The notes under the pieces were generated by a model. That model made no database searches and was not told the DNA's origin. It saw only the letters and a list, made by a program, of their open reading frames with translations. Below are positions 1-64,000 of a DNA stretch of 64,000 bases, in pieces. The stretch is from Clostridia bacterium (lineage in GTDB: Bacteria > Bacillota > Clostridia > Oscillospirales > Acutalibacteraceae): contig JAFQRA010000011.1 in the NCBI GenBank assembly GCA_017410325.1, forward strand, positions 25,574 to 89,573, given 5' to 3'. Positions within the stretch are counted from its first letter, which is position 1. Each line of letters begins with the position of its first letter. The translations under genes were made by a program, and so were the position numbers.

Positions 1-549
1 ATTTCTGGCACAGCCATTGCCGTGGGCGTGCTGACGGTAAAGCTCGCAGGCAATGTAAATATAGATGTCGGCAGTTATATGTTCGGCAGTATTGTTGCCG
101 TAAACAAAAGCGACGTAACTGTTAGCATAATACTTTCCGCCGTTGTAATACTGATGTATGCACTGATGTACAAAACCGTTTTCGGCGTAACCTTTGACGA
201 GAGCTTTGCAAGAGCGACGGGCACGAAGGTTTCGTTTTACAACACGGTTATAGCTCTGCTTACTGCGGTTACTATTGTAGTGGGTATGCGCCTGATGGGT
301 GCAATTCTCATTTCCTCGCTTCTCATTTTTCCGTCACTTACGGCAATGCGCTTTTTCCGCTCGTTCAGGGGCGTTGTGCTCTGCTCGGCGGCGGTGTCTA
401 CGCTCGGCTTTTTCCTCGGCTTCGTTGCGGCTTACAGCTTCGATTTGCCGACGGGTGCCAGCGTAGTTGCCGTTAATGCAATTATGTTCGTGCTGTTCAG
501 CATTGCAGGAAAAATCAAGCAAAGGTTATCTAAAAAGAATTGTTGTTGA
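1..549 (+). CDS. Metal ABC transporter permease, 3' part (ZnuB/MntB type)
   Basis: Frame 1 is open from the first base, so the gene begins outside the window; about 182 C-terminal residues are visible. The chain is almost entirely hydrophobic, with repeated membrane helices, and includes the stretch VVGMRLMGAILISSLLIFPS, which matches the conserved helix of the family 3 (ZnuB/MntB/FimA-type) divalent-metal permeases. Such permeases form the membrane channel of an ABC importer for zinc or manganese together with an ATPase and a substrate-binding lipoprotein, which presumably lie upstream. Which metal is carried cannot be read from this fragment. It ends with a basic cytoplasmic tail (KIKQRLSKK). 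Confidence 0.85.
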   Translation: MSGTAIAVGVLTVKLAGNVNIDVGSYMFGSIVAVNKSDVTVSIILSAVVILMYALMYKTVFGVTFDESFARATGTKVSFYNTVIALLTAVTIVVGMRLMGAILISSLLIFPSLTAMRFFRSFRGVVLCSAAVSTLGFFLGFVAAYSFDLPTGASVVAVNAIMFVLFSIAGKIKQRLSKKNCC

Positions 550-559
550 GGATAATAAT

Positions 560-907
560 ATGGATTTGCAAGCCGTACTCCAGCAATATATTGAAGCCTG
601 CCATATCTACGGAAGCGGCTTAGAGCATGGAGAAGATCATAAACTTGTCAACAAAGCTTACTCTGTTATAATTAAAAATATTGGTATACTAATGTCCAGC
701 GAAGAAGGCATAGACCTTGCAAAGGCACAGCTTTATAACGAGGACGTTTATGTTGCTGCTATGACTGCCTCCCTGCTAATTTTTGATTATAAAAGAGAGT
801 GTAAAAAAGTACTTAAATCCGTTATAAAAAACAAGGGTGTATTTGCCTTTTCAATGGAGTTCTTCTATAAAGAATGGAAAAAAGGCAATATGAAAAAGAT
901 GTATTAA
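560..907 (+). CDS. DUF2019-like small protein
   Basis: A 115-residue acidic-to-neutral soluble protein starting at ATG 560, 10 bases after the permease stop, with GAGGATAA as ribosome site; an upstream in-frame start at 467 would overlap the permease and is less likely. The layout, with an N-terminal helix (MDLQAVLQQYIEAC), a central block on consecutive events (YNEDVYVAAMTASLLIFDYK) and a C-terminal FSMEFFYKEWKKGN, resembles DUF2019/HEAT-like small proteins, which often occur as single genes or near polymorphic-toxin immunity genes. No catalytic motif is visible. Function unknown; the family call is by pattern only. Confidence 0.6.
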   Translation: MDLQAVLQQYIEACHIYGSGLEHGEDHKLVNKAYSVIIKNIGILMSSEEGIDLAKAQLYNEDVYVAAMTASLLIFDYKRECKKVLKSVIKNKGVFAFSMEFFYKEWKKGNMKKMY

Positions 908-913
908 TATTAA

Positions 914-1056
914 TCAATCCTCCGTCACGGCTTATGCCGTGCCACCTCCTTTCAAAAGGAGGTAAAGCCCCACTCAACAGCGTTGTAAATTGCTTTGTCA
1001 ATAGCTCCTTTTTAAAGGAGCTGTCGAAATCGCAAGCGATTTCGACTGAGGATTGA
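914..1056. repeat. 143-bp MITE-like element with TCAATCCTC inverted ends
   Basis: The gap between two genes is filled by an element with terminal inverted repeats TCAATCCTC / GAGGATTGA. Inside are further hairpins: CACGGC/GCCGTG, ACCTCCTTT/AAAGGAGGT, AGCTCCTTT/AAAGGAGCT and CGAAATCGC/GCGATTTCG. No coding potential. A one-ended relative sits at 18321-18380. Confidence 0.7.
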
Positions 1057-1084
1057 ATAAAACATATAACTATAGGTATTGTAA

Positions 1085-1555
1085 ATGAAAAACAAACTGA
1101 CATTCAGAAAATTAAAAATCGAAGAGCTCGGCATACTTACTGAACTGTTCAACTATAAGAATATTGATGAAATGATTGAAGAAAACACCGAAAACATTTT
1201 AAACGAAGTTCGTGATATTTTTGTTCTGTTTTATGAAGATAAATTAATCGGTGAACTACACATTTCTTACGAAAACGAAAACCACTTATTCGCTCAAAAG
1301 GGCAAAAGAGCCTATCTCTTTGCCTACAGAATACACAAGGATTTTCAAGGACAGGGATTCGGCAAAATGCTTTTGGAAAGCACTTTGAAAGAACTTGAAA
1401 AGCAAGGCTATTATGAATTTACCGTAGGCGTTGAAGATGACAATATCCGTGCAAGATATATTTATGAAAAGTACGGATTTGATACGGTTATTTCACGACA
1501 GAAAGAAAGCTATCAAGGCGACAGTTATGAATATGATTTGTTGTTAAAATATTAA
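1085..1555 (+). CDS. GNAT family N-acetyltransferase
   Basis: A 156-residue protein with the GNAT fold. The acetyl-CoA pyrophosphate loop is seen as FQGQGFGKMLLES near residue 100, followed by the typical EKQGYYEFTVGVEDDNIRARYIYEKYGF-like C-terminal motif (strand, helix, then the Y.KYGF hairpin). These enzymes move an acetyl group from acetyl-CoA to an amine; the acceptor cannot be predicted. It stands alone after the repeat at 914-1056 and has lower G+C than the downstream hydrogenase module. ATG at 1085 follows a weak ribosome site. Confidence 0.85.
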   Translation: MKNKLTFRKLKIEELGILTELFNYKNIDEMIEENTENILNEVRDIFVLFYEDKLIGELHISYENENHLFAQKGKRAYLFAYRIHKDFQGQGFGKMLLESTLKELEKQGYYEFTVGVEDDNIRARYIYEKYGFDTVISRQKESYQGDSYEYDLLLKY

Positions 1556-1578
1556 CTCACACGAAAGGAAAGAAAAAT

Positions 1579-1935
1579 ATGAAGGTTTCCGAAATTATGA
1601 AAGTGCTTGATGCCGAGCTGGTTTACGGCGAGGAGTTTCTCGACAGAGAGGTTCATTCCGCCTGCGGCAGCGATATGATGAGCGACGTGCTGGCTTACGT
1701 CAAGGAGCAGGCAGTACTGCTGACGGGTCTTGTTAATCCGCAGGTTGTACGCACGGCTGAAATGATGGATATGAAGTGCATCGTTTTTGTCCGCGGCAAA
1801 AGCCCCGACCTTGGTATGATTGAGCTGGCTGAGGAAAACGGAATTCCCCTGCTCAAAACCAAGCGTGAAATGTTCACCTCCTGCGGTATTCTTTACGAAA
1901 ACGGTCTGCGCGGCGGCGCACACAGACCCGAATAA
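1579..1935 (+). CDS. DRTGG-domain protein (first copy)
   Basis: A 118-residue soluble protein that starts at ATG 1579 after GAAAGGAAAG. It has the compact DRTGG-type sensory fold: strand-helix pattern with a Gly/Asp-rich region around HSACGSDMMSDVLAYV and a C-terminal strand ITEENGIPLL-like segment (LAEENGIPLLKTK). It is the first of five co-directional genes in which a second, distinct DRTGG protein (3870-4208) also occurs. In Clostridia this domain is found next to [FeFe]-hydrogenase-like genes, where a ligand-sensing or regulatory role is assumed but not proven. No catalytic residues are recognised. Confidence 0.75.
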   Translation: MKVSEIMKVLDAELVYGEEFLDREVHSACGSDMMSDVLAYVKEQAVLLTGLVNPQVVRTAEMMDMKCIVFVRGKSPDLGMIELAEENGIPLLKTKREMFTSCGILYENGLRGGAHRPE

Positions 1936-1950
1936 GGGAGGGCAGACGGT

Positions 1951-2376
1951 ATGAGTGAAGCTATAAAGTTGCATTACGATGTTGACGGCAGGGACTTCAC
2001 ACGTGCAGGTGAGGCTTCCGGCAAAATCAAAAAAACGCTTAAGGATATAGGCTTTCCGCCCGAAATTATCCGCAACACGGCAATTGCCGTTTACGAGGCG
2101 GAAATCAACCTTGTAATTCACGCAGGCGGCGGCGAAATTGACGTTGAAATCGCCCCCGACTACGTTGAGGTTATTCTCACCGACCACGGCCCGGGCATTG
2201 AAAACGTTGAGCTTGCAATGCAGGAGGGCTACTCCACCGCCCCCGACCAGGTGCGTGCGCTGGGCTTCGGCGCAGGTATGGGCCTGCCCAACATTAAAAA
2301 ATATACAGATGAAATGAAAATTGATACCGTCCTTGGCGAAGGCACGGTAATGACGCTTAAAATTTATGTTAAGTAG
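1951..2376 (+). CDS. Anti-sigma-factor-type ATP-binding protein (HATPase_c)
   Basis: A 141-residue GHKL-fold ATPase of the RsbW/SpoIIAB type. The N box is visible as NTAIAVYEAEINLVIHA, the G1 box as DHGPGIENVELA and the G2 box as GFGAGMGLPNIKKY. Proteins of this class bind or phosphorylate anti-anti-sigma partners, or act as stand-alone kinase domains; there is no phospho-acceptor histidine domain here. It begins 15 bases after the DRTGG gene with GGGAGGG as ribosome site. Its stop codon TAG forms part of the first repeat of the 2373-2557 cluster. It probably relays a redox or hydrogen signal from the neighbouring hydrogenase-like protein; that is inference from context. Confidence 0.8.
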   Translation: MSEAIKLHYDVDGRDFTRAGEASGKIKKTLKDIGFPPEIIRNTAIAVYEAEINLVIHAGGGEIDVEIAPDYVEVILTDHGPGIENVELAMQEGYSTAPDQVRALGFGAGMGLPNIKKYTDEMKIDTVLGEGTVMTLKIYVK

Positions 2377-2557
2377 GGAGCGACGCCCCCGTCGCTCCGT
2401 TATGAAATATTATATCAAATTTACGGTGAGATGTAGGGAACGCTCTTGAGCGTTCCGTTAAGCTACATCAGACCTCGCGGAACGGTCAAGACCGTTCCCT
2501 GCGCTATCATTTTAAATTGATATATCGTAACACGGACGACCAAAGGTCGCCCCTACC
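2373..2557. repeat. Cluster of four GTAGGG-type palindromic repeats inside an operon
   Basis: Four short inverted repeats lie side by side: around 2373-2401 (GGAGCGAC/GTCGCTCC), 2433-2460 (GGAACGCTC/GAGCGTTCC), 2475-2503 (GGAACGGTC/GACCGTTCC) and 2533-2556 (GGACGACC/GGTCGCCC, ending CCCCTAC). They separate two genes of the hydrogenase module. Relatives occur at 10939, 20228, 51998, 52296 and 54540. Confidence 0.7.
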
Positions 2558-2574
2558 GAATTTTGGAGGCAAAA

Positions 2575-3873
2575 ATGTCAGATTTCTACCATTCCGTGCG
2601 GTTGGACTCGGAAAAATGCCGTGGCTGTACAAACTGCATCAAGCGTTGTCCCACGGGCGCAATCCGAGTGCGTGAAGGTAAGGCGCATATAATCAAAGAA
2701 CGTTGTATTGACTGCGGCGAATGTATCCGTGTGTGCCCGTACCACGCAAAATCAGCCGAATACGATTCACTTGAAGAAATACATAAATTCAAATACAAGG
2801 TTGCCGTGCCTGCGCCTGCGCTTTACGGCCAGTTCAACAACCTTGACGACGTGGACTACGTGCTGACCGCGCTTAAAAAGCTCGGCTTTGACGACGTTGT
2901 TGAAGTTGCAAAGGCGGCAGAGCTTGTAAGCGATGCCACGAGGAAGCTTTTTGAGCAGGGTATACTCAGAAAGCCGGTAATTTCTTCCGCCTGCCCTGCG
3001 GTAGTAAGGCTGATAAGGGTAAATTACCCCAACCTTATCGAACACGTTGTACCGCTGACCTCACCTATGGAGGTTGCAGGAGGAATAGCAAGAGAAAAGG
3101 CAAGGAAGGAAACGGGCTTAAGCGATGAGGATATCGGCGTGTTTTTCATTTCGCCGTGCCCTGCTAAAATCACGGCGCTCAAATCCCCCGTATGCCTTGA
3201 AAAATCCAACCTCAACGGCGCAATCGCAATCAAGGACATCTACCCTGCCCTTGTGCACGAGATGAACCACCTGACCGAAACACAGCCCATAAAGGATTCG
3301 GGCGTTATCGGTGTCGGCTGGGCTACGGGCGGCGGCGAGGCAAATTCACTGCTCAAGGACAACTGCCTTGCGGCAGACGGAATTGACAACGTAATAAACA
3401 TTCTCAACGAGCTTGAGGACGAAAAGCTGCCCGATATTGATTTTATCGAGCTCAACGCCTGTACGGGCGGCTGTGTCGGCGGTGCGCTGACCTATGAAAA
3501 TCCCTACGTTGCAAAGGCGAGAATAAAGCGCCTGCGCAAGTACCTGCCCGTTTCCTGCAACCGCCTTGACACCGTTGACGTGCCCGACAATATGTTCTGG
3601 CACAAGACACTTGTTGCAACTGACGTTATGAAGCTTGCGGACACCGTGCCCGAGGCGATGAGAAAAATGGCAGAAAAGCGTGAAATTCTCGACAAGCTTC
3701 CCGGCCTGGACTGCGGTACCTGCGGTGCACCCTCGTGTGCGGCGCTTGCAGACGATATCGTACGCGGCTTCGCCTCGGAAAAGGACTGCGTCTTTATGCT
3801 GCGTGACCAGCTCAGCGGAATTGACCGTGAGCTTATTCCTGCTCCCTACAGAGCAAAAGAAAAGGACGAATGA
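2575..3873 (+). CDS. [FeFe]-hydrogenase-like iron-sulfur protein, non-catalytic/sensory type
   Basis: A 432-residue protein. ATG 2575 is chosen because GGAGG lies 5 bases upstream at 2566-2569; the frame opens 12 bases earlier at a TTG. Residues 15-25 and 44-54 are two 4Fe-4S ferredoxin motifs (CRGCTNCIKRCP, CIDCGECIRVCP). The hydrogenase large-subunit domain follows, with altered H-cluster loops: SSACPAVV for L1, FISPCPAKI for L2 and ELNACTGGCVGGA for L3. The end has an extra Fe-S motif CGTCGAPSC with a later DC (Fe-S_4 type). Altered loops and a two-domain core without accessory diaphorase genes point to the putatively sensory group C/D enzymes rather than an H2-producing one. No PAS domain is seen. 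It overlaps the next gene by ATGA. Confidence 0.85.
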   Translation: MSDFYHSVRLDSEKCRGCTNCIKRCPTGAIRVREGKAHIIKERCIDCGECIRVCPYHAKSAEYDSLEEIHKFKYKVAVPAPALYGQFNNLDDVDYVLTALKKLGFDDVVEVAKAAELVSDATRKLFEQGILRKPVISSACPAVVRLIRVNYPNLIEHVVPLTSPMEVAGGIAREKARKETGLSDEDIGVFFISPCPAKITALKSPVCLEKSNLNGAIAIKDIYPALVHEMNHLTETQPIKDSGVIGVGWATGGGEANSLLKDNCLAADGIDNVINILNELEDEKLPDIDFIELNACTGGCVGGALTYENPYVAKARIKRLRKYLPVSCNRLDTVDVPDNMFWHKTLVATDVMKLADTVPEAMRKMAEKREILDKLPGLDCGTCGAPSCAALADDIVRGFASEKDCVFMLRDQLSGIDRELIPAPYRAKEKDE

Positions 3874-4208
3874 TTATGACAGTAAAAACACTTATAGAAG
3901 AATTTTCGCTTGAGGTTCTCTGCGGCGCTGAGCTGGCAGAGGAAAAGCAAATCACGGGCGGCTACTGCGGCGACCTTCTGAGCTGGGTTATGTCCAAGGC
4001 CAAAGAGGGCGACTGCTGGCTGACCGTTATGGGTAACGTAAACTCCGTCGGCGTTGCCGTACTTGCCGATGTTGCCTGCATACTGCTCACCGAAAACGCC
4101 GTGTTTGACGATGATGCCCTCACCCGCGCAAAGCAGAACGGCGTAATTGTTCTCCGCTCGGCAGAAAGCGCATTTGACCTGGGCGCAAGGATAGCAAAGC
4201 TGATATGA
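3870..4208 (+). CDS. DRTGG-domain protein (second copy)
   Basis: A 112-residue protein whose start ATG 3870 overlaps the hydrogenase stop (ATGA); an alternative start at 3876 (MTVKTL) is also possible. It has the same order of elements as the first DRTGG protein: an N-terminal helix, a CGDLLSWVMSKAKEGDCWLT segment, then a VADVACILLTENAVFDDD strand-helix and a final strand before a basic tail. Translational coupling on both sides implies it acts in stoichiometric association with the hydrogenase-like protein and the PHP protein. Ligand unknown. Confidence 0.75.
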   Translation: MIMTVKTLIEEFSLEVLCGAELAEEKQITGGYCGDLLSWVMSKAKEGDCWLTVMGNVNSVGVAVLADVACILLTENAVFDDDALTRAKQNGVIVLRSAESAFDLGARIAKLI

Positions 4209-4915
4209 GCCTGTTTTACGATTTTCACATTCACTCCTGCCTCTCACCCTGCGCCGAGGAGGATATGACACCGTACAACCTCGTCAACCTTTCGGCAATT
4301 ATGGGTATGCAGGCCATAGCCCTCACCGACCACAACTCCTGCCAGAACTGCGGTGCGGCTATGCGGGCAGGCGAGCAGGCAGGAATAACCGTAATTCCCG
4401 GTATGGAGCTTTGTACCTGCGAGGAAGTACACATCGTGTGCCTTTTTGAAGAATTGAAAGCGGCAGAGGAGTTTTCCGATTTTGTTCTGCGTGGCGCTCC
4501 GCAGATTAAGAACAAGCCCGAAATTTTCGGCACGCAGTTAATAATGGACGAAACCGACAAGGTGCTCGGCGAGCAGGAATTATTGCTGACCATGGCGAGC
4601 AGTATTTCGATTGACAGCGTTGAAAAACTTGTTGACGGCTACGGCGGAGTGTGCTATCCTGCACATATAGACCGAAGCAGCTACAGCGTTATTTCCAACC
4701 TCGGTATGATAACCCCCGAAATGGGCTTTGAGGTTGCCGAGGTTTCGCCTATGGGCGACGTACACGCCCTGAAAGAGAAATTTCCCGTGTTGAACGATAT
4801 GAAAATTCTCACCTCGTCCGATGCTCACAGACTTGAAAGCCTGCGTCCGGCCGAGTTGAGCCTTCACACGGAAAACAACATAAAAAGCATTATCAAGCAT
4901 TTAAAAAACAGATAA
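4205..4915 (+). CDS. PHP-domain phosphoesterase-like protein
   Basis: A 236-residue PHP-superfamily protein overlapping the previous stop by ATGA. Metal-binding motifs are clear: DFHIHSCLSPC near the start, ALTDHNSCQN around residue 40, and a late SSDAHRLESL. PHP proteins are usually metal-dependent phosphoesterases. In this module the domain probably processes a small phosphorylated or nucleotide signal, in keeping with a sensory hydrogenase; the substrate cannot be named. It is the last gene of the tightly coupled part of the module and is followed 16 bases later by a lipoprotein gene. Confidence 0.85.
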   Translation: MSLFYDFHIHSCLSPCAEEDMTPYNLVNLSAIMGMQAIALTDHNSCQNCGAAMRAGEQAGITVIPGMELCTCEEVHIVCLFEELKAAEEFSDFVLRGAPQIKNKPEIFGTQLIMDETDKVLGEQELLLTMASSISIDSVEKLVDGYGGVCYPAHIDRSSYSVISNLGMITPEMGFEVAEVSPMGDVHALKEKFPVLNDMKILTSSDAHRLESLRPAELSLHTENNIKSIIKHLKNR

Positions 4916-4931
4916 GAAAGGAAAGAGAAAA

Positions 4932-5837
4932 ATGAAAAAAGGACTTTGTATTCTGCTTGTTTTTGCCGTAATTTTCTGCCTTGCGGCCTGCGGCAAAAAC
5001 GGAAACAAGGGCGAAATTTACACTCCGCCCCAAACAGAGGTTATAACCTTTGAGGACGGCGAAAGCGCCGTTTACGAGGTTATTACGGATGCCGAGGGTG
5101 AGCCCGTAACAGATGATGAGGGTCAGACCGAGCTTGTGCCATACGACCCGCCCGTAACTGAGGACGGCGGCTACATTGTAACAACCCCCGAAGGCGAAAC
5201 AATCAAACAGTCACAAACAACGGTTGCACAGAGTGTAGAGGTTGACCGTGATTTTATTGACCTGACCACCGCACCCGCCGCAAACGAAACAACAAAAAGC
5301 GGTGAAACAACAAACAAAGAAGAAACAACCACCAAGCCTGCCGATACCACAACCGCAAACGGCGGTGCACTCCAGACCCCCAACACCGACAAGGAGCCCA
5401 CAACGCTCAAGGAAATTCCCGAAGGCGAAACCTACGCTCTCAACGGTACACTTTCAAAGGAAGATGCACATAAGCTTGCAGGCATACTCAACATCTCCAA
5501 CCCCTTTGATGCGGCACTCGCCACAGGCGATTTTTACCTTGCGGAGGAAAAGCTTCCCGACTACCTCAGAAGCATTGAAAATGCAGTCAAGAGCATAAAA
5601 GCCGACAAAAAGCTGTACGAATACGTCGGCAATAAAAACCTGCAGCTGTGGTATGACTATATGGTCGAAGCCGCTGACAGATACGCCGTATTTATGGGTA
5701 TTGTAAGAGGTACGGAAGGCGAAAAGCCCGGAAAGGCTTTCTATGCAACCTACGAGGATTTCCAGAATTATTACCGCTACTCACTTCAGGTTTATTACCA
5801 TATGCTAAACGGTGCGGAAAGAATAATGTATTCGTAA
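4932..5837 (+). CDS. Thr-rich lipoprotein of unknown function
   Basis: A 301-residue exported lipoprotein. The signal peptide ends in a lipobox FCLAACGK (Cys about residue 22). Residues 30-100 are acidic repeats on VYEV/PEGE themes, 100-155 are a Thr/Pro-rich linker (TTTKPADTTT type), and 160-301 form a folded helical domain without known motifs. The Thr-rich linker indicates a spacer that lifts the domain through the wall. It is 16 bases after the PHP gene with GAAAGGAAAG as ribosome site and may be read through from that operon. The terminator at 5857-5896 ends it. Confidence 0.75.
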   Translation: MKKGLCILLVFAVIFCLAACGKNGNKGEIYTPPQTEVITFEDGESAVYEVITDAEGEPVTDDEGQTELVPYDPPVTEDGGYIVTTPEGETIKQSQTTVAQSVEVDRDFIDLTTAPAANETTKSGETTNKEETTTKPADTTTANGGALQTPNTDKEPTTLKEIPEGETYALNGTLSKEDAHKLAGILNISNPFDAALATGDFYLAEEKLPDYLRSIENAVKSIKADKKLYEYVGNKNLQLWYDYMVEAADRYAVFMGIVRGTEGEKPGKAFYATYEDFQNYYRYSLQVYYHMLNGAERIMYS

Positions 5838-5856
5838 TGTAATTTTAAACTTCACT

Positions 5857-5896
5857 AAAAAAACTCTCCCGTGAGATAATCACAGGAGAGTTTTTT
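5857..5896. terminator. Bidirectional terminator between lipoprotein and iron operon
   Basis: AAAAAACTCTCC pairs with GGAGAGTTTTTT with an inner GTGA/TCAC pairing, flanked by A and T runs, so it can serve both the + lipoprotein gene and the opposing iron operon. Confidence 0.85.
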
Positions 5897-5922
5897 GATG
5901 TATGTACGTTATAGGAGGAAAA

Positions 5923-6096
5923 TTATTCGTTTTCAGCGTGACCGCAGCCACAGCTGCAGCAGGAACAATTACCGCCGCAGGAGCCCGAATCGGGACAGCC
6001 TATGCACTTTTTGCCGCTTTTCTTGGCTTTGTAAACATAGGCACCCGCAAGGGCAACAATCAACAACACAACTGCAATAATAATAAAGTTTTCCAT
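5923..6096 (-). CDS. FeoB-associated Cys-rich membrane peptide
   Basis: A 57-residue peptide immediately downstream of feoB (27 bases). One N-terminal membrane helix (FIIIAVVLLIVALAGAYVYK) is followed by a basic turn and a Cys-rich tail with CIGCPDSGSCGG and then CSCCSCGCGH. This is the architecture of the FeoB-associated Cys-rich membrane protein family, which accompanies FeoB in many Firmicutes and is thought to help ferrous-iron handling, possibly in place of FeoC. The Shine-Dalgarno site AAAGGGG lies just upstream. Confidence 0.9.
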   Translation of the reverse strand: MENFIIIAVVLLIVALAGAYVYKAKKSGKKCIGCPDSGSCGGNCSCCSCGCGHAENE

Positions 6097-6123
6097 TCGG
6101 ACACCCCTTTCTTTTATTTGCCG

Positions 6124-8139
6124 TTACTTCTTTGCCGCCGCTTTCCTTTTCGCTTTTTCTTCCTTTTCTTTTCTAGCCTGCTTATCTGCCTTAATGCTGA
6201 GCGCAACGAGAATTGTCACGAATACCGCAACGGCTGCAAGGCCGGGAACGAAACCCTTGCCGACAGTGCCTACCGTGATAAGCGTACCGAGCTGATATAC
6301 GAGGAAACCGACGGTGAAGCCCGTACCGAGCTGAAGACCGATGCCCGCCAAAAGCCATTTTGCGCTTTTGAGCTCGCTGTTCATTGCGCCGATAGCCGCA
6401 AAGCAGGGCGGCGAGTAAAGGTTGAACATAAGATATGCAAGGGCGGCGGCCTTTGTAATTGCCATAACGCCTGCTACCTCGCTGCCCGTACCCTCAAGCA
6501 TTGAAAGCTCCTCGGTATCAATAAGGTTTTCAAGGCCGACAAAGCACACGGCAAGCGTGCCGACGACGTTTTCCTTTGCGATAAAGCCCGTAACCGCTGC
6601 CGCGGCAAGCTGCCACGAGAGCACGCCGACAACCGGCACGAGAATATAGGCAAACGGGACTGCGATTGAAGCAAGTATTGAAGCATCAGCCGTTTCGGCA
6701 GGTTCAAATTTCCACGTAAAGCTCTGCATAATCTGAACAGCCGTGTTGCAAAGCAGGATAATCGTAGCCGCCTTTACTATGTAAGCCCAGCCGCGGCTGC
6801 ACATAGCCTTGACCGCTCTCCAAAGGCTGGGTGCCTTGTACTCGGGCAGCTCCATAATAAAGAAAGATTTTCTTGCGCCTGCACCCGTAATTTTATTTAT
6901 AATCAGTGCACCGAAGAAGATTATGGCTATGCCGACGAAATACATCAGCGGCCCTACCCACGAAGCGTCCTCAAAAAATGCGCCTGCAAAAAGGGCAATA
7001 ACGGGGAGCTTTGCACCGCAGGGCATAAAGGGCGCAAGCAAAGCAGTTGCTCTGCGTTCACGCTCGTTGCGGATTGTGCGGCAGGCCATAACGCCGGGAA
7101 TTGCACAGCCCGTACCGATAACGAAGGGAATAACGGATTTTCCGCTCAGGCCAACTCTTTTGAATATCGGGTCAAGCACAACGGAAACACGTGCCATATA
7201 TCCGCAATCCTCAAGCAAGGCAATGAGAAAGTACATAACCATAACGAGCGGAAGAAAGCCGATAACGGCAATCACGCCGCCGATTACACCGTCAACAAGC
7301 AGGGCGTAAAGAAGCGGATTTGCGTTTGCAAGCAGACCGCCTACCCATTCCTGCCCCTTTTCGAGCAGGGCAACGAGTGCGTCCGCAATCCAGACACCGG
7401 GGCCAGCCTGCGAAATCCAGAAAACGAGGAACATTACAACGGCAAAAATCGGAATACCGAGGATTTTGTTGGTAAGCACGGCATCTATTTTATCGTGAAT
7501 ATTTTTTTCTCGGGTGAATACCTTGCGCTTTTCAACTGCTTTTACGACGCCGTTTACAAACTCAAAACGCTTTCTGTCCGCCGCCTTGACGGAAGCTTTA
7601 TCGTTCAGGTTTACAAAAGCGTTGGTGTAGGGTGCCTTCTGACCCCTGCCGATAAGGCTGACAGCGGCCTCAACAACCTTGTCAAGTCCCTCGCCCGTTG
7701 TGGAAACGGTCATAATAACGGGACAGCCGAGCTTTTGCGAAAGAGCAGCGGCGTCTATATCGGTTTCCTTCTTTTTATTGATATCCGTCTTGTTGAGCGC
7801 AACAACCACGGGGATATTGAGCTCAAGCAGCTGAGTTGTGAAGAAGAGGCTTCTGCTCAGATTCGTTGCATCGACAATATTAATAATCGCATCGGGCTTT
7901 TCGTTTCTGACGTAGTCGCTCGTAACGCTCTCCTCCGAGGTGAAGGGTGACATTGAATAAGCACCCGGAAGGTCAACGGCTATAAGCTCTGCACCGCTGT
8001 AAATGCTTTTTTTAACTGAGTGCTCCTTCTTGTCAACGGTAACACCCGCCCAGTTGCCGACCTTTTCGCTTTTGCCGGTAAGGGCGTTATACATAGTGGT
8101 TTTACCGCTGTTGGGGTTTCCCGCTAAAGCAATTCGCAT
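6124..8139 (-). CDS. feoB: Ferrous iron transport protein B
   Basis: A 671-residue FeoB. The N-terminal G domain shows G1 GNPNSGKT (residues 7-14), G2 in the GVTVD segment, G3 DLPGAYS and G4 NKTD. A helical spacer domain follows to about residue 215, then two nucleoside-recognition (Gate) blocks with the FeoB signatures GTGCAIPGVMACRTI and PFMPCGAKLPV, about eight to ten membrane helices, and a Lys-rich cytoplasmic tail. It imports Fe(II) across the membrane. It is transcribed with or after feoA from the opposite strand, with the Cys-rich peptide behind it. A GAGGAGGAAG ribosome site precedes ATG 8139. Confidence 0.97.
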   Translation of the reverse strand: MRIALAGNPNSGKTTMYNALTGKSEKVGNWAGVTVDKKEHSVKKSIYSGAELIAVDLPGAYSMSPFTSEESVTSDYVRNEKPDAIINIVDATNLSRSLFFTTQLLELNIPVVVALNKTDINKKKETDIDAAALSQKLGCPVIMTVSTTGEGLDKVVEAAVSLIGRGQKAPYTNAFVNLNDKASVKAADRKRFEFVNGVVKAVEKRKVFTREKNIHDKIDAVLTNKILGIPIFAVVMFLVFWISQAGPGVWIADALVALLEKGQEWVGGLLANANPLLYALLVDGVIGGVIAVIGFLPLVMVMYFLIALLEDCGYMARVSVVLDPIFKRVGLSGKSVIPFVIGTGCAIPGVMACRTIRNERERRATALLAPFMPCGAKLPVIALFAGAFFEDASWVGPLMYFVGIAIIFFGALIINKITGAGARKSFFIMELPEYKAPSLWRAVKAMCSRGWAYIVKAATIILLCNTAVQIMQSFTWKFEPAETADASILASIAVPFAYILVPVVGVLSWQLAAAAVTGFIAKENVVGTLAVCFVGLENLIDTEELSMLEGTGSEVAGVMAITKAAALAYLMFNLYSPPCFAAIGAMNSELKSAKWLLAGIGLQLGTGFTVGFLVYQLGTLITVGTVGKGFVPGLAAVAVFVTILVALSIKADKQARKEKEEKAKRKAAAKK

Positions 8140-8160
8140 TTCTGCTTCCTCCTCGTTTAT

Positions 8161-8184
8161 TGTGGTTAGCTAAGGCTAACCACA
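8161..8184. promoter_or_regulatory. Candidate iron-repressor operator ahead of feoB
   Basis: TGTGGTTAGC-TAAG-GCTAACCACA, ten-base perfect arms. The core GTTAGC-N4-GCTAAC recurs twice ahead of feoA and resembles DtxR/MntR-family metal-repressor boxes. It sits a few bases upstream of the feoB Shine-Dalgarno site, so it could also act as an mRNA hairpin. Confidence 0.55.
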
Positions 8185-8191
8185 AGCCGTT

Positions 8192-8218
8192 AAAAAAAGT
8201 AATCGGCCGATTACTTTT
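8192..8218 (-). terminator. Palindromic terminator between feoA and feoB
   Basis: A perfect 24-base palindrome (8195-8218, core AATCGGCCGATT) followed on the minus strand by seven T residues. As RNA it gives a short stem with GGCC loop and a U tract, so it probably ends part of the feoA transcripts and sets the feoA:feoB ratio. Confidence 0.5.
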
Positions 8219-8242
8219 GATATTTCAGTTTTGATGTGCCGA

Positions 8243-8461
8243 TTAACCAATAACCGTTATAGCCTCGGCAAGCTGCTTATCTACATTATATCTGCCGTCC
8301 TTGATAGTAACCACACAGCCGCCCTTAAGGCGTGAAATAACGGTAATGGGCTCTCCGCTGTAGCAGCCGAGAGAAAACAGGAAATCCTCCAGCTCCTCAT
8401 CGTCTGTTTCAATGCGGTCGATTATGTATTCTTTTCCTTCCTGTGCTGAAAACAGATTCAT
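8243..8461 (-). CDS. feoA: Ferrous iron transport protein A
   Basis: A 72-residue FeoA, an SH3-like small cytoplasmic protein that assists FeoB. Recognisable features are the FLFSLGCYSGEPITVISRLKG-type central strands and the final strand DKQLAEAITV. Start ATG 8461 is set by GGAGAAA about 8 bases upstream. It is the first gene after a consensus promoter (8509-8537) whose start region is overlapped by a GTTAGC-type operator, so expression is expected only when iron is low. Confidence 0.9.
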   Translation of the reverse strand: MNLFSAQEGKEYIIDRIETDDEELEDFLFSLGCYSGEPITVISRLKGGCVVTIKDGRYNVDKQLAEAITVIG

Positions 8462-8486
8462 AATATTTCTCCGAAAATATAGTTGA

Positions 8487-8500
8487 TTAGCCTCTGCTAA
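8487..8500. promoter_or_regulatory. Candidate iron-repressor operator at the feoA start site
   Basis: TTAGC-CTCT-GCTAA with the same N4 spacing as the other two copies. It lies about 10-20 bases downstream of the feoA -10 box, where a bound repressor would block initiation. Confidence 0.55.
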
Positions 8501-8508
8501 CTACTTAA

Positions 8509-8537
8509 ATTATATAACCGTATTTTTTCAAAGTCAA
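8509..8537 (-). promoter_or_regulatory. Sigma-A promoter of feoA
   Basis: On the minus strand TTGACT (8537-8532), 17-base spacer, TATAAT (8514-8509). One mismatch to consensus in total. Confidence 0.75.
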
Positions 8538-8580
8538 CGCTCTTAAATGATATTTTTCAAATTCGGCAGTATGCCGAAAA

Positions 8581-8596
8581 GTTAGCTTGTGCTAAC
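8581..8596. promoter_or_regulatory. Third GTTAGC-N4-GCTAAC operator copy
   Basis: Perfect GTTAGC-TTGT-GCTAAC, upstream of the feoA -35 box and also upstream of the rightward gene at 8679, so it may affect both. A separate stem TTCGGCA-GTA-TGCCGAA lies at 8562-8578. Confidence 0.5.
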
Positions 8597-8678
8597 CCGC
8601 GGCATTTGTGTAAATTTACCATTCACTTGAAATCCGACTGCACTTATGATATTGTTATTTATATACAGAGGTGATACT

Positions 8679-10178
8679 ATGGACAACTTCATTCACATAG
8701 GCTACAACAGCTTTTCCGACAGAGCGGACAGCATTGCTTTTACCGGCCCTGCAAAAGCGGGCGCAGACTTTATCGTCTGCCACTTTAACCCGATAGGCAA
8801 AACGCTCAAAGAAGAATGTGAATTTGCCGCAGGCGTTGCAAAGAAAATCAAAGATATGGGGCTGTGTTTCGTTGCAAACTTTGAGTTTATAAACTTTGCA
8901 GACCATAGCCGAACCGCGGACGGCTTTGACTGGTGCAACAATCCCGACGGCACTCACCGCCTGAATCTGCCCGAGGAATACGTCAGGGCACTCGCAAGTC
9001 ACGGCAATCTGATTGGCATTATGCACGACGAAATGGAGCACGTGCTGATTAACACGAACCTTTCAATAACGCTGGACAAAAAAGGCAGAAACCACCTGCC
9101 TATGTTTTTGCCGGGTGACACGAAGGACGTTGTTGAGCAGGGTGAATTATGCAGTAAACAGTTCGCTGAATATGCGGACAATTTCCGCTCAATGGGTGCG
9201 CCCGTTTTTGTCGGCGAGCACGTTTTCCCCGTGCTTTACCACACCTTTGCAAGAAACGGCATCATCCCCAACTTCAAATCGCAGAAGGAAAGCTACAGCA
9301 ACCTGCAGTTTGCGGTTGCGGCGGGTGCGGCGATGCAGTACGGCACCGAGCTGTGGAGCTGTGTTGACCTGTGGCACAAGCTCACCTACCCCGGCCATAC
9401 GGCAGACGAAATGTACCACAACCTCGTATTCTCCTACCTTACGGGCGTTGACAGGGTGTACGTAGAAGCCTCCAATCAATTCTATGACGGGGACAGGCTG
9501 ACTGATTACGGAAAAGCCTACAAAAAATTCATTGATGAATACAAGGATAAACCCCGCAGTTACACCGCAAGAGATTACAAGCCCGAAATCGGCATAATCC
9601 GCTACGATGACACCTACTGGGGTCAGGGCGATCCTGTTGCGTGGCGCAAAATTCTTTTCGGCAACAAAAAAATAAAGCCCGACAAGCGGGCTAAGGAATG
9701 GATTCGCGTTTTCCGCCTGATTACTCACGGCGAAACGAGCAAGCACGCCATAAACTGGAACAGAATTTCCCCGTGGTCACTTAAGCCCCACCGTTCATTT
9801 GCTTCAATGAACGGCACGGCGGTTTTCGACGACAGAGTGGAAAAGGACAAGCTCTCATCCTTAAGGCTCTGCTTCCTTTGCGGCTATCACATAAGCGAAA
9901 AAACGCTGAAAGCTGTCGGCGAGCTTGTAAAGGAAAACGGGCTCACCGCCGTCACCTCCAAGCGCTTTGCTCCCGCTCACATCAAGCCTAAAGGCGGCTT
10001 TACGAAGGTAAAAGACGGCAAGGGCTGTTGGATAATTACCAACCGCTTTGATTCCGCCAAGCTCAAAAAAGCCGTGTCGCAGTTTCTCGGCGGCAAGGGC
10101 GAAATGACCTACCGCTTCGGCAATGAAAAATTCACCCTTAAAATTTCCGAAAACGGCGAAGCATTTGAGATAATATAA
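8679..10178 (+). CDS. Putative TIM-barrel glycoside-hydrolase-like protein, function unknown
   Basis: A 499-residue soluble protein; ATG 8679 follows AGAGGTGAT and is preferred to an in-frame upstream start at 8646. No signal peptide. The order of strands and acidic/aromatic segments (GADFIVCHFNPIGK, FVANFEFINF, LIGIMHDEMEH, PVFVGEHVFP, GTELWSCVDLWH, VDRVYVEASNQF, then a long basic C-terminal domain) suggests a TIM barrel with carboxylates at strand ends, such as E in VANFEF and DE in HDEME, as in glycoside hydrolases. I do not recognise a family. It stands alone between the iron operon and a cyclophilin gene and ends in a strong terminator. Confidence 0.7.
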   Translation: MDNFIHIGYNSFSDRADSIAFTGPAKAGADFIVCHFNPIGKTLKEECEFAAGVAKKIKDMGLCFVANFEFINFADHSRTADGFDWCNNPDGTHRLNLPEEYVRALASHGNLIGIMHDEMEHVLINTNLSITLDKKGRNHLPMFLPGDTKDVVEQGELCSKQFAEYADNFRSMGAPVFVGEHVFPVLYHTFARNGIIPNFKSQKESYSNLQFAVAAGAAMQYGTELWSCVDLWHKLTYPGHTADEMYHNLVFSYLTGVDRVYVEASNQFYDGDRLTDYGKAYKKFIDEYKDKPRSYTARDYKPEIGIIRYDDTYWGQGDPVAWRKILFGNKKIKPDKRAKEWIRVFRLITHGETSKHAINWNRISPWSLKPHRSFASMNGTAVFDDRVEKDKLSSLRLCFLCGYHISEKTLKAVGELVKENGLTAVTSKRFAPAHIKPKGGFTKVKDGKGCWIITNRFDSAKLKKAVSQFLGGKGEMTYRFGNEKFTLKISENGEAFEII

Positions 10179-10183
10179 CAAAA

Positions 10184-10220
10184 AGGACACTTTCCAAACG
10201 GAAGGTGTCCTTGCTTTTTT
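10184..10220. terminator. Terminator of the TIM-barrel gene (convergent gap)
   Basis: AAGGACACTTTC pairs with GAAGGTGTCCTT (one mismatch) followed by GCTTTTTT; A-rich on the other side, so it may work for the opposing cyclophilin gene as well. Confidence 0.8.
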
Positions 10221-10815
10221 AAAGTGTTTCAATAACGATTGTGTTGATTACAACATCCTCAACGGGCTTGTCGCCGCGGGCAGTTTTAACGTTTGCGATA
10301 GCGTCAACAACATCCATACCCTCGTAAACCTGGCCGAAAACGGTGTGCTTGTAATCGAGCCACGGTGTACCACCGACAGCCTTGTAATTTTCAACCGTTT
10401 CTGTGGGGAAGCCTCTGTCGGAAAGCTGCTCCATCTGCTCAACAAGGTCACGGCTGACCTCGTCTGCCTGAACGATAAAGAACTGGCTGCCGTTTGTGCC
10501 GGGGCCAGCATTTGCCATTGAAAGAGCACCGCGCAGGTTGTGAAGGTCCGTGCAGAATTCATCCTCAAACGTGCTGCCCCAGATGCTCTGACCGCCGCAA
10601 CCCGTACCTGTCGGGTCGCCGCCCTGAATCATAAAATCGTTGATTACGCGGTGGAAAATAAGGCCGTCGTAATAACCGTTCTTTGCGTGTGTTGTGAAAT
10701 TCTCAACCGTCTTGGGTGCCGCCTCAGGGAAAAGGCGGATTTTAATATCGCCCATAGAGGTCTGCATTGTTGCTACGGTTTCGCCCGCAACGGGCTTTGC
10801 AAGCTGTGAAATCAT
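10219..10815 (-). CDS. Cyclophilin-type peptidyl-prolyl cis-trans isomerase
   Basis: A 198-residue cytoplasmic cyclophilin. The catalytic and binding segments are present: [19 protein letters not shown] (Arg of FHR and the QGGD motif), [17 protein letters not shown], and [15 protein letters not shown]. There is no signal peptide or lipobox, so it acts inside the cell to catalyse proline isomerisation in folding proteins. An insertion of about 20 residues ([17 protein letters not shown]) sits between the SQFFI and the LDYKHTVFG segments, common in Firmicutes versions. AAGGAGATAA lies upstream of ATG 10815. Confidence 0.95.
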
Positions 10816-10938
10816 CAGATAATTATCTCCTTATTTTTTATTGAAACGGGTAGCTCTGAAAAATCAAAGTGCACACAAGATTTGTGCGGTGATTTTGCAG
10901 AGATGCCCCTACTACGCTGTAACAACTAAAACTTCACT

Positions 10939-11007
10939 GTAGGGGCGGCTATCAGCCGCCAGCAAACCGAGCAATATCAGCACGGGCGGATAATATCCGC
11001 CCCTACA
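10939..11007. repeat. Paired GTAGGGGCGG repeats
   Basis: GTAGGGGCGGCTATCAGCCGCC and GGGCGGATAATATCCGCCCCTAC face each other, giving a 69-bp element with GTAGGGGCGG outer inverted ends and two inner hairpins. Same family as 2373, 20228, 51998 and 52296. Confidence 0.75.
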
Positions 11008-11038
11008 AAAGTCAACTTTAAGATGTTACAATGTACTA

Positions 11039-11548
11039 CTATTTTACTGCATCGAATGCGTTGTAGGTGTAGAAGGTCATTCGGAAGTTTACGTCGTCGG
11101 CAAGGTCGTTCTTTTCGTAGTATTCATCGCCGAACCAGAAGGTTGCAACGTAAAGGCCCTTTCTGCTTCCTGCCCAGGAGGAATTGAAGCTGTCCTCTCC
11201 GAGCGTTTCGGGCAGTCTGTCCTCGGTCTTTACAAGGCCGAGACCGCTCGGGTCGTAAATTTCAAAGCCTGCCTTCTCAAGCTCAAGAACATACGCTCTG
11301 TAGTCCTCGTAGTTCATATCCTTAACGGCAAACTCGTAAATATAGCCCTGCTCGTTCTTCTTTTCATTATAAAGGTCAACGCGGTCAACAGGGCCGGGAA
11401 CATCGCCGAAAAGAAGGTTATCGGGCCAATCGAAGCCGGGAGCCTTTTTCGTGCTTTCCGTAGCCTCAATGACGGGTGTATCGTCACCGCAGGCGGCAAA
11501 GCAGAAAACCATTGAAAATGCGAGCAGCGCACAAAGTAATTTTTTCAT
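11039..11548 (-). CDS. Small lipoprotein of unknown function
   Basis: A 169-residue exported lipoprotein. The signal peptide MKKLLCALLAFSMVFCFAAC ends at the lipobox Cys20. The mature part is acidic and rich in Tyr and Phe, with no known domain; it looks like a single alpha/beta unit (YNEKKNEQGYIYEFAVKDMN, then LELEKAGFEIYDP). Monocistronic: a consensus promoter lies at 11584-11612 and the repeat at 10939-11007 follows the stop. Confidence 0.75.
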   Translation of the reverse strand: MKKLLCALLAFSMVFCFAACGDDTPVIEATESTKKAPGFDWPDNLLFGDVPGPVDRVDLYNEKKNEQGYIYEFAVKDMNYEDYRAYVLELEKAGFEIYDPSGLGLVKTEDRLPETLGEDSFNSSWAGSRKGLYVATFWFGDEYYEKNDLADDVNFRMTFYTYNAFDAVK

Positions 11549-11583
11549 TCATTTATCCGTCCTTAAAAATTATTATTCATTAT

Positions 11584-11612
11584 ATTATAAATCCTAATAT
11601 CCTTTTTTGCAA
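11584..11612 (-). promoter_or_regulatory. Sigma-A promoter of the lipoprotein gene
   Basis: Minus strand TTGCAA (11612-11607), 17-base spacer, TATAAT (11589-11584), about 40 bases ahead of the start codon. Confidence 0.65.
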
Positions 11613-11670
11613 GCAAAAGCCGGTTTTTATTCAAAGATTTTTATGAGTTGGTGTTTTTTCCGTAATCAAA

Positions 11671-11702
11671 CAACAAAAACCACTTCAGAAGAAGTGGTTT
11701 TT
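11671..11702 (-). terminator. Terminator of the tRNA-Thr transcript
   Basis: ACCACTTC-TTCT-GAAGTGGT flanked by A and T runs directly after the encoded CCA of the tRNA. Confidence 0.85.
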
Positions 11703-11703
11703 A

Positions 11704-11778
11704 TGGAGCTGGTGACGGGAATCGAACCTGCAACCTGCTCATTACGAATGAGCTGCTCTGCCATTGAGCCACACCAGC
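11704..11778 (-). tRNA. tRNA-Thr (anticodon CGT) with encoded CCA
   Basis: A 75-base cloverleaf on the minus strand: acceptor GCTGGTG/CACCAGC, discriminator T and encoded CCA; D stem GCTC/GAGC; anticodon stem GCTCA/TGAGC with loop TTCGTAA, so anticodon CGT reads ACG; T loop TTCGATT. The T stem GCAGG/CCCGT contains an A-C mismatch and a G-T pair, unusual for an active tRNA. It has its own promoter and terminator. Confidence 0.93.
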
Positions 11779-11809
11779 ATACAGCCGTATTATTTTTTAC
11801 AGCTTATTT

Positions 11810-11838
11810 ATTATAAACATAGTTTTCAATAATTTCAA
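11810..11838 (-). promoter_or_regulatory. Promoter of tRNA-Thr
   Basis: Minus strand TTGAAA (11838-11833), 17-base spacer, TATAAT (11815-11810), about 30 bases upstream of the tRNA 5' end. Confidence 0.7.
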
Positions 11839-11959
11839 GTGTTTTTTTAAAATAAGAGAAAAATATTACAACTTTTTACGGGCACGGGCTATACCTTGCC
11901 CGTAATTCAATTAAAAAATGCGCTCGATTGTGATATGATGCACTTATGAGGTGATGGTT

Positions 11960-12150
11960 ATGAAAACCGAATTCATCGCTTTACTGCTGTGCGGTGCTGA
12001 TTTTCTTCTGCGGTACAACTGCATTTGCGGCAGGAAACCTTTTCTGCGGTATTTTCCGAATCATAAAGTGTCTTTTACCGCATAAAAGCATAGTATCCAA
12101 ATTTTCGCATAAAATTATGTCACTGTGCACAAAAAATATTTTTAAATAGT
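11960..12150 (+). pseudogene. Possible remnant of a secreted-protein gene
   Basis: After GAGGTGATGGTT an ATG at 11960 opens a signal-peptide-like start (MKTEFIALLLCG). It then runs into a short nonsense tail ending at 12085. A shift of one base after the Cys-Gly codons restores a classical signal-peptide core and cleavage site (VLIFFCGTTAFAAGN) before stops near 12150. This reads as a frameshifted and truncated exported-protein gene. The rest of the gap 11839-11959 shows only a small hairpin ACGGGCA/TGCCCGT (11880-11903). Confidence 0.35.
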
Positions 12151-12180
12151 TAAATATTTGTTAAATGCGGGCTGTTATTA

Positions 12181-12210
12181 TTGACAAGTATTATAATATT
12201 TTGTTAAAAT
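12181..12210 (+). promoter_or_regulatory. Sigma-A promoter of the SCP2/aminotransferase/transketolase operon
   Basis: TTGACA (12181-12186), 18-base spacer, TAAAAT (12205-12210), in an A+T-rich tract. The start of transcription would fall about 12217, just before the leader hairpin. Confidence 0.7.
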
Positions 12211-12223
12211 AAGGTGATTTATT

Positions 12224-12265
12224 ATAGGCGAAGTGCCCGCGGGCAAATTCAAGTTTCTCGCCTAT
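12224..12265 (+). promoter_or_regulatory. Structured 5' leader hairpin
   Basis: ATAGGCGA (12224-12231) pairs with TCGCCTAT (12258-12265); inside lies the palindrome GCCCGCGGGC. The stem ends two bases ahead of the AAGGAGG ribosome site, so it could stabilise the mRNA 5' end or gate translation. Confidence 0.5.
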
Positions 12266-12282
12266 CTAAGGAGGAATGTGCT

Positions 12283-13059
12283 TTGACAGATCATATCACA
12301 TTGACAGACTCAAAGACAATGGCCTACATCAATATGTACGCTGTTCTCGGTACGCTTGAAAACCTTTGCGAGATCGACCCCGTCGCTTCCGCAATCCTTT
12401 CAAACCAGAAGCCCATTTCGGTTGGCTTCGACGTTGCCGACGGCCCCAAGGCCACACTTTATTTCAAAAACGGCCGCTGCCGCATGGAGCAGGGCTGCAC
12501 AGACTGTGACGTTAAGCTCCCGTTCAGCTCCTGCGAAAAGTTCAACGGTCTTATCGACGGCACGGTTACACCCATCCCCTCAAAGGGCTTCCAGCACATC
12601 AAGTTCCTGCTCAAGGTTTTCACCCCCTTGACGGACAGACTTTCCGCCCTTATGCGTCCCGACCCGAAGGACCTTGAGGACAGAGAGTTTTTCGAGACCA
12701 GCACAAAGCTGATGTTCTACACAATTGCCGTTGCCCTTGCACAGATTGCAAACAACGACCAGATCGGTAAGTTCTCCGCTCACCTTATTCCCGACGGCGA
12801 AATCGCCTTCGGCATCAAGGACAGCGTTGCGGCAACCATCCGCGTTAAGGACCACCGCCTTGTCACAATCAAGAAGGCAAGCGAAAATCCCCGTGCCGCT
12901 ATGGAATTTGCAGACCTCGACCTGGCACGTGACCTTTTCGACGGCAAGGTCAATGCCGTTGCCTGCATCGGTGAAGGTACTATCACGATGAAGGGCATGA
13001 TCAATATGATCGACAACCTTAACAGAATACTCGACAGAGTAGCTCTGTACTTAGCATAA
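12283..13059 (+). CDS. SCP2-like (sterol-carrier-fold) protein, first copy
   Basis: A 258-residue soluble protein. TTG 12283 is chosen as start because AAGGAGG sits 8 bases upstream (12268-12274); the frame opens earlier, but that part encodes the leader hairpin. The fold pattern suggests an SCP2-like lipid-carrier domain: strands KPISVGFDVADGPKATLYFK and GCTDCDVKLPFSSCEKFNGLI followed by a helix, then a second region with GEIAFGIKDSVAATIRVKDH and a FADLDLARDLFDGKVNAVAC segment as in SCP2 C-termini. Cys-rich centre. It opens a six-gene operon, 15 bases before an aminotransferase gene. Bound ligand unknown; the family call is by pattern. Confidence 0.6.
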   Translation: MTDHITLTDSKTMAYINMYAVLGTLENLCEIDPVASAILSNQKPISVGFDVADGPKATLYFKNGRCRMEQGCTDCDVKLPFSSCEKFNGLIDGTVTPIPSKGFQHIKFLLKVFTPLTDRLSALMRPDPKDLEDREFFETSTKLMFYTIAVALAQIANNDQIGKFSAHLIPDGEIAFGIKDSVAATIRVKDHRLVTIKKASENPRAAMEFADLDLARDLFDGKVNAVACIGEGTITMKGMINMIDNLNRILDRVALYLA

Positions 13060-13074
13060 CGGAGGTGCACGACA

Positions 13075-14337
13075 ATGAGTTTTCCCATTTATGAACATAA
13101 AGTAAGCCGTGAGCTCTTCGACAGAGCAACAAAGGTAATTCCCTCAGGTGTTTACGGCCACCTCGGCCCGGCAGAGGGTAACTTCATCCCCGTTTGCGAT
13201 TGGCCGCTTTTCGGCGACAAGGCAAAGGGCGCATATTTCTGGGATGTTGACGGCAACAAGTACATAGATTATATGTGTGCCTACGGCCCCAACGTTCTCG
13301 GCTACTGCGACAAGGATGTTGATGCAGCAGCAGCCGCACAGGCAAAGCTCGGCAACTGCACAACCTCTCCCAGCAGAATCACGGTTGATTTTGCAGAGCT
13401 TATGGTTGACACAGTAAAGAGCGCAGACTGGGCTTTCTTTGCAAAGAACGGTAACGACGTTACAACAGCCGCTATTATGACTGCACGTGCAGCAACACAC
13501 CGCAAGAAGATTATCTTCGTTAACGGCTTCTACCACGGCGTTGCTCCCTGGACACAGAAGGTTGACTACCCCGGCGTTATCCCCGAGGACGTTGCAAACA
13601 ACCTCTACGTTGACTGGAACGATTTCGAAGCACTCGAAAAGCTCGTTGCGGAAAACGAGGGCGAAATAGCCGCTTTCATCTCCACTCCGTATATGCACGG
13701 CAACTATAAGGACAACGAAACACCTGCTGAGGGCTACTGGCAGAAGGTTCGCGAGCTTTGCACACGCAAGGGCATCGTCCTCATCGTTGACGACGTACGC
13801 TGCGGCTTCCGTCTCGACCTTGCAGGCTCCGACCACTTCTACGGCTTTGAGGCTGACCTTATCTGCTTCTGTAAGGCTATTGCAAACGGCTGGAACGTTT
13901 CCTGCCTTTGCGGTAAGGACTCTCTCAAGAGCGCTGTCAGCTCACTCAGCTACACGGGCAGCTACTGGCTCAGCTCCGTTCCCTTTGCAGCCGGTATAGC
14001 CTGTATCGAGAAGATGAAGAAGCTTGACACTCCCAAGCTGTTCCGCGAAAAGGGTCTTATGCTTACAAACGGCCTTAAGGCTGCCGCCGAAAACAACGGC
14101 TTCAACCTTGTCGTTTCCGGTGAGCCCGCACTCTTCTACCTCAGAATAGCAAACGACAACTCCATGATGCTCCACCAGGAGTGGGTTGCCGAATGTGTCA
14201 AGAGAGGTATCTTCTTCTCCAGCCACCACAACCACTTTATGAATGCCGCAATGAGCGACAAGGATATCAACCTCACACTTGAGGTTGCCGACGAAGCATT
14301 CAAGGTTGTTGCCGCAAATCACCCCGAACTCTTTTAA
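13075..14337 (+). CDS. Class III PLP-dependent aminotransferase (GSA-aminomutase-like)
   Basis: A 420-residue PLP enzyme of the class III / glutamate-1-semialdehyde aminomutase group. The PLP-binding Lys is K267 in FCKAIANGW, the pyridine-nitrogen Asp lies in IVDDVRCGFR (about 239-240), and NGFYHG near 150 supplies the aromatic stacking segment. It is not hemL: there is no haem pathway nearby and motifs differ. These enzymes move amino groups onto keto or aldehyde carbons of sugars, amino acids or polyamines. Directly ahead of a split transketolase (30 bases), which could provide a ketol substrate. Strong codon bias (AAG, AAC, GAC, CTT) suggests high expression. Confidence 0.9.
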   Translation: MSFPIYEHKVSRELFDRATKVIPSGVYGHLGPAEGNFIPVCDWPLFGDKAKGAYFWDVDGNKYIDYMCAYGPNVLGYCDKDVDAAAAAQAKLGNCTTSPSRITVDFAELMVDTVKSADWAFFAKNGNDVTTAAIMTARAATHRKKIIFVNGFYHGVAPWTQKVDYPGVIPEDVANNLYVDWNDFEALEKLVAENEGEIAAFISTPYMHGNYKDNETPAEGYWQKVRELCTRKGIVLIVDDVRCGFRLDLAGSDHFYGFEADLICFCKAIANGWNVSCLCGKDSLKSAVSSLSYTGSYWLSSVPFAAGIACIEKMKKLDTPKLFREKGLMLTNGLKAAAENNGFNLVVSGEPALFYLRIANDNSMMLHQEWVAECVKRGIFFSSHHNHFMNAAMSDKDINLTLEVADEAFKVVAANHPELF

Positions 14338-14367
14338 TTGAAACTTTTAATACAGGAGGAAAACAAA

Positions 14368-15237
14368 ATGCCATTGACCAAGCAAGAGTGGCTTGCACTC
14401 GAAAAAAAGGCTCATGAGCTGCGTAAACTCTGCCTCGATACAACTTACTGGGCAGGCTCCGCTCACATCGGCGGCGGTATGAGTGTCATGGATATGATGA
14501 CTGTTCTCTACCACAAGTATATGCACCTCGACAAGGAAGACCCCAACTGGGAAGACAGAGACCGTTTCATTCTCAGTAAGGGCCACGCAGGCGTTGCTTA
14601 TGCAGCAGTCCTTTGCGACTACGGCTACAACGACCCCGAACAGCTTAAAACCTTCAACCTTTCCAACTCCAAGATGGGTATCCACCTTGACTCCAACAAG
14701 GTTAAGGGCGCAGATGCTTCCACAGGCTCTCTCGGCCACGGTCTTTCCATTGCGGCGGGTACAGGCCTTGCAGCAAGAATCAAGGGTAAGGACTACAAGA
14801 CCTTCTGCATCCTCGGCGACGGTGAATGCGACGAAGGCTCCAACTGGGAAGCAGCAATGACAATTGCTCACTACAACATCACAAACGTTATCTCTTTTGT
14901 TGACCGTAACCAGTGCATGATTGACGGCCCGACGGAAGAAGTTATGAAGCTTGAGCCCTTCTGCGACAAGTGGCGCTCCTTCGGCTTCCACGTTATCGAA
15001 ATCGACGGTAACAACATCAAGGAGCTTTGTGAAGCTATTGACTACGCATACGAAAACACAGAGAAGCCCGTTATGATTGTCGCAAACACAGTCAAGGGCT
15101 GCGGCGTTGACTATATGGAAGGCGACTACAAGTGGCACTACGGCGCACTTAACGAAGAAAAGTACGAGCTTGCAAAGAAGAGCCTCGAAGCGTTCTACAA
15201 GAAGCGCTGCGAAAGAGCAGAAAAGGAGGGTGCATAA
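14368..15237 (+). CDS. Transketolase, N-terminal (TPP-binding) subunit
   Basis: A 289-residue protein; ATG 14368 with CAGGAGGAAAAC upstream is preferred to the in-frame opening at 14338. It holds the first half of a transketolase: the SAHIGGGMSVMDMM start, KGHAGVAYAAVL, the GSLGHGLSIAAGTG segment, and the TPP/Mg motif GDGECDEGSNWEAA ending in VDRNQ. Transketolases move two-carbon ketol units between sugars. Split subunits are common in Clostridia, and a split pair (DesAB) is also known to cleave the side chain of cortisol. Paired with the next gene, 3 bases downstream. Confidence 0.93.
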   Translation: MPLTKQEWLALEKKAHELRKLCLDTTYWAGSAHIGGGMSVMDMMTVLYHKYMHLDKEDPNWEDRDRFILSKGHAGVAYAAVLCDYGYNDPEQLKTFNLSNSKMGIHLDSNKVKGADASTGSLGHGLSIAAGTGLAARIKGKDYKTFCILGDGECDEGSNWEAAMTIAHYNITNVISFVDRNQCMIDGPTEEVMKLEPFCDKWRSFGFHVIEIDGNNIKELCEAIDYAYENTEKPVMIVANTVKGCGVDYMEGDYKWHYGALNEEKYELAKKSLEAFYKKRCERAEKEGA

Positions 15238-15240
15238 GCC

Positions 15241-16251
15241 ATGGCAGGTGGACTTACTTACACAGCTACTGAATCTACAGCTTTCTCAACAGCTGAATAC
15301 TACGGCAAAACGCTCGTAGAACTCGGCCAGGAGCACGACGACGTTGTCGCTCTCACGGCTGACCTTGGTAAATCAACAAAAATCGGTATGTTCGGCGAGC
15401 ATTTCCCGGACAGATACTTCAACGTAGGTATTGCAGAGCAGAATATGTTCGGTGTTGCCGCAGGTATGGCAAGGGCAGGTCTTGTTCCCTTCCTTTCCAC
15501 CTTCTCCGTTTTCGCTTCGCTCAGAAGTGCAGACCAGCTCCACACGGATATCTGCTACCAGAACGTAAACGCAAAGGTTATTGCCACACACGCAGGTACA
15601 TCCTTCGGTCAGGCCGGCTCAACACACCACGCAATCTGCGATATGGCTGTTGTCCGCTCAATGCCCAACATTACTCTTATCTGCCCTGCTGACGGTCTTG
15701 AGACAGTCAATGCAGTACGCGCAGCATACGAGAACCCCGGCCCCTACTACATCCGTATCAACCGCGGCTTCGACCGTGTTCTTTACGAAACAACAGACTA
15801 CGGCTTCGAGGTAGGCAAGGCTGTTCAGCTTAAAGAGGGTACCGATATTACGGTTATCGCTTGCGGTTCCTGCGCATTCCAGGCACTCCAGGCAGCTAAC
15901 TTCCTTGAGAACGCAGACGGTCTTAAGGTAAGAGTGCTCAATATGCACACAATCAAGCCCATCGACAAAGAGGCTATTGTAAAGGCTATTATGGATACAC
16001 GCCGTATCATCACTGTTGAAGACCACTCAGTTATCGGCGGTCTTGGCGCAGCGGTTGCAGAGGTTATTGCCGAAACAGGTAAGGGCTGTGCATTCAAGCG
16101 CCTTGGTATTCAGGACCAGTTTGCACCCATCGGCCTTCACGAAGACATTATGTCCTCACTCGGCATTGACTCCAACGGTATCATTGCCGCCGTTCGTGAA
16201 GCAATGAACGCTGACTTTGAGCTTGACGACGACTGGGACGACGAGGTCTGA
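15241..16251 (+). CDS. Transketolase, C-terminal subunit
   Basis: A 336-residue partner of the previous gene, with the pyrimidine-binding domain (EHFPDRYFNVGIAEQNMFGV; Glu of AEQN activates TPP) and the transketolase C-terminal domain (ITVIACGSCAFQALQAAN, then RIITVEDHSVIGGLGAAVAEV). A long acidic tail (ELDDDWDDEV) ends it. The gene begins 3 bases after the N-terminal subunit, AAAAGGAGGG serving as the ribosome site, so the two are made together. Codon use is as biased as in the neighbours. Confidence 0.93.
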   Translation: MAGGLTYTATESTAFSTAEYYGKTLVELGQEHDDVVALTADLGKSTKIGMFGEHFPDRYFNVGIAEQNMFGVAAGMARAGLVPFLSTFSVFASLRSADQLHTDICYQNVNAKVIATHAGTSFGQAGSTHHAICDMAVVRSMPNITLICPADGLETVNAVRAAYENPGPYYIRINRGFDRVLYETTDYGFEVGKAVQLKEGTDITVIACGSCAFQALQAANFLENADGLKVRVLNMHTIKPIDKEAIVKAIMDTRRIITVEDHSVIGGLGAAVAEVIAETGKGCAFKRLGIQDQFAPIGLHEDIMSSLGIDSNGIIAAVREAMNADFELDDDWDDEV

Positions 16252-16294
16252 TTTATAAAAAATCAGATTTTAACAGCAGAAAGGATTGATTTTT

Positions 16295-17104
16295 ATGTCT
16301 ACAAGAGACGAAGTTTTTACCAATAAAATTTTCCTCTGTGCTGCAATCCCGCTCATCAAGGTCATCGCAAACGATGTTCCCAACCTTGCAAAGAAATTTG
16401 AGCACGCTCACACAATTTACCAGATAAGTGCACTTGACCCCGATTCACCCGAGGGCAAGGTAGGCACACATCTTGTTGTAAACAACGGCGAGTGGATTGT
16501 TCACACCGATAAGCTGACCAACAACGCACACGTTGAGCTTGAATTCAAGAGCATTGAGGCTCTCAACGCTTTCTTCAAGGGTCAGATTAAGCCGCAGTAT
16601 CTTCCCAAAATGAAGGGTCTTGCAAAGCACACGGGTGCATTTGCCTCCTTTATGATGGTACTACTCAAGATGTCCTCTCTCCTCACGGCTAAGGAAGCTC
16701 CCGAGGACGAGGAAACAAAGAAGCTTCTTGTCAAGTGCTACTTCTACCTGCTTTCCAGCGGTATCAGCACGCTCAACAAGAACGGCCACGATGCTATTCA
16801 CGACTGGACCTCAAAGAGCCCCGACCGCGTTTACTCCTGGGCTGTCAACGGCTATCCCGAGGTCAGCGCATACATCCGCATCAAGGCAGGCAAGTCCAGA
16901 GCAGGCCGCGGCGAATACAAGAGAGCTATGCCCTTCTTTACAATGCGCTTTGACAATTTCGACAGCGCACTGGGTATTCTTATGCAGACGGCAGATATGC
17001 TTGAGTCCGTTAAGGCGGGCAAGCTTATTATGGACGGTGCACCCGAATTCGGTGCACAGCTCGGCGACTTTATGATGCAGGTCGGCGCATACGCACAGGG
17101 CTAA
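16295..17104 (+). CDS. SCP2-like protein, second copy
   Basis: A 269-residue soluble protein with ATG 16295 after GAAAGGATTG. The middle has the SCP2-like pattern: GTHLVVNNGEWIVHTDKLTNNAHVELEF then FKSIEALNAFFKGQIKPQYL, in which a strand pair is followed by a helix that caps a lipid pocket. A second half (VNGYPEVSAYIRIKAGKSRAGRGEY) resembles another strand set; the C-terminus is a helical MDGAPEFGAQLGDFMMQVG segment. It is distantly related in layout to 12283-13059. Two lipid-carrier-like proteins flanking a transketolase and aminotransferase is the odd feature of this operon. Confidence 0.6.
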   Translation: MSTRDEVFTNKIFLCAAIPLIKVIANDVPNLAKKFEHAHTIYQISALDPDSPEGKVGTHLVVNNGEWIVHTDKLTNNAHVELEFKSIEALNAFFKGQIKPQYLPKMKGLAKHTGAFASFMMVLLKMSSLLTAKEAPEDEETKKLLVKCYFYLLSSGISTLNKNGHDAIHDWTSKSPDRVYSWAVNGYPEVSAYIRIKAGKSRAGRGEYKRAMPFFTMRFDNFDSALGILMQTADMLESVKAGKLIMDGAPEFGAQLGDFMMQVGAYAQG

Positions 17105-17116
17105 TAAAACTAATTT

Positions 17117-17143
17117 GCAGAGCAGTATATCCTACTGCTCTGC
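17117..17143. promoter_or_regulatory. Perfect 11-bp hairpin between operon genes
   Basis: GCAGAGCAGTA-TATCC-TACTGCTCTGC without a following T run. It separates the SCP2-like gene from the epimerase gene and probably stabilises or processes the mRNA instead of terminating it. Confidence 0.55.
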
Positions 17144-17177
17144 TTGAAATTATTCCACGAAAGGACTTTTCACTACG

Positions 17178-18197
17178 ATGAAAGTATTTATGATTGGCGG
17201 CACAGGCCTTCTCGGCTGTGAGGCTGCAAGAATTTTTATTGAGAGAGGCCACCAGGTAAAGAGCGTTGCTCTTCCCCCTCTCCCCGAAGGAGCTCCCATC
17301 CCCGAAGAGATGGAAATTGAGCTTTGCAACCTTTACGAAAAGAGCGATGAGGAAATCAAGGAAATGATGACGGGCTGTGACTGCTTTGTTTTCGCCGCAG
17401 GCGTTGACGAAAGAGTCGAGGCTCCTGCTCCCGTTTACGATCTCTACTACAAGTGCAACATCGCTCCCCTCAAGAGACTTCTTCCCATCTGTAAGGAAGT
17501 CGGTATGAAGAATGCCGTTATCCTCGGCTCCTACTTTGCTTACCTTGCAAAGGAGCGCCCCGATATGAAGCTCACCGAAAAGCACCCCTACATCCGCAGC
17601 AGAATCGACCAGGAGAACGTTGCCTTCTCCTTTGCTGACGAAAACTTTGACGTTGCCGTTCTCGAACTCCCCTATATCTTCGGCACACAGCCCGGCAGAA
17701 AGCCCGTCTGGGTTATTCTTATCGAGCAGATTAAGAGAATGGATAAGCTTCCCTGCACAATGTATCCCGGCGGCGGCACAGCTATGCTGACAGTCCGTCA
17801 GGTCGGTGAGGTTATTGTAGGTGCGGCTGAAAAGTCCAAGGGCGCTACAGCTTGGCCTATCAGTATGTATAACCAGACCTGGAAGGAATTCCTCAAGATT
17901 GTTTACGCGGCACGCGGTATGGGCGAAAACCGTCCGATTATCAGCGTTGCTCCCTGGATGATGAGAATGGGCCTCGGCGGTGTCAAGAAGGAATACGCCG
18001 CAAAGGGAATTGAAAGCGGTATCGATGTTGACGGCCTTGCAGATATTATGGACATCAACCTCTTTATCGACCGCAAGTATGCCGTTGAGCTCGGCGCAAC
18101 TGAGGACGATATCAGAGCCGCCATCTTTGATTCAATCAAGGTCAGCCAGGCCGCCTACGAGGGCAAGGTCAAGCTCCTTGAAATGAAGGGCGAATAA
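17178..18197 (+). CDS. NAD-dependent epimerase/dehydratase family protein
   Basis: A 339-residue extended short-chain dehydrogenase with the N-terminal NAD(P) motif GGTGLLG (residues 7-13) and an acidic or polar second strand. The family's usual YxxxK pair is not obvious: the nearest segment is GSYFAYLAKERP, with Y-x-x-K spacing. Later segments VLELPYIFGTQPGRK and YPGGGTAMLTVRQVGEVI are typical of epimerase-type substrate domains. It is the last gene of the operon; the terminator is at 18228-18256. It may reduce or isomerise the product of the aminotransferase/transketolase steps. Substrate unknown. Confidence 0.8.
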   Translation: MKVFMIGGTGLLGCEAARIFIERGHQVKSVALPPLPEGAPIPEEMEIELCNLYEKSDEEIKEMMTGCDCFVFAAGVDERVEAPAPVYDLYYKCNIAPLKRLLPICKEVGMKNAVILGSYFAYLAKERPDMKLTEKHPYIRSRIDQENVAFSFADENFDVAVLELPYIFGTQPGRKPVWVILIEQIKRMDKLPCTMYPGGGTAMLTVRQVGEVIVGAAEKSKGATAWPISMYNQTWKEFLKIVYAARGMGENRPIISVAPWMMRMGLGGVKKEYAAKGIESGIDVDGLADIMDINLFIDRKYAVELGATEDDIRAAIFDSIKVSQAAYEGKVKLLEMKGE

Positions 18198-18227
18198 TCA
18201 ATTCGGAATTACGAATCATTAGGAATT

Positions 18228-18256
18228 ACGGGAGGGCTGATGCTCTCCCGTTTTTT
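18228..18256 (+). terminator. Terminator of the six-gene operon
   Basis: ACGGGAG and CTCCCGT with a G-rich inner part, followed by TTTTTT. Confidence 0.8.
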
Positions 18257-18320
18257 GTATGATATAAACGCATAATCCGGATTTTTTCGTTCATCACAGC
18301 AGTTCACATCGCTTCTCAGT

Positions 18321-18380
18321 AGGGCTTACCTCCTTTTTAAAGGAGGTGGATTTTGACAAAGTCAAAAGACGGAGGATTGA
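18321..18380. repeat. One-ended relative of the 914-1056 element
   Basis: ACCTCCTTTTTAAAGGAGGT hairpin followed by GACGGAGGATTGA, matching the inverted end of the element at 914. No second end is present; the rest of 18258-18514 is A+T-rich (TTCTTATTTATTC-type repeats) and holds no gene. Confidence 0.55.
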
Positions 18381-18514
18381 AATTCATTCTTTCTTATTTA
18401 TTCTTTATTATTTCTTATTTATTTTTTAAATTCTGTTTTCTGTTCTGATTTTTGTTGCGAAAAGAATAGAATTATGGTAATATTAATGTATTATATAATA
18501 AGGGAGATTTTCCA

Positions 18515-19012
18515 ATGCCTAAAAGACAGGATTACATCTCGTGGGACGAATATTTTATGGGTATTGCCCTGCTTTCCGCAAAGCGCAGCAAGGATCCCAA
18601 CACACAGGTCGGTGCCTGTATAGTTAACGACGCAAACAAAATTATGTCCGTCGGCTACAACGGCTTCCCTGCCGGCTGCAGCGACGAGGAATTTCCGTGG
18701 GAGCGCTCGGGCGACGAGTACGACACGAAGTACCCCTACGTATGCCACGCAGAGCTCAACGCAATTCTCAACAACGCAGGCGGCGATTTAAGAGGCTGTA
18801 AGATTTACGTTGCCCTTTTCCCCTGCAACGAGTGTGCAAAGGCAATTATCCAGAGCGGCATTACGCAGGTTATATACCTTTCGGACAAATATGCCGACAC
18901 GCCCGGCACAAGAGCCTCCAAAAGAATGTTCAATGCCGCAGGCATAAAGCTGACGAAATTAAAGCTCAACCACGACTCAATCACACTCAACCTCAAGGAA
19001 GAATCGGTCTGA
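18515..19012 (+). CDS. Deoxycytidylate deaminase (ComEB-type)
   Basis: A 165-residue zinc-dependent cytidine/deoxycytidylate deaminase. The zinc and catalytic residues are in CHAELNAIL (His and Glu) and in LFPCNECAKAI (two Cys). An N-terminal NTQVGACIVN and YNGFPAGC segment matches the dCMP group. It converts dCMP to dUMP for thymidylate synthesis. ATG 18515 follows AAGGGAGA. The next gene starts one base after the stop, so they form a pair. Confidence 0.93.
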   Translation: MPKRQDYISWDEYFMGIALLSAKRSKDPNTQVGACIVNDANKIMSVGYNGFPAGCSDEEFPWERSGDEYDTKYPYVCHAELNAILNNAGGDLRGCKIYVALFPCNECAKAIIQSGITQVIYLSDKYADTPGTRASKRMFNAAGIKLTKLKLNHDSITLNLKEESV

Positions 19013-19013
19013 T

Positions 19014-19556
19014 ATGCTCGAAAAAAGCAACCATAAACACAACAAAACGCTCGGCGACCCCAACGCCCTGATAAACGGTCAGGCAGTGCACCGCTGCGGC
19101 AGAATGCGCTTCGGCCTGCGCCCGTTTTCCGCCGTTGGCAGTGCGGTTATAGCCGTGTACAACCTTATGCTCCTGCTCAACCGGCCTGCCGTGCTGGCGG
19201 ATATTGCAAGAGAGCTCTACATCCGTGCACGCTCGCCCCTCGGGCTTTTGGGCGCACGGCCCCTGCGTGTTTTCCGCTATTTTTCCGCACACTATATTCC
19301 CGTAAACCTCGACAGGGATTTTAACTCCTTCTGCGAAAAATTCGGCGAAGGCTACTGCGGAATTATCATCTGCAAAACAGGCGGTGCTTTTTCAATTCCC
19401 CACGCCGCCGCAATAGAAAACGACGGCGGCAGAATTTACATCTACAACCGTTTTCCCACCGCCGCAAAACGCTACGAATTCAGCTCCGCAGAATTTGCCG
19501 CAAACAAAAAGAATTTTATAGTCGGGTACTATATTAACGCAGCGGAATTTAATTGA
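19014..19556 (+). CDS. Papain/C39-like fold protein with possible Cys loss
   Basis: A 180-residue protein translationally linked to dCMP deaminase. Its central pattern, FSAVGSAVIAVYNLMLLLNRPA, resembles the helix that carries the active Cys in C39-like cysteine peptidases (G-C-x-x-A-x-x-N), but the expected Cys is Ser. A later IPHAAAIENDGGRIYIYNRF has the His and Asn/Tyr strand pattern. If this alignment is right, the protein is a peptidase-like scaffold without activity. No signal peptide. The call is by pattern only. Confidence 0.4.
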   Translation: MLEKSNHKHNKTLGDPNALINGQAVHRCGRMRFGLRPFSAVGSAVIAVYNLMLLLNRPAVLADIARELYIRARSPLGLLGARPLRVFRYFSAHYIPVNLDRDFNSFCEKFGEGYCGIIICKTGGAFSIPHAAAIENDGGRIYIYNRFPTAAKRYEFSSAEFAANKKNFIVGYYINAAEFN

Positions 19557-19557
19557 C

Positions 19558-19591
19558 AAAAAAGCTTTCCTTTTTACGGGAAAGCTTTTTT
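19558..19591 (+). terminator. Terminator after the C39-like gene
   Basis: AAAAAAGCTTTCC pairs with GGAAAGCTTTTTT. Confidence 0.85.
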
Positions 19592-19594
19592 AGT

Positions 19595-19650
19595 GCAAAA
19601 TGCAAAGTGCAAAACGCAAAATTGCGGGAGGGCTTCGCCCTCACCCGATT
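19595..19650. repeat. GCAAAATGCAAA / GGGAGGGC...GCCCTCACCC repeat
   Basis: TGCAAAATGCAAAGTGCAAAACGC followed by the hairpin GGGAGGGCTTCGCCCTCACCCGA. Variants are found at 27289, 28622, 51529 and 61009. Confidence 0.6.
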
Positions 19651-19673
19651 GTAATTATGCAGAACAGATAAGT

Positions 19674-19745
19674 GATGTCATTCTGAGGCGAAGCCGAAGA
19701 ATCTTATAAACCCAAAAGATTCTTCACTGCGTTCAGAATGACATC
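19674..19745. repeat. GATGTCATTCTGA inverted-repeat element
   Basis: GATGTCATTCTGA at one end and TCAGAATGACATC at the other, with inner AAGAATCTT/AAGATTCTT arms, 72 bases. A half copy (TGTCATCCTGAACGCAAG) is at 59254. Confidence 0.7.
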
Positions 19746-19755
19746 GTTTTTTACA

Positions 19756-20157
19756 TTATACGCACGGCCACTCAAAGCCGTAATCTTCTAATATCGTTCT
19801 GATTTTTTCGTTTTCGTCAGCATCTAAATATATATAGCCTTTAATCACTTTGTCCTTATAGTATATTGTTCCGCAATCATCACAAGCGATACAAAAGGTT
19901 TTGCTGCCGATAACCACTGCAACGTTTTCATCAAAGCCGCAGGAGGGCAAGTCAAAAACACTTATCCGTTTTCCGTCCAGAATTTCCGCAATTTTCTCAA
20001 TATCCTCGCTTGATATTTCAGCGGTGATATTCTTATCCCCGTAAATATATCGGGCAATTGCCGCATCTCTGTTATTGACTTTTACAAACGAAAAATTAAG
20101 TATCAGAATTACTGCGAAGGACAAAACCAAAACGAAAAATAAAACTTTCTTTTTCAT
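19756..20157 (-). CDS. Small membrane-anchored or exported protein, unknown
   Basis: A 133-residue protein with one N-terminal membrane helix (KVLFFVLVLSFAVILILNFSF) and an outside domain of about 105 residues holding three Cys in FCIACDDCG and a strand-rich end. No lipobox, so it is a bitopic or signal-peptide protein. No known family recognised. It lies next to, but is not obviously in one transcript with, the two-component system. AGGAAAATG-type ribosome site ahead of ATG 20157. Confidence 0.7.
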   Translation of the reverse strand: MKKKVLFFVLVLSFAVILILNFSFVKVNNRDAAIARYIYGDKNITAEISSEDIEKIAEILDGKRISVFDLPSCGFDENVAVVIGSKTFCIACDDCGTIYYKDKVIKGYIYLDADENEKIRTILEDYGFEWPCV

Positions 20158-20227
20158 TTTCCTGCCTTTCTTAATTGCAAATTACGGTTTGTCGATTTCT
20201 TTATTAATGTAAAAGTAGTTTCGACAA

Positions 20228-20252
20228 CGGACGACCGAAGGTCGCCCCTACA
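20228..20252. repeat. GGACGACC...GGTCGCCCCTAC repeat
   Basis: Hairpin GGACGACC-GAA-GGTCGCC then CCTAC. It overlaps the 3' end of the histidine kinase gene transcript and is identical in plan to the copy at 2533. Confidence 0.65.
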
Positions 20253-20254
20253 AA

Positions 20255-22750
20255 CTACGCCATCGGCAACAGCACGCGGGAGGTGAACATATCGCCCTCA
20301 ATATGGATTTCAAATCTGCCGCCCTGGAGCTCGCACAAATCCTTGGCTATCGAAAGGCCGAGGCCGCTGCCCTCGCCTGTTCGGGCTGAATCGCCCCTTA
20401 CAAAGCGTTCCATAAGCTCGTCGGCGGAAATATTAAGCGGTGCGGCAGAAATGTTGCGGAACATTACCATACCCATACCGTTTTCCTCGCCTACGGTCAC
20501 ATAGGCTCTCGTGCCGGGCAGAGAGTACTTTGTTATATTTGATATAATGTTTTCAAGCACACGGTAGGTCTTCTGTCCGTCCGCAAACACTATCGGTTTT
20601 GAGCCGTTGTTGTTTATTATCGGCTCAACGCCGCTTTTTTCAAACGCACCCGTGTTCTCACCGACAGCCTGTGCCGCAAGCTCGCAAAGGTCAACCTTCG
20701 TCGGGTGGAGCTCAATTGCGCCCGTTGAAACACGGGTTGCCTCCGTCAGGTCGTCAATCAGGTTTTTGAGCCTCATTGATTTTTCGGTGAGCACCTCGGA
20801 GTATTCCTTTACCTCCTCGTTGCCTTCGGTACTGCGTGCAATAAGGTCGGCGTAGTTAATAATTGAAGTCAGCGGAGTTTTAAGGTCGTGCGAAACGCTT
20901 GTGATAAGCTCCGTTTTCGCCTTCTGCTCACGCACGGCGGAATCAACCGCCAGCTTCATGCCGCTTCGCATAGCGGAAATATCGTTGGCAAAATCGACCA
21001 TAGATTTTGGCATACTGTTGCAGTCAAACTGCACGTCAAAATCGCCCTGCTGAGTTTTTGCAACCGTTTCACGGATTTTGTCGAGCGACTTTGCGTAGTA
21101 ATAAAGCAGCGCAAAGAAAGCAGCACTTAAAAGAAGAAGCACAATACCGAGAAATACACTAATCACAAAGTCATAGCTATTCGCTGCCATAATGAACCAG
21201 CACACTGCCATAATAACAGCATAAATCGGAACGATTATCATAAAGCGGCGTCTTACACCGTTTTTAAGATTAGTTTTGTTTGCGGTAAGCTGATGTATCA
21301 GCTTCTTAATAAGCCTTATCGGCAGCAGGATAAACAATCTCTTTACAAAGACCTTGCCTGCAATGTTCTGAATAAGCGTAACCAGCCCGTTAATCAGGAA
21401 GGAGTAGCAAACAACCGCCGAAGCTGTACAGCCTGCACTGCCGAGAGGATAAATCCATTCCCTGCGGTCGTAATATTCCAACGTGTACGCCGCACACCAG
21501 AAAGCAAGCACGCCCATTCCTATTGCCGCAGCAATTGACACAATTAAATGAATGTCACCGGGAATTTTATTCTGCCAATTGAGATGAACAGGCTTTTTGC
21601 CCGCAAGAAAGAGAATAACCAGAGTGAGAATTATAAGCAGTGCAAGCGAAAGCAGACCCAACTTAACGTAAATCTCAAGACCTTGTATAGCTTCACCGTA
21701 TTCCTTTAAAACCGCAGTAAACGGATCGTTTGCGCTTGCTTTTGTTAGGTCATAACCAAGGTAAACTGTACACGGACCTGCCTCAAAAAGGCTTGTTGAG
21801 CCGACAATATAGCCGTAACGGTCTGTATAATGCGAATAGCCGTAGCGAATCGCCGTGAAAAATTCATAAGTATAGGCGGACGGATTTAGAATTATACCGT
21901 CCTGTGTCTGCACTATATCCGCTTCTTTGCCGTAAGAATGACGAAGAGCTGACGGCGAGGTTTCGCTGAATTTCTTGAATTTATTGCCGACGGTTACCGT
22001 TTCAAAATTATCTGTTGAAGAAACAAACCAGCTATGCTCAGCGTAGGCATCTTTAAACTCCTCGGCGGTTTCAAAGCCGCTGTTGGTGTAAACCTTGCCG
22101 GTTGTGTTATCCACAAGGAAATATTGCAGAGCACCAAGCGTTGAAATATAGGATTTCAGGTGCTTATATTCGTTTTTGTAAACGTCAATGTCGTAATCAT
22201 AGCCGAGGTTTGACTTGGCTTCACGGCGAAGCTCTTCGTAATTAACGCCTACCGTACCGTCTTCATTGAGAACATAATTACTGTTGCCATCAAAAGGATT
22301 TTTATTTCTCGGAGAAAGCGTACCATAGCCCTCTAGCCAGTAGTTCTCGTTATAGTTTTCGGTATAATCATTCTCAAGCCAGTCGTTATATTCCTCAGCA
22401 TACAGTTTAAATGCTTTTGCCCGGTCATTTACGTATTCCTCAACACGCTCGGCGGCTTTTTCTTCAAGGTGCTTTTTAAAAGCCTCGTCCTCAAAAATTG
22501 CACCGTCGTTATAGGTTACAAAGGCACGGCGCAAAGCGTAATAAGAAAGACCCACCTCGTAAAGAAAGCTGACGGAACGCTCAACATCACCTCTACTTTT
22601 TATGATGGTATCCATACCGTAGTAATAGCCCGCCTGAAGTCCGAAATCCGCCACACGGGAAACGGCAACACCGCTTGTGCAAACGCAGACTACGCAAAGC
22701 AAAAAACAGATAATCCGTATAATTTTATATTTTTTCGATTTTGTATCCAA
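20255..22750 (-). CDS. Sensor histidine kinase with large extracellular domain
   Basis: An 831-residue kinase. A membrane helix near 10-35 is followed by about 320 residues of extracellular sensor domain, then five further helices between about 355 and 560. The dimerisation box is SVSHDLKTPLTSIINYADLI (phosphorylated His near residue 620), and the ATP domain has NIISNITKYS (N box) and GEGSGLGLSIAKDLCE (G2). It phosphorylates the response regulator next to it. The likely start is TTG 22750, inside the regulator's last codons (26-base overlap), preceded by GGGGA, so translation is coupled. The signal is unknown; nearby glycosyltransferase genes hint at envelope sensing. Confidence 0.92.
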   Translation of the reverse strand: MDTKSKKYKIIRIICFLLCVVCVCTSGVAVSRVADFGLQAGYYYGMDTIIKSRGDVERSVSFLYEVGLSYYALRRAFVTYNDGAIFEDEAFKKHLEEKAAERVEEYVNDRAKAFKLYAEEYNDWLENDYTENYNENYWLEGYGTLSPRNKNPFDGNSNYVLNEDGTVGVNYEELRREAKSNLGYDYDIDVYKNEYKHLKSYISTLGALQYFLVDNTTGKVYTNSGFETAEEFKDAYAEHSWFVSSTDNFETVTVGNKFKKFSETSPSALRHSYGKEADIVQTQDGIILNPSAYTYEFFTAIRYGYSHYTDRYGYIVGSTSLFEAGPCTVYLGYDLTKASANDPFTAVLKEYGEAIQGLEIYVKLGLLSLALLIILTLVILFLAGKKPVHLNWQNKIPGDIHLIVSIAAAIGMGVLAFWCAAYTLEYYDRREWIYPLGSAGCTASAVVCYSFLINGLVTLIQNIAGKVFVKRLFILLPIRLIKKLIHQLTANKTNLKNGVRRRFMIIVPIYAVIMAVCWFIMAANSYDFVISVFLGIVLLLLSAAFFALLYYYAKSLDKIRETVAKTQQGDFDVQFDCNSMPKSMVDFANDISAMRSGMKLAVDSAVREQKAKTELITSVSHDLKTPLTSIINYADLIARSTEGNEEVKEYSEVLTEKSMRLKNLIDDLTEATRVSTGAIELHPTKVDLCELAAQAVGENTGAFEKSGVEPIINNNGSKPIVFADGQKTYRVLENIISNITKYSLPGTRAYVTVGEENGMGMVMFRNISAAPLNISADELMERFVRGDSARTGEGSGLGLSIAKDLCELQGGRFEIHIEGDMFTSRVLLPMA

Positions 22751-23417
22751 GTCCCCACACCACCTTCAGATATTTCGGGTTTTTCGGGTCAAGCTCAATC
22801 TTTTCCCTAATTCTTTTGATATGTACCGTAACCGTTCTGTCCGTTGAGTAGGACGGCTCGTTCCACACCGCCTCGTAAATCTGCGTTGTGGTAAGAATTC
22901 TGCCGAGATTTATCATAAGATACTCAAGGATTTTGTATTCCGTTGCGGTCAGCTTAACCGCTTCGCCCTCAACGGTAACCTCGTGCGCCTGGGTATCAAG
23001 CACAAGAGCACCCGTGACGATACAGGTATCAGTCGGTGCGGCAACGCCGCCCAAACTCATATACCTGCGCACCTGCGACTTTACTCTCGCGACAAGCTCA
23101 AGGGGATTGAACGGCTTGGTAACGTAATCGTCCGCGCCGAAGCCGAGCCCCGTAATTTTGTCGGTATCCTGGCTTTTCGCCGAGAGCATAATTATCGGCA
23201 CGTTGTTCTTTTCGCGAAGCCTGAGCGTAGCCTGAAGTCCGTCCATTTCGGGCATCATTATATCAAGAATAATACAATGAAGCTCGTTTTGGGCAGAAAT
23301 TTCCACAGCCTGACGGCCGTTGAAGGCTTTGAAAACGTTAAAGCCCTCCAGCTGTAAATAAATTTCTATGGAATTTACAATTGCAACGTCATCATCGCAG
23401 ACAAGCACGTTGTACAT
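22725..23417 (-). CDS. OmpR-family response regulator
   Basis: A 230-residue regulator. The receiver domain has the acidic pocket CDDD at 7-10, the phospho-acceptor D52 in LDIMMPEMDG, T/S and K positions in IIMLSAKS and YVTKPFNP; the C-terminal winged-helix domain is seen in EYKILEYLMINLGRILTTTQ and DRTVTVHIKRIREKI. It works with the histidine kinase that follows. GGAGGAGGGG upstream of ATG 23417 is a strong ribosome site. Confidence 0.95.
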   Translation of the reverse strand: MYNVLVCDDDVAIVNSIEIYLQLEGFNVFKAFNGRQAVEISAQNELHCIILDIMMPEMDGLQATLRLREKNNVPIIMLSAKSQDTDKITGLGFGADDYVTKPFNPLELVARVKSQVRRYMSLGGVAAPTDTCIVTGALVLDTQAHEVTVEGEAVKLTATEYKILEYLMINLGRILTTTQIYEAVWNEPSYSTDRTVTVHIKRIREKIELDPKNPKYLKVVWGLGYKIEKI

Positions 23418-23506
23418 CGCCTATCCCCTCCTCCTTTCCTAATATATCAGCGGTTTTACAAGAATTTCTTTCGGAATTATTACAATTTGTCAAAGATTTG
23501 TGGGGC

Positions 23507-24697
23507 TTATCTTAACATTTCGTAAAACTTATTTATTTCCTCCTCGTTACCGAGCTTTTCTTTTTTCAGATTTTCGCTTAAATGCTCACAGAGCTTTTCG
23601 TCTGCCATAAGCCGCATAATTTTTTCCGCAACGCTTTTCGCATCAATTTCGGCAAGCACGGCAGTTTCGCCGTCGGCAAGCTGGTCGAGCACGGTAGTAA
23701 ACCTTGTTGCAACAATCGGCTTTGCAAAACACTTCGCCTCATCAATTGCAATCGATTTGCCCTCATAATACGACGGCTGAACGTAAACATCACAACCGTT
23801 TATGTACGGGTACGGGTTTGCCCTTTCACCAAGCAGAATAAATTTATCCTCAAGGTTTTTCTCTTTGATTTTCTGCTCAATTTCTGCCTGAAGCTCGCCC
23901 TTGCCTATCGCAAACCATTTGAAATCCGCACCGTTTTCCGTCAGAATTTTAGCAGCATCCACAGCAATGTCGTAGCCTTTAGGCGGCGCAATTCTGCCGA
24001 TGGTAAGCAAAACTTTAGAGTTGGCATTTTCGTATTCTGCTGCGCTCTCTTCCGCCATTTTGCGCAGCACTTCGGGCGAAGTAATGTTTTCAACCGCACG
24101 GATTTTTTCTTTTAAATCAGAGAATTCTTCTCTGAGAATATCGGCACATTTGTCCGATACGCCTACAACATAATCAAACTTTTCAAATATTTTTTCATCA
24201 AGCTTTTTATCCATTTCCAGCTTTCTGTAATCACTGTGAATGTAAGCGATTTTAACCTTTGCCTTTACGCAGTCCGCAACGAAAAAGTTCGGCTTACCTT
24301 CGAGATAGCCTATCGCCGCATCATATTCGGGCAGGTCAACAGTCACAGCGCCTTTCATATACTTCCACGCAAGCTGGTCGCGGTAAAGCGTGCTTCCCTC
24401 TTTGCCGTTTACCGTCTTCGAATACATAAACCTGTTGTATGCACCCTTTAAATTGCCCTTGAGCAGGTACTTTTTTAAGCTAACGCCGAAAGGCTGAACA
24501 AAGCTTTCGTAGCTCTTTCCGAAAGATATTATATTAACCTGCTCGGGTATCATATCCATAAAAAGGCCCGAGGAATTGAACAGCATCAGGTCAACGCTGT
24601 ATTTATCATAATCTATAAGCTGTAAAAGGGTCAGCAGACTGCGTTCACCGCCGCCGCTGCCCATAGATTCCATTACAAAAAGAAGCTTTTTTTTCAT
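23507..24697 (-). CDS. GT4-family glycosyltransferase
   Basis: A 396-residue glycosyltransferase. ATG 24697 after GGGGTG is preferred to a GTG nine bases earlier. The N-terminal Rossmann domain has GSGGGERSLLTLLQLI, and the C-terminal donor domain has the GT4 pattern RIAPPKGYDIAVDAA and then EGKSIAIDEAKCFAKPIVAT, where the two acidic residues bind the nucleotide sugar. It transfers a sugar to an unknown acceptor, probably a surface glycan. It stands alone next to the two-component genes. Confidence 0.9.
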   Translation of the reverse strand: MKKKLLFVMESMGSGGGERSLLTLLQLIDYDKYSVDLMLFNSSGLFMDMIPEQVNIISFGKSYESFVQPFGVSLKKYLLKGNLKGAYNRFMYSKTVNGKEGSTLYRDQLAWKYMKGAVTVDLPEYDAAIGYLEGKPNFFVADCVKAKVKIAYIHSDYRKLEMDKKLDEKIFEKFDYVVGVSDKCADILREEFSDLKEKIRAVENITSPEVLRKMAEESAAEYENANSKVLLTIGRIAPPKGYDIAVDAAKILTENGADFKWFAIGKGELQAEIEQKIKEKNLEDKFILLGERANPYPYINGCDVYVQPSYYEGKSIAIDEAKCFAKPIVATRFTTVLDQLADGETAVLAEIDAKSVAEKIMRLMADEKLCEHLSENLKKEKLGNEEEINKFYEMLR

Positions 24698-24784
24698 ATA
24701 ATACACCCCGGAAAATTAACTGTTATCAGCATAACACTTTATTAAGAGGCTGTCAAATCCCGCTAAACTGTAATTTCTTTTGTG

Positions 24785-24813
24785 TTGACAATCGCTTTAA
24801 ATTAATATATTAT
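24785..24813 (+). promoter_or_regulatory. Sigma-A promoter of the DUF5058 pair
   Basis: TTGACA (24785-24790), 17-base spacer, TATTAT (24808-24813), about 40 bases ahead of ATG 24852. Confidence 0.7.
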
Positions 24814-24851
24814 TGTTTCATCATAAAAAAATCTAAGGATTGGTGATATCA

Positions 24852-25682
24852 ATGGATTTCAAAACCTCCCCTGCGTTGTATGCAATAGCAGGTGCAGTAA
24901 TCCTTTTCGTTCTCGGCCAGTCTGTCTTCTTCCTCGTCAAGGCCTGGAAGCAGGGCAGGGCACTCGGTATAGACAAGGCTAAGCTGCGCAACGCTGTTAC
25001 TTCAAGCGCACTTTTCACGATTCCCTCGGCTCTTTCCGTTCTTGCTACGGTTATTGCCCTTGCCCCTGCACTCGGTCTTGTTATTCCGTGGGTACGTCTT
25101 TCGGTTATCGGTAACCTGATGTATGAGACAACTGCCGCAGAAGCGGCAATGGAAGCACTCGGCCACGAGGGCGGTATGGCTGTGCCCGTTACGGACCCCG
25201 AGGTTTACGCAGGCGTTGCCTGGGTTATGACTCTGGGTATCTGCTTCTCGCTCATCATTCTCCCCTTCCTTGCAAAGCCCATTCACAAAAAGTTTATGGC
25301 AGCAAGCCAAAAGGAAGAAGCTGCACCGGCTGACACTAACGCTCCCGCAGACGAAAAGAAAAAGAGAAGCCTCAACGGCTTTATCAACAAGTTTGCAACT
25401 CCCGCAATCTTCATCGGCCTTATCGGCGCTTTTGTCGCCCGTGCAATAATCGGCGGCGGCAAGCCCGAAACCTTCGGCGACGGCGCAGGCGTTCTTTCAA
25501 TCATCACACTCGTTGTTGCTGTTGTCGTTTCAATTGCGCTTGAAGTTCTGGCAAAGAAGCTCAAACTCACCTGGCTTGAGCCGTTTGTTATGCCTATCGG
25601 TATGATAGTTGCAATGGTTGCCGCAATCGTATTCTTCAATGTTCTTCCCGAAGACATTGCAACCTTAGAATGGAGGGGTTAA
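24852..25682 (+). CDS. DUF5058 family integral membrane protein
   Basis: A 276-residue membrane protein; ATG 24852 is preceded by AAGGATTGGTGAT, and the in-frame TTG at 24840 is less likely. It has about six to seven helices in two blocks, with a charged Pro/Ala linker (EEAAPADTNAPADEKKKR) about residue 160. Conserved-looking elements are SALFTIPSALSVLATVIALAP and the WVMTLGICFSLIILPF helix. The DUF5058 family is unstudied. Always or often paired with a second membrane protein, as here (3 bases gap), which suggests a two-component transporter for a small solute. Codon bias is strong. Confidence 0.75.
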   Translation: MDFKTSPALYAIAGAVILFVLGQSVFFLVKAWKQGRALGIDKAKLRNAVTSSALFTIPSALSVLATVIALAPALGLVIPWVRLSVIGNLMYETTAAEAAMEALGHEGGMAVPVTDPEVYAGVAWVMTLGICFSLIILPFLAKPIHKKFMAASQKEEAAPADTNAPADEKKKRSLNGFINKFATPAIFIGLIGAFVARAIIGGGKPETFGDGAGVLSIITLVVAVVVSIALEVLAKKLKLTWLEPFVMPIGMIVAMVAAIVFFNVLPEDIATLEWRG

Positions 25683-25685
25683 GAA

Positions 25686-26366
25686 ATGGCTAAAAACACA
25701 AACAAATCTTATATTGACCGCGTTCATTCCTGGGGCAGAATTTCCAGCGTTACCGCTCTGTGCGCGTTGCTGATGTTCCCCGTTGCAATCTGTCTTTATC
25801 TTGATGTTTTTCCGTCAATCAGCGGTATCCTTCAGGGTCTGCTCAAGCTCATTCCGACCTACTGGACGGTTGCCGTTGTTGAAGTTATTGTTTACACGCC
25901 TATGCTCGGTGCAGGCGGCACCTACCTTTCCTTTGTTACGGGTAACATTGCCAACCTCAAGCTCCCCTGCGCAATCAACGCTATGGAGGGTGCAGACGTA
26001 AAGGCTAACTCCGAGGAGGGTGAGGTTGTTTCCACAATCGCCATTGCAACCTCTGCTATCGTTACGACAGCCGTTCTTGCAATCGGTATTCTCGCCTTTG
26101 CTCCCTTCCTTGAGTCCTTTACGGAAAACGCTCTGCTCAAGCCCGCATTCGCTCAGGTGCTTCCCGCCCTGTTCGGTGCTCTGGGTGCAGGCTACTTCAT
26201 CAAGCACTGGAGAATTTCCTTCTTCCCGATTATCGTTATGATTATCGTGCTTGTCTTTGCTCCCACAATGGGCGCAAGCACACTGCTCTTCTTCGGTATC
26301 GTTGCATCCGTTCTCGGTGCACTCTTTATGTACAAGAAGGGTATGCTTGACAGGGTAAAGGATTAA
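25686..26366 (+). CDS. Membrane partner of the DUF5058 protein
   Basis: A 226-residue protein with about six helices, including TYWTVAVVEVIVYTPMLGAGGTYLSFVTGN and GLF-type late helices, and a short hydrophilic N-terminus. The gap to the upstream gene is only 3 bases (TAAGAAATGG) and the two share base composition and codon bias, so they form a pair made in equal amounts. No name is known to me. Inference: the complementary half of a solute carrier. A terminator follows at 26381. Confidence 0.7.
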   Translation: MAKNTNKSYIDRVHSWGRISSVTALCALLMFPVAICLYLDVFPSISGILQGLLKLIPTYWTVAVVEVIVYTPMLGAGGTYLSFVTGNIANLKLPCAINAMEGADVKANSEEGEVVSTIAIATSAIVTTAVLAIGILAFAPFLESFTENALLKPAFAQVLPALFGALGAGYFIKHWRISFFPIIVMIIVLVFAPTMGASTLLFFGIVASVLGALFMYKKGMLDRVKD

Positions 26367-26380
26367 TCGACCAACAATTA

Positions 26381-26409
26381 AGAGCTGTCTTCTGACGGCT
26401 CTTTTTTTA
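26381..26409 (+). terminator. Terminator of the DUF5058 pair
   Basis: AGAGCTGTC-TTCT-GACGGCTCT followed by T7. Confidence 0.8.
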
Positions 26410-26415
26410 TTTCGG

Positions 26416-26444
26416 TTGACAGTAGCGCTTAATGATATTAAAAT
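26416..26444 (+). promoter_or_regulatory. Sigma-A promoter of the FHA/FtsW/PBP group
   Basis: TTGACA (26416-26421), 17-base spacer, TAAAAT (26439-26444). Confidence 0.7.
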
Positions 26445-26477
26445 ATAAATACATTATTTTCAAGGAGGGTCGGCGCA

Positions 26478-27287
26478 ATGAATATGAACGATGTTTTTTC
26501 GTTCACGGTGCTTATGAGCCGTTATATGCTCGCAGGTATGGCCGTTATTGTAATCGGCAGCTGTGTCATTTCGCTTGTCACGCGCCGTTTCGGCACCCGT
26601 GTCGGCTCCTACCTTGTCCACAAAAGCAGTAATAAGCGCTATCCGCTTACCCGTTGGGAAAATTCCATCGGCCGCAGTCCCACCTGCGACCTCGTTTTAA
26701 GCGCCTCTACGGTTTCCCGTTTCCACGCCGTTATTTCAAAGCGCAGGTCAGGCTGGGTTGTTGCGGACACTAACTCGCGCACAGGAGTGTTGGTAAACGG
26801 TGAAAAAATCGCAAAAACCACAAGACTCAACCACGGCGATACCGTTACCTTCGGCACGGCGGCGTTTGAATTCATAGATGCCGACGTTGACGATATGGAG
26901 CGCGAGCAGGAAAACGAACGCCGCAGGCAGGCTAAGGCGGCGGCAAAGGCGGCCAAAGCCGCACGACCCGAAAAATCCGCAGTGTTTATTCCCGCACTTA
27001 TCGATGAAGCGGCGCAGAAGGCCTACGTGCTCGGCTGTGACAGCTGCGTAATCGGCCGCTCACCCGACTGCGACGTAAAGCTCAGGTATCCCGCAATTTC
27101 CTCGGTGCACGCCAAGGTTTACAAGGTCGGCACCGCATGGTTTATTGAGGATATGAATTCCGCAACGGGCACCAAGGTGAATGCAAGAGCTCTCGGCACG
27201 GGACGGCGCAGACTCAAGGACGGCGATATAGTAGGCCTTGGCGGAGTTATATTTGTGTTTAATGAATACTATAAGGTAAAAAAATAA
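26478..27287 (+). CDS. Two-FHA-domain membrane protein
   Basis: A 269-residue protein. One membrane helix near 18-38, then an FHA domain with SIGRSPTCDLVLSASTVSRFHAVI and an Asn loop (DTNSRTGVLVNGEKI), a Lys/Ala/Glu-rich linker near 145-170, then a second FHA domain with CVIGRSPDCDVKLRYPAISSVHAKV and NSATGTKVNARALG. FHA domains bind phosphothreonine, so the protein probably reads a Ser/Thr kinase signal near the membrane. AAGGAGG at 26462 sets ATG 26478. Co-directional with FtsW/RodA, a PBP and an amidase, an order also known from cell-growth clusters under PknB-type kinases. Confidence 0.9.
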   Translation: MNMNDVFSFTVLMSRYMLAGMAVIVIGSCVISLVTRRFGTRVGSYLVHKSSNKRYPLTRWENSIGRSPTCDLVLSASTVSRFHAVISKRRSGWVVADTNSRTGVLVNGEKIAKTTRLNHGDTVTFGTAAFEFIDADVDDMEREQENERRRQAKAAAKAAKAARPEKSAVFIPALIDEAAQKAYVLGCDSCVIGRSPDCDVKLRYPAISSVHAKVYKVGTAWFIEDMNSATGTKVNARALGTGRRRLKDGDIVGLGGVIFVFNEYYKVKK

Positions 27288-27288
27288 A

Positions 27289-27332
27289 ATGCAAAACGCA
27301 AAATTAAGGGTGGGCCTTGCCCACACCCGATT
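27289..27332. repeat. GCAAAACGCAAAATTAAGGGTGGGC repeat
   Basis: ATGCAAAACGCAAAATT then hairpin GGGTGGGC-CTT-GCCCACACCC. Nearly the same at 28622. It sits inside a gene cluster and leaves the next gene 20 bases on. Confidence 0.65.
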
Positions 27333-27350
27333 TTATTGAAAAGGTGGTGA

Positions 27351-28619
27351 ATGTTTGTGGCGGAAAAGGCAAAAAAGGTGCAGAAAAAAAAGCAGCCCTT
27401 CGGCTGGGTTTCAATGCTGCTTTTTGTAACGCTGTTTCAGATTGTTTCGGCTATGCCCGTGCTTTTCAGAGCGGACGAGCCCGACTCCGAAGTACTTATG
27501 ACCTTCGGCGGCTTTCTGGTGCTTGAATGGGGATATTTCGTTTGCGCACGCTGGCTTGCAAATCAGCGTGCAACGGAGCTTGAAATAATCGCTTTCATGC
27601 TTTCGGGCATAGGTCTTGTCACCGTTGCAAGCGTTTACCCCGAATATGCCTTCAAGCAATTTATCGCAATTGTTATAGGCTTGGCGGCTTTTGTTATTCT
27701 TTTGGCAATAATGCGAAACGTTGAGGTCATTTCCGCATTGCGCCCCCTCGTTGCCGTTGCGGCCGTGGGTCTGCTTGCGGTAAACCTTGTGCTTGCAAAA
27801 ACAATTAACGGCGCACTCAACTGGATTAACATCGGTTCGTTTTCAATTCAGCCCTCGGAAATAGTTAAAATTGCCTTTATTTTCGTCGGTGCGGCAACGC
27901 TTGAAAAGCTGCAATCCTCCACCAGCCAGATTAAATACCTTGTTTTCTCGCTCGGCTGTGTGGGTGCGCTTTTCCTGATGAGGGACTTCGGCACGGCGCT
28001 TATTTTCTTTGCAACCTTTATGGTTATTGCCTTTATGCGCTCGGGTGACGTTAAAACAATAGGCCTGCTTTGTGTGGGCGCAATACTCGGCGCAGGACTG
28101 ATTATTTATTTCAAGCCCTACGTTGCCTCCCGTTTCGAGGCATACCGTCACGTGTGGGAATACATAAACGAGGGCGGCTTCCAGCAGACAAGAGTGCTGA
28201 TTTATTCTTCTTCGGGCGGCCTTTTCGGCCTCGGTATCGGAGAAGGCAGACTCCGCAACGTCTACGCCTCTACGACCGACCTCATTTTCGGCGTTATCTG
28301 CGAGGAATGGGGTATGCTTGTCGCCTTCTGCGTTGTGCTTTGCTTTGCGTTTGTCGGCGTTTACGCCCTTCGCCTTGCTCGCCACGCAAGGTCAACGGTC
28401 TACTCGATTGCGGCTGTTGCGGCGGCGGCAATGCTGCTCGTGCAGCTGAGCCTTAACGTTTTCGGCATAACGGATTTGCTGCCCCTTACGGGCGTTACCC
28501 TGCCGTTTATCAGCCGCGGCGGTACGAGTATGATTTGCTCGTGGGCGCTGTTTGCATTTATTAAGAGTGCAGACATTAAAACTTATCCGAAGCTTGAAAA
28601 ACAGATGGAAGATAAATAA
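27351..28619 (+). CDS. FtsW/RodA/SpoVE family lipid II polymerase
   Basis: A 422-residue SEDS protein with about ten helices. The signatures are present: INIGSFSIQPSEIVKIAFIF, a long outer loop with the GWQQTR-like EGGFQQTRVLIYSSSGGLFG, and the end GITDLLPLTGVTLPFISRGG. These proteins polymerise peptidoglycan glycan strands with a class B PBP; the PBP here follows 86 bases later. ATG 27351 is adopted, but AAGGTGG (27341-27347) is only three bases away; GTG 27357 has better spacing and would give a 420-residue form. Confidence 0.93.
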   Translation: MFVAEKAKKVQKKKQPFGWVSMLLFVTLFQIVSAMPVLFRADEPDSEVLMTFGGFLVLEWGYFVCARWLANQRATELEIIAFMLSGIGLVTVASVYPEYAFKQFIAIVIGLAAFVILLAIMRNVEVISALRPLVAVAAVGLLAVNLVLAKTINGALNWINIGSFSIQPSEIVKIAFIFVGAATLEKLQSSTSQIKYLVFSLGCVGALFLMRDFGTALIFFATFMVIAFMRSGDVKTIGLLCVGAILGAGLIIYFKPYVASRFEAYRHVWEYINEGGFQQTRVLIYSSSGGLFGLGIGEGRLRNVYASTTDLIFGVICEEWGMLVAFCVVLCFAFVGVYALRLARHARSTVYSIAAVAAAAMLLVQLSLNVFGITDLLPLTGVTLPFISRGGTSMICSWALFAFIKSADIKTYPKLEKQMEDK

Positions 28620-28621
28620 AA

Positions 28622-28680
28622 GGCTGAATGCAAAGTGCAAAATGCAAAATTAAGGGTGGGCTATGCCCACACCGGATTTA
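28622..28680. repeat. GCAAAATGCAAAATTAAGGGTGGGC repeat
   Basis: TGCAAAGTGCAAAATGCAAAATTAAGGGTGGGCTATGCCCACACC, a second copy of the element at 27289 placed between the polymerase and PBP genes. Confidence 0.65.
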
Positions 28681-28705
28681 AAAATTCTGAAAGGCGGGTG
28701 TTGAA

Positions 28706-30061
28706 GTGAACACGGTAACGAAGCGTGCGTACGTACTGCTCGGAATCATTGCGGCATTTATGGCAGGCATAATCATACTCGGCGTGAGCTTTTATATAAA
28801 CGGCGGCAAGTGGGCAACGAACCGTGTCAACGGCCACCTTTATTCCGCGGGGCAGATTACCAACGCCGGCAGAATTCTTGACCGCAACGGCACAGTCCTT
28901 GCCGAAAGCGACGATGGCGAAAGAGAATACAATTCCGACAAAACAATCCGCACCGCTACCCTTCACGCGGTAGGCGACACCTACGGCTACATTGCCCACG
29001 GTGCACACACTCTCTGCCGCGACAAGCTTACGGGCTACAGCTTTGTAAACGGAATTTACGACCTGATTAACACGGGCGAGGGCAGTGACGTTACGCTCAC
29101 GATTGATGCCAAGCTCTGTGCAACCGCATATAAGGCGCTCGGAAACAACAAAGGTGCCGTCGGCGTTTACAACTACAAAACGGGTGAGATAGTCTGTATG
29201 GTTTCAAGCGGCAGCTACGACCCCGAAAACAAGCCCGAGGATATCGAAAGCAACGACAAGTACGAGGCGGTTTATATGAACCGTCTGCTCACCGGTCTTT
29301 ACACACCCGGTTCAATTTTCAAAACAATTACAACCGTTTGCGCACTCGAAAACATACCCGACATTCAGAACAGAAAATTCACCTGCACGGGCGCACTCAA
29401 AACAGAACAGGGCGGTGAAATTATCTGCAACAACAAGCACGGTGAAATCAGCTTCGGCACGGCGCTCACGAAATCCTGCAACAGCGCCTATGCAGAGCTC
29501 GGCATAGAGCTCGGCAGAAAAGAGCTTGAGGAAACCGCAAAAAACCTCGGCTTCGGAAAGAGCTTCAACATAAGCGGAGTCAAAACCCAGGCAAGCCGAA
29601 TTGATTTGGACGATGCGGTTGAAATCGACACGGGCTGGGCAGCAATCGGCCAATACACAACGCTCGTTAATCCGCTTCATATGATGATGCTTGCAGGTGC
29701 TATAGCCTCGGGCGGTACAACCCCCACACCGTATTTTGTTGATGAGGGACTTGAAGCCGTTGTCGGAAGCGTTAAAACAAACAGCTTTATGTCGCAGACC
29801 ACGGCTGACACGCTCAAAACAATGATGCGCAACAACGTTATAAACAACTACGGCGACAAGCGTTTTCCCAACCTGGATTTCGGCGGCAAAACAGGCACGG
29901 CACAGGTTGCGGGCGAAAAATCACACGCATGGTTTATGGGCTTTTCGACAAACGGCAATTTCCCCTACGCAATTATAGTCGTTGCCGAAAACGGTGGCGG
30001 CGGTTCGGACGTAGCCGTGCCGATAGCAAGCACGGTAATGAAAGCTTTGATTAATAAATAA
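28706..30061 (+). CDS. Class B-type penicillin-binding transpeptidase
   Basis: A 451-residue protein starting at GTG 28706. One membrane anchor near residues 10-30, a short dimerisation part with RILDRNGTVLAES, then the transpeptidase domain: SxxK in TPGSIFKTIT, SxN in KSCNSAYAE and KTGTA in FGGKTGTAQVA. It cross-links peptidoglycan and is the target of beta-lactams. At 451 residues it is short, like the mycobacterial PbpA-type proteins, in keeping with its FtsW/FHA neighbours. Followed at 15 bases by an amidase gene. Confidence 0.93.
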   Translation: MNTVTKRAYVLLGIIAAFMAGIIILGVSFYINGGKWATNRVNGHLYSAGQITNAGRILDRNGTVLAESDDGEREYNSDKTIRTATLHAVGDTYGYIAHGAHTLCRDKLTGYSFVNGIYDLINTGEGSDVTLTIDAKLCATAYKALGNNKGAVGVYNYKTGEIVCMVSSGSYDPENKPEDIESNDKYEAVYMNRLLTGLYTPGSIFKTITTVCALENIPDIQNRKFTCTGALKTEQGGEIICNNKHGEISFGTALTKSCNSAYAELGIELGRKELEETAKNLGFGKSFNISGVKTQASRIDLDDAVEIDTGWAAIGQYTTLVNPLHMMMLAGAIASGGTTPTPYFVDEGLEAVVGSVKTNSFMSQTTADTLKTMMRNNVINNYGDKRFPNLDFGGKTGTAQVAGEKSHAWFMGFSTNGNFPYAIIVVAENGGGGSDVAVPIASTVMKALINK

Positions 30062-30075
30062 GGACAGAGTGAAAA

Positions 30076-30714
30076 ATGAGAAAGAAGCTGAAAATAATTC
30101 TGCTTGTTTTTACTGCGGCGCTGACCGTTTTTGTAATGTGGCAGTTCGGTGTTTTCTCCGGCACCGACCAGCCGAAGGTCTGTCTTGATGCAGGCCACGG
30201 CGGCAGCGATGTCGGCGCAGAATACAACGGAAGATACGAAAAAGACGATAACCTGAAGCTGACCCTGGCTGTTGGTGAAATACTCAAGGATAACGGCATC
30301 AAGGTTATCCACACGAGAAAAGACGATAAATTTGTCGAGCTTGAAGAAAGAGCGGCTTACGCCAACAAAAAGAAGGCGACGTTTTTTGTTTCAATCCACC
30401 GCAACAGCGCAGAAGCACAGGTAAGCGGCGTTGAGATATGGATTGAAAACACTGCGCCCGTATACGAAGAAAAGATGGCAAAGAATATCCTCGGCAAAAT
30501 AGACGAGGTCGGCTACGGCAACAGCCGCGGTGTCAAACGGGGATATCAGGGCGACACCTCTTTAAACTACCTCGTAAATTCCGCAACGGATATGCCCTCC
30601 TGCCTTGTCGAAATGGGCTTCATCACCACGGAAAAAGACAATGAATTGTTCGATGAAAATTTCGACGAATACGCAAGAGCAATAGCGGAAGGCATAATGG
30701 AAAGCCTTAAATAA
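30076..30714 (+). CDS. N-acetylmuramoyl-L-alanine amidase (Amidase_3)
   Basis: A 212-residue zinc amidase with an N-terminal membrane helix or uncleaved signal (KIILLVFTAALTVFVMWQFGVF). The catalytic motifs are DAGHGGSDVGAEYNGRYEKD (first His, and Glu of YEK), FVSIHRNSAEA (second His) and CLVEMGFITTEKDNELF (catalytic Glu). It cuts the bond between glycan and stem peptide at the cell surface. It closes the envelope cluster. Confidence 0.95.
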   Translation: MRKKLKIILLVFTAALTVFVMWQFGVFSGTDQPKVCLDAGHGGSDVGAEYNGRYEKDDNLKLTLAVGEILKDNGIKVIHTRKDDKFVELEERAAYANKKKATFFVSIHRNSAEAQVSGVEIWIENTAPVYEEKMAKNILGKIDEVGYGNSRGVKRGYQGDTSLNYLVNSATDMPSCLVEMGFITTEKDNELFDENFDEYARAIAEGIMESLK

Positions 30715-30746
30715 ATTACGGTTTGTCGAAACCGAAAGGAAATACT

Positions 30747-31115
30747 ATGACTTTTGAACAGCGCAAGGCACAGGTAAAAAGCTACCTTGGAAAAACGGTG
30801 AAAATCGGCATTGACCGTCCTGTCGGTTATGTGCACCGGAAAGAAAAATACAGCCTTGTTTATCCTGTAAATTACGGCTACATTCCGGGCGTTTTGGGCG
30901 GTGACGGCGAGGAGCTTGATGTCTATCTGCTCGGTGTTGAAATACCCGTTGAAGAATACACGGCTAAAATCATAGCAATTGTCCACAGGCACAACGATAT
31001 TGAGGACAAGCTCGTTGCAGCCCCCGAAAATATGAGTTTTTCAAAGGCTGAAATCGAAGCGGCCGTACATTTTCAAGAGCAATATTATGACACGGAAATT
31101 GAGGTGCTTGAATGA
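30747..31115 (+). CDS. Short family I inorganic-pyrophosphatase-like protein
   Basis: A 122-residue protein; ATG 30747 follows GAAAGGA. It has the core of a family I pyrophosphatase: RPVGYVHRKEKYSLVYPVNYGYIPG, the metal site DGEELDVYLLG (where the usual DGDxxD has Glu in the second position) and IVHRHNDIEDKLVAAP. Family I enzymes normally reach about 170-180 residues and end in a Tyr-Lys pair that is missing here. It may be a low-activity or divergent phosphatase. Its stop overlaps the next start (ATGA). Confidence 0.75.
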   Translation: MTFEQRKAQVKSYLGKTVKIGIDRPVGYVHRKEKYSLVYPVNYGYIPGVLGGDGEELDVYLLGVEIPVEEYTAKIIAIVHRHNDIEDKLVAAPENMSFSKAEIEAAVHFQEQYYDTEIEVLE

Positions 31116-31609
31116 GCGATTTAAGAGAAATTTCTTTCAGAAAAATCAACAGAGAAGAGTTTGAGATTTTTGAAAAATGGTCAATAAAAAATTACGCCGA
31201 AAACCTTATTAAATCGGGCGATGAAAAATTTCTTTTCAAAGCCAAACGGGCTGCAAAATCGGAATTCAAAGATGTTTTTCCGAGCGGTGCCGATACGGAA
31301 AACAACTTTCTGTATGTTGTTCTCAATGAAAAAGGTGAGGGCGTAGGCGTAATAGGTTACCAGAAAAGTCCGTTTGAAGAAAACGCTGCTTTTGTCATTG
31401 AAAATGTGATTAAAGAAGAGTTCAGAGGTATGGGCTACGGCAAAAGTGCTTTTGTTAAGCTGCAGGAGGATGCAAAGAAAAACGGCTACATAAAAATGGT
31501 GCTCAATGCGTTCAAACACAGTAAAATTTCGCTGGGAATGTATGAAAGAAACGGCTTTAAAACCGTTGAAGATTACGGCGGCAGCGTTATAATGGAAAAA
31601 TTGTTATAA
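31112..31609 (+). CDS. GNAT family N-acetyltransferase
   Basis: A 165-residue acetyltransferase. The acetyl-CoA loop is EFRGMGYGKSAFVKLQEDAK and the C-terminal part GMYERNGFKTVEDYG is typical. Starts inside the previous stop codon, so it is co-translated with the pyrophosphatase-like protein. Lys-rich and lower in G+C than its neighbours. Acceptor unknown. Confidence 0.85.
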   Translation: MSDLREISFRKINREEFEIFEKWSIKNYAENLIKSGDEKFLFKAKRAAKSEFKDVFPSGADTENNFLYVVLNEKGEGVGVIGYQKSPFEENAAFVIENVIKEEFRGMGYGKSAFVKLQEDAKKNGYIKMVLNAFKHSKISLGMYERNGFKTVEDYGGSVIMEKLL

Positions 31610-31625
31610 CAGAGAGGTAACCAAA

Positions 31626-32483
31626 ATGTTTGAAATCGGCTTATCGACCTGTTCAAAAATAATAGACGAAAATTTATTTTTGCAATACCGTGAGGCAGGT
31701 ATTTCTGCCATGGAAATTGCACAGCCCTACGATGAAATTGATTTGATAAATTATAATGAAATTTCCTCGCTTTCAAAAGAATACGGCATACGGCTCAACT
31801 CCTTTCATCTGCCGTTTGCGCCGTTTAACACGGTGGATATTTCAAACCCGTCGGCGCAGGCAGGCACGATAGAATACCACACTCAGCTTATCAAAAAAGC
31901 TGCCGCAATCGGCATAGAAAAATTCATCCTCCACCCCAGCGCAGAGCCGATTAAGGCGGACAGGCGCAAGGAACGGATGAACTGCGCAAAGGACAGCCTT
32001 TCACGCCTTGCGGAAATTGCACACCGTGAGGGTGCCGTGCTGTGCGTTGAGGATTTGCCGCGCACCTGTCTGGGAAGAAATTCCGAGGAAATTGCCGAGC
32101 TTGTGAGCGTTGACGAGAGGCTTAGGCTGTGCCTGGATACAAACCACCTTTTTACCGAAGCCTTGCCCGATTATATCAGAAAATTCGGCAAGAGAATCGT
32201 TACGATTCACGTTTCGGATTACGATTTTCTCAACGAGCGGCATTGGCTTCCCGGCGAGGGCGATATCGACTGGCAGAGTGTCGCTTCGGCGCTCAAAGAG
32301 GTCGGCTACGAGGGCCCGTGGCTTTACGAGGTCGGCTTTGAAAGACCCGATTCGCTGCTTGAAGGCAGACCGCTTACCTGTGAGGATATTGTACGCAACG
32401 CAAAGCAGATTTTTGCGGGCGAAAAGCCGGCTGCAATTGCCGAAAGAAAACGCGGCCTTGAAAAATGGGTTGAACAATTATGA
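31626..32483 (+). CDS. Sugar phosphate isomerase/epimerase family TIM-barrel protein
   Basis: A 285-residue xylose-isomerase-like (AP endonuclease 2 fold) protein. Metal-binding acidic and His residues fall in KFILHPSAEP, CVEDLPR, CLDTNHLF, IVTIHVSDYD and WLPGEGDIDW, the usual metal-ligand order (H, E, D-x-N-H, H-x-S-D, GEGxID). Such enzymes isomerise sugars or inositol derivatives. It lies between a GNAT gene and eutH in a short co-directional run; no sugar transporter or kinase is nearby. Confidence 0.88.
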   Translation: MFEIGLSTCSKIIDENLFLQYREAGISAMEIAQPYDEIDLINYNEISSLSKEYGIRLNSFHLPFAPFNTVDISNPSAQAGTIEYHTQLIKKAAAIGIEKFILHPSAEPIKADRRKERMNCAKDSLSRLAEIAHREGAVLCVEDLPRTCLGRNSEEIAELVSVDERLRLCLDTNHLFTEALPDYIRKFGKRIVTIHVSDYDFLNERHWLPGEGDIDWQSVASALKEVGYEGPWLYEVGFERPDSLLEGRPLTCEDIVRNAKQIFAGEKPAAIAERKRGLEKWVEQL

Positions 32484-32492
32484 TGCGGGAGA

Positions 32493-33578
32493 ATGGCTTT
32501 GGAAGTATTAAGATTTATTTTTGCTGTTTTCGCCCTGCTCGGTGCGGCTGATAAAATAATCGGAAACCGTTTCAAGCTGGGTGAGGAATTTGACAAGGGA
32601 ATCATGGCGGCCGGCACGCTTTCGCTTGCAATGATAGGTATGCTGTGCATTGCACCTGCACTGGCTGATTGGATGACCCCCGTGTTTACACCCGTTGCCG
32701 AATTTTTACATATCGACCTGTCGTTTCTGGGCGCATTCATCGCAAACGATATGGGCGGTGCTGCTGTATCAAAAGCACTTGCAGCCGATGCGGTCATAGG
32801 CGGCTTCAACGGCCTTGTCGTTGCATCAATGATGGGTGTCACAATCTGTTTCACCGTGCCCGTTGCGCTTAAAATGATTGACAAAAGCCTTCACAAAGAG
32901 GTGCTTCTCGGTATACTCTGCGGCATTGCAACAATGCCGCTGGGCTGTATCGTTTCGGGTCTTATGCTTAAAATTTCCTTCGGTGCGCTTATTCTCAATT
33001 TAATGCCCGTCATTTTAATGGCGGTTATTACCTGCATCGGTCTGATTGTAAAGCCCGATTTGTGCAGTAAAATTTTTGCAGGTATAGGCTGGCTTGTTTC
33101 AACGCTCATTGTTATCGGCTTTGCGGCAGGAATTTTTGAGCACATTACTTCGGTTACGCTCATTCCCGGTATGCTTCCCGTAATGGATGCATTTGTAATC
33201 GTTTGCGATATTGCGATTATTCTTTCGGGCGTCTTTCCGCTTATTGCCGTTGTTTCAAAGGTTTTCTCCAAGCCGTTTTCGCTCCTGGGAAAGAAACTGG
33301 GCATAAACGAAACGGCTGTGCTCGGCCTTGTTTCATCGGTTGCCAACAGTATACCGACCTTTAATATGGCAGAAAAAATGGACAAAAAAGGCGTGGTGCT
33401 GAATATGGCGTTTGCGGTTTCGGCTTCGTTCGTCTTCGGCGACCACCTTGCATTTACAATGGCTTTTGATGAGGGCTTCGTGCCTGCTATGATAGTCGGC
33501 AAGCTCGTCAGCGGCGTTGCGGCGTTTGCGGCGGCAGCGCTTGTATGGAAGATGACAGTAAAGAAAGCGGAAATATAA
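32493..33578 (+). CDS. EutH-family ethanolamine transporter, orphan
   Basis: A 361-residue membrane protein with about ten helices and EutH hallmarks: AADKIIGNRFKLGEEFDKGI, FIANDMGGAAVSKAL, GVTICFTVPVALKMIDK, LVSSVANSIPTFNMAEKMDK and SASFVFGDHLAFTMAFD. EutH is the ethanolamine uptake protein of eut loci. No other eut gene (lyase, shell or regulator) is present in this window, so the transporter may feed another use of ethanolamine or a related amino alcohol. ATG 32493 is very close to GGGAG; a TTG two codons on (32499) has better spacing. Confidence 0.9.
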   Translation: MALEVLRFIFAVFALLGAADKIIGNRFKLGEEFDKGIMAAGTLSLAMIGMLCIAPALADWMTPVFTPVAEFLHIDLSFLGAFIANDMGGAAVSKALAADAVIGGFNGLVVASMMGVTICFTVPVALKMIDKSLHKEVLLGILCGIATMPLGCIVSGLMLKISFGALILNLMPVILMAVITCIGLIVKPDLCSKIFAGIGWLVSTLIVIGFAAGIFEHITSVTLIPGMLPVMDAFVIVCDIAIILSGVFPLIAVVSKVFSKPFSLLGKKLGINETAVLGLVSSVANSIPTFNMAEKMDKKGVVLNMAFAVSASFVFGDHLAFTMAFDEGFVPAMIVGKLVSGVAAFAAAALVWKMTVKKAEI

Positions 33579-33614
33579 TACAATATCTTTATTAACGGTC
33601 AAAGGACAAGAATC

Positions 33615-35219
33615 ATGATTAGAATTAACCAGATAAAGCTGCCGGTTGAGGCAGGTGAAAACGAGCTGCTTGCGGCGGCGGCGAAAATTCTCCGCTGTCC
33701 GTCAAGGAAGATAACCTCACTGGAAGTTGCAAGGCGAGCAGTTGACTCGCGCAAAAAAAGCGAGGTCTGCTTCGTTTATCACATTAACGTAACGGTTGAC
33801 GGGGACGAGGACGCTTTTATTGCAAAGGCAAAGGACGGCAAGGCTGAAAAATACACGCCCTTTACCTACACCCTGCCCGAAAACAAGCGCACCTCTGCCC
33901 TGCGCCCCGTTGTTATCGGCTTCGGTCCGGCAGGCATTTTTGCGGCACAGACACTTGCAAAGGCCGGCTTAAAGCCCATAGTACTTGAGCGGGGCGACAG
34001 TGTTGAACGGCGCACGAAGGCAGTACGCACCTTTTGGGAAGAAAAGCAGCTTGATGAAAACAGCAACGTTCAGTTTGGCGAAGGCGGCGCAGGTACTTTT
34101 TCCGACGGCAAGCTGACAACGGGAATCAAGGACACGCTCTGCAGACAGGTTTTCCTTGAATTTGCACGCCACGGCGCACCGCAGGAAATACTGTGGTCGG
34201 CTAACCCTCACATCGGTACGGACAAGCTTTGCGGTGTTATAAAATCCATACGTGAGGAAATCATTTCTCTGGGCGGTGAGGTCAATTTCCGCTGTAGGCT
34301 GACGGGAATTATAGTTGCAAACGGCTTTATTCACGGTATCAGATACGAAAACGAGGACGGCAAAGCGGTTGAAATTGAAACCGACACGGTAATACTCGCA
34401 ATCGGCCATTCGGCTAGGGATACTGTTGAAATGCTTTATGAAAGCGGCGTTAAAATGATTCAGAAGCCGTTTTCCGTCGGCACGAGAATTGAACACCCGA
34501 GAGAGCTTATTGACCGCTCGCAGTACGGCGAATTTGCAGGGCATCCGAAGCTCGGTGCCGCAAACTACAAGCTCGCCTGCCACCCCGAGCACGGCAGAGG
34601 CGCATACACCTTCTGTATGTGTCCGGGCGGTACGGTTGTTGCCGCATCGAGCGAAAAGGGCAGAATGGTCGTAAACGGAATGAGCGAATATGCCCGTGAC
34701 AAGGAAAATTCAAACTCCGCAATTCTCGTTGGCATTGAGCCTGCCGATTTCGGCAGTGAGCATCCGCTTGCAGGTATGTACCTGCAAAGAGAAATTGAGA
34801 GCAAGGCCTTTGAAATCGGCGGCGGTGATTACCGTGCGCCTGCACAGCTTGTGGGTGATTTCCTTGAAAACCGCCCCTCTGAAAAGCTGGGCAACGTACG
34901 CCCAAGCTGTCCGACGGGTGTCACCCCCTCGGATATAAGGCTTTGCCTGCCGAAAAAGGTTACGGACACAATTGCAGATGCTTTACCTAAAATGGACAGA
35001 ATGCTCAAGGGCTTTGCGCTTCACGATGCCGTGCTGACCGCGCCCGAAAGCCGTTCCTCCTCACCCGTGAGAATAACGAGGGATGAATACTACCAATGCA
35101 ACATCGGCGGTATTTACCCCTGCGGCGAGGGTGCAGGCTACGCAGGCGGTATCGTTTCCGCAGGCGTTGACGGAATACACTGTGCCCACGCAGTTTTAAG
35201 TGACGAAAATAATTTTTAA
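33615..35219 (+). CDS. FAD-dependent dehydrogenase (COG2509-type)
   Basis: A 534-residue flavoprotein. The first 85 residues form a small basic domain (ILRCPSRKITSLEVARRAVDSR), common to this family. The FAD motif is VVIGFGPAGIFAAQTLAKAG with ERG after the second strand, and VQFGEGGAGTFSDGKLTT follows. The second part has ILAIGHSARDT, VGTRIEHPRELID and the C-terminal GEGAGYAGGIVSAGVDGI that closes the FAD site. The family is uncharacterised; a reductase acting on a quinone-like or amino substrate is often guessed. The short distance to eutH suggests one transcript. Confidence 0.9.
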   Translation: MIRINQIKLPVEAGENELLAAAAKILRCPSRKITSLEVARRAVDSRKKSEVCFVYHINVTVDGDEDAFIAKAKDGKAEKYTPFTYTLPENKRTSALRPVVIGFGPAGIFAAQTLAKAGLKPIVLERGDSVERRTKAVRTFWEEKQLDENSNVQFGEGGAGTFSDGKLTTGIKDTLCRQVFLEFARHGAPQEILWSANPHIGTDKLCGVIKSIREEIISLGGEVNFRCRLTGIIVANGFIHGIRYENEDGKAVEIETDTVILAIGHSARDTVEMLYESGVKMIQKPFSVGTRIEHPRELIDRSQYGEFAGHPKLGAANYKLACHPEHGRGAYTFCMCPGGTVVAASSEKGRMVVNGMSEYARDKENSNSAILVGIEPADFGSEHPLAGMYLQREIESKAFEIGGGDYRAPAQLVGDFLENRPSEKLGNVRPSCPTGVTPSDIRLCLPKKVTDTIADALPKMDRMLKGFALHDAVLTAPESRSSSPVRITRDEYYQCNIGGIYPCGEGAGYAGGIVSAGVDGIHCAHAVLSDENNF

Positions 35220-35224
35220 TATGC

Positions 35225-35259
35225 AAAAAGGACATCTCACCGGCAAGGTAAGATGTCCT
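35225..35259. terminator. Terminator at convergent end (dehydrogenase / small peptide gene)
   Basis: AGGACATCT and AGATGTCCT with inner ACC/GGT pairing, preceded by A5. The T run is on the minus strand, so it fits best the transcript of the 45-residue gene, and possibly also the dehydrogenase. Confidence 0.75.
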
Positions 35260-35380
35260 GTTATCTTTTAAGGGGAAATGCTATCTATATAAACAGGTCT
35301 TGCGACCCGAATTGCGTACCCGTTTGTAACCAATGATTTTTATAAACCATTGTTACTTCGGCGCTCTCACATTCCGTTAC

Positions 35381-35518
35381 TTAAGCAACGTTGCTTGCCA
35401 TGTAAGCGAGAAGTGCATTGAGCTTTGTTGCCTTAGCGATTTTCTTGAAAAGGTTCTTTTCAGCAACAACTTCCTTGATGAGAGCCTTTTCCTGCTTTAC
35501 AAGATACTTTGAATACAT
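35381..35518 (-). CDS. 45-residue cationic peptide gene
   Basis: ATG 35518 follows AAAGGAGAAAACAG and opens a 45-codon frame ending TAA at 35381. The peptide starts MYSKYLVKQEKALIKEVVAE and ends LNALLAYMASNVA. It has nine Lys and three Glu (net about +6), no Cys, no signal peptide and a helix-forming amphipathic pattern. Codon choice is as biased as in highly expressed genes. It has its own near-consensus promoter and a terminator at 35225; the 120 bases after the stop are untranslated. No family recognised. A leaderless antimicrobial or a ribosome/nucleic-acid-binding peptide would fit, but neither is shown. Confidence 0.7.
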   Translation of the reverse strand: MYSKYLVKQEKALIKEVVAEKNLFKKIAKATKLNALLAYMASNVA

Positions 35519-35553
35519 CGTTCTGTTTTCTCCTTTCGTTTGATTACATTCAT

Positions 35554-35582
35554 ATTCTATTCATATTTACAGGATTTGTCAA
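35554..35582 (-). promoter_or_regulatory. Sigma-A promoter of the 45-residue gene
   Basis: Minus strand TTGACA (35582-35577), 17-base spacer, TAGAAT (35559-35554), ending about 35 bases ahead of the start codon. Upstream, CATAACA-GATT-TGTTATG (35625-35642) is a candidate operator. Confidence 0.8.
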
Positions 35583-35681
35583 GGCTTTTTGCACAATTCG
35601 AGATATTAATATTTGTATATGTTGCATAACAGATTTGTTATGGTGCACAAACAACACATAACCAAGTTGTATAACATAACA

Positions 35682-35714
35682 ATAAAAGTCTCCTTACAAT
35701 CCGGAGACTTTTAT
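35682..35714 (-). terminator. Terminator of the nuclease-like gene
   Basis: ATAAAAGTCTCC and GGAGACTTTTAT, 12-base perfect stem abutting the stop codon at 35716. Confidence 0.85.
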
Positions 35715-35715
35715 T

Positions 35716-36603
35716 TTATATATTCATATTGCTTTGGTCGCAGAGTCTGAAACTAAAGTTTTTCACGATATCAATTTTATTTTTTTCTTTTCCGAGACCC
35801 TTTACCGTTTGCAGATATTCAACAATAACTTTAAAAAGAGCCTTGAAATCAACGGAATTACATTCATTGCGGGTCTGCTCATAAATGCGGTGAATTTCCT
35901 CTTTGCTTTCCTTGATTTCGATGAGCTTGGGATTGAAAAGCAGATAGATAAAGTCAATCTTTTTATCAAACTCACCTTTCAGATAAGCGGTTGCAACGCC
36001 GAGCAGGTGGCTTATCATCTGTTTCATATCGAATGAATTAATTTCAGTTTCACCCGACACAAACTTAACTTCCATTTTGCGCTCATCAATCACTTCAATT
36101 TTGCAAGCAACAGATGTTGTGCTTGATGCAGAGATTGTTCTGTATAAATCTTCGTATTTTCTTTCATAAATACTGTCTTTTTGGGTATAAGGCTCTCTGC
36201 ATTTTGCTTCAACGAAAACGCACTTTTCATCGGTTTCAATGAATCCGTCAAGATTTGCAATTCCGCCTACAGTTGTGGGAAGTTTCTTTTCAAAAAGAAA
36301 ACCTTCCTTATCTTTCATCATATTATAAATCATTCTGCTTGACGAGCCGAAAGATGCCATTTTAGGGGGATAAATATTTTTTCCGCTTACACGCTCTTCA
36401 AGTTCTTTTCCTCCGCCTTTACCGTACATTTCATAGGCAACGGGATGATTTGTTTTCATATCTTCAACGAACTCTGCAAATGAATCGTTGGAAAGATAGT
36501 TGTTATAGGTTTTTTCGTTGATATTGTATCCCGATTTTACTTCGGGATTTTTAGCGGTTTCGTCTGCCATAATGGCATAATCTAAAATTTTGTTAAGTTC
36601 CAT
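35716..36603 (-). CDS. PD-(D/E)XK-nuclease-like protein
   Basis: A 295-residue protein with no signal peptide. The motif GGIANLDGFIETDEKCVFVEAKCREPY has the spacing of the PD-(D/E)XK site: Asp of LDGF, then Glu and Lys of VEAK on the next strand. Before it lies a helix-rich part (YLSNDSFAEFVEDM) and after it a long helical tail with DMKQMISHLLGVATAYLKG. This fits restriction-endonuclease-like families found in defence loci. It is coupled (1-base gap) to an upstream membrane-protein gene and is A+T-rich compared with flanking genes. A terminator follows. Alternative: a non-defence DNA repair enzyme. Confidence 0.55.
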   Translation of the reverse strand: MELNKILDYAIMADETAKNPEVKSGYNINEKTYNNYLSNDSFAEFVEDMKTNHPVAYEMYGKGGGKELEERVSGKNIYPPKMASFGSSSRMIYNMMKDKEGFLFEKKLPTTVGGIANLDGFIETDEKCVFVEAKCREPYTQKDSIYERKYEDLYRTISASSTTSVACKIEVIDERKMEVKFVSGETEINSFDMKQMISHLLGVATAYLKGEFDKKIDFIYLLFNPKLIEIKESKEEIHRIYEQTRNECNSVDFKALFKVIVEYLQTVKGLGKEKNKIDIVKNFSFRLCDQSNMNI

Positions 36604-36604
36604 T

Positions 36605-37264
36605 TTATTTCCTTATTTTTTTAAATTCAGCTATGTATAACAAAAGTGCATGGTCAATTATTTCAGAAGCTGTTCTTGCATTGTCGCCCGTTGTTAAAGG
36701 CTCCTTAAAGGTAAGAACGAAGCCTGTTTGGTTTGTTTTTACATCACTGATAAACTCGCTGTGAGCTAAAGCAAGTTTACTTGAAACTCTTGAAGCAACA
36801 GCTTCTCTTCTTGCCGGAAATACTGTTTCAGAAACAGAAAATTCAATCTCGCTAACATCTTTTGCAATTCTGAAAAGTTTGTTATTACCACCGGGATCGT
36901 TAGTTGAAATAGCATCTAATCTGTTAGCGATATTATATCTGCTCATCTCTTTTCCTTTATATGTTTCTTTACCCCAAAAAGAAATTACAGGATTATATTT
37001 ACTTATAACTTTCTCCATTTCTTCTTCCATAACAGAGTCAAAATCTTCTTGCTTTTTCTTCTTGGGTTTGAGAGCGTTTATAGCCACAAACAACATAACA
37101 ATTGTTATTAGAGTTCCTGCAAGGTCTTTTATTCCGCCTGTTATTGCAGATTTATCAAATCCTCCTAGATACATTTCATAGGCAATGGCAATTACAGCAA
37201 TTACTCCGAATATACCGCCGACTACTTTTTCTAAAGAATCTTCATCATTAAAAAAACTTTTCAT
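36605..37264 (-). CDS. Two-helix membrane protein, partner of the nuclease-like gene
   Basis: A 219-residue protein with two helices near residues 14-31 and 45-63 (GGIFGVIAVIAIAYEMYL; LAGTLITIVMLFVAINAL), a Lys-rich turn (PKKKKQ), and about 150 cytoplasmic residues with strand-helix alternation but no named domain. Its stop TAA is one base ahead of the nuclease start. A near-consensus promoter precedes it. Together the two look like an acquired two-gene cassette; the membrane protein could be an effector or anchor. No family recognised. Confidence 0.6.
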   Translation of the reverse strand: MKSFFNDEDSLEKVVGGIFGVIAVIAIAYEMYLGGFDKSAITGGIKDLAGTLITIVMLFVAINALKPKKKKQEDFDSVMEEEMEKVISKYNPVISFWGKETYKGKEMSRYNIANRLDAISTNDPGGNNKLFRIAKDVSEIEFSVSETVFPARREAVASRVSSKLALAHSEFISDVKTNQTGFVLTFKEPLTTGDNARTASEIIDHALLLYIAEFKKIRK

Positions 37265-37302
37265 AAATTATCCTCCGCAAATTTGTGGAATTTATTTCCT
37301 TT

Positions 37303-37331
37303 ATTATATAATACTGTTCTGTTTTTATCAA
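37303..37331 (-). promoter_or_regulatory. Sigma-A promoter of the membrane/nuclease cassette
   Basis: Minus strand TTGATA (37331-37326), 17-base spacer, TATAAT (37308-37303). Confidence 0.8.
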
Positions 37332-37366
37332 GTATCTTTCTGTAGCACAGACAGCATAATAAAACT

Positions 37367-37400
37367 AAGGGGTTGCATCGTACTTGCGACACAACCCCTT
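37367..37400 (-). terminator. Terminator of the aconitase X operon
   Basis: AAGGGGTTG and CAACCCCTT with inner TCG/CGA pairing, followed on the minus strand by an A/T-rich tract (AGTTTTATT). Confidence 0.8.
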
Positions 37401-37414
37401 GGTTATTTTAAAAA

Positions 37415-37855
37415 TTATTCAACCGTAACGGTACCGTCTTCTGCAACGGTAATCTTCATACCGTCCTTGACGTAGCTGAGGAACTCATCGCCGAGGCAGT
37501 CGATAACGGGCATCGGAGATTCTGTCCATACTGCGCCGAGAACTGCACCTGCACAGGCGAGAGAGTCGATGTGCTCGGAGAAGAGCAGGCAGGCAGGAGT
37601 TCTCTCCATAACCTTTGCACAGTAGAGAACCATACCGCCTGTTGTGGAGCCGATAGTCTGAGGCAGGCAGAGAGCCGTACCGACCATGGGCTTCTGGTAG
37701 AGGTCTGCGTTGTTCTGGTCGCCGCACTTAGCCTGCTTGTCGCCAAACTGAAGTGCATTCTGGAAGGAAGCGAGTGTGTTGAAACCGCCGTGAGAAACGA
37801 GGGCGGGAGCAGTGCATGTGCCTGCAACTACGGGACGTCCCTTAAACTGTTTCAT
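37415..37855 (-). CDS. Aconitase X swivel-domain (small) subunit
   Basis: A 146-residue protein starting at ATG 37855, one base after the large-subunit stop; the AAGGAGG in the large gene's last codons drives it. The pattern GRPVVAGTCTAPALVSHGGFN at the start, then GTALCLPQTIGSTTGGMVLY and IDSLACAGAVLG, is that of the DUF126/AcnX swivel domain. Serine or Thr of SGGFN/STTGG and nearby Asp bind the substrate phosphate or carboxylate in known homologues. Paired with 37857-39143. Confidence 0.85.
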   Translation of the reverse strand: MKQFKGRPVVAGTCTAPALVSHGGFNTLASFQNALQFGDKQAKCGDQNNADLYQKPMVGTALCLPQTIGSTTGGMVLYCAKVMERTPACLLFSEHIDSLACAGAVLGAVWTESPMPVIDCLGDEFLSYVKDGMKITVAEDGTVTVE

Positions 37856-37856
37856 C

Positions 37857-39143
37857 TTACTTAGCCTCCTTTGTGATGATATCAAGAATTTCCTCGCTTC
37901 TGTAGTAGCGGGAAGTCGTGTAAGTTCTGAGCTTGTTGGAGTTTGTGATAACGGGCATCTTCTTGCAAAGCGGGTTGTTCATATACATAAGCGGGCAGAT
38001 GTAGCTGAGAACAACGCCTGTAGCTGCAAGCTCCTTTGCCTTTGCCGTCTTGTTGAACTCCTCAACAACAGCGGGAGCAGCTGTAAATACGGTGGGGATG
38101 GAAACCTTCTTGAGGCCGTTCTTCTTGAGGCCTGCAACAACGTTGTCTGTCCACTCGATAAGCTGTGCGTGTGAAAGGTGGGGGCAGCCGACGAAGCAAA
38201 GCTTGGGTGTTGCGTTCTTGTCTTTCCACATTACGGGGTAGTTTGCCTGAACTCTTGCGAGCTCTGCATCGTCAACAACGTAAACCTGTGCACCCTCTGC
38301 GATAAGGCTTTCGCCCTGCTCAACAGCCTCGGGAGTGAGGTTTTCGATGTGGTAAAGGCCGACAGCACCGTTGGAAGCCGTAGCGGCACCGAAATCCTTG
38401 AGGTAAGCCTTGGTGTCACCGTCAAGCTCTGTGCCGATCCACCGGTCGAGACCCTTGATGAAGGGAACGTCTTCCATAACCTTCATACCGATAGCGGAAC
38501 CGAGAATCTGTGCCTCAGGCTTCTTGGTTGTCTTCACCTCGACAATCCAGGTTGCCTTTCTGCCCTCGTCCGTTACAAGGCCGAAGTAGGGAACCTTGCC
38601 GACGATTGAGCCGAACAGCTCAATGATACCGGAGTTACGGTTACATCTTGCACCGATAACGGAGTTAGCGTAAACAACTGCGGAAGACTCTGCCCAGGAG
38701 AGAACCTCACCCTTCTTGGGAAGGTTACCGACCTCATCCATATAGCAGGTGCAGGTGTAGGACTTGTCGTCGATAAGGCCGAGCTTGGCAAGCTGTGCAT
38801 CGTACTCGTTCTGCTTGGAGTACATAAGCTTGTTGAAAACGAACTTCTGAAGGAAGTTTGCGGGAACGTTGGGATCAATCGGCTTGGGGTCAACAGAGAA
38901 CTTCTGCTGAGAAAGTGCACCGCCTGCAATAAGCTGATCCATAAGGTCGTAAACCGGGCTCATAACCTTGAGGCCGAAGCTGGTAACAAGGTGGCCCATC
39001 TTACTCTCGACAGGCACCATCTTTGTTGCGCCGAAAGCATCGCCGTACATAACAAGGGTTTTCATAACCTTTGCCATGGTTTCGCCCTTTGCGCCGTTGA
39101 GAATTTCTATCTCATCGGGTGTGAGCTGCATTTTGTAGTTCAT
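37857..39143 (-). CDS. Aconitase X catalytic (large) subunit
   Basis: A 428-residue DUF521/AcnX protein. Key segments are LTPDEIEILNGAKGETMAKVMK at the start, WAESSAVVYANSVIGARCNRNSG in the middle (the conserved SNAVVYANSVLGA-like active-site segment) and FVGCPHLSHAQLIEW, with Cys in TCTCYMD and other positions able to hold an Fe-S or metal centre. Characterised AcnX proteins dehydrate cis-3-hydroxy-L-proline in bacteria and mevalonate 5-phosphate in archaea. No proline racemase, mevalonate gene or decarboxylase is next to it, so the substrate is open. AAAGGGGA upstream of ATG 39143. Confidence 0.88.
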   Translation of the reverse strand: MNYKMQLTPDEIEILNGAKGETMAKVMKTLVMYGDAFGATKMVPVESKMGHLVTSFGLKVMSPVYDLMDQLIAGGALSQQKFSVDPKPIDPNVPANFLQKFVFNKLMYSKQNEYDAQLAKLGLIDDKSYTCTCYMDEVGNLPKKGEVLSWAESSAVVYANSVIGARCNRNSGIIELFGSIVGKVPYFGLVTDEGRKATWIVEVKTTKKPEAQILGSAIGMKVMEDVPFIKGLDRWIGTELDGDTKAYLKDFGAATASNGAVGLYHIENLTPEAVEQGESLIAEGAQVYVVDDAELARVQANYPVMWKDKNATPKLCFVGCPHLSHAQLIEWTDNVVAGLKKNGLKKVSIPTVFTAAPAVVEEFNKTAKAKELAATGVVLSYICPLMYMNNPLCKKMPVITNSNKLRTYTTSRYYRSEEILDIITKEAK

Positions 39144-39214
39144 ATTTATTTTCCCCTTTCATCAGGAATACAATTAACACATATATAAAAGCGAAAGCTA
39201 TATAAACAATAATC

Positions 39215-39246
39215 AGCCACACCGCCGTTTGAGGTGCAGTGTGGCT
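39215..39246 (-). terminator. Terminator of the 36-residue peptide gene
   Basis: AGCCACAC and GTGTGGCT with an inner GCACCTC...GCCGG-type bulge; on the minus strand it comes right after the stop codon and before the aconitase X gene. Confidence 0.65.
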
Positions 39247-39253
39247 TTGGGGT

Positions 39254-39364
39254 TTAAGGAAGCATGTCAAAGAACTTCTGTGCGATGTCGCCGAAGTTGA
39301 AAAGGAAATTCTGAACCTTATCAAGGAAATCGAAAAGGCCGTTGATGATTTCTGCAAGTGACAT
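39254..39364 (-). CDS. 36-residue Phe-rich amphipathic peptide gene
   Basis: ATG 39364 follows AAAGGAGGACAGAACGCT and opens 36 codons to TAA at 39254. The peptide starts MSLAEIINGLFDFLDKVQNF and ends FFDMLP. It contains seven Phe and five acidic residues but only two Lys, so it is acidic and strongly hydrophobic on one helix face, in the manner of phenol-soluble-modulin-like peptides. It has its own promoter and terminator and lies between an OYE gene and the aconitase X genes. Biased codons (CTT, AAG, GAT) argue for real translation. No family recognised. Confidence 0.65.
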   Translation of the reverse strand: MSLAEIINGLFDFLDKVQNFLFNFGDIAQKFFDMLP

Positions 39365-39428
39365 AGCGTTCTGTCCTCCTTTTTCTTAAAATTTTGTTTC
39401 TTTATTCAGGCGGAAAACCGCCGACAAA

Positions 39429-39457
39429 ATTTTAACATATTATGAACAAAAATTCAA
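39429..39457 (-). promoter_or_regulatory. Sigma-A promoter of the 36-residue gene
   Basis: Minus strand TTGAAT (39457-39452), 17-base spacer, TAAAAT (39434-39429). Confidence 0.75.
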
Positions 39458-39501
39458 TACTGTTTTTTGTGGGGTGCCGTTGAAAAGCCGTGTACTCTTT
39501 A

Positions 39502-41568
39502 TTACAGCTTCATTGCAACGTCCCAGGCCTGCCAGATAACCGTGCGGAGGTTACCGACCTTGGAAGCATCGCCTACGATGTGAACGTGCTTGCTCTTTTC
39601 TGCAACAGGTGCGGGCTTGTAGCCGACGGAAAGGATTACGCTGTCAGCCGGAACGTCAATCTTCTTGCCGTCCTTTGTCGCAACCGTTACGCCGTCCTTG
39701 CGGATTTCGGTTGTCTTGGACTCAAGGTAAACGGGTACCTTGTTTGTCTTGAAGAAGTCACGCAGGAAGCTTGTGTTTGCAAGAGCAACGCCGGGAGTTA
39801 CTACAAGGTCATCCATCATTTCAACAATGACGGGCTTCTTGCCCTGAAGGTAGAGGTCGTAAGCAATTTCACAGCCTGTAAGACCGCCGCCGACAACAAC
39901 AACGTTCTCGCCTACCTCTTTCTCCTTGAGGAGATACTCAACGGCCTGAATGCCGTACTCGTTTGCACCGGGAACGGGGATTTTGTTTGCAACGGAGCCT
40001 GTAGCAATAACTACTTCGTCAGCGCCGAGAGAAGCAATATCCTTAACCTCTGTGTTCATCTTGACAGTGATAGCGGGGTACTTCTTGATTTCACGGTTGT
40101 ACCATGCGATAAGGTCACGGTCCTTCTCCTTGAAGGAGGGAGCAGCAGCGGCAATGAATACACCGCCGAGAACGTCGGACTTTTCGTAAAGGGTTACCGT
40201 GTGACCGCGCTGTGCGGCAACGATAGCAACCTCCATACCGCCGATACCGCCGCCGATAACAGCGATATTCTTCTTTTTCTTTGCAGGCTCAATCTTGTAC
40301 TTCTTGGACTGCATGGTTCTGGGGTTAAGAGCGCAGCGGGAAAGGCCCATTGTATCCATAAGGTCCTGAGTATTTGCGTGGCCCTTGGAGGAGGAGAAGT
40401 TGAAGCAAGCGCTGTGACAGCATATACAGGGCTTGATATCTTCAATTCTGTCTTCGATAATCTTTGTAACCCACTCGGGGTCTGTAAGGAACTGACGTGC
40501 TACGCCGACACCGTCAATCTTGCCCTCTGCAACAGCCTTGGCGCCGACATCGGGCTCCATACGGCCTGCACAGACAACGGGAATGTCAACGAACTCCTTG
40601 ATGTGAGCAACGTCGTCAAGGTTACAGTTCTGAGGCATATACATAGGCGGATGTGCCCAATACCATGAATCGTAAGTACCGTTATCGGCGTTGAGCATAT
40701 CGTAGCCTGCATCCTGAAGGTACTTTGCCGCTCTTTCGGACTCAGCCATTGCACGGCCGACCTCTGTGTATTCCTCGCCGGGCATTGCGCCTTCGCAGAA
40801 GCCTTTCATCTTGGATTCTACCGAGTAACGGAGAGATACGGGGTAATCGTCGCCGCAGGATTCCTTGATTGCCTTGACAACCTCGGCTGCGAAACGGTAT
40901 CTGTTTTCAAAGCTTCCGCCGTATTCGTCGGTACGCTTGTTGAAGAATTCGATAGCAAACTGGTCAAGAAGATAACCCTCGTGAACAGCGTGAACCTCAA
41001 CGCCGTCAACGCCTGCATCGCGGCAGAGCTTTGCGGTCTTTGCGAATGCTTCGATGATTTCGTGAATCTGGTGCTTTGTCATTTCGGGACAGATGATATC
41101 GTGTGCCCAGCGTGAGGGCTGCGGGCTGGGAGAAGCCAGCTCGTGTGACGTATCAAGAATCGGCTTGACAAGTGCACGTGTGAACTTGTTTTTGTGAAGG
41201 GGAGCAACAAGCTCGGTAATAGCCCAGGAACGGCCCATACCTGCCGTAAGCTGAACGAACAGCTTCGCGCCCGTCTTATGTATTTCGTCCATAAACTCCT
41301 TGAGCTCATCGAACATCTTGGGCTTCTGCCAGAGCCACTTGCCCCAGAAGGTATCACGAAGGGGAGCGATACCGGGGATGATAAGGCCGACGTTGTTGTT
41401 TGCTCTTTCGAGGAAAAGCTTTGCAGCTTCCTTGTCAAAGTTACAGCCACCCAGCTCAAACCAGCCGAACAGAGACGTACCGCCCATGGGGCACATAACG
41501 ATTCTGTTCTTGATTTCGACATTGCCTATTTTCCACGGGGTAAATAATGCTTCATACTTGGGATCCAT
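39502..41568 (-). CDS. Old-Yellow-Enzyme/2,4-dienoyl-CoA-reductase-type iron-sulfur flavoprotein
   Basis: A 688-residue enzyme. Residues 1-370 form the FMN TIM barrel (NRIVMCPMGG near the start; HAVHEGYLL near 193-201, the usual proton-donor His pair). Cys381, Cys384, Cys388 and Cys412 (CICCHSAC and RCALNP) hold a 4Fe-4S cluster. Residues 425-688 are the FAD/NAD domain, with IGGGIGGMEVAIVAA and VVGGGLTGCEIA. This is the fold of BaiCD/BaiH and 2,4-dienoyl-CoA reductases that reduce C=C bonds using NADH. The substrate cannot be read. Monocistronic, from a perfect consensus promoter. Confidence 0.93.
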   Translation of the reverse strand: MDPKYEALFTPWKIGNVEIKNRIVMCPMGGTSLFGWFELGGCNFDKEAAKLFLERANNNVGLIIPGIAPLRDTFWGKWLWQKPKMFDELKEFMDEIHKTGAKLFVQLTAGMGRSWAITELVAPLHKNKFTRALVKPILDTSHELASPSPQPSRWAHDIICPEMTKHQIHEIIEAFAKTAKLCRDAGVDGVEVHAVHEGYLLDQFAIEFFNKRTDEYGGSFENRYRFAAEVVKAIKESCGDDYPVSLRYSVESKMKGFCEGAMPGEEYTEVGRAMAESERAAKYLQDAGYDMLNADNGTYDSWYWAHPPMYMPQNCNLDDVAHIKEFVDIPVVCAGRMEPDVGAKAVAEGKIDGVGVARQFLTDPEWVTKIIEDRIEDIKPCICCHSACFNFSSSKGHANTQDLMDTMGLSRCALNPRTMQSKKYKIEPAKKKKNIAVIGGGIGGMEVAIVAAQRGHTVTLYEKSDVLGGVFIAAAAPSFKEKDRDLIAWYNREIKKYPAITVKMNTEVKDIASLGADEVVIATGSVANKIPVPGANEYGIQAVEYLLKEKEVGENVVVVGGGLTGCEIAYDLYLQGKKPVIVEMMDDLVVTPGVALANTSFLRDFFKTNKVPVYLESKTTEIRKDGVTVATKDGKKIDVPADSVILSVGYKPAPVAEKSKHVHIVGDASKVGNLRTVIWQAWDVAMKL

Positions 41569-41635
41569 AGTTCAATCCACACATCCTTTACATATTTTGA
41601 ACCTTGAGCTGCCGCCGTTAGTTCCAATCTATTAA

Positions 41636-41664
41636 ATTATATTAAAAACGAACCTGAGTGTCAA
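41636..41664 (-). promoter_or_regulatory. Perfect consensus promoter of the OYE gene
   Basis: Minus strand TTGACA (41664-41659), 17-base spacer, TATAAT (41641-41636). Confidence 0.85.
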
Positions 41665-41713
41665 GAGTATGCAAAAGAATTATATGGGTATAAAAGACTG
41701 TTATTCGTCCTTC

Positions 41714-41742
41714 TTGACAGTTACGCTCTTTTTAAGTATAAT
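41714..41742 (+). promoter_or_regulatory. Perfect consensus promoter of the protease gene
   Basis: TTGACA (41714-41719), 17-base spacer, TATAAT (41737-41742), back to back with the OYE promoter; the two start sites diverge. Confidence 0.85.
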
Positions 41743-41793
41743 AATACTGATTAAATATCTTTTAAAATAATAAACTGAAAGGGCGGTTGAGAT

Positions 41794-44700
41794 ATGAAAG
41801 CAATCACAAAGAGGCTGTCGGCGACGGTGCTCTGCGCTGTTTTTGCGCTGTCCTTCTGTCTTTTTTCGTCTGCGCTGAGTGCCAATGAATACGGTCTCGG
41901 CCTTTCCGTTGAAGGTGAAGAAAATCAGACCTCTGCCACTCTCAACGTTAAGCTTAAAAACTCCAATGGCTTTGATGTAAACGGCGTGTGCATAGACCTG
42001 ACTGTCCCGAAGGGGCTTGACCTTGAGCAGGCAAAGAAAAATTCCGACGGCTATTCGGTGCTTGTTGACACACTTGCCGCAGGTGAGGTTTACGAAAACG
42101 GCTTCGTTTTTGTCAGCCGTGAAGCCGCACCCGTTTCAGCCGATAAAAGTGAAAAAAGCAGTATTGTTCCGGGCGTTCTTGCGGCTGTCGGTGCTTTGGC
42201 CGTTGTTGCGGCAATCGCATTTCTTGCAATCCGCAAAAGACGGGCGGTGGCACTTATGCTTGCCGTGCTTATCTGCCTGCCCTGTGTGGGTATTTTCGGC
42301 GTACACGCTGTCGGCACGGAGGATATAAAGAGCTTCACGCTTGAAGAAACCGTGAGCATCGGCGGCAAGGATTACCCCGTTGTGCTCACCGTTTCCTACC
42401 TTGCGAATTCCGCAAAGAACAGCTATTTTGAATTTGATGTAAACGAGGATACATACCTTAACCGCGTTGAAACCGTAACGCGCCTTACTACGGATATAAG
42501 CGGTGTTGCAACGGCAAACGGCTCCGTCAAATCCGTTACCTACGCAGTTAAAAGCGAGGCTACGGGCGGCACGGAAACGGGCCAAGCACGGCTTGACGGC
42601 TGTGAGTGGAGCATAGAAAAGCTCGCTCTCGTGCCCGGCGAAAATGAAATTGAAATCACCGCTGAGCTTGCAAACGGCGGCAAGCAGACGAAGACCTACA
42701 GCCTCAGCTATGACAGAGGTGTGCTCTATCAGCCGAAGGAAAGCGAAATCAAGGAAGAAAACGGCGAAAGATATATTGAAAATGTTGTAAACGTATATTT
42801 TGAGAACGGTGTCTCCGACGAAAAAATGGATGAAATTCTTGCCGAAAGCGGCCTTGTCCGCATCGGTGAAGTCAACAGCGTTTTCCTTGTGCAGGCAAGG
42901 GCAAATACACAAAGCCTTGCGGAGCTTGAAGCAATCTGCAAAAAGCTGCAGAGCCTTGATGAGGTCAGCCTTGCAATAACGGAAAAGCTTATTGAGCTTG
43001 AGCTTGACAGCGTGCCCAACGACCCGTGGTACCACAACACGAATTACACCGAAAAATGGAACGAAGAGCTTCCGAACGGTTACAACTGGAGCGTTGAAGC
43101 CGTTGAAGCCCTTAGCACATGGAAATACGAAAGCTATTTCGGCACGGCAAAGGTCGGCGTTGTTGACGGCGGCTTCAAGGTCAATCACGAGGACTTTGCA
43201 AGCGGACTTATCACCTTCCCAGAAACGATGTACCAGACGGGCAACACCGAAAACAACCACGGCACACACGTTGCAGGCATCATCGGTGCAACGAGGAACA
43301 ACGGTCTTGGCGGCTCAGGTCTGCTCAGTGACGTTGAAATCTATGCGGCCGGCTATTCCGTAGGCACTTCGTCAAATTCGGTAACAAACGTTGTAAACGC
43401 AGTTGCTTCGCAGATAGAATACGGCGCAAAGGCCGTCAACCTTTCCCTTGGTCTTGACAAGGCATACGACGGAGTAAACAACCCGTACGAAAACCCCTAT
43501 TCGGCGTATCAGCTTGCTTCTTCGGCAGGCCCGTGTGCCGTAAGTATGAACAATCTGCTCAACCAGGGCAAAGAATTTGTTATTGTTCAGTCTGCCGGAA
43601 ACGGAACGCTTGACACACGCTTTACGGATTTTACCACCAAGCGCAGTGACGATGCACAGCAGAACGGTCTGTACTGTTCCGTCAACCCTGCTCACCGCTA
43701 TACGGGCTATTACGGCTCAATGAGCACAAACGCCATACAGAACGTTTATAACCGCATTATTGTTGTAGGCGGTGTCAGAAACTACACAACGGCTGCCGAC
43801 GGCGCTACGTTCAAAATGTTTTATCTGTTCAATGAGCAGCAGGGCACGATTGCTCTGAGCAACGGCGGTGACAGAGTAGATATCTATGCACCAGGCTATG
43901 AGATTTTCAGCAGTATTACGGATACCTCCTACGGCGGCTCCGTTATCAGATATGCGTGGATGACAGGCACCTCGCAAGCGGCGCCGATTGTTACCTCGGT
44001 TGCGGCAATGTGCTTTGCAATCAACCCCGATTTTACGGGCGAGCAGGTCAAGAACATAATCTGTGACGACGCCAATTCAACGCGCACGGCACTCGACTAT
44101 TCTCTGATAGATTCAACATCGGGTCTGGATTACCACCCCTTTGAGGGCGACGGCAAGGTTATCAGTATGAAGCTGTGTGCAGAGGCGGCACTGCGCACGG
44201 TCTGCGGCCCAGCAAACTACAGATATTTCAATACGATTATGACCGCCGCACAAAAGCTCAACCCCAACGATTATAAGAATTTTGAGGTTGTGCAGGCTGT
44301 GCTTGACGGCATTGACGACAGCTTTTATTCCCTCTATGAATTTGAGCAGGATAAGGTAACCGCAAAGGCCAACGAGCTTGTTGCCGCTATGGATGAGCTA
44401 GAAGAAAGAGGCAAGGCAGACTACACCGACGTTGAAAAGGCAAAGGCAGAGGCCACCGCACTTGACGCCTCTCACTACGTTGATTTCAGCGGTGTCACCA
44501 ACGCGGTCAACGCCGTTGTTTACGGCAAGTATGCCGACGAGCAGGCAGAGGTTGACCTTATGGCAAAAAACATTCGCGATGCAATTGCCGCCCTTGAGCC
44601 GCTTGCAAAAATTTCTTCAAGCGATTTCAACGTAGTCGCAGACAATACCGAAAGCGTTATAGTCATTCCGCCCGACTATGTGGGTGACCTTTCAGAATAC

Positions 44701-45045
44701 CTTGATGCAGGAAAGCTGACCGTTACGCACACGCCAAACTCAAAGGGCAGCTACTCAACAGGCAGTATTATTACGCTGACCGACGAAAACGGCAGTATTT
44801 CGGACAAAATATATACCGTCGTCACTCTCGGCGACGTTGACGGCGATGCAAAGGCAGACGGCTCGGACGCATTTATTATCGGTCTTTATATGAACGGTAT
44901 GCTTTCCGCCGAAACCGTCGCAGAAGCAATCTGCTGTGATATTGACTTCAACGGAGTGATCAACGAAGACGACTTTGATACACTTGAACGCTGCGGTCTG
45001 TTTGAGGACTATATCAGCAATCTCTATCAGGAGGCCGAGCAATGA
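41794..45045 (+). CDS. Subtilisin-like surface protease with internal membrane hairpin and dockerin-like tail
   Basis: A 1083-residue S8 peptidase. A signal peptide (1-30) leads to a beta domain (31-120). An unexpected pair of membrane helices lies at about 126-147 and 151-172, separated by IRKRRA. A second domain spans 175-310, then a pro-domain-like region 325-400. The catalytic domain has Asp458 (VGVVDGG), His489 (NNHGTHVAG), Asn603 (SAGNG) and Ser727 (MTGTSQAAP). A helical FIVAR-like spacer (840-935) and a dockerin-like end (LGDVDGDAKADGSD and DIDFNGVINEDD) follow. Dockerins hold enzymes on cohesin scaffolds. It overlaps ymdB by ATGA. Confidence 0.9.
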   Translation: MKAITKRLSATVLCAVFALSFCLFSSALSANEYGLGLSVEGEENQTSATLNVKLKNSNGFDVNGVCIDLTVPKGLDLEQAKKNSDGYSVLVDTLAAGEVYENGFVFVSREAAPVSADKSEKSSIVPGVLAAVGALAVVAAIAFLAIRKRRAVALMLAVLICLPCVGIFGVHAVGTEDIKSFTLEETVSIGGKDYPVVLTVSYLANSAKNSYFEFDVNEDTYLNRVETVTRLTTDISGVATANGSVKSVTYAVKSEATGGTETGQARLDGCEWSIEKLALVPGENEIEITAELANGGKQTKTYSLSYDRGVLYQPKESEIKEENGERYIENVVNVYFENGVSDEKMDEILAESGLVRIGEVNSVFLVQARANTQSLAELEAICKKLQSLDEVSLAITEKLIELELDSVPNDPWYHNTNYTEKWNEELPNGYNWSVEAVEALSTWKYESYFGTAKVGVVDGGFKVNHEDFASGLITFPETMYQTGNTENNHGTHVAGIIGATRNNGLGGSGLLSDVEIYAAGYSVGTSSNSVTNVVNAVASQIEYGAKAVNLSLGLDKAYDGVNNPYENPYSAYQLASSAGPCAVSMNNLLNQGKEFVIVQSAGNGTLDTRFTDFTTKRSDDAQQNGLYCSVNPAHRYTGYYGSMSTNAIQNVYNRIIVVGGVRNYTTAADGATFKMFYLFNEQQGTIALSNGGDRVDIYAPGYEIFSSITDTSYGGSVIRYAWMTGTSQAAPIVTSVAAMCFAINPDFTGEQVKNIICDDANSTRTALDYSLIDSTSGLDYHPFEGDGKVISMKLCAEAALRTVCGPANYRYFNTIMTAAQKLNPNDYKNFEVVQAVLDGIDDSFYSLYEFEQDKVTAKANELVAAMDELEERGKADYTDVEKAKAEATALDASHYVDFSGVTNAVNAVVYGKYADEQAEVDLMAKNIRDAIAALEPLAKISSSDFNVVADNTESVIVIPPDYVGDLSEYLDAGKLTVTHTPNSKGSYSTGSIITLTDENGSISDKIYTVVTLGDVDGDAKADGSDAFIIGLYMNGMLSAETVAEAICCDIDFNGVINEDDFDTLERCGLFEDYISNLYQEAEQ

Positions 45046-45812
45046 ATATTCTTGCAATAGGCGATGTTGTGAGCACCGTCGGCTGTGAATATTTAAGAAA
45101 AAAGCTGCCCTCGCTCAAAAAAATGTACGGCGTGGATTTCTGCATTGTCAACGGCGAAAATTCAGCCGCAGGAAACGGAATTACGCCGCAGTCGGCAGAC
45201 TTTCTTTTCGACAGCGGAGCTGACCTTATTACAACGGGCAACCACGTTTTCAGACGGCGTGAGATTTACGACCGCCTTGACACGGACAGAAACATTATCC
45301 GCCCGGCAAACTACTACGCGGGCAACCCCGGCAAAGGCTTTGCGGTTGCCGATATGGGCAGCGTTAAAATAGGCGTTTTTAACCTTGCGGGCAACGCTTT
45401 TATGGAGGGCGCAAACCCCTTTACCGCCGCAGACGAGGTGCTGAAAAAGCTTGATGAGTGCCGCATTGTTCTGTGCGATTTTCACGCAGAGGCAACGGGC
45501 GAAAAAAGGGCGCTCGGCTTTTACCTTGACGGCAGGGTCAGTGCTGTTTTCGGTACGCACACCCACGTTCAGACCGCAGACGAGCAGATTCTCCCCAACG
45601 GCACGGGCTACATCACAGACCTTGGTATGGTCGGCACGGTAAATTCCGTGCTCGGTGTTGCACCCGAGGCAATAATCACCAAGCTCAAAACGGGTATGCC
45701 CACGCGCTTTGACAATAACGAGGGCGAATGTATGCTCAACGCCTGCCTTTTTGAAATCGATAAGCAAAGCGGTAAAACCACCGCAGTTCAACGAATAAAT
45801 ATCAGAGGCTGA
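45042..45812 (+). CDS. YmdB-family metallophosphoesterase
   Basis: A 256-residue metal-dependent phosphoesterase of the TIGR00282/YmdB group (2',3'-cyclic-nucleotide phosphodiesterase in Bacillus). The metal sites are GDVVSTVG near the start, NGENSAAGNGIT, TTGNHVFRRREIYD, DFHAEATGEKRALGF and GTHTHVQTADEQIL. It is coupled to the protease gene by ATGA and followed 2 bases later by a solute-binding protein gene. YmdB affects RNA decay and development in Bacillus; the role here is not known. Confidence 0.93.
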   Translation: MNILAIGDVVSTVGCEYLRKKLPSLKKMYGVDFCIVNGENSAAGNGITPQSADFLFDSGADLITTGNHVFRRREIYDRLDTDRNIIRPANYYAGNPGKGFAVADMGSVKIGVFNLAGNAFMEGANPFTAADEVLKKLDECRIVLCDFHAEATGEKRALGFYLDGRVSAVFGTHTHVQTADEQILPNGTGYITDLGMVGTVNSVLGVAPEAIITKLKTGMPTRFDNNEGECMLNACLFEIDKQSGKTTAVQRINIRG

Positions 45813-45814
45813 AA

Positions 45815-47422
45815 ATGAAAAGAACAAAAAAATTTCTCGCTCTACTTCTGGCAGTCTGCCTTTGTTCGGGGCTTTGCGCCTGCTCGGACGATGTGCAGGA
45901 GCCTGAGCAGGACACCCCGTCAAAAAACGAAACGGCAGAGCCGAAAACCACCTGCCCGCTGTCGCTTCCCGTTGCTCACAGCGACACGCTTGACCCCTTC
46001 AAAGCAGAAAGCGCCGTAAACCGTTCGCTGATAACTCTGCTTTTCGACCCGCTGGTAACGGTCGGTGCGGATTTTCAGCCGGAGCTGATTTTAGCGGACA
46101 GCTACTCACTTGACGGAAAAACCTTGAGCATTACGCTAAAAAAAGCATATTTTACGGATTCTTCGGCAATTACCGCCGCAGATGTGGAATACTCTTTTGA
46201 GAAGGCAAAGAAAAGCGATTACTACGCCGCCCGCCTTTCCAATATTTCCTCTGTAAGCGGCTCGGGCAGCACGGTTGTGTTCAGCCTTAAGAGCGCCGAT
46301 ATTCTTGCACTCTCCTGCCTTGATTTTCCGATAGTCAAGGACGGCACGGTGCAGACGAAGCACGAGGGCACAAACCTTTACGATATTGCGCCGCCCGTAG
46401 GCTCGGGCAGATATTATCTTAAAGGCACCCTGCCCAACGCAACGCTTGTTGCAAACACAAAGAACGTACGCGGCTTTGACCCCTATATAACCGAAATCAA
46501 CCTCTTTGAGGTTACGGATTCCGACGGTATGGCGTACGGACTGCAGATCGGTAACTACGACTGCTGGTACAACGACCTTTCTTCCGGTGAATACACCCGC
46601 ATAAACGCAGGCCTTTCCGTAGTGCCGACAAACAACTTCGTTTACCTTGCCTTCAACCCCGACAAGACAATTTTTCAGCAGACCGAGGTGCGCAGGGCTG
46701 TTTCCCTGCTTCTCGACCGTGAAAGCATAGTTTCAATGGGCTTTCAGGGTCACGCAGCAGCCTGCGTTTTACCCTTTAACCCTGCGTGGAGCAGTATGAA
46801 AAACATTGCCGCAAACACAACGGCGACAGCACAGACTCAGACGGCACTTGACCTGCTTGAAGGTGCTGGCTACACCAACATCAACGGCTACGGCTACCGT
46901 GCCTCACGGACAAAGAGCCTTAACTGCACGCTTACCGTCTGCGCCGACAACCCGTTCAAGGTTGCGGCGGCAAAGCAAATCAAGGAGCAATTGGCGGCTG
47001 TCAATTTCAACGTGAGAATACTTGAGCTCGGTTACAAGGACTATACTCAGGCAATTGCAAACGGTGAGTTTGAAATGTATCTGGGCGAAATCAAAATTCC
47101 CGCCAATATGGACTTGTCGGCCTTTTTCAGCCACGGCGGTGCGGCAAATGCAGTTATGGAGGCTGAGGCTGAAGACGGCTATTGGGAAATCAACCCGAGC
47201 GTTGATGCTTACGGCAAATTTGTTTCGGGCAGTATGTCGCTTGCCGATTTCTGCCTGCTTTTCGACAGAGAAACACCCTTTGTGCCCGTGTGCTACCGCA
47301 ATGCGGTGCAGGTATATTCAAGAGATTTCACCACGGAAATTTCGGGCACCTGTTACGATAATTTTTACGGCATAGATAAATGGCAAACCAAAACAAGTAA
47401 AGACTCAACGGGAGGAAAATAA
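45815..47422 (+). CDS. ABC transporter peptide/solute-binding lipoprotein (SBP_bac_5)
   Basis: A 535-residue exported lipoprotein. The lipobox is LCSGLCACSDD (Cys near 27). The mature part is an extracellular solute-binding family 5 domain with LDPFKAESAVNRSLITLLFDPLV, the ITAADVEYSFEKAKKSDYYA block and the late YKDYTQAIANGEFEMYL. It would capture oligopeptides or nickel chelates for an ABC importer, but no permease or ATPase gene is beside it. It starts 2 bases after ymdB. Confidence 0.9.
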   Translation: MKRTKKFLALLLAVCLCSGLCACSDDVQEPEQDTPSKNETAEPKTTCPLSLPVAHSDTLDPFKAESAVNRSLITLLFDPLVTVGADFQPELILADSYSLDGKTLSITLKKAYFTDSSAITAADVEYSFEKAKKSDYYAARLSNISSVSGSGSTVVFSLKSADILALSCLDFPIVKDGTVQTKHEGTNLYDIAPPVGSGRYYLKGTLPNATLVANTKNVRGFDPYITEINLFEVTDSDGMAYGLQIGNYDCWYNDLSSGEYTRINAGLSVVPTNNFVYLAFNPDKTIFQQTEVRRAVSLLLDRESIVSMGFQGHAAACVLPFNPAWSSMKNIAANTTATAQTQTALDLLEGAGYTNINGYGYRASRTKSLNCTLTVCADNPFKVAAAKQIKEQLAAVNFNVRILELGYKDYTQAIANGEFEMYLGEIKIPANMDLSAFFSHGGAANAVMEAEAEDGYWEINPSVDAYGKFVSGSMSLADFCLLFDRETPFVPVCYRNAVQVYSRDFTTEISGTCYDNFYGIDKWQTKTSKDSTGGK

Positions 47423-47785
47423 ATGATTAAGCTTGAAAACCACCTCGGCACAATTGAAATATGCCAGAGCTATTTTTCGGCGCTGATTGGCCGTGCCGCT
47501 TCGTCCTGCTTCGGCGTTGCGGGTATGGGCAACAGCAACAAACGCCAGCAGCTTCGTGCAATTCTGCGAAAGGCAAAGATTTTTGACGACCAGGGTGTTA
47601 TAGTACGCAACACCGCTGACGGCCTTGCAATTGAACTGCACATAGTTGTAACATACGGTCTCAACATCACTGAAATCTGCAAAAGCATTACCAATAAGGT
47701 GCGCTACACCGTGGAAAACGCCACGGGTATGCAGGTGCACGAGGTAAAGGTTTACGTTGACGGCATGAAGGCCGAAGAAAGCTGA
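47423..47785 (+). CDS. Asp23/Gls24 family envelope protein (YloU-like)
   Basis: A 120-residue Asp23/DUF322 protein without signal peptide. The order GTIEICQSYFSALIGRAA, DGLAIELHIVVTYGLNITEI and VENATGMQVHEVKVYVDGMK is typical. Next to the YloV/DhaL-like gene in the same order as in Bacillus (yloU-yloV-...-recG). The ATG directly follows the SBP stop, with AACGGGAGG as ribosome site. Confidence 0.93.
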   Translation: MIKLENHLGTIEICQSYFSALIGRAASSCFGVAGMGNSNKRQQLRAILRKAKIFDDQGVIVRNTADGLAIELHIVVTYGLNITEICKSITNKVRYTVENATGMQVHEVKVYVDGMKAEES

Positions 47786-47798
47786 GGTAAAGTACAAA

Positions 47799-49454
47799 TT
47801 GATTAACGGTAACATTCTGCGTGATGCGATTATTTCCGCAGCAAACAATATAGATAACAGCCGCAAGGCGGTTGATGCGCTAAACGTTTTCCCCGTGCCC
47901 GACGGTGACACGGGTACAAATATGTCAATGACCATCAAGGCCGCTGCCCGTGAGCTGGCACTTCTCCCCAATTCAAGCACTGTGGGCGAGGTTTCCGCAA
48001 AGGCGGCATCCGCACTTCTCAGAGGCGCGCGAGGCAACTCGGGCGTTATACTCTCGCTTATTTTCCGCGGCTTTTCCAAGGCACTCAAGGGGCTTGACAC
48101 AGCCGACTCAAAGGCACTTTCAAGAGCGCTTGCCGAGGGCACGAAGGCCGCTTACGGTGCGGTAATGAAGCCCACCGAGGGTACGATTCTCACGGTTGTG
48201 CGTGAGTCGGGCGAAAAAGCGGCACTTGCGGCTGACGGTATTTCCGCAACTCAGCTGTGGAAAACCGCCTGTCAGGCAGGTAACGAGGCACTTGCCAGAA
48301 CGCCCGAAATGCTTCCTCAGCTTAAAAAAGCAGGCGTTGTCGATGCCGGCGGTCAGGGACTTATGCTCATTTTCGAGGGTATGCTCAGCGTTTTTGAAGG
48401 CAACGGCATTATCCCCTCACTCACGGATGACCCTGCAGCGGCGGTAAAGCCCGTTGCTTCTGCCGCGGCAAATGAAGAAATAAAATTCGGCTACTGCACG
48501 GAATTTATTGTAAACCGCACGGGCAGCGACCCGTCGGAAGCAGTCCGCCTTCGTGCCTACCTTGAATCAATCGGCGACTGCGTTGTGGTTGTGGATGACG
48601 AGGAAATCATAAAGGTTCACGTTCACTCCAACGACCCCGGCAACGCTATTCAGGAGGGCCTTAAATACGGCGCACTCGTCAACATTAAAATTGACAATAT
48701 GCGCTATCAGCACAGCAACAATGTTGTTGAGGGTGCACCCGAAGCCGAAAGCACTGCAGAAGAGAATTCCGTTCCCGAAGCCGCGCCGATTGAAAAGCAG
48801 TTTGGCTTTGTTGCCGTTTGTGCGGGTGCAGGCTTTGAGGAAATGTTTTACCAGCTCGGTGCGGATGCGGTTGTAAGCGGCGGTCAGACGATGAACCCCA
48901 GCACGGACGATATTCTCCGTGCCGTGCTTGCAACACCCGCTGAGCACGTTTTCATTCTGCCCAACAACAAGAATATAATTATGGCGGCTGAGCAGGTTAT
49001 ACCTATGTGCGAAAAGGGAATAAGCGTGCTCCACACAAAAACTGTTCCGCAGGGTATTGCCGCAATGCTCAGCTTTGACGAAACGATTTCTGCCGACAAG
49101 AATCACCTTGAAATGATGAAGGCGGCAGGCAGAGTAGGCACGGGTCTTGTAACCTTTGCCGCACGCGACAGCGAGGTAAACGACCAGAAGGTGCGCAAGG
49201 GTGAAATCCTCGGTATGGAGGAAGGCAAAATCACCGTGCTTGAGCGCGACGTTATCAAGGCGGGCTACAAGGTTGCACGCAGGCTTTACAGAAAGCACGG
49301 TGCTTCCATGATAACGATTTACTACGGTGAGGATGCAAACGAGGCCCAGGCAGAAGAGCTTGCCTCACTCATAGGCTCACGCTGTCAGAATGCGGAAATT
49401 TCCGTAATCAACGCCGGCCAGCCCGTATATTACTTTACAATTTCGGTTGAATAA
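47799..49454 (+). CDS. DAK2-domain protein YloV/FakA-type
   Basis: A 551-residue protein with TTG start 47799 after GAGGTAAAG. The N-terminal DhaL/DAK2 domain binds ATP and substrate: NVFPVPDGDTGTNMSMT and GARGNSGVILSL. The middle has the DAK1-like/FakA part (IGDCVVVVDDEEIIKVHVHSN) and the C-terminal 200 residues the FakA domain. FakA with FakB phosphorylates exogenous fatty acids; FakB is not seen in this window. The position between asp23 and recG matches Bacillus yloV. Cytoplasmic. Confidence 0.93.
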   Translation: MINGNILRDAIISAANNIDNSRKAVDALNVFPVPDGDTGTNMSMTIKAAARELALLPNSSTVGEVSAKAASALLRGARGNSGVILSLIFRGFSKALKGLDTADSKALSRALAEGTKAAYGAVMKPTEGTILTVVRESGEKAALAADGISATQLWKTACQAGNEALARTPEMLPQLKKAGVVDAGGQGLMLIFEGMLSVFEGNGIIPSLTDDPAAAVKPVASAAANEEIKFGYCTEFIVNRTGSDPSEAVRLRAYLESIGDCVVVVDDEEIIKVHVHSNDPGNAIQEGLKYGALVNIKIDNMRYQHSNNVVEGAPEAESTAEENSVPEAAPIEKQFGFVAVCAGAGFEEMFYQLGADAVVSGGQTMNPSTDDILRAVLATPAEHVFILPNNKNIIMAAEQVIPMCEKGISVLHTKTVPQGIAAMLSFDETISADKNHLEMMKAAGRVGTGLVTFAARDSEVNDQKVRKGEILGMEEGKITVLERDVIKAGYKVARRLYRKHGASMITIYYGEDANEAQAEELASLIGSRCQNAEISVINAGQPVYYFTISVE

Positions 49455-49457
49455 GCT

Positions 49458-51500
49458 ATGCTTCAGTTTTCAAGCAACATTCAATATCTCAAGGGAGTAG
49501 GCGAAGCCCGTGCCAAGCTGTTTCGGCGGCTTGGCGTGGACAGCGTCGGCTCCCTTGTGCGCCTTTATCCGAGGGCTTATGAGGATTGGAGCAGTACCGT
49601 TTCGATTCTCGATGCCGTACCGGGTGAAACCTGCTGTATAAAAGCAACGGTCTGCGCCCCCGTAACCCACGCCCTTATCCGCAAGGGTATGACGATTTAC
49701 AAAACGGAGGCGACAGACGGCGAAAATATAATGAAAATTACGATTTTCAACAACCGCTTTGCCGCAGAGAAGCTAAAAGAGGGCGAGGAATACCTCTTCT
49801 TCGGCAAAATTTCCGCCTATGGCTACAGCAGGGAAATGTCCTCTCCGCAGATTGAAAGAGCCGTTACGGGCGAGAGAATACGCCCCATTTATCCGCAGAC
49901 GCAGTCGCTAACCTCACGCACCATAGAGGGCTGTGTGAAGCGTGCGCTCGAAACGCTTGAAGCCCTGCCCGAGGACGTTTTAAGCGAAGAAATCCGCAGC
50001 CGCTACGCCCTTTGTTCATACAAAGAGGCTCTGCATAAAATCCATTTCCCGACTACGCAGGCAGACGTAATGACCGCGCGCAGACGCTTAAGCTTTGAGG
50101 AGCTTTACGTTTTGCAGACGGGTCTTCTGCTGCTGCGCGGCAGAAGCCGCAAAAAAACGGGCTGTAAAATAGAAAAGGATTTTTCCGATGAATTCTTTTC
50201 GCTTCTCCCCTTTACCCCTACGGGCGCACAGCAAAGAGCCGTCGGCGAAGCGGTAAACGATATGTCGGGCGCAACGCCGATGAACAGGCTTTTACAGGGT
50301 GACGTAGGCTCGGGCAAAACCGCAGTTGCCGCCGCACTAAGTTACACCTGCGCAAAAAACGGCTTTCAGTCCGCAATTATGGCACCGACCGAAATTCTTG
50401 CCGTACAGCATTACAAAACCTTTGCTAAGCTGCTTGAAGCCACCGATTTGAAGGTTGAGCTTCTTGTCGGGTCAACCCCTGCAAAAGAAAAAAAGAGGAT
50501 AAAGCAAAGCCTTTTGACGGGTGAAACCGACATAATCATAGGCACACACGCGCTTATACAAAAGGACGTTGAATTCAACAAATTAGGGCTTGTGGTAACA
50601 GATGAACAGCACCGCTTCGGTGTCGGTCAACGCAGTGCACTCGGCTCAAAAGGCTATAACCCCCACACGCTGGTTATGTCCGCAACGCCCATTCCCCGTA
50701 CGCTTGCGCTGATTATTTACGGCGACCTTGACGTGAGCGTGCTTGACGAATTGCCCGCAGGCAGGCAGAAAATTGAAACCTACGCCATTGACGGCACAAT
50801 CCGTCAGCGTGCCTACGGCTACGTGAAAAAGCACCTTGACGAGGGCAGGCAGGGCTACATAGTCTGTCCGCTTGTTGAGGACAGCGAAAGCCTCGACCTT
50901 GCCGCCGCAGAGGACTACGCCGAAAAAATAGCGAAAAAGGAATTCGCAGGCTACAGCGTGGGGCTTCTCCACGGCAAGATGAAGCCCAAGGACAAGGAAG
51001 CGGTTATGGCCGCCTTTGCAAACGGCGAAATTCAGCTTCTCGTTTCCACAACGGTTATCGAGGTTGGCGTTGACGTACCAAACAGCGTTATTATGGTTAT
51101 TGAAAACGCCGAGCGTTTCGGACTTTCACAGCTTCACCAGCTGAGAGGCAGAGTGGGCAGAGGCAAGCACAAATCGACCTGTATTCTGATTTCCGACGCA
51201 AAGGGCGAAACCGCACAGAGAAGACTGAAAACAATGTGCAAAACCACCGACGGCTTTAAAATTGCCGACGAGGATTTGAAGCTGAGAGGCCCCGGCGATT
51301 TCTTCGGCGCAAGACAGCACGGTCTGCCCGAAATGAAGATAGCCGACCTTTCAAGCGACATGGAATTACTAAAGCAGGCACAGCAGGCGGCAAAGGACAC
51401 ACTTCACCTTGACCCTGCCCTGCGAAGCGAAAAAAACGCCCCCCTAAAGGCGGCGGTAATAGAGCTGTTTGAAAGAATGGGCCCGAATGGGATGAACTGA
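49458..51500 (+). CDS. recG: ATP-dependent DNA helicase RecG
   Basis: A 680-residue RecG. The N-terminal wedge (OB) domain is followed by a helicase core: Walker A GDVGSGKTAVAA, DEQHRF box, SATPIPRTLAL, and the C-terminal QLRGRVGRG (motif VI) with VIEVGVDVPNS (motif V). It regresses stalled replication forks and processes Holliday junctions. It starts 4 bases after yloV stop and ends the run; the following hairpin repeat at 51529 may help end the transcript. Confidence 0.97.
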   Translation: MLQFSSNIQYLKGVGEARAKLFRRLGVDSVGSLVRLYPRAYEDWSSTVSILDAVPGETCCIKATVCAPVTHALIRKGMTIYKTEATDGENIMKITIFNNRFAAEKLKEGEEYLFFGKISAYGYSREMSSPQIERAVTGERIRPIYPQTQSLTSRTIEGCVKRALETLEALPEDVLSEEIRSRYALCSYKEALHKIHFPTTQADVMTARRRLSFEELYVLQTGLLLLRGRSRKKTGCKIEKDFSDEFFSLLPFTPTGAQQRAVGEAVNDMSGATPMNRLLQGDVGSGKTAVAAALSYTCAKNGFQSAIMAPTEILAVQHYKTFAKLLEATDLKVELLVGSTPAKEKKRIKQSLLTGETDIIIGTHALIQKDVEFNKLGLVVTDEQHRFGVGQRSALGSKGYNPHTLVMSATPIPRTLALIIYGDLDVSVLDELPAGRQKIETYAIDGTIRQRAYGYVKKHLDEGRQGYIVCPLVEDSESLDLAAAEDYAEKIAKKEFAGYSVGLLHGKMKPKDKEAVMAAFANGEIQLLVSTTVIEVGVDVPNSVIMVIENAERFGLSQLHQLRGRVGRGKHKSTCILISDAKGETAQRRLKTMCKTTDGFKIADEDLKLRGPGDFFGARQHGLPEMKIADLSSDMELLKQAQQAAKDTLHLDPALRSEKNAPLKAAVIELFERMGPNGMN

Positions 51501-51528
51501 AAATAAGAAAGAAAAAAGAAGAAATTAT

Positions 51529-51551
51529 GGTGGGCTTCGCCCACACCCGAA
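51529..51551. repeat. GGTGGGC/GCCCACACC hairpin
   Basis: GGTGGGCTTCGCCCACACCCGA, the same short stem as in 27289, 28622 and 61009, here without the GCAAAATGCAAA prefix. The next 120 bases are A+T-rich with repeated TTCATTATTCAT and no gene. Confidence 0.55.
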
Positions 51552-51670
51552 AAGTATTATTCATTATTCATCAGCGTAAGCGACTTCATCATTCATTATT
51601 CATTAAATATTTCCATAGGGGCAATTCACTTGCTTGTCCGTTGTGAAAGCGATATGATGTTTGAAACCTA

Positions 51671-51699
51671 TTGACAAAGAAAAGGTTTTCCCATATAAT
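51671..51699 (+). promoter_or_regulatory. Perfect consensus promoter of the antitoxin-like RNA
   Basis: TTGACA (51671-51676), 17-base spacer, TATAAT (51694-51699). Confidence 0.85.
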
Positions 51700-51705
51700 A
51701 TGAGT

Positions 51706-51801
51706 GTAAGGTGTTGCCGATAGACGGTTACGCCCTCAGAATAACGTTAAGTTAAGAAATAACCGCTTGTTTTCTCAGGACAGGGCGGTTATTTCTTTTT
51801 T
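51706..51801 (+). ncRNA. Candidate antisense RNA (type I antitoxin)
   Basis: A transcript of about 95 bases is bounded by the promoter at 51671 and the terminator formed by AAGAAATAACCGC (51754-51766) and GCGGTTATTTCTT (51785-51797) with T-rich tail. Its end overlaps the end of the opposing 28-residue toxin-like gene (51789-51875). The segment CGCCCTC (51731-51737) is complementary to GAGGGCG next to the toxin Shine-Dalgarno site. Both transcripts begin with the same GTAAGGTGTTG. No open frame of note. Confidence 0.7.
51754..51801. terminator. Bidirectional terminator shared by antitoxin RNA and toxin mRNA
   Basis: A 13-base perfect stem (51754-51766 with 51785-51797) and TTTTTT on the + strand; the minus side has an A+T-rich follow-on. 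It overlaps the toxin stop codon. Confidence 0.75.
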
Positions 51802-51875
51802 GTCAGTTCGACAACAAGTGCTATGATTGAAACCAAAAGCGTTCCCAAAAGGAACAGTTCTTCGTATGTAACCAT
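51789..51875 (-). CDS. 28-residue holin-like toxin (type I TA)
   Basis: ATG 51875 after AAGGAGGGCGGTGCCA opens 28 codons to TAA at 51789. The peptide is an acidic start (MVTYEELF), one hydrophobic helix (LLGTLLVSIIALVVEL) and a basic end TKKK. This is the plan of the small holin-like toxins of Gram-positive type I systems (putative holin-like toxin, TxpA/BsrG-like). The Shine-Dalgarno site is buried in the perfect stem CCCTCC/GGAGGG (51884-51900), and a second leader hairpin GAGGGC/GCCCTC occurs at 51908-51929. Insertion in the membrane is expected. Confidence 0.75.
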   Translation of the reverse strand: MVTYEELFLLGTLLVSIIALVVELTKKK

Positions 51876-51968
51876 TGGCACCGCCCTCCTTTCCGGAGGG
51901 AAAAGGCGCCCTCCGAATAAAACGAGGGCAAACCGCCTACCGTGTTATGACAACACCTTACGTAGGAT

Positions 51969-51997
51969 ATATTAGCACAAATGTTCGCACAAGTCAA
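51969..51997 (-). promoter_or_regulatory. Promoter of the toxin mRNA
   Basis: Minus strand TTGACT (51997-51992), 17-base spacer, TAATAT (51974-51969); start of transcription near 51962, giving an 85-base leader. Confidence 0.75.
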
Positions 51998-52073
51998 GTA
52001 GGGGCGATTTTTAATCGCCCGCCGTGAAAGCGATATAGCGGTAATTTACGGGCGATTCGTGAATCGCCCCTAC
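51998..52073. repeat. GTAGGGGCGAT paired repeat
   Basis: GTAGGGGCGATTTTTAATCGCCC and GGGCGATTCGTGAATCGCCCCTAC face each other over 76 bases. The GTGAAAGCGATAT between them recurs at 51642 and in part at 59212. Confidence 0.7.
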
Positions 52074-52108
52074 GGTTTGGTTATATCAATTACACAACAT
52101 CAAACTAC

Positions 52109-52139
52109 CGCCGTGCGGATTTTGTCCGTACGGCGGTGA
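52109..52139. other. Strong hairpin in a 500-base non-coding stretch
   Basis: CCGCCGTGCGGA and TCCGTACGGCGG, loop TTTTG, without a T run. The rest of 52074-52295 shows no gene. Confidence 0.45.
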
Positions 52140-52295
52140 AATAATTTTGCAGAGTTCTGTGTTTACGGCGAACCGTTATTCGGTTGTTTTCGGAATGTCG
52201 GCAAGCGCCATTCCCTACGCACAAAACAACGTGTCCGTAGCTCCGCCCCTCGGGCAGCTCGTTTGGGAAATTTCAATAAATAATGAAAAATTTAC

Positions 52296-52369
52296 GTAGG
52301 GGAGGCGTTTCGCCTCCCGCATAAAACGGCATATAAATTTAACATCGGGAGGGGCGACCCCTCCCCTAC
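52296..52369. repeat. CGTAGGGGAGGCG paired repeat after the LRR gene
   Basis: GTAGGGGAGGCGTTTCGCCTCC and GGGAGGGGCGACCCCTCCCCTAC. On the minus strand it follows the LRR protein stop, where GGGAGGGG-CGA-CCCCTCCC is a strong stem that can work as a terminator. Confidence 0.7.
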
Positions 52370-52374
52370 GTTTT

Positions 52375-54180
52375 TTAATAAATTACTCTGTTTACTCCAA
52401 ACAGATTTTTAAAGAATGAAACGAACTTCTGCCAGAAGCCCGCCTTTGAGGTGACTGTGATTTCGTCAAAAATCTCCTCGCCGTCGGCGTTGGTAACAAC
52501 GTTTTCGTCTGTGTCAACCAGCTTTGCGTAAATTGTTGCGTTACCGTTAGCAATGGAAGTCACACGACACTCCAAGCCGTCTTCACTGACCGTAGTCGAA
52601 ACGCCTGCGCCCTCAACAAACCAATTGACCGCATAACCCTCAGGGATTTCGATTTCTTCAAGCTGAAGAACAAGCGTGTCACCGTAATTTATGGTAGTTG
52701 TTGTCGTTTTATTGATTTTAATTTTTAGCAGTTCAACAGGTAAGGGTTCATCCGGCGTGGGTGCAACAGCGTTCTTCTGCCATACTGCATAAAGCGTTGT
52801 ATTTGCAGTAAGTGTTATGCTGTCACCTGCCGTATAACTCGCCATTGTTGCACTACTGCTCTTTGACCAACCGAGGAAAGTATAACCGCTTCTTGTCGGC
52901 TGTGTGCTACTAATTGTATAGCTTGTTGCACCGCTCTGGCTTGCAGGTGCACCGCTTCCGCCGTTTGCATTGTAAGAAAGGGTGTAGATAATAGGCTTTT
53001 CATCGTTATGCGTTCCATCACAAACTTTGAAAGTAAGAGAGTTATTTTGAGCATATTCTTTTGCAGGACATTCTGAACTCTTACTGCACAAAGTTAAAGT
53101 TTTAGCGCAGTTTGTAAAAGCAGTACTGTCAATAGACTTAATATTTACAGGAATATGTACTGTAGTCAGTGCTGTACAGCCATAAAAAGAACGGTAGTCT
53201 ATTGTTCTTTCGAAGTATCCGTCTGAATTATCTTTTATTACAACTGTTTTCAAGCTTGTACATCCTGCAAAAGCATTGTTACCTGTATTTTTGTAATTTG
53301 CCGGAATTGTTATGCTTTTAAGCGCTGTGCAATTTGCAAATGCGGCGGTATGTATTTCTACTTCTGCTGTTCCGCCTTCTGTTAAAGTTACCGTTTCTAA
53401 TCTAATACAATTTTCAAAGCAATTTCCTGTATATGAGCCTGTTCCTATTTGCTTAATGCTCTTAGGGATTTTTACGGTTTTGAGATACGAACAATCCATA
53501 AAGGCTGAGTCGCCAATTGTTATAAAGCCTTCGGGAATTTCAATCGACTGTAATGCAGTACAACCATAGAAAGAACGGTAGTCAACAATTCTTTCAAAAG
53601 CAACATCAGAATTACTTTTAATAACAACTGTTTTCAAGCTTGTACATCCTGCAAAAGCGTTGTTGCCTGTATTTTTGTAATTTGCCGGAATTGTTATGCT
53701 TTTAAGCGCTGTGCAATTTGCAAATGCGGCGGTATGTATTTCTACTTCTGCTGTTCCGTCTTCTGTTAAAGTTACCGTTTCTAACCTAATACAATTTTCG
53801 AAGCAATTTCCTGTATATGAGCCTGTTCCTATTTGCTTAATGCTCTTAGGGATTTTTACTGTTTTGAGATATGAGCAATTCATAAAAGCATAGTCGCCGA
53901 TTGTTTCTATACCCTCAGGTATAACTACAGAACTAATTGAACTATTGTCTTTAAAAGATGAATAACCTACGTGTTTAACAGAATATCCACCCAAAGATAC
54001 AGGCAATGTAATGTTTGTGTCCGAACCATTATATTTTGTTATGGTTGCGACATTACTGCTTACTGTATAAGTCCAGTCACCGCTAGTATATTCCGTTGCA
54101 GCTTCTGCGCTTATACTTGCTAATAAAAGCATTGTTATTAGTGTAATAAATAACATTGTTTTTCTAAACAGTTTTTTCAT
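52375..54180 (-). CDS. BspA-type leucine-rich-repeat surface protein
   Basis: A 601-residue secreted protein. The signal peptide is residues 1-28 (ending SISAEA). LRR_5/BspA-type repeats with the unit CTALKSITIPANYKN or SFYGCTALQSIEIPEG run over about 70-380. Next comes an InlB-B/Flg_new repeat (YNANGGSGAPASQSGATSY, then FLGWSKSSSATMASYTAGD), a Pro-rich turn and an Ig-like end. BspA-type proteins bind host or food surfaces. Two 128-residue blocks are nearly identical at the DNA level (384-base offset). It ends 'VIY' without a sortase motif, so retention may be non-covalent. Divergent to an XRE regulator. Confidence 0.88.
   Translation of the reverse strand: MKKLFRKTMLFITLITMLLLASISAEAATEYTSGDWTYTVSSNVATITKYNGSDTNITLPVSLGGYSVKHVGYSSFKDNSSISSVVIPEGIETIGDYAFMNCSYLKTVKIPKSIKQIGTGSYTGNCFENCIRLETVTLTEDGTAEVEIHTAAFANCTALKSITIPANYKNTGNNAFAGCTSLKTVVIKSNSDVAFERIVDYRSFYGCTALQSIEIPEGFITIGDSAFMDCSYLKTVKIPKSIKQIGTGSYTGNCFENCIRLETVTLTEGGTAEVEIHTAAFANCTALKSITIPANYKNTGNNAFAGCTSLKTVVIKDNSDGYFERTIDYRSFYGCTALTTVHIPVNIKSIDSTAFTNCAKTLTLCSKSSECPAKEYAQNNSLTFKVCDGTHNDEKPIIYTLSYNANGGSGAPASQSGATSYTISSTQPTRSGYTFLGWSKSSSATMASYTAGDSITLTANTTLYAVWQKNAVAPTPDEPLPVELLKIKINKTTTTTINYGDTLVLQLEEIEIPEGYAVNWFVEGAGVSTTVSEDGLECRVTSIANGNATIYAKLVDTDENVVTNADGEEIFDEITVTSKAGFWQKFVSFFKNLFGVNRVIY
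53251..53887. repeat. 384-base internal duplication in the LRR gene
   Basis: The block beginning CAAGCTTGTACATCCTGCAA at 53251 recurs at 53635 with only scattered changes over about 240 bases (for example AAAGCATTGTT versus AAAGCGTTGTT), and with lower identity before that. A recent in-frame tandem duplication of a 128-codon unit. Confidence 0.8.
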
Positions 54181-54208
54181 TTTGCTTTACCTCCAAAAGC
54201 AATATTTT

Positions 54209-54281
54209 ATTACATATGTTGTAATAATTTAACTTTAAAATATCACAATATGTTCTAATTGTCAATAACAACATATGTAAT
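54209..54281. promoter_or_regulatory. Inverted operators between LRR gene and XRE regulator
   Basis: ATTACATATGTTGTAAT (54209-54225) and its inverted partner ACAACATATGTAAT (54268-54281) flank a minus-strand TTGACA (54265-54260) that gives a 17-base spacer to TATTTT (54242-54237) for the LRR gene. A diverged half site is in CACAATATGTTCTAAT. Confidence 0.55.
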
Positions 54282-54298
54282 AATTTACGGAGGCTGTT

Positions 54299-54529
54299 AT
54301 GGCGGTTTACACAGACATATTAAAGGAATTGAGAAAAGACAAAAATCTGACGCAGGGTGATATGGCAAAGTTTTTTAACATTAAACAGTCTATGTATTCG
54401 ATGTATGAAAGCGGCAGAAGAACGATGAGAATTGAGATGTTGTGCGAGCTTGCAGACATTCTCGATACATCGACGGACTATATTCTCGGCCGCACGGCAG
54501 AAAAAAAGCCATATAAAAAAAGAAAATAA
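54299..54529 (+). CDS. XRE-family transcriptional regulator
   Basis: A 76-residue regulator: an HTH of the Cro/C1 type (LRKDKNLTQGDMAKFFNIKQSMYSMYESGRR, helix-turn-helix within 14-40), a LCELADILDTSTDYILGR end and a basic tail (KKPYKKRK). ATG 54299 follows ACGGAGGCTGTT. It faces away from the LRR gene, and two inverted ACATATGT operators lie between, so it likely controls that gene and itself. Such regulators often respond to growth phase or to a small ligand. Confidence 0.88.
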   Translation: MAVYTDILKELRKDKNLTQGDMAKFFNIKQSMYSMYESGRRTMRIEMLCELADILDTSTDYILGRTAEKKPYKKRK

Positions 54530-54539
54530 ACAAAATTAA

Positions 54540-54655
54540 GACGAGCAAAGCTCGCCCTACAAAATTTATTATTTAAAGCAAAACGGCCGCCCGAGGGGCG
54601 GCGCTACGGGTACGTTACAGATACGTTGGCGTAGCGTCGCCGCTTCGGCGACCGT
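54540..54655. repeat. GACGAGC...GCTCGCCCTAC repeats
   Basis: GACGAGC-AAA-GCTCGCCCTAC and a second GCGTCGCCGCTTCGGCGAC stem in the gap between the XRE gene and the ribulokinase stop; convergent gene ends. Confidence 0.5.
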
Positions 54656-54677
54656 TTATTTAATTACGCATTGCGAA

Positions 54678-56342
54678 TTATTCCATCTCGCCCTTGATAG
54701 CCTTAAGGCGCTTCATTACGTCGTTGCCGCCCTGGCCGAAGTAATCGTGGAGAATCTTATACTCGGCGTAGAGCTTGTCGTAGATTTCGGAATTCTCCTT
54801 GATGGGCTCGTAGACAACGTCCTTGACCTTACCCATAATGCTTGCGGCATAGAAGGCGTCGTCATAGCCGCCCTTTTCGCTGCCTGCGGCAACTGCGCCG
54901 AAGATAGCCGAGCCGAGTGCACCGCCCTGGTCGGAGCCTGCAATTTTGATGGGCATCTTGATGATGTCAGCATAAATCTGCATTGTCATCGGGTCTTTCT
55001 GTGAAATACCGCCTGCGGCGTAGAAGGAGTTAACCTCAACGCCCTGCTCACGGTAGTTTTCAATAATCATTCTCGTGCCGTAGGCTGTTGCCTCGATAAG
55101 CGCGCGGTAAATTTCCTCGGGCTTTGTGCGCAGAGTCATACCGACAATCATACCCGTAAGGTCAACGTCAACGAGGATTGAACGGTTGCCGTTCCACCAG
55201 TCAAGGGCTACAAGACCGCTCTCGCCGGGCTTCTGTGCCTCGCACTTGGAGCGCAGAAGCTTGTGAATGTTGATGCCCTTTTCCTTTGCTTCCTCGTAGT
55301 AGCTTGCGGGCAGGCAGTTGTCGATAAACCAGCCGAAGTGGTCACCCACGCAGGACTGACCTGCTTCGTAGCCGTAGAGGCCGGGCATAATACCGTCCGC
55401 AACGACACCGCAGATGCCCTTTACCTTCTTTTCAACGTCGGACATCATCATATGACAGGTTGAAGTACCGATGATTGCAACCATTTCGCCGGGCTTTGAA
55501 ACGCCGACAGCGGGAACGAAAATGTGAGCATCAATTATACCTGCGGCAACGGCGGCACCGACGGGAAGACCGGTAAGCTTTGAGGCTTCCTCGGTGATGT
55601 AGCCTGCGCACTTACCGCTGGGGAGAACCTCTCTGCCGAACTTTTCGTCAATAACGTTTTCAAGCCTGGGGTCAAGCGCCTTGAAGAACTCGTTTGAGGG
55701 GTAACCCGTGTTCTTGTTCCACATAGCCTTGTAGCCTGCACAGCAGGAGTTACGGGTTTCGTTGCCCGTAAGCTGCCATACAACCCAGTCGGTTGCTTCT
55801 ATAAAACGCTCCGTCTTCTCGTAGATTTCGGGGGCTTCGTCCAGAATCTGCCAGAGCTTGGGAATAGCCCACTCGGAGGAAATTTTGCCGCCGTAGTTTT
55901 CAAGCCACTCCTCGCCCATTTCGATAGCGATGTCGTTGAGCTTTGTTGCGTGTGCCTGTGCAGCGTGGTGCTTCCAGAGCTTTACGTAAGCGTGAGGCTC
56001 CTCCTTGTATTCGTCAAGGAAACAAAGCGGCGTGCCGTCCTTTGTTGTGGGAAGTACGGTACAGGCGGTAAAGTCGATACCGACACCGATAACGTCATTT
56101 GCGTCAATACCGCTCTTTGCGATAGCATCGGGAATCGTGTGGCTGAGAACGTCTATGTAATCCTGCGGGTGCTGAAGCGCCCAGTCCTGTCCGAGCTTTT
56201 TACCGCAGGGAAGTGCCTCATCCATAACTGCGTGGGGATATTCGAAAATACTGCTTGCAAGCTCCTCGCCCGTTTCAACGTTTACAACGAGCGCTCTGCC
56301 CGAAAGTGTGCCGTAGTCCAGACCGATTGCGTATTTTGCCAT
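54678..56342 (-). CDS. araB: Ribulokinase (FGGY family)
   Basis: A 554-residue FGGY carbohydrate kinase of the AraB type. The N-terminal half begins [15 protein letters not shown] (phosphate loop and hinge), then [14 protein letters not shown]; the second half holds [13 protein letters not shown], then [20 protein letters not shown] and [19 protein letters not shown]. It phosphorylates L-ribulose in arabinose breakdown. No araA, araD or arabinose transporter is within this window. AGAGAGGTAG precedes ATG 56342. Confidence 0.93.
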
Positions 56343-56379
56343 TTTATTCTACCTCTCTTTTATATTGTGAATTAATTTC

Positions 56380-56925
56380 TTAAACTGTAAGCGAAGCGAT
56401 AATACCCGAATAGAGCTTAATCGGGTCATCGTAGAAATTGTTGGTAACGGTTTCAACCTGCATTTCGTCGGCAACATAAATCGTCAGCTTCATCATTTCC
56501 TCCATTGTGAAGGTGACGTGGTAGCCTCCGCTTTCAAGTTTTTCAACCTCAACCTTGTTCTCTCTCTTGCGTTTTGCAAGGGTGAGCATTTTTATTGCCG
56601 CATTTATCGCCTTTTCCCTGACCGAACGGGGCAGCTGAACCTCCAGCGTTTTCGTGGAAGCCTTGCCCTTTTCCGTAACGCCGAGGTATTCCTCGCACTC
56701 AATAAAATCGGACACAACCGAGCCGTTTTCAATCAGCTCGCTAACCGCCTGATTTATTTCAAAATAGTTGGCTAAGCCCTTGTCGAGGGCAATTTCGCAA
56801 AGCTGTGAGCGTGTTATCTTTTCGTCAACGTTGGACAGAAGGTAGCACACGAGCAGCTTTATTTCGTGCCTTGTTCTCAGTCCGCCCGGCTCAATGCCGT
56901 CATCAAATGTAAAATTGTTCTCCAT
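56380..56925 (-). CDS. DUF4364 family protein
   Basis: A 181-residue soluble protein with a winged-helix-like start (TRHEIKLLVCYLLSNVDEKITRSQLCEIALDKG), a central FEINQAVSELIENGSVVSD segment and a beta-rich C-terminus (GGYHVTFTMEEMMKLTIYVADE). DUF4364 is widespread in Clostridia and of unknown role; a DNA-binding regulator is plausible. It is 2 bases from recD2 and probably in one transcript with it. Confidence 0.88.
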   Translation of the reverse strand: MENNFTFDDGIEPGGLRTRHEIKLLVCYLLSNVDEKITRSQLCEIALDKGLANYFEINQAVSELIENGSVVSDFIECEEYLGVTEKGKASTKTLEVQLPRSVREKAINAAIKMLTLAKRKRENKVEVEKLESGGYHVTFTMEEMMKLTIYVADEMQVETVTNNFYDDPIKLYSGIIASLTV

Positions 56926-56927
56926 AC

Positions 56928-59156
56928 TTACTCCTCCACAAGGAAAGATTTGAGTGCCGAATAGCGCCGCGACTTTTTGTCGTTGCGCGCCATACGGTAA
57001 ATCTGGTTTTCATCGCCGACTGTTACGAGCATTTTTTTCGCCCTCGTAACCGCTGTATACAGCAGGTTTCTGTACGCCAGCCTTTCGGGTGTGAAAAGTA
57101 TCGGCAGTACGACAGCCTCAAACTCGTTACCCTGGCTCTTGTGCACGGTTACGGCGTAGGCAAGCTCAAGCTCACGCATTGTGTCGGGGAAGTAGCTGCA
57201 CTCCCTGCCGTCATCAAAACGGATTTTGGTAACACCGTCGGGTCTGATTGAAATTATCGTGCCGATATCGCCGTTGAATACGCCCGAGCCTTCCTCGCCG
57301 TCGGGCTTTTTCCAGAGAATATCGTAATTGTTTTTTATATGCATAACCTTGTCGCCCTCACGGAAACGGAAAAGACCCACGGTCTGCTCCTTTTTATCCT
57401 TTGAGGGTGGATTTATAACCTCCTGCAAGCGGCGGTTAAGGTTGTAAGTGCCCATTTCGCCCTTGCGTGACGGGCAGAGCACCTGAATATCGCTTACGGG
57501 CGAATAGCCGAAGGCTTTGGGAAGCCTCGTGCCGACAAGCTCACACACGGTCTGTGCCGCCTGCTGTGAATTTTTGCGCGGCATAAAGAAGAAATCCGAA
57601 TCCGTGCGGCTCAAATCGGGCAATTCTCCGCCGACGATTTTATGAGCGTTGGTAACAATCAGACTGCGCTGTGCCTGGCGGAAAACCTCTTTAAGCTCAA
57701 CAACGGGAAGCATACCGCTTTCTATCATATCGTGGAGCACGTTGCCTGCGCCTACGGGCGGAAGCTGGTCGGAGTCGCCGACCATAATCAGCCTGCAGCC
57801 AAGCGGAAGCGCATCAAGAAGTGATGAAAAAAGGTATATGTCTATCATTGAAAGCTCGTCTACAATAAGCACGTCCGCCTCAATGGGATTGCGCTCGTTT
57901 CTTGCAAAGCGCTGGGTATCGCTGTCGTCCCACTCAACCTCAAGCAGACGGTGAATGGTCTTTGCGGGCATACCCGTAATTTCGCTCATTCGCTTTGCCG
58001 CCCTGCCTGTGGGTGCGGCAAGGGCAATGCGCAGCTTATCCTTCCTGAAAAGCGAAATCATTCCGTTTATTGTTGTGGTCTTGCCCGTGCCGGGGCCGCC
58101 CGTAAGGATAAGCACACCCTTTTCAACGGCGGTGATAATTGCACTTTTCTGTTTTTGCTCATATTTTATGTCGAGCGAATATTCTATATTCTCTATATCC
58201 TGCAAAAGCGTTGGCTTGCCGGCAGGAGGGAATGAACAAAGTACCTTTATGCGCCTTGCGGCGTTTTTTTCCGCGCGGTAGGCAGAGGGAATAAACAGAA
58301 ATTCCTTGCCGTCAAGCTTTGCGGATTCAAGCTGTCTGTCCGTTATAAGCGAATCTATTGCGCGGTTTAAAGTGTCCTCGTCAGCGCCTAAAAGCTCACC
58401 TGCGGGAATAAGCATTTTTTCTCTGGGCAGACAGGTGTGCCCGTTGCCGAGGTTGTGACGCAGAACGTGAAGCACGCCTGCCCTTATTCTGTACGCCTCG
58501 GGCGGTGAATCGGGCAGAGAGGCGGCAATTGCATCGGCACGTTCAAAATTAATGCCGATACCCTCCGCACAAAGCAGGTAGGGGTTGTTGCGCACGGTTT
58601 CAACCGCATTGAAGCCGAAAATTTTATAGGTGTTAAGGCTTTCCCTTGCCGTCATACCGTATTTTTCCAGAGCGATAAGCGTCTGCCTTACGGCAAACTG
58701 GCGGGAAAATTCCGTACAGATTGTGTTTGCCTTTTCCCGTGAAATGCCCTTGATTTCGCAGAGCCTTTCGGGGTGGTTTTCGAGTATATCAAAGGAGTCC
58801 TCGCCGAATTTTTCGATTATCTTCTGTGCCGTTGCAGGGCCTATGCCCTTGACCGTGCCCGAGGAAAGGTATTTGTACAAATCCTCGGCACCCGTAGGCA
58901 TTGAGCGCACACAGCTTGTCGCACGCAATTGTCTGCCGTAAAGCGGATGCGTGTCAAACGAGCCTCTGACAGTGAGCTTTTCGCCTGCCGCAATTTCGGG
59001 CAGTACGCCGACGACGGTTATAAACTCGTCGTCCTCACTGCAAAGTTCAAGCACGGTGAAGCCCGTTTCATCTATATGCACCGACACATCCTCAACCGTG
59101 CCGATTATTTCAACTTCTTCTTTTTCAAACAAGTAAAGAGCTTCCTCCGTAATCAA
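56928..59156 (-). CDS. recD2: RecD2-type ATP-dependent DNA helicase
   Basis: A 742-residue SF1 helicase. An N-terminal OB-like part and helix-hairpin-helix region (VKGIGPATAQKIIEKFGED, CEIKGISREKAN) is followed by Walker A LTGGPGTGKTTTING, DEXX box IVDELSMIDIYLFSSLL, and late motifs EGDKVMHIKNNYD and TVHKSQGNEFEAV. RecD2 unwinds DNA 5'-3' and is used in repair without RecBC. The gene begins at 59156 without a clear terminator upstream. Confidence 0.95.
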   Translation of the reverse strand: MITEEALYLFEKEEVEIIGTVEDVSVHIDETGFTVLELCSEDDEFITVVGVLPEIAAGEKLTVRGSFDTHPLYGRQLRATSCVRSMPTGAEDLYKYLSSGTVKGIGPATAQKIIEKFGEDSFDILENHPERLCEIKGISREKANTICTEFSRQFAVRQTLIALEKYGMTARESLNTYKIFGFNAVETVRNNPYLLCAEGIGINFERADAIAASLPDSPPEAYRIRAGVLHVLRHNLGNGHTCLPREKMLIPAGELLGADEDTLNRAIDSLITDRQLESAKLDGKEFLFIPSAYRAEKNAARRIKVLCSFPPAGKPTLLQDIENIEYSLDIKYEQKQKSAIITAVEKGVLILTGGPGTGKTTTINGMISLFRKDKLRIALAAPTGRAAKRMSEITGMPAKTIHRLLEVEWDDSDTQRFARNERNPIEADVLIVDELSMIDIYLFSSLLDALPLGCRLIMVGDSDQLPPVGAGNVLHDMIESGMLPVVELKEVFRQAQRSLIVTNAHKIVGGELPDLSRTDSDFFFMPRKNSQQAAQTVCELVGTRLPKAFGYSPVSDIQVLCPSRKGEMGTYNLNRRLQEVINPPSKDKKEQTVGLFRFREGDKVMHIKNNYDILWKKPDGEEGSGVFNGDIGTIISIRPDGVTKIRFDDGRECSYFPDTMRELELAYAVTVHKSQGNEFEAVVLPILFTPERLAYRNLLYTAVTRAKKMLVTVGDENQIYRMARNDKKSRRYSALKSFLVEE

Positions 59157-59567
59157 AAAATTATATGCTTTATTTTAGTAATCGTAGGAAAGGCGTTTCG
59201 CCTCCCGATTTGAAAGCGATATGCCGTCAGCGGCTTCAAAAAGCCAAAAAAGCGGTGTCATCCTGAACGCAAGTGAAGGATCTTAAAGCGTACGTTATGT
59301 TACTTTTGTCAAGCGTTACAAAAGTAACCAAAAGAACTTTTGAGGTATGCCGCACTACGCTGACGGCTGACGCTCTGTCAGTCCGCTCAGCAGACAGAAC
59401 AAAAAATGTTTTGTTCTGCTGCCGCAACGGCTCTCAGAATTTATCTGACTTTTTATGCTTGCTGTACCGCCTGCGGAACTTCGCTCAGATAGATGAGTCA
59501 AGTTTAGTGCCCGTCAGCCTGCTCCGTTCAAACTACCGACATAAACTAAATTATTTTTGCTTTTGAC
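59157..59567. other. Repeat-rich non-coding gap
   Basis: About 410 bases without a supported gene. It holds AGGCG/CGCCT (59184-59208), a half TGTCATCCTGAACGCAAGTGA element (59254-59280), a hairpin GTTACTTTTGT/ACAAAAGTAAC (59299-59328) and CAGAACAAAA/TTTTGTTCTG (59395-59418). The remaining part has GC-rich short runs with CTGCGGAAC and TCAGATAGATGAGTCAAG without clear structure. Confidence 0.55.
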
Positions 59568-60872
59568 TTACTGTTTCGGGAAATATACTTTTACTGCCGC
59601 CGCAGACAGACCGAAAATGAGCATCATATAACACATCGGCTTAAGTCCGTAAAACGGGTAATCCGTCATACCGCACATACAAAAGGCGGTTATGCTTGCA
59701 AGCAGGGAAATAGCAAGACCTCTTGCCCTGCCGCCAAGGCGTGACAGCTTAATCATTTCGACGGCAAACACTGCAAGTATCGCCGCAAAGACAGCCAAGC
59801 CGACTATACCGTTTTCGAGCATTATCTGTAAAACAATGTTGTGTGCGTGGGGCTGTTTTATACCGTAGGTGTTGTGCAGAAAATCACGCACGTTGTTGAC
59901 ACCCGTGCCCAGTCCGAAAACCCAGTTGTCCTCAAGCACCTCAAAGCACGCTTCCCAGATTTTTGAGCGTGTGCTGACCGAAACATCGTTGAAATTGAAA
60001 ATTGAAATAAGCCGCTTGAAAACGCCGTCCGCAAACAGGGCAAGCGCACCCAGACCGCCTGCACCGCAGGCAAGCAGCACAAGCGTTCTTTTTCCGCCGT
60101 AGAAAAGCAGAATAACAAAAGCCGCCGCCATTGCCAGGTACGGGCCTCTTGAATATGATGCCGCAATACCGCCAAGGGTAAGCGCAAGGCAGATAAGGCC
60201 GAGAAGCTTTTTACGCTTGCTGTGGAAATAGAACATACAGTAAGCGGAAAACGGGAGCATGACCGTTAAGAAAATCGCGTAGAAAACAGGGTTTGTAAAC
60301 GTGCCGCTTGCACGGGTGATAATCGAAATAAACTCGGTTCGCTGAACGTACTGCATTACGAAATCGGGCAGTAAATGATTCACTGCAACGTCCGCAATAA
60401 AATTGTCCAGCGGGTGCCAGAAGGGGTTGAAAAAGCTTTTGAGAGCGGGGTGAATAAGCTCGCCGTAGTGGTAGAGAAGCATCTGCCCCACACCGATACC
60501 GCCCGCGACACCGCCGCTTAAAGCACCCGTGAGAATAACGGCATCCAGCTTTTCGCCCGTGTCAATTGCACTGCGCATCATCAGATAGCAGAAGAACATT
60601 CCGCCCCAGATTGCAATGCCCGAAAGCCCCGAAGCAAGGTAGTCCGAATAAAACAGGCCGATAACCTGCCACAGTGAATAAAGCAGCATACAAATGCCGA
60701 GCTTGCCGACGGAAACCTTGCCGTCTTCTTTGAATTTAACGTTTTTTATGTAAGAAACGAAGAGCAGCACGGGAAATATGTATTCGGGAAGCAGCGCCGC
60801 CGCAAAAAACGAAACCAGAGCCCATATCCAATTTCCCTTATTGTTGCGGAAAAATTCCTTTACCGAACCCAT
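59568..60872 (-). CDS. O-antigen-ligase-like (Wzy/WaaL) membrane protein
   Basis: A 434-residue polytopic protein with about twelve helices. It has the Wzy_C/O-antigen ligase mark near GGIAASYSRGPYLAMAAAFVI and the late WVFGLGTGVNNVRDF and NTYGIKQPHAHNIVLQIMLENGIVGLAV, where His-x-x-x-Asn and Gly-Thr-Gly are conserved. These enzymes join glycan chains outside the membrane, for example in capsule, teichoic-acid-like polymers or glycoproteins. The GT4 gene at 23507 may be in the same surface-glycan system, but the two are far apart. AAGGGGGGC ahead of ATG 60872. Confidence 0.85.
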   Translation of the reverse strand: MGSVKEFFRNNKGNWIWALVSFFAAALLPEYIFPVLLFVSYIKNVKFKEDGKVSVGKLGICMLLYSLWQVIGLFYSDYLASGLSGIAIWGGMFFCYLMMRSAIDTGEKLDAVILTGALSGGVAGGIGVGQMLLYHYGELIHPALKSFFNPFWHPLDNFIADVAVNHLLPDFVMQYVQRTEFISIITRASGTFTNPVFYAIFLTVMLPFSAYCMFYFHSKRKKLLGLICLALTLGGIAASYSRGPYLAMAAAFVILLFYGGKRTLVLLACGAGGLGALALFADGVFKRLISIFNFNDVSVSTRSKIWEACFEVLEDNWVFGLGTGVNNVRDFLHNTYGIKQPHAHNIVLQIMLENGIVGLAVFAAILAVFAVEMIKLSRLGGRARGLAISLLASITAFCMCGMTDYPFYGLKPMCYMMLIFGLSAAAVKVYFPKQ

Positions 60873-60947
60873 ATTCCTGCCCCCCTTCTAATAAACATAA
60901 TAACTTATTTTATATAATAACATTTTTATTCAAATAAATCAATAAAT

Positions 60948-60993
60948 AAAACATACGATTTGTCTGCTGATGCAAACAAACCGTATGTTTTTA
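60948..60993 (-). terminator. Terminator of the dnaK-dnaJ-HAD unit
   Basis: AAAACATACG and CGTATGTTTT with inner TTTG/CAAA pairing, downstream of the HAD gene on the minus strand, T run on that strand. Confidence 0.75.
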
Positions 60994-61008
60994 AATAATA
61001 AATTTTTT

Positions 61009-61031
61009 TCGGGTGTGGGCGAAGCCCACCA
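61009..61031. repeat. GGTGTGGGC/GCCCACC hairpin
   Basis: CGGGTGTGGGCGAAGCCCACC, inverted copy of the stem at 51529. Confidence 0.55.
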
Positions 61032-61045
61032 TTTTTTATTCTTTA

Positions 61046-61705
61046 TTATTTTAAATTATTTTCTGCCACGGCACTGATTAACTCCTCGGGCTTTGAAATA
61101 ACTGCGGTCACGCCCTCGGCTTCAAGTGTTTCTCTGTCACGAAAGCCCCACAGACAGCCTATGCACGGCAGACCTGCGTTGCGCGCGGTGATACAGTCCA
61201 CCTCGCTGTCGCCGACATAAACGGTGGTTTCTCTTGTGCTGCCGAGCAGCTCCATAGCGTGCCACACGCTGTCAGGCGCAGGCTTACGGGGGAATTTCTC
61301 GCTTCTGCCGATTGCAGTGGAAATAAACTCACCAAAGAAATCGCGTGTGAGCTCTTTTGTAAAGCCGTCACTTTTGTTTGAAACAACGGCAAGCTTATAC
61401 CCTGCCGCCTTAACCTTGCCGAGCATATCAATTATGCCCTCATAAGGTGCAGTTTTGTTGCGGAGGTTGCCGTGGTAGTGCTTTTCAAAAATTTCAAGAC
61501 AGCGTGTGATTTCGTCCTCTCCTGCGCCGTCTGGCAAGGCACATTTTATCAGATGGTGGGCTGAATTGCCAACCATCATACGCACCTCGTCCGCCGTGTG
61601 AAGGGGAACGCCCATCTGCTCCATTGCAAAATTTACGCTGTCGGTCAAATCGTCAAGCGTGTTGAGCAAAGTGCCGTCCATATCAAAAATTATTGTATCA
61701 ATCAT
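61046..61705 (-). CDS. HAD-superfamily phosphatase (phosphoglycolate phosphatase-like)
   Basis: A 219-residue HAD phosphatase. Motif I is [10 protein letters not shown] (Asp7/Asp9), motif [11 protein letters not shown], the Lys segment RKPAPDSVW and motif [27 protein letters not shown]. The cap helices lie between residues 15 and 90 (subfamily IA). It removes phosphate from 2-phosphoglycolate or similar. It overlaps the dnaJ stop (ATGA), an uncommon partner for a chaperone gene. Confidence 0.92.
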
Positions 61706-62862
61706 TTCTTCTTTTTACCGAAAAAGCCCTTTTTGTCATCATCACCGTTGCCTGTGGGAGCCTTGTTGCCGAATTCGGCATCGAACTCACGAAGCAAATC
61801 CTTCTGCTTGGAAGAAAGATTCTTCGGCACGTTGACAATAATTCTTACAAGCTGGTCGCCTCTGCCCCTGCCGTTGAGCACCTGAATGCCCTTGCCGCGC
61901 AGCTTAAACACTGTGCCGGGCTGAGTACCTGCCGGAACATCGTACCTGACCTTGCCGTCAAGCGTCTGCACCTCAAGCGTATCACCGAGTGCCGCCTGAG
62001 CAAAGCTGATTGTGATTTCACACCAGACATCGTAGCCGTCGCGCTCAAAGAACGGGTGCGGACGCACAAGCACTGTTACGTGCAGATCGCCCGAAGGGCC
62101 GCCGTTCATACCGGAGTTGCCCTCGCCTCTGACATTGAGCACCTGACGGTCATCAATGCCTGCAGGTATGTTGACTTCGACATTGACCTTCTTTGCAACT
62201 GCGCCCTTACCGTGGCACTTCTGGCAGGGTGTTTTGATTACCTTGCCCTTGCCGCCGCACTTGGAGCACGCCTTAGAGGTCTGAATAACGCCGAAGGGCG
62301 TTCTCTGCTGAACGTTGACCTGGCCTCTGCCGTGACACTCGGGACAGGTTTCGGGGCTTGTGCCCGAAGCCGCACCGCTGCCGTGGCAATCGGGACAGAT
62401 TTCAACGCGGTTGAATTCCACCGTGCGCTTACAGCCCTTTGCCGCCTCCTCAAACGAAAGAGTAACTCTCGCCTGAGTGTCACTGCCTCTGCGGGGTGCG
62501 TTGGGGTTGGCCTGTCTGCCGCCTCCGCCGAAGCCGCCGCCGAAGAAGCTGCCGAAAAGGTCGCCAAGGTCGAAATCCATTCCGCCGAAGCCGCCGCCGA
62601 AGCCGCCTGCACCGCCGCCTGCACCGTAATTCGGGTCAACGCCTGCGTGGCCGAATCGGTCATACTTCGACTTCTTGTCGGGGTCGGACAGCACCTCGTA
62701 GGCCTCGTTAGCCTCCTTGAATTTGTCCTCGGCCTCTTTGTCACCGGGGTGAAGGTCGGGATGGTACTGCTTCGCCTTCTGGCGGTATGCTTTTTTTATT
62801 TCATCGTCACTCGCCGTTTTGGCAACGCCGAGCACTTCATAATAATCTCGTTTATCTGCCAA
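61702..62862 (-). CDS. dnaJ: Chaperone protein DnaJ
   Basis: A 386-residue type I DnaJ. J domain with the HPD motif in [11 protein letters not shown] (about 33-35), Gly/Phe-rich linker ([20 protein letters not shown]), four CxxCxGxG zinc repeats ([32 protein letters not shown]) and the C-terminal substrate domain ending with a Lys-rich tail. It recruits client proteins to DnaK and stimulates its ATPase. Downstream of dnaK with a 71-base gap holding a hairpin; the HAD gene overlaps its stop. Confidence 0.98.
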
Positions 62863-62887
62863 GGTAGTTCCTCTTTCAAAACTTCAC

Positions 62888-62916
62888 AATGAGGGGCAGA
62901 AAATCCACCCCTCATT
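62888..62916 (-). promoter_or_regulatory. Intercistronic hairpin between dnaK and dnaJ
   Basis: AATGAGGGG and CCCCTCATT, nine-base perfect stem with an 11-base loop and no long T run: a likely attenuator or processing site that lowers dnaJ relative to dnaK. Confidence 0.6.
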
Positions 62917-62933
62917 ATTTAAGTTACTTTAAA

Positions 62934-64000
62934 TTATTCGTTGACATCCTCATAGGGTGCATCGTAGTAGCCGTCGTTTGCGCCTGCGCCTGCATCGTAA
63001 GCACCTGCGTCGGGGCCTGCTGCGCCGCCCTGAGCTGCCTGCTGTGCTGTTGCGGCCTCCTGATAAAGGCGTACGGAAATATCGTTGAACTGCTTTGTTA
63101 GCTCTTCCTGACGGGACTTGATGAGGTTGATATCATCACCCTTGAGTGCTTCCTTGAGAGCGTCAATCTTACCGTTGAGCTCTGTCTTTTCAGCCTCGGA
63201 GAACTTGTCGCCGTTCTCGTTAATCATCTTCTCGCTCTGGTAAACCATCTGGTCTGCGTTGTTGCGTGTGTCGATTTCCTCACGGCGCTTCTTGTCTTCC
63301 TCTGCGAAAGCTGCTGCCTCGTTGACCGCCTTTTCGATGTCCTCCTTGGACATATTGGAGGAAGCTGTGATGGAGATTGACTGCTCCTTGTTTGTACCGA
63401 GGTCCTTTGCGGAAACATGAACGATACCGTTAGCGTCGATATCGAAGGTTACCTCAATCTGGGGTACGCCACGGGGAGCAGGCATGATGCCGTCAAGGTG
63501 GAATACGCCGAGAGTCTTGTTATCTCTTGCGAACTCTCTTTCGCCCTGAAGAACGTGAACCTCAACAGAGGGCTGATTGTCAGCAGCTGTGGAGAAAATC
63601 TGGCTCTTCTTTACGGGGATTGTTGTGTTGCGCTCAATAATCTTTGTGTTGATACCGCCCATTGTTTCGATACCGAGTGAAAGGGGTGTAACGTCGAGAA
63701 GGAGCATACCCTTTACTTCGCCGCCGAGAACGCCTGCCTGGAGTGCTGCACCGATTGCAACGCACTCGTCGGGGTTGATGCCCTTGAAGGGCTCCTTGCC
63801 GAGGTACTTCTGTACTGCTTCCTGAACAGCAGGAATTCTGGAAGAACCGCCGACCATAAGAACCTTGTCAATCTCGCCGATTGAAAGGCCGGAGTCGGAG
63901 ATAGCCTGACGGACAGGCTTCATTGTATCTTCAACAAGGTCTGCTGTCATCTCGTTGAACTTTGCTCTTGTGAGAGTTGTTTCAAGGTGCTTGGGGCCTG
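62934..64000 (-). CDS. dnaK: Chaperone protein DnaK, C-terminal part
   Basis: The frame is open across the right edge, so the 5' part is outside; 355 codons are visible including the stop. Seen are the nucleotide-domain end ([32 protein letters not shown]) and the substrate domain ([40 protein letters not shown]). The end is a Gly/Ala/Gln-rich tail with DVNE, comparable to EEVD-like bacterial ends. It folds proteins under heat stress together with DnaJ. hrcA and grpE are expected upstream, outside the window. Confidence 0.97.

What the first reader, a model, noticed from the sequence alone, without database searches (positions are those of the whole stretch)
51671..51997. Convergent type I toxin-antitoxin locus with a buried Shine-Dalgarno site and two-site RNA pairing
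A 28-residue holin-like peptide (minus strand) and a roughly 95-base RNA (plus strand) are driven by near-perfect promoters facing each other and share a 13-bp terminator stem that overlaps the toxin stop. The toxin ribosome site is locked in CCCTCC/GGAGGG. The antitoxin RNA carries CGCCCTC, complementary to the GAGGGCG at that site, besides the overlapping 3' ends. Both transcripts start with the same 11 bases (GTAAGGTGTTG) as an inverted repeat. The layout resembles Fst/TxpA-type loci, but the identical 5' starts and paired-end design look distinct.
Basis: partly seen in the sequence, partly recalled or inferred. Interest (0 to 1): 0.75.

Follow-up and report, generated by a model that had tools for sequence, protein, structure and literature searches.

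The report
SOS-linked type I toxin–antitoxin RNA family
A tiny membrane-peptide gene and a facing small RNA look like a toxin and its RNA brake; the same RNA design recurs with many different peptides in gut bacteria, and here the toxin promoter carries the same 12-base sequence, probably a DNA-damage (SOS) switch, that sits in front of recA.

Summary
A 28-aa Hol_Tox-like peptide (minus) and a ~97-nt RNA (plus) face each other, share a 13-bp bidirectional terminator over the toxin stop, and the Shine-Dalgarno is predicted buried. The plus promoter is perfect; the minus one is weaker (9/12). Best reading: a type I toxin-antitoxin locus working like par/Fst; two-site pairing is thus not new.

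New here: (1) the RNA pair belongs to a widespread family without an Rfam match at gathering score: at least 119 stretches in species genomes, 39 of 398 phylum genomes. (2) One RNA frame carries very different small membrane peptides; 31 of 111 match Hol_Tox. (3) The shared 5' start of the two RNAs co-varies locus by locus (15 of 17). (4) Paralogues keep near-identical 5' halves but different terminator loops. (5) In this genus 14 of 24 parsed toxin promoters, and 0 of 24 antitoxin promoters, carry GAACATTTGTGC (at most one mismatch), which also precedes recA. An SOS-induced toxin, as in TisB/IstR-1, is the likely function; nothing was tested experimentally.

The parts
51671..51699 (+). Antitoxin promoter TTGACA-17-TATAAT
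   Evidence: 12 of 12 match; best promoter pair per locus family-wide: mean 11.0 of 12, 57 of 116 perfect
51706..51802 (+). Antitoxin RNA (about 97 nt, start and end inferred)
   Evidence: fold z -4.7; model R1 77.1 bits here, this copy being among the sequences of the model
51710..51734 (+). Antitoxin 5' hairpin GGTGT/ACGCC and GCCG/CGGT
   Evidence: cognate arms fold better than swapped arms, z -6.6, n 116
51719..51730 (+). Antitoxin core GATAGACGGTTA
   Evidence: used as search pattern; present without that selection in 6 of 11 loci found by protein
51731..51737 (+). CGCCCTC, complementary to both GAGGGCG copies of the toxin leader
   Evidence: family-wide cognate bias of this region, z -4.05, n 114
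51754..51797 (.). Bidirectional terminator, 13-bp stem, 18-nt loop
   Evidence: 8 of 9 modelled stem pairs have double changes; loops differ between paralogues
51789..51875 (-). 28-aa membrane toxin, Hol_Tox-like
   Evidence: Pfam PF16935 E 1.7e-4, 21.8 bits, below the cut-off 23.3
51884..51889 (-). Shine-Dalgarno GGAGGG
   Evidence: GAGGG unpaired probability ~0 in the predicted mRNA fold
51895..51900 (-). CCCTCC, possible partner of the SD or of the upstream GGAGGGCG
51907..51914 (-). Upstream GGAGGGCG, second possible antitoxin target
   Evidence: the shorter leader of the G005 C5 copy (L005/L038) has a single GGAGGGCG
51924..51929 (-). GCCCTC, pairs with the SD region in the predicted fold
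51931..51942 (-). Toxin leader core CGGTAGGCGGTT
   Evidence: used as search pattern; found with 0 or 1 mismatch in 9 of 19 loci fetched by the antitoxin model
51951..51961 (-). Toxin transcript 5' start GTAAGGTGTTG, same as the antitoxin start
   Evidence: locus-specific identity
51969..51997 (-). Toxin promoter TTGACT-17-TAATAT
   Evidence: 9 of 12, TG before the -10
51975..51986 (-). LexA-like box GAACATTTGTGC inside the toxin promoter
   Evidence: same 12-mer before recA, one base off before lexA and before a DinB-type polymerase gene; 14 of 24 parsed toxin promoters of the genus

Best explanation
A chromosomal type I toxin-antitoxin locus that works like par/Fst and, in this lineage, is wired to the SOS response like TisB/IstR-1. 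The antitoxin RNA is made constantly from a consensus promoter. The toxin promoter is held down by LexA at GAACATTTGTGC between -35 and -10. Leaky toxin mRNA folds with its SD hidden. The antitoxin meets it first through the complementary terminator loops, which give locus specificity, then pairs with GAGGGCG at the ribosome site. DNA damage removes LexA, toxin mRNA outruns the antitoxin, and a single-helix peptide enters the membrane and slows or stops growth. Shown here: sequence anatomy, conservation, terminator covariation, the box shared with recA and nearly with lexA and dinB. Inferred: transcription, RNA pairing and its order, LexA binding, toxicity.
For: Anatomy. Toxin: Hol_Tox for the window copy and 31 of 111 family toxins; the profile of these 111 matches SprG1-31 of S. 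aureus, PDB 7NS1, E 2.6e-4, a described type I toxin. Family. Stem covariation: 100 double-change cells against 29.5 in shuffles. Promoter asymmetry 11.0 against 9.4 of 12. LexA-like box: GAACATNTGTKC has 9 sites in the 2.67-Mb genome, the reversed control pattern 4; they lie before recA, lexA, a DinB-type gene and four toxin loci of this family, plus one unassigned and one inside a DctM transporter gene; genus 14 of 24 toxin sides against 0 of 24 antitoxin sides. Paralogues: 5' halves 98% and 94% identical, loops 50% and 52%, shuffled loops 44%.
Against: No transcript, binding or toxicity data. The box differs from GAACN4GTTC by one base. Ten of 24 genus loci lack it at the aligned place; one of these, C18b of the own genome, has it in front of a leader that has lost its 5' part. 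Family-wide it is rare: 9 of 114 toxin sides within one mismatch of GAACN4GTTC (four of them in this genus, one inside a leader hairpin) against 1 of 114 antitoxin sides. The SD-region pairing has only a modest cognate bias, whole-leader cofolding none that is clear (-4.07 against -3.81 kcal/mol, permutation sd 0.16, 12 permutations). Loop divergence could be neutral, since linkers diverge too, 71% and 64% identical. The window toxin is below the Pfam cut-off.
Confidence: 0.74

Rival explanations
1. The antitoxin is a dual-function RNA: its 3' terminator half silences the toxin, while its conserved 5' hairpin acts in trans on something else, as SprF1 does on ribosomes.
For: Among paralogues the 5' half is far more alike than loop or linker, across unlike toxins. 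Antitoxins without toxin exist (L041, L042). The toxin profile matches SprG1-31, and SprF1 has a ribosome-binding 5' end (PMC8158120, passages).
Against: The 5' core was part of the search pattern, which exaggerates its conservation. The SprF1 element is described as purine-rich; this one is a hairpin. Orphans may simply be decaying (L042 has a poor -35).
Confidence: 0.2
2. The peptide is not a killer but a regulated membrane peptide with a mild physiological role (for example lowering membrane potential during DNA repair), with the antisense RNA as an ordinary brake.
For: Many copies in species genomes, few in viral contigs (8 stretches), none for this peptide in phage or plasmid records. SOS-type box.
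Against: Similarity to SprG1-31 and Hol_Tox; a consensus antitoxin promoter and a hidden SD suggest a product that must be kept very low.
Confidence: 0.18
3. The locus is a small mobile or repeat element whose inverted-repeat ends happen to lie at the transcript starts; the peptides are passengers.
For: Inverted repeats, dispersed copies, unlike ORFs between similar flanks.
Against: Promoters outside the repeats are kept though their spacers diverge; the cores GATAGACGG and GGTAGGCGG stay different in the two arms; terminator and SD features recur. Empty sites were not looked for, and selection on toxin codons was not measured.
Confidence: 0.06

Closest known systems
par/Fst (par_pAD1 and relatives)
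   Same: Convergent promoters, bidirectional terminator, second complementary region over the ribosome site, hidden SD, small membrane toxin (PMC7472228, passages)
   Different: 0 of 111 family toxins match an Fst model at E 0.01; here the two transcripts start with the same locus-specific bases, unlike toxins share one RNA frame, and a LexA-like box lies in the toxin promoter
SprG1/SprF1 of S. aureus (Hol_Tox/PepG1-like toxins)
   Same: Family toxin profile matches SprG1-31; 13 of 111 match PepG1 at E 0.01; antitoxin acts on the overlapping region and control is cognate-specific
   Different: The SprF1 5' end is described as purine-rich and ribosome-binding; here it is a hairpin of unknown further role
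TisB/IstR-1 of E. coli
   Same: 29-aa membrane toxin under LexA, constitutive antitoxin, inhibitory toxin leader structure (PMC8309996, passages)
   Different: Different host group; convergent genes with a shared terminator here (that tisB/istR is arranged otherwise is recalled, not from a call)
BsrG/SR4 of B. subtilis
   Same: One relative (L011) weakly matches Rfam BsrG, 30.4 bits, E 0.0011
   Different: Below the gathering score of 55; no BsrG match for the window copy (L022) in the same call

Membership tests
Type I toxin-antitoxin (general) | Small hydrophobic peptide with charged C-terminus | tested here: met
   28 aa, KKK end; 112 of 114 parsed family toxins have K, R or H in the last three residues
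Type I toxin-antitoxin (general) | Antisense RNA gene overlapping the toxin gene | tested here: inconclusive
   promoters and shared terminator are there and recur in relatives, but transcription was not shown
Type I toxin-antitoxin (general) | Peptide toxic, RNA protective | not testable with these tools
   needs expression tests
par/Fst | Convergent genes, bidirectional terminator, second complementarity at the ribosome site, hidden SD | tested here: met
   held; by sequence and prediction only
par/Fst | Fst-type toxin sequence | tested here: not met
   0 of 111 toxins match an Fst model in Pfam or NCBIfam at E 0.01
Hol_Tox (PF16935) | Score above the Pfam gathering cut-off | tested here: not met
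   window toxin 21.8 against 23.3 bits; best family member E 7.2e-9
SprG1/PepG1 toxins | Profile similarity to SprG1-31 | tested here: inconclusive
   family profile E 2.6e-4 to 7NS1, but the window toxin alone has no NCBIfam match
LexA regulon | LexA operator in the promoter | tested here: inconclusive
   same 12-mer as before recA and one base from the lexA site, but one mismatch to GAACN4GTTC and no binding data
Known Rfam RNA family | Match above gathering score | tested here: not met
   only a tRNA in the window; six sources scanned by E-value gave no match above a gathering score

The most novel reading that the evidence does not exclude
A common RNA chassis: one convergent sense/antisense RNA pair, with locus-specific identical 5' starts and locus-specific terminator loops, into which unrelated membrane toxins are exchanged. 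The shared 5' parts would let the two RNAs strand-swap into a duplex, a third recognition site beyond those described for par/Fst, and some lineages have put most of their copies under SOS control.
Probability: 0.3. Interest if true: 0.8.

Novelty: new variant of a known kind. Interest (0 to 1): 0.6.

Why it matters
It gives a recognisable RNA signature for type I toxin-antitoxin loci in gut Clostridia and relatives, where such short genes are hard to annotate. It links a Gram-positive type I toxin to the SOS response, which in E. coli TisB is tied to persistence. Ten similar antitoxins in one genome (G005), differing mainly in loop and linker, offer a natural test of how RNA pairs avoid cross-talk. 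The co-varying identical 5' starts are unexplained and testable.

Tried and rejected
Long-range 5'-3' pairing in the toxin mRNA: seen only because the terminator was cut; rejected with the full-length fold. A toxin-leader hairpin like the antitoxin's: cognate arms fold worse than swapped ones (z +3.8, n 115). Pairing of the 5' halves as cause of their identity: cognate gain -4.07 against -3.81 kcal/mol, not established. RNAalifold on A1 predicted only the terminator. LexA control across the whole family: not supported; LexA genes were found in 20 of 23 genomes reached by 24 handles, and the lexA upstream regions printed showed no box shared with their toxin promoters, but minus-strand loci were printed unreversed, so this part is incomplete. 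The looser pattern CGAACNNNNGTTCG with one mismatch was useless: 38 places, control 310. Phage or plasmid origin: 8 stretches in viral contigs, no match for this peptide in phage or plasmid records at E 0.1. Papers: searches listed no paper that describes this RNA family; one search returned none, one search was dominated by unrelated papers, and the library holds open-licence PMC papers only. Papers seen: passages of PMC7472228, PMC10903887, PMC8309996, PMC4234289, PMC8158120; outline, abstract and passages of PMC6563280; none read whole.

Full report
The locus lies between recG (49458-51500 +) and a BspA-type leucine-rich-repeat gene (52375-54180 -) (Pfam). Corrections: the toxin promoter matches only 9 of 12, the toxin start is nearer 51961, and GAGGGCG occurs twice in the toxin leader. 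The leader reads GCCCTC, GGAGGGCG, CCCTCC, GGAGGGCG (SD), so the SD can be hidden by more than one partner; in the full-length fold five of the six SD bases are paired with probability near 1.

Relatives. A second copy, 96% identical in protein, lies beside a threonyl-tRNA synthetase-type gene in the same genome. In the genus, 4 of 11 genomes (the own one included) hold the same peptide and 8 of 11 hold DNA matches. Many DNA matches cover only about query 1-102 (antitoxin) or 232-271 (toxin 5' end): the peptide between them is different. Reading them shows three peptide types on one RNA frame: MVTYEELF..., MEYLVM...GYIYTIKKK, and M(R)(M)QY(V/I)T...EHKK. In the own genome model R1 gives 18 matches at E <= 1: five strong ones (E 9.6e-14 or better), one remnant (C17:45163, E 5.9e-5, read) and twelve weaker ones, several of them the terminator on the other strand. 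One of the five (C17:18935, L042) has lost the toxin, and one (C18b) has lost the 5' part of the toxin leader.

Range. By record title they come from Oscillospiraceae, Ruminococcaceae, Lachnospiraceae, Oribacterium, Emergencia and other Clostridia, from Anaerovibrio, Selenomonas and Phascolarctobacterium (Negativicutes for the two looked up), and from one 3-kb contig of a Phoenicibacter bin (Coriobacteriia), which could be misbinned. Most records are metagenome bins. The antitoxin model matched at E <= 1e-4 in 39 of 398 genomes of the phylum, the own genome included; at most 10 candidates per genome were scored, and five genomes reached 10. Viral contigs gave 8 stretches; phage and plasmid records gave none for this peptide. 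Rfam has no RNA match here at gathering score, and only sub-threshold ones in six sources, the nearest in kind being BsrG at L011.

Data set. From 200 motif candidates I kept 141: the 136 with at most two motif mismatches minus one duplicate, plus six chosen by hand; 116 remained at 90% identity. The 59 dropped were reverse-orientation parses, chance motif pairs and a few further real copies (for example the second of two tandem copies at L018). Two motifs were fixed by the pattern, so their conservation cannot serve as evidence on this set. In 11 loci found by protein alone (L011-L021) the core GATAGACGGTYA is exact in 6; the others read GATAGATGGTTT, GGAAAACGGTCA or GGCAAACGGTTA, so the unbiased consensus is near CCGNNARACGG. 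Of 19 loci fetched by the antitoxin model in the phylum search (L190-L208) my script found the leader core with 0 or 1 mismatch in 9, which was not selected there; in the other 10 it found no good one, partly because it missed the antitoxin core too.

Structure. The terminator stem covaries: 8 of 9 modelled pairs have double changes, with 100 double-change cells against 29.5 in shuffles and 2 to 22 in slid controls. The antitoxin 5' hairpin is supported by cognate against swapped arms (z -6.6), which does not correct for relatedness; its innermost three pairs show no double change, two of them lying in the pattern-fixed part. The toxin leader does not form the same hairpin (z +3.8).

The identical 5' starts. 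In 114 of the 116 loci (two lacked a parsed ORF or flank) the antitoxin's 14 nt before the core match the toxin's 5' region of the same locus with score 9.2, of other loci 5.3; the cognate is best or tied in only 31, because related loci share starts. After thinning to 17 loci with clearly different antitoxin starts the cognate toxin is best or tied in 15, and none of 10,000 permutations reached the observed mean. Why is open: concerted evolution of inverted repeats, a shared binding factor, or pairing of the two 5' parts by strand swap. The energy test does not decide.

Specificity. In the own genome (4 copies) and in G005 (10 parsed copies) the 5' halves are 98% and 94% identical, the loops 50% and 52%, with 44% for shuffled loops, and the linkers 71% and 64%. 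The thrS-side copies of G000 and G006 have the same loop (sequences). A YUNR motif is present in 95 of 103 parsed antitoxin loops (71 expected) and in 72 of the 103 toxin loops (53 expected); 103 of 136 loops could be parsed. This fits initiation at the loops as in par/Fst, but neutral loop drift is not excluded.

Toxins. 114 distinct peptides were parsed, 21-42 aa, 112 with a basic residue among the last three. Of 111 scanned, 31 match Hol_Tox, 16 ComI and 13 PepG1, 10 a phage holin family, all at E 0.01. The profile of the 111 matches SprG1-31, PDB 7NS1. The alignment has no invariant column and 20% mean column identity, so kinship of all the peptides is not shown.

SOS link. GAACATTTGTGC lies between -35 and -10 of the toxin promoter. 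GAACATNTGTKC has nine sites in the genome, the reversed control pattern four. Seven lie before recA (30 nt before its ATG), lexA, a DinB-type polymerase gene, and four toxin loci of this family; one is unassigned and one lies inside a DctM transporter gene. Of 24 toxin loci parsed in the genus (partial matches and orphans left out) 14 have the 12-mer with at most one mismatch, all at -43 or -44 from the leader core; the antitoxin sides have 0 of 24, best four mismatches. The B. subtilis operator is GAACN4GTTC and clostridial ones resemble it (PMC4234289, passages). Outside the genus the clearest case is L058, GAACATATGTTC, in the promoter spacer. So SOS control appears to be lineage-specific.

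Decay. In G005 the site downstream of recG holds an antitoxin with promoter and terminator but no toxin (L041); G000 has a similar orphan with a poor -35 (L042). Loss of toxin with retention of antitoxin is what addiction predicts, though two cases prove little.

Verdict. The finding is real and better described as one copy of a widespread par-like type I toxin-antitoxin RNA family with very different toxins and, here, a likely SOS-controlled toxin promoter. Two-site pairing is known from par/Fst. I found no description of the RNA family, the co-varying 5' starts or the LexA-like box in the searches named under Tried and rejected.

Noticed in passing
L041 (G005:C11, downstream of recG): Orphan antitoxin with intact promoter and terminator but no toxin, at the recG site where G000 has the complete locus; its terminator loop is that of the G000 C18b copy, which has a different toxin.
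   Followed up: partly
L042 (G000:C17:18935) and L176 (G000:C17:45163): Two decayed copies in the same genome: an antitoxin without toxin and with a poor -35, and a remnant with little more than the terminator.
   Followed up: partly
51643-51659 and 52024-52040: Repeat GTGAAAGCGATATGATG (second copy with 3 mismatches; 4 places in the window, 0.1 expected) and nearby palindromes such as GGGGCGATT...AATCGCCC flank the locus and resemble sequence beside some other copies; looks like an intergenic repeat family.
   Followed up: no
L223 (G000:C34:50499): Perfect CGAACATTTGTTCG LexA-type site with no SOS gene identified beside it.
   Followed up: no
L011, L012, L016, L113 toxin promoters: In other genera the toxin promoter spacer holds TGTCGAAATATGATA-like sequence instead of the LexA-like box; a second regulator is possible.
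   Followed up: partly
L015, L017, L018, L194, L195: Antitoxin variant with core ACCGGAAAACGGT or CCGGCAAACGGT in some lineages.
   Followed up: no
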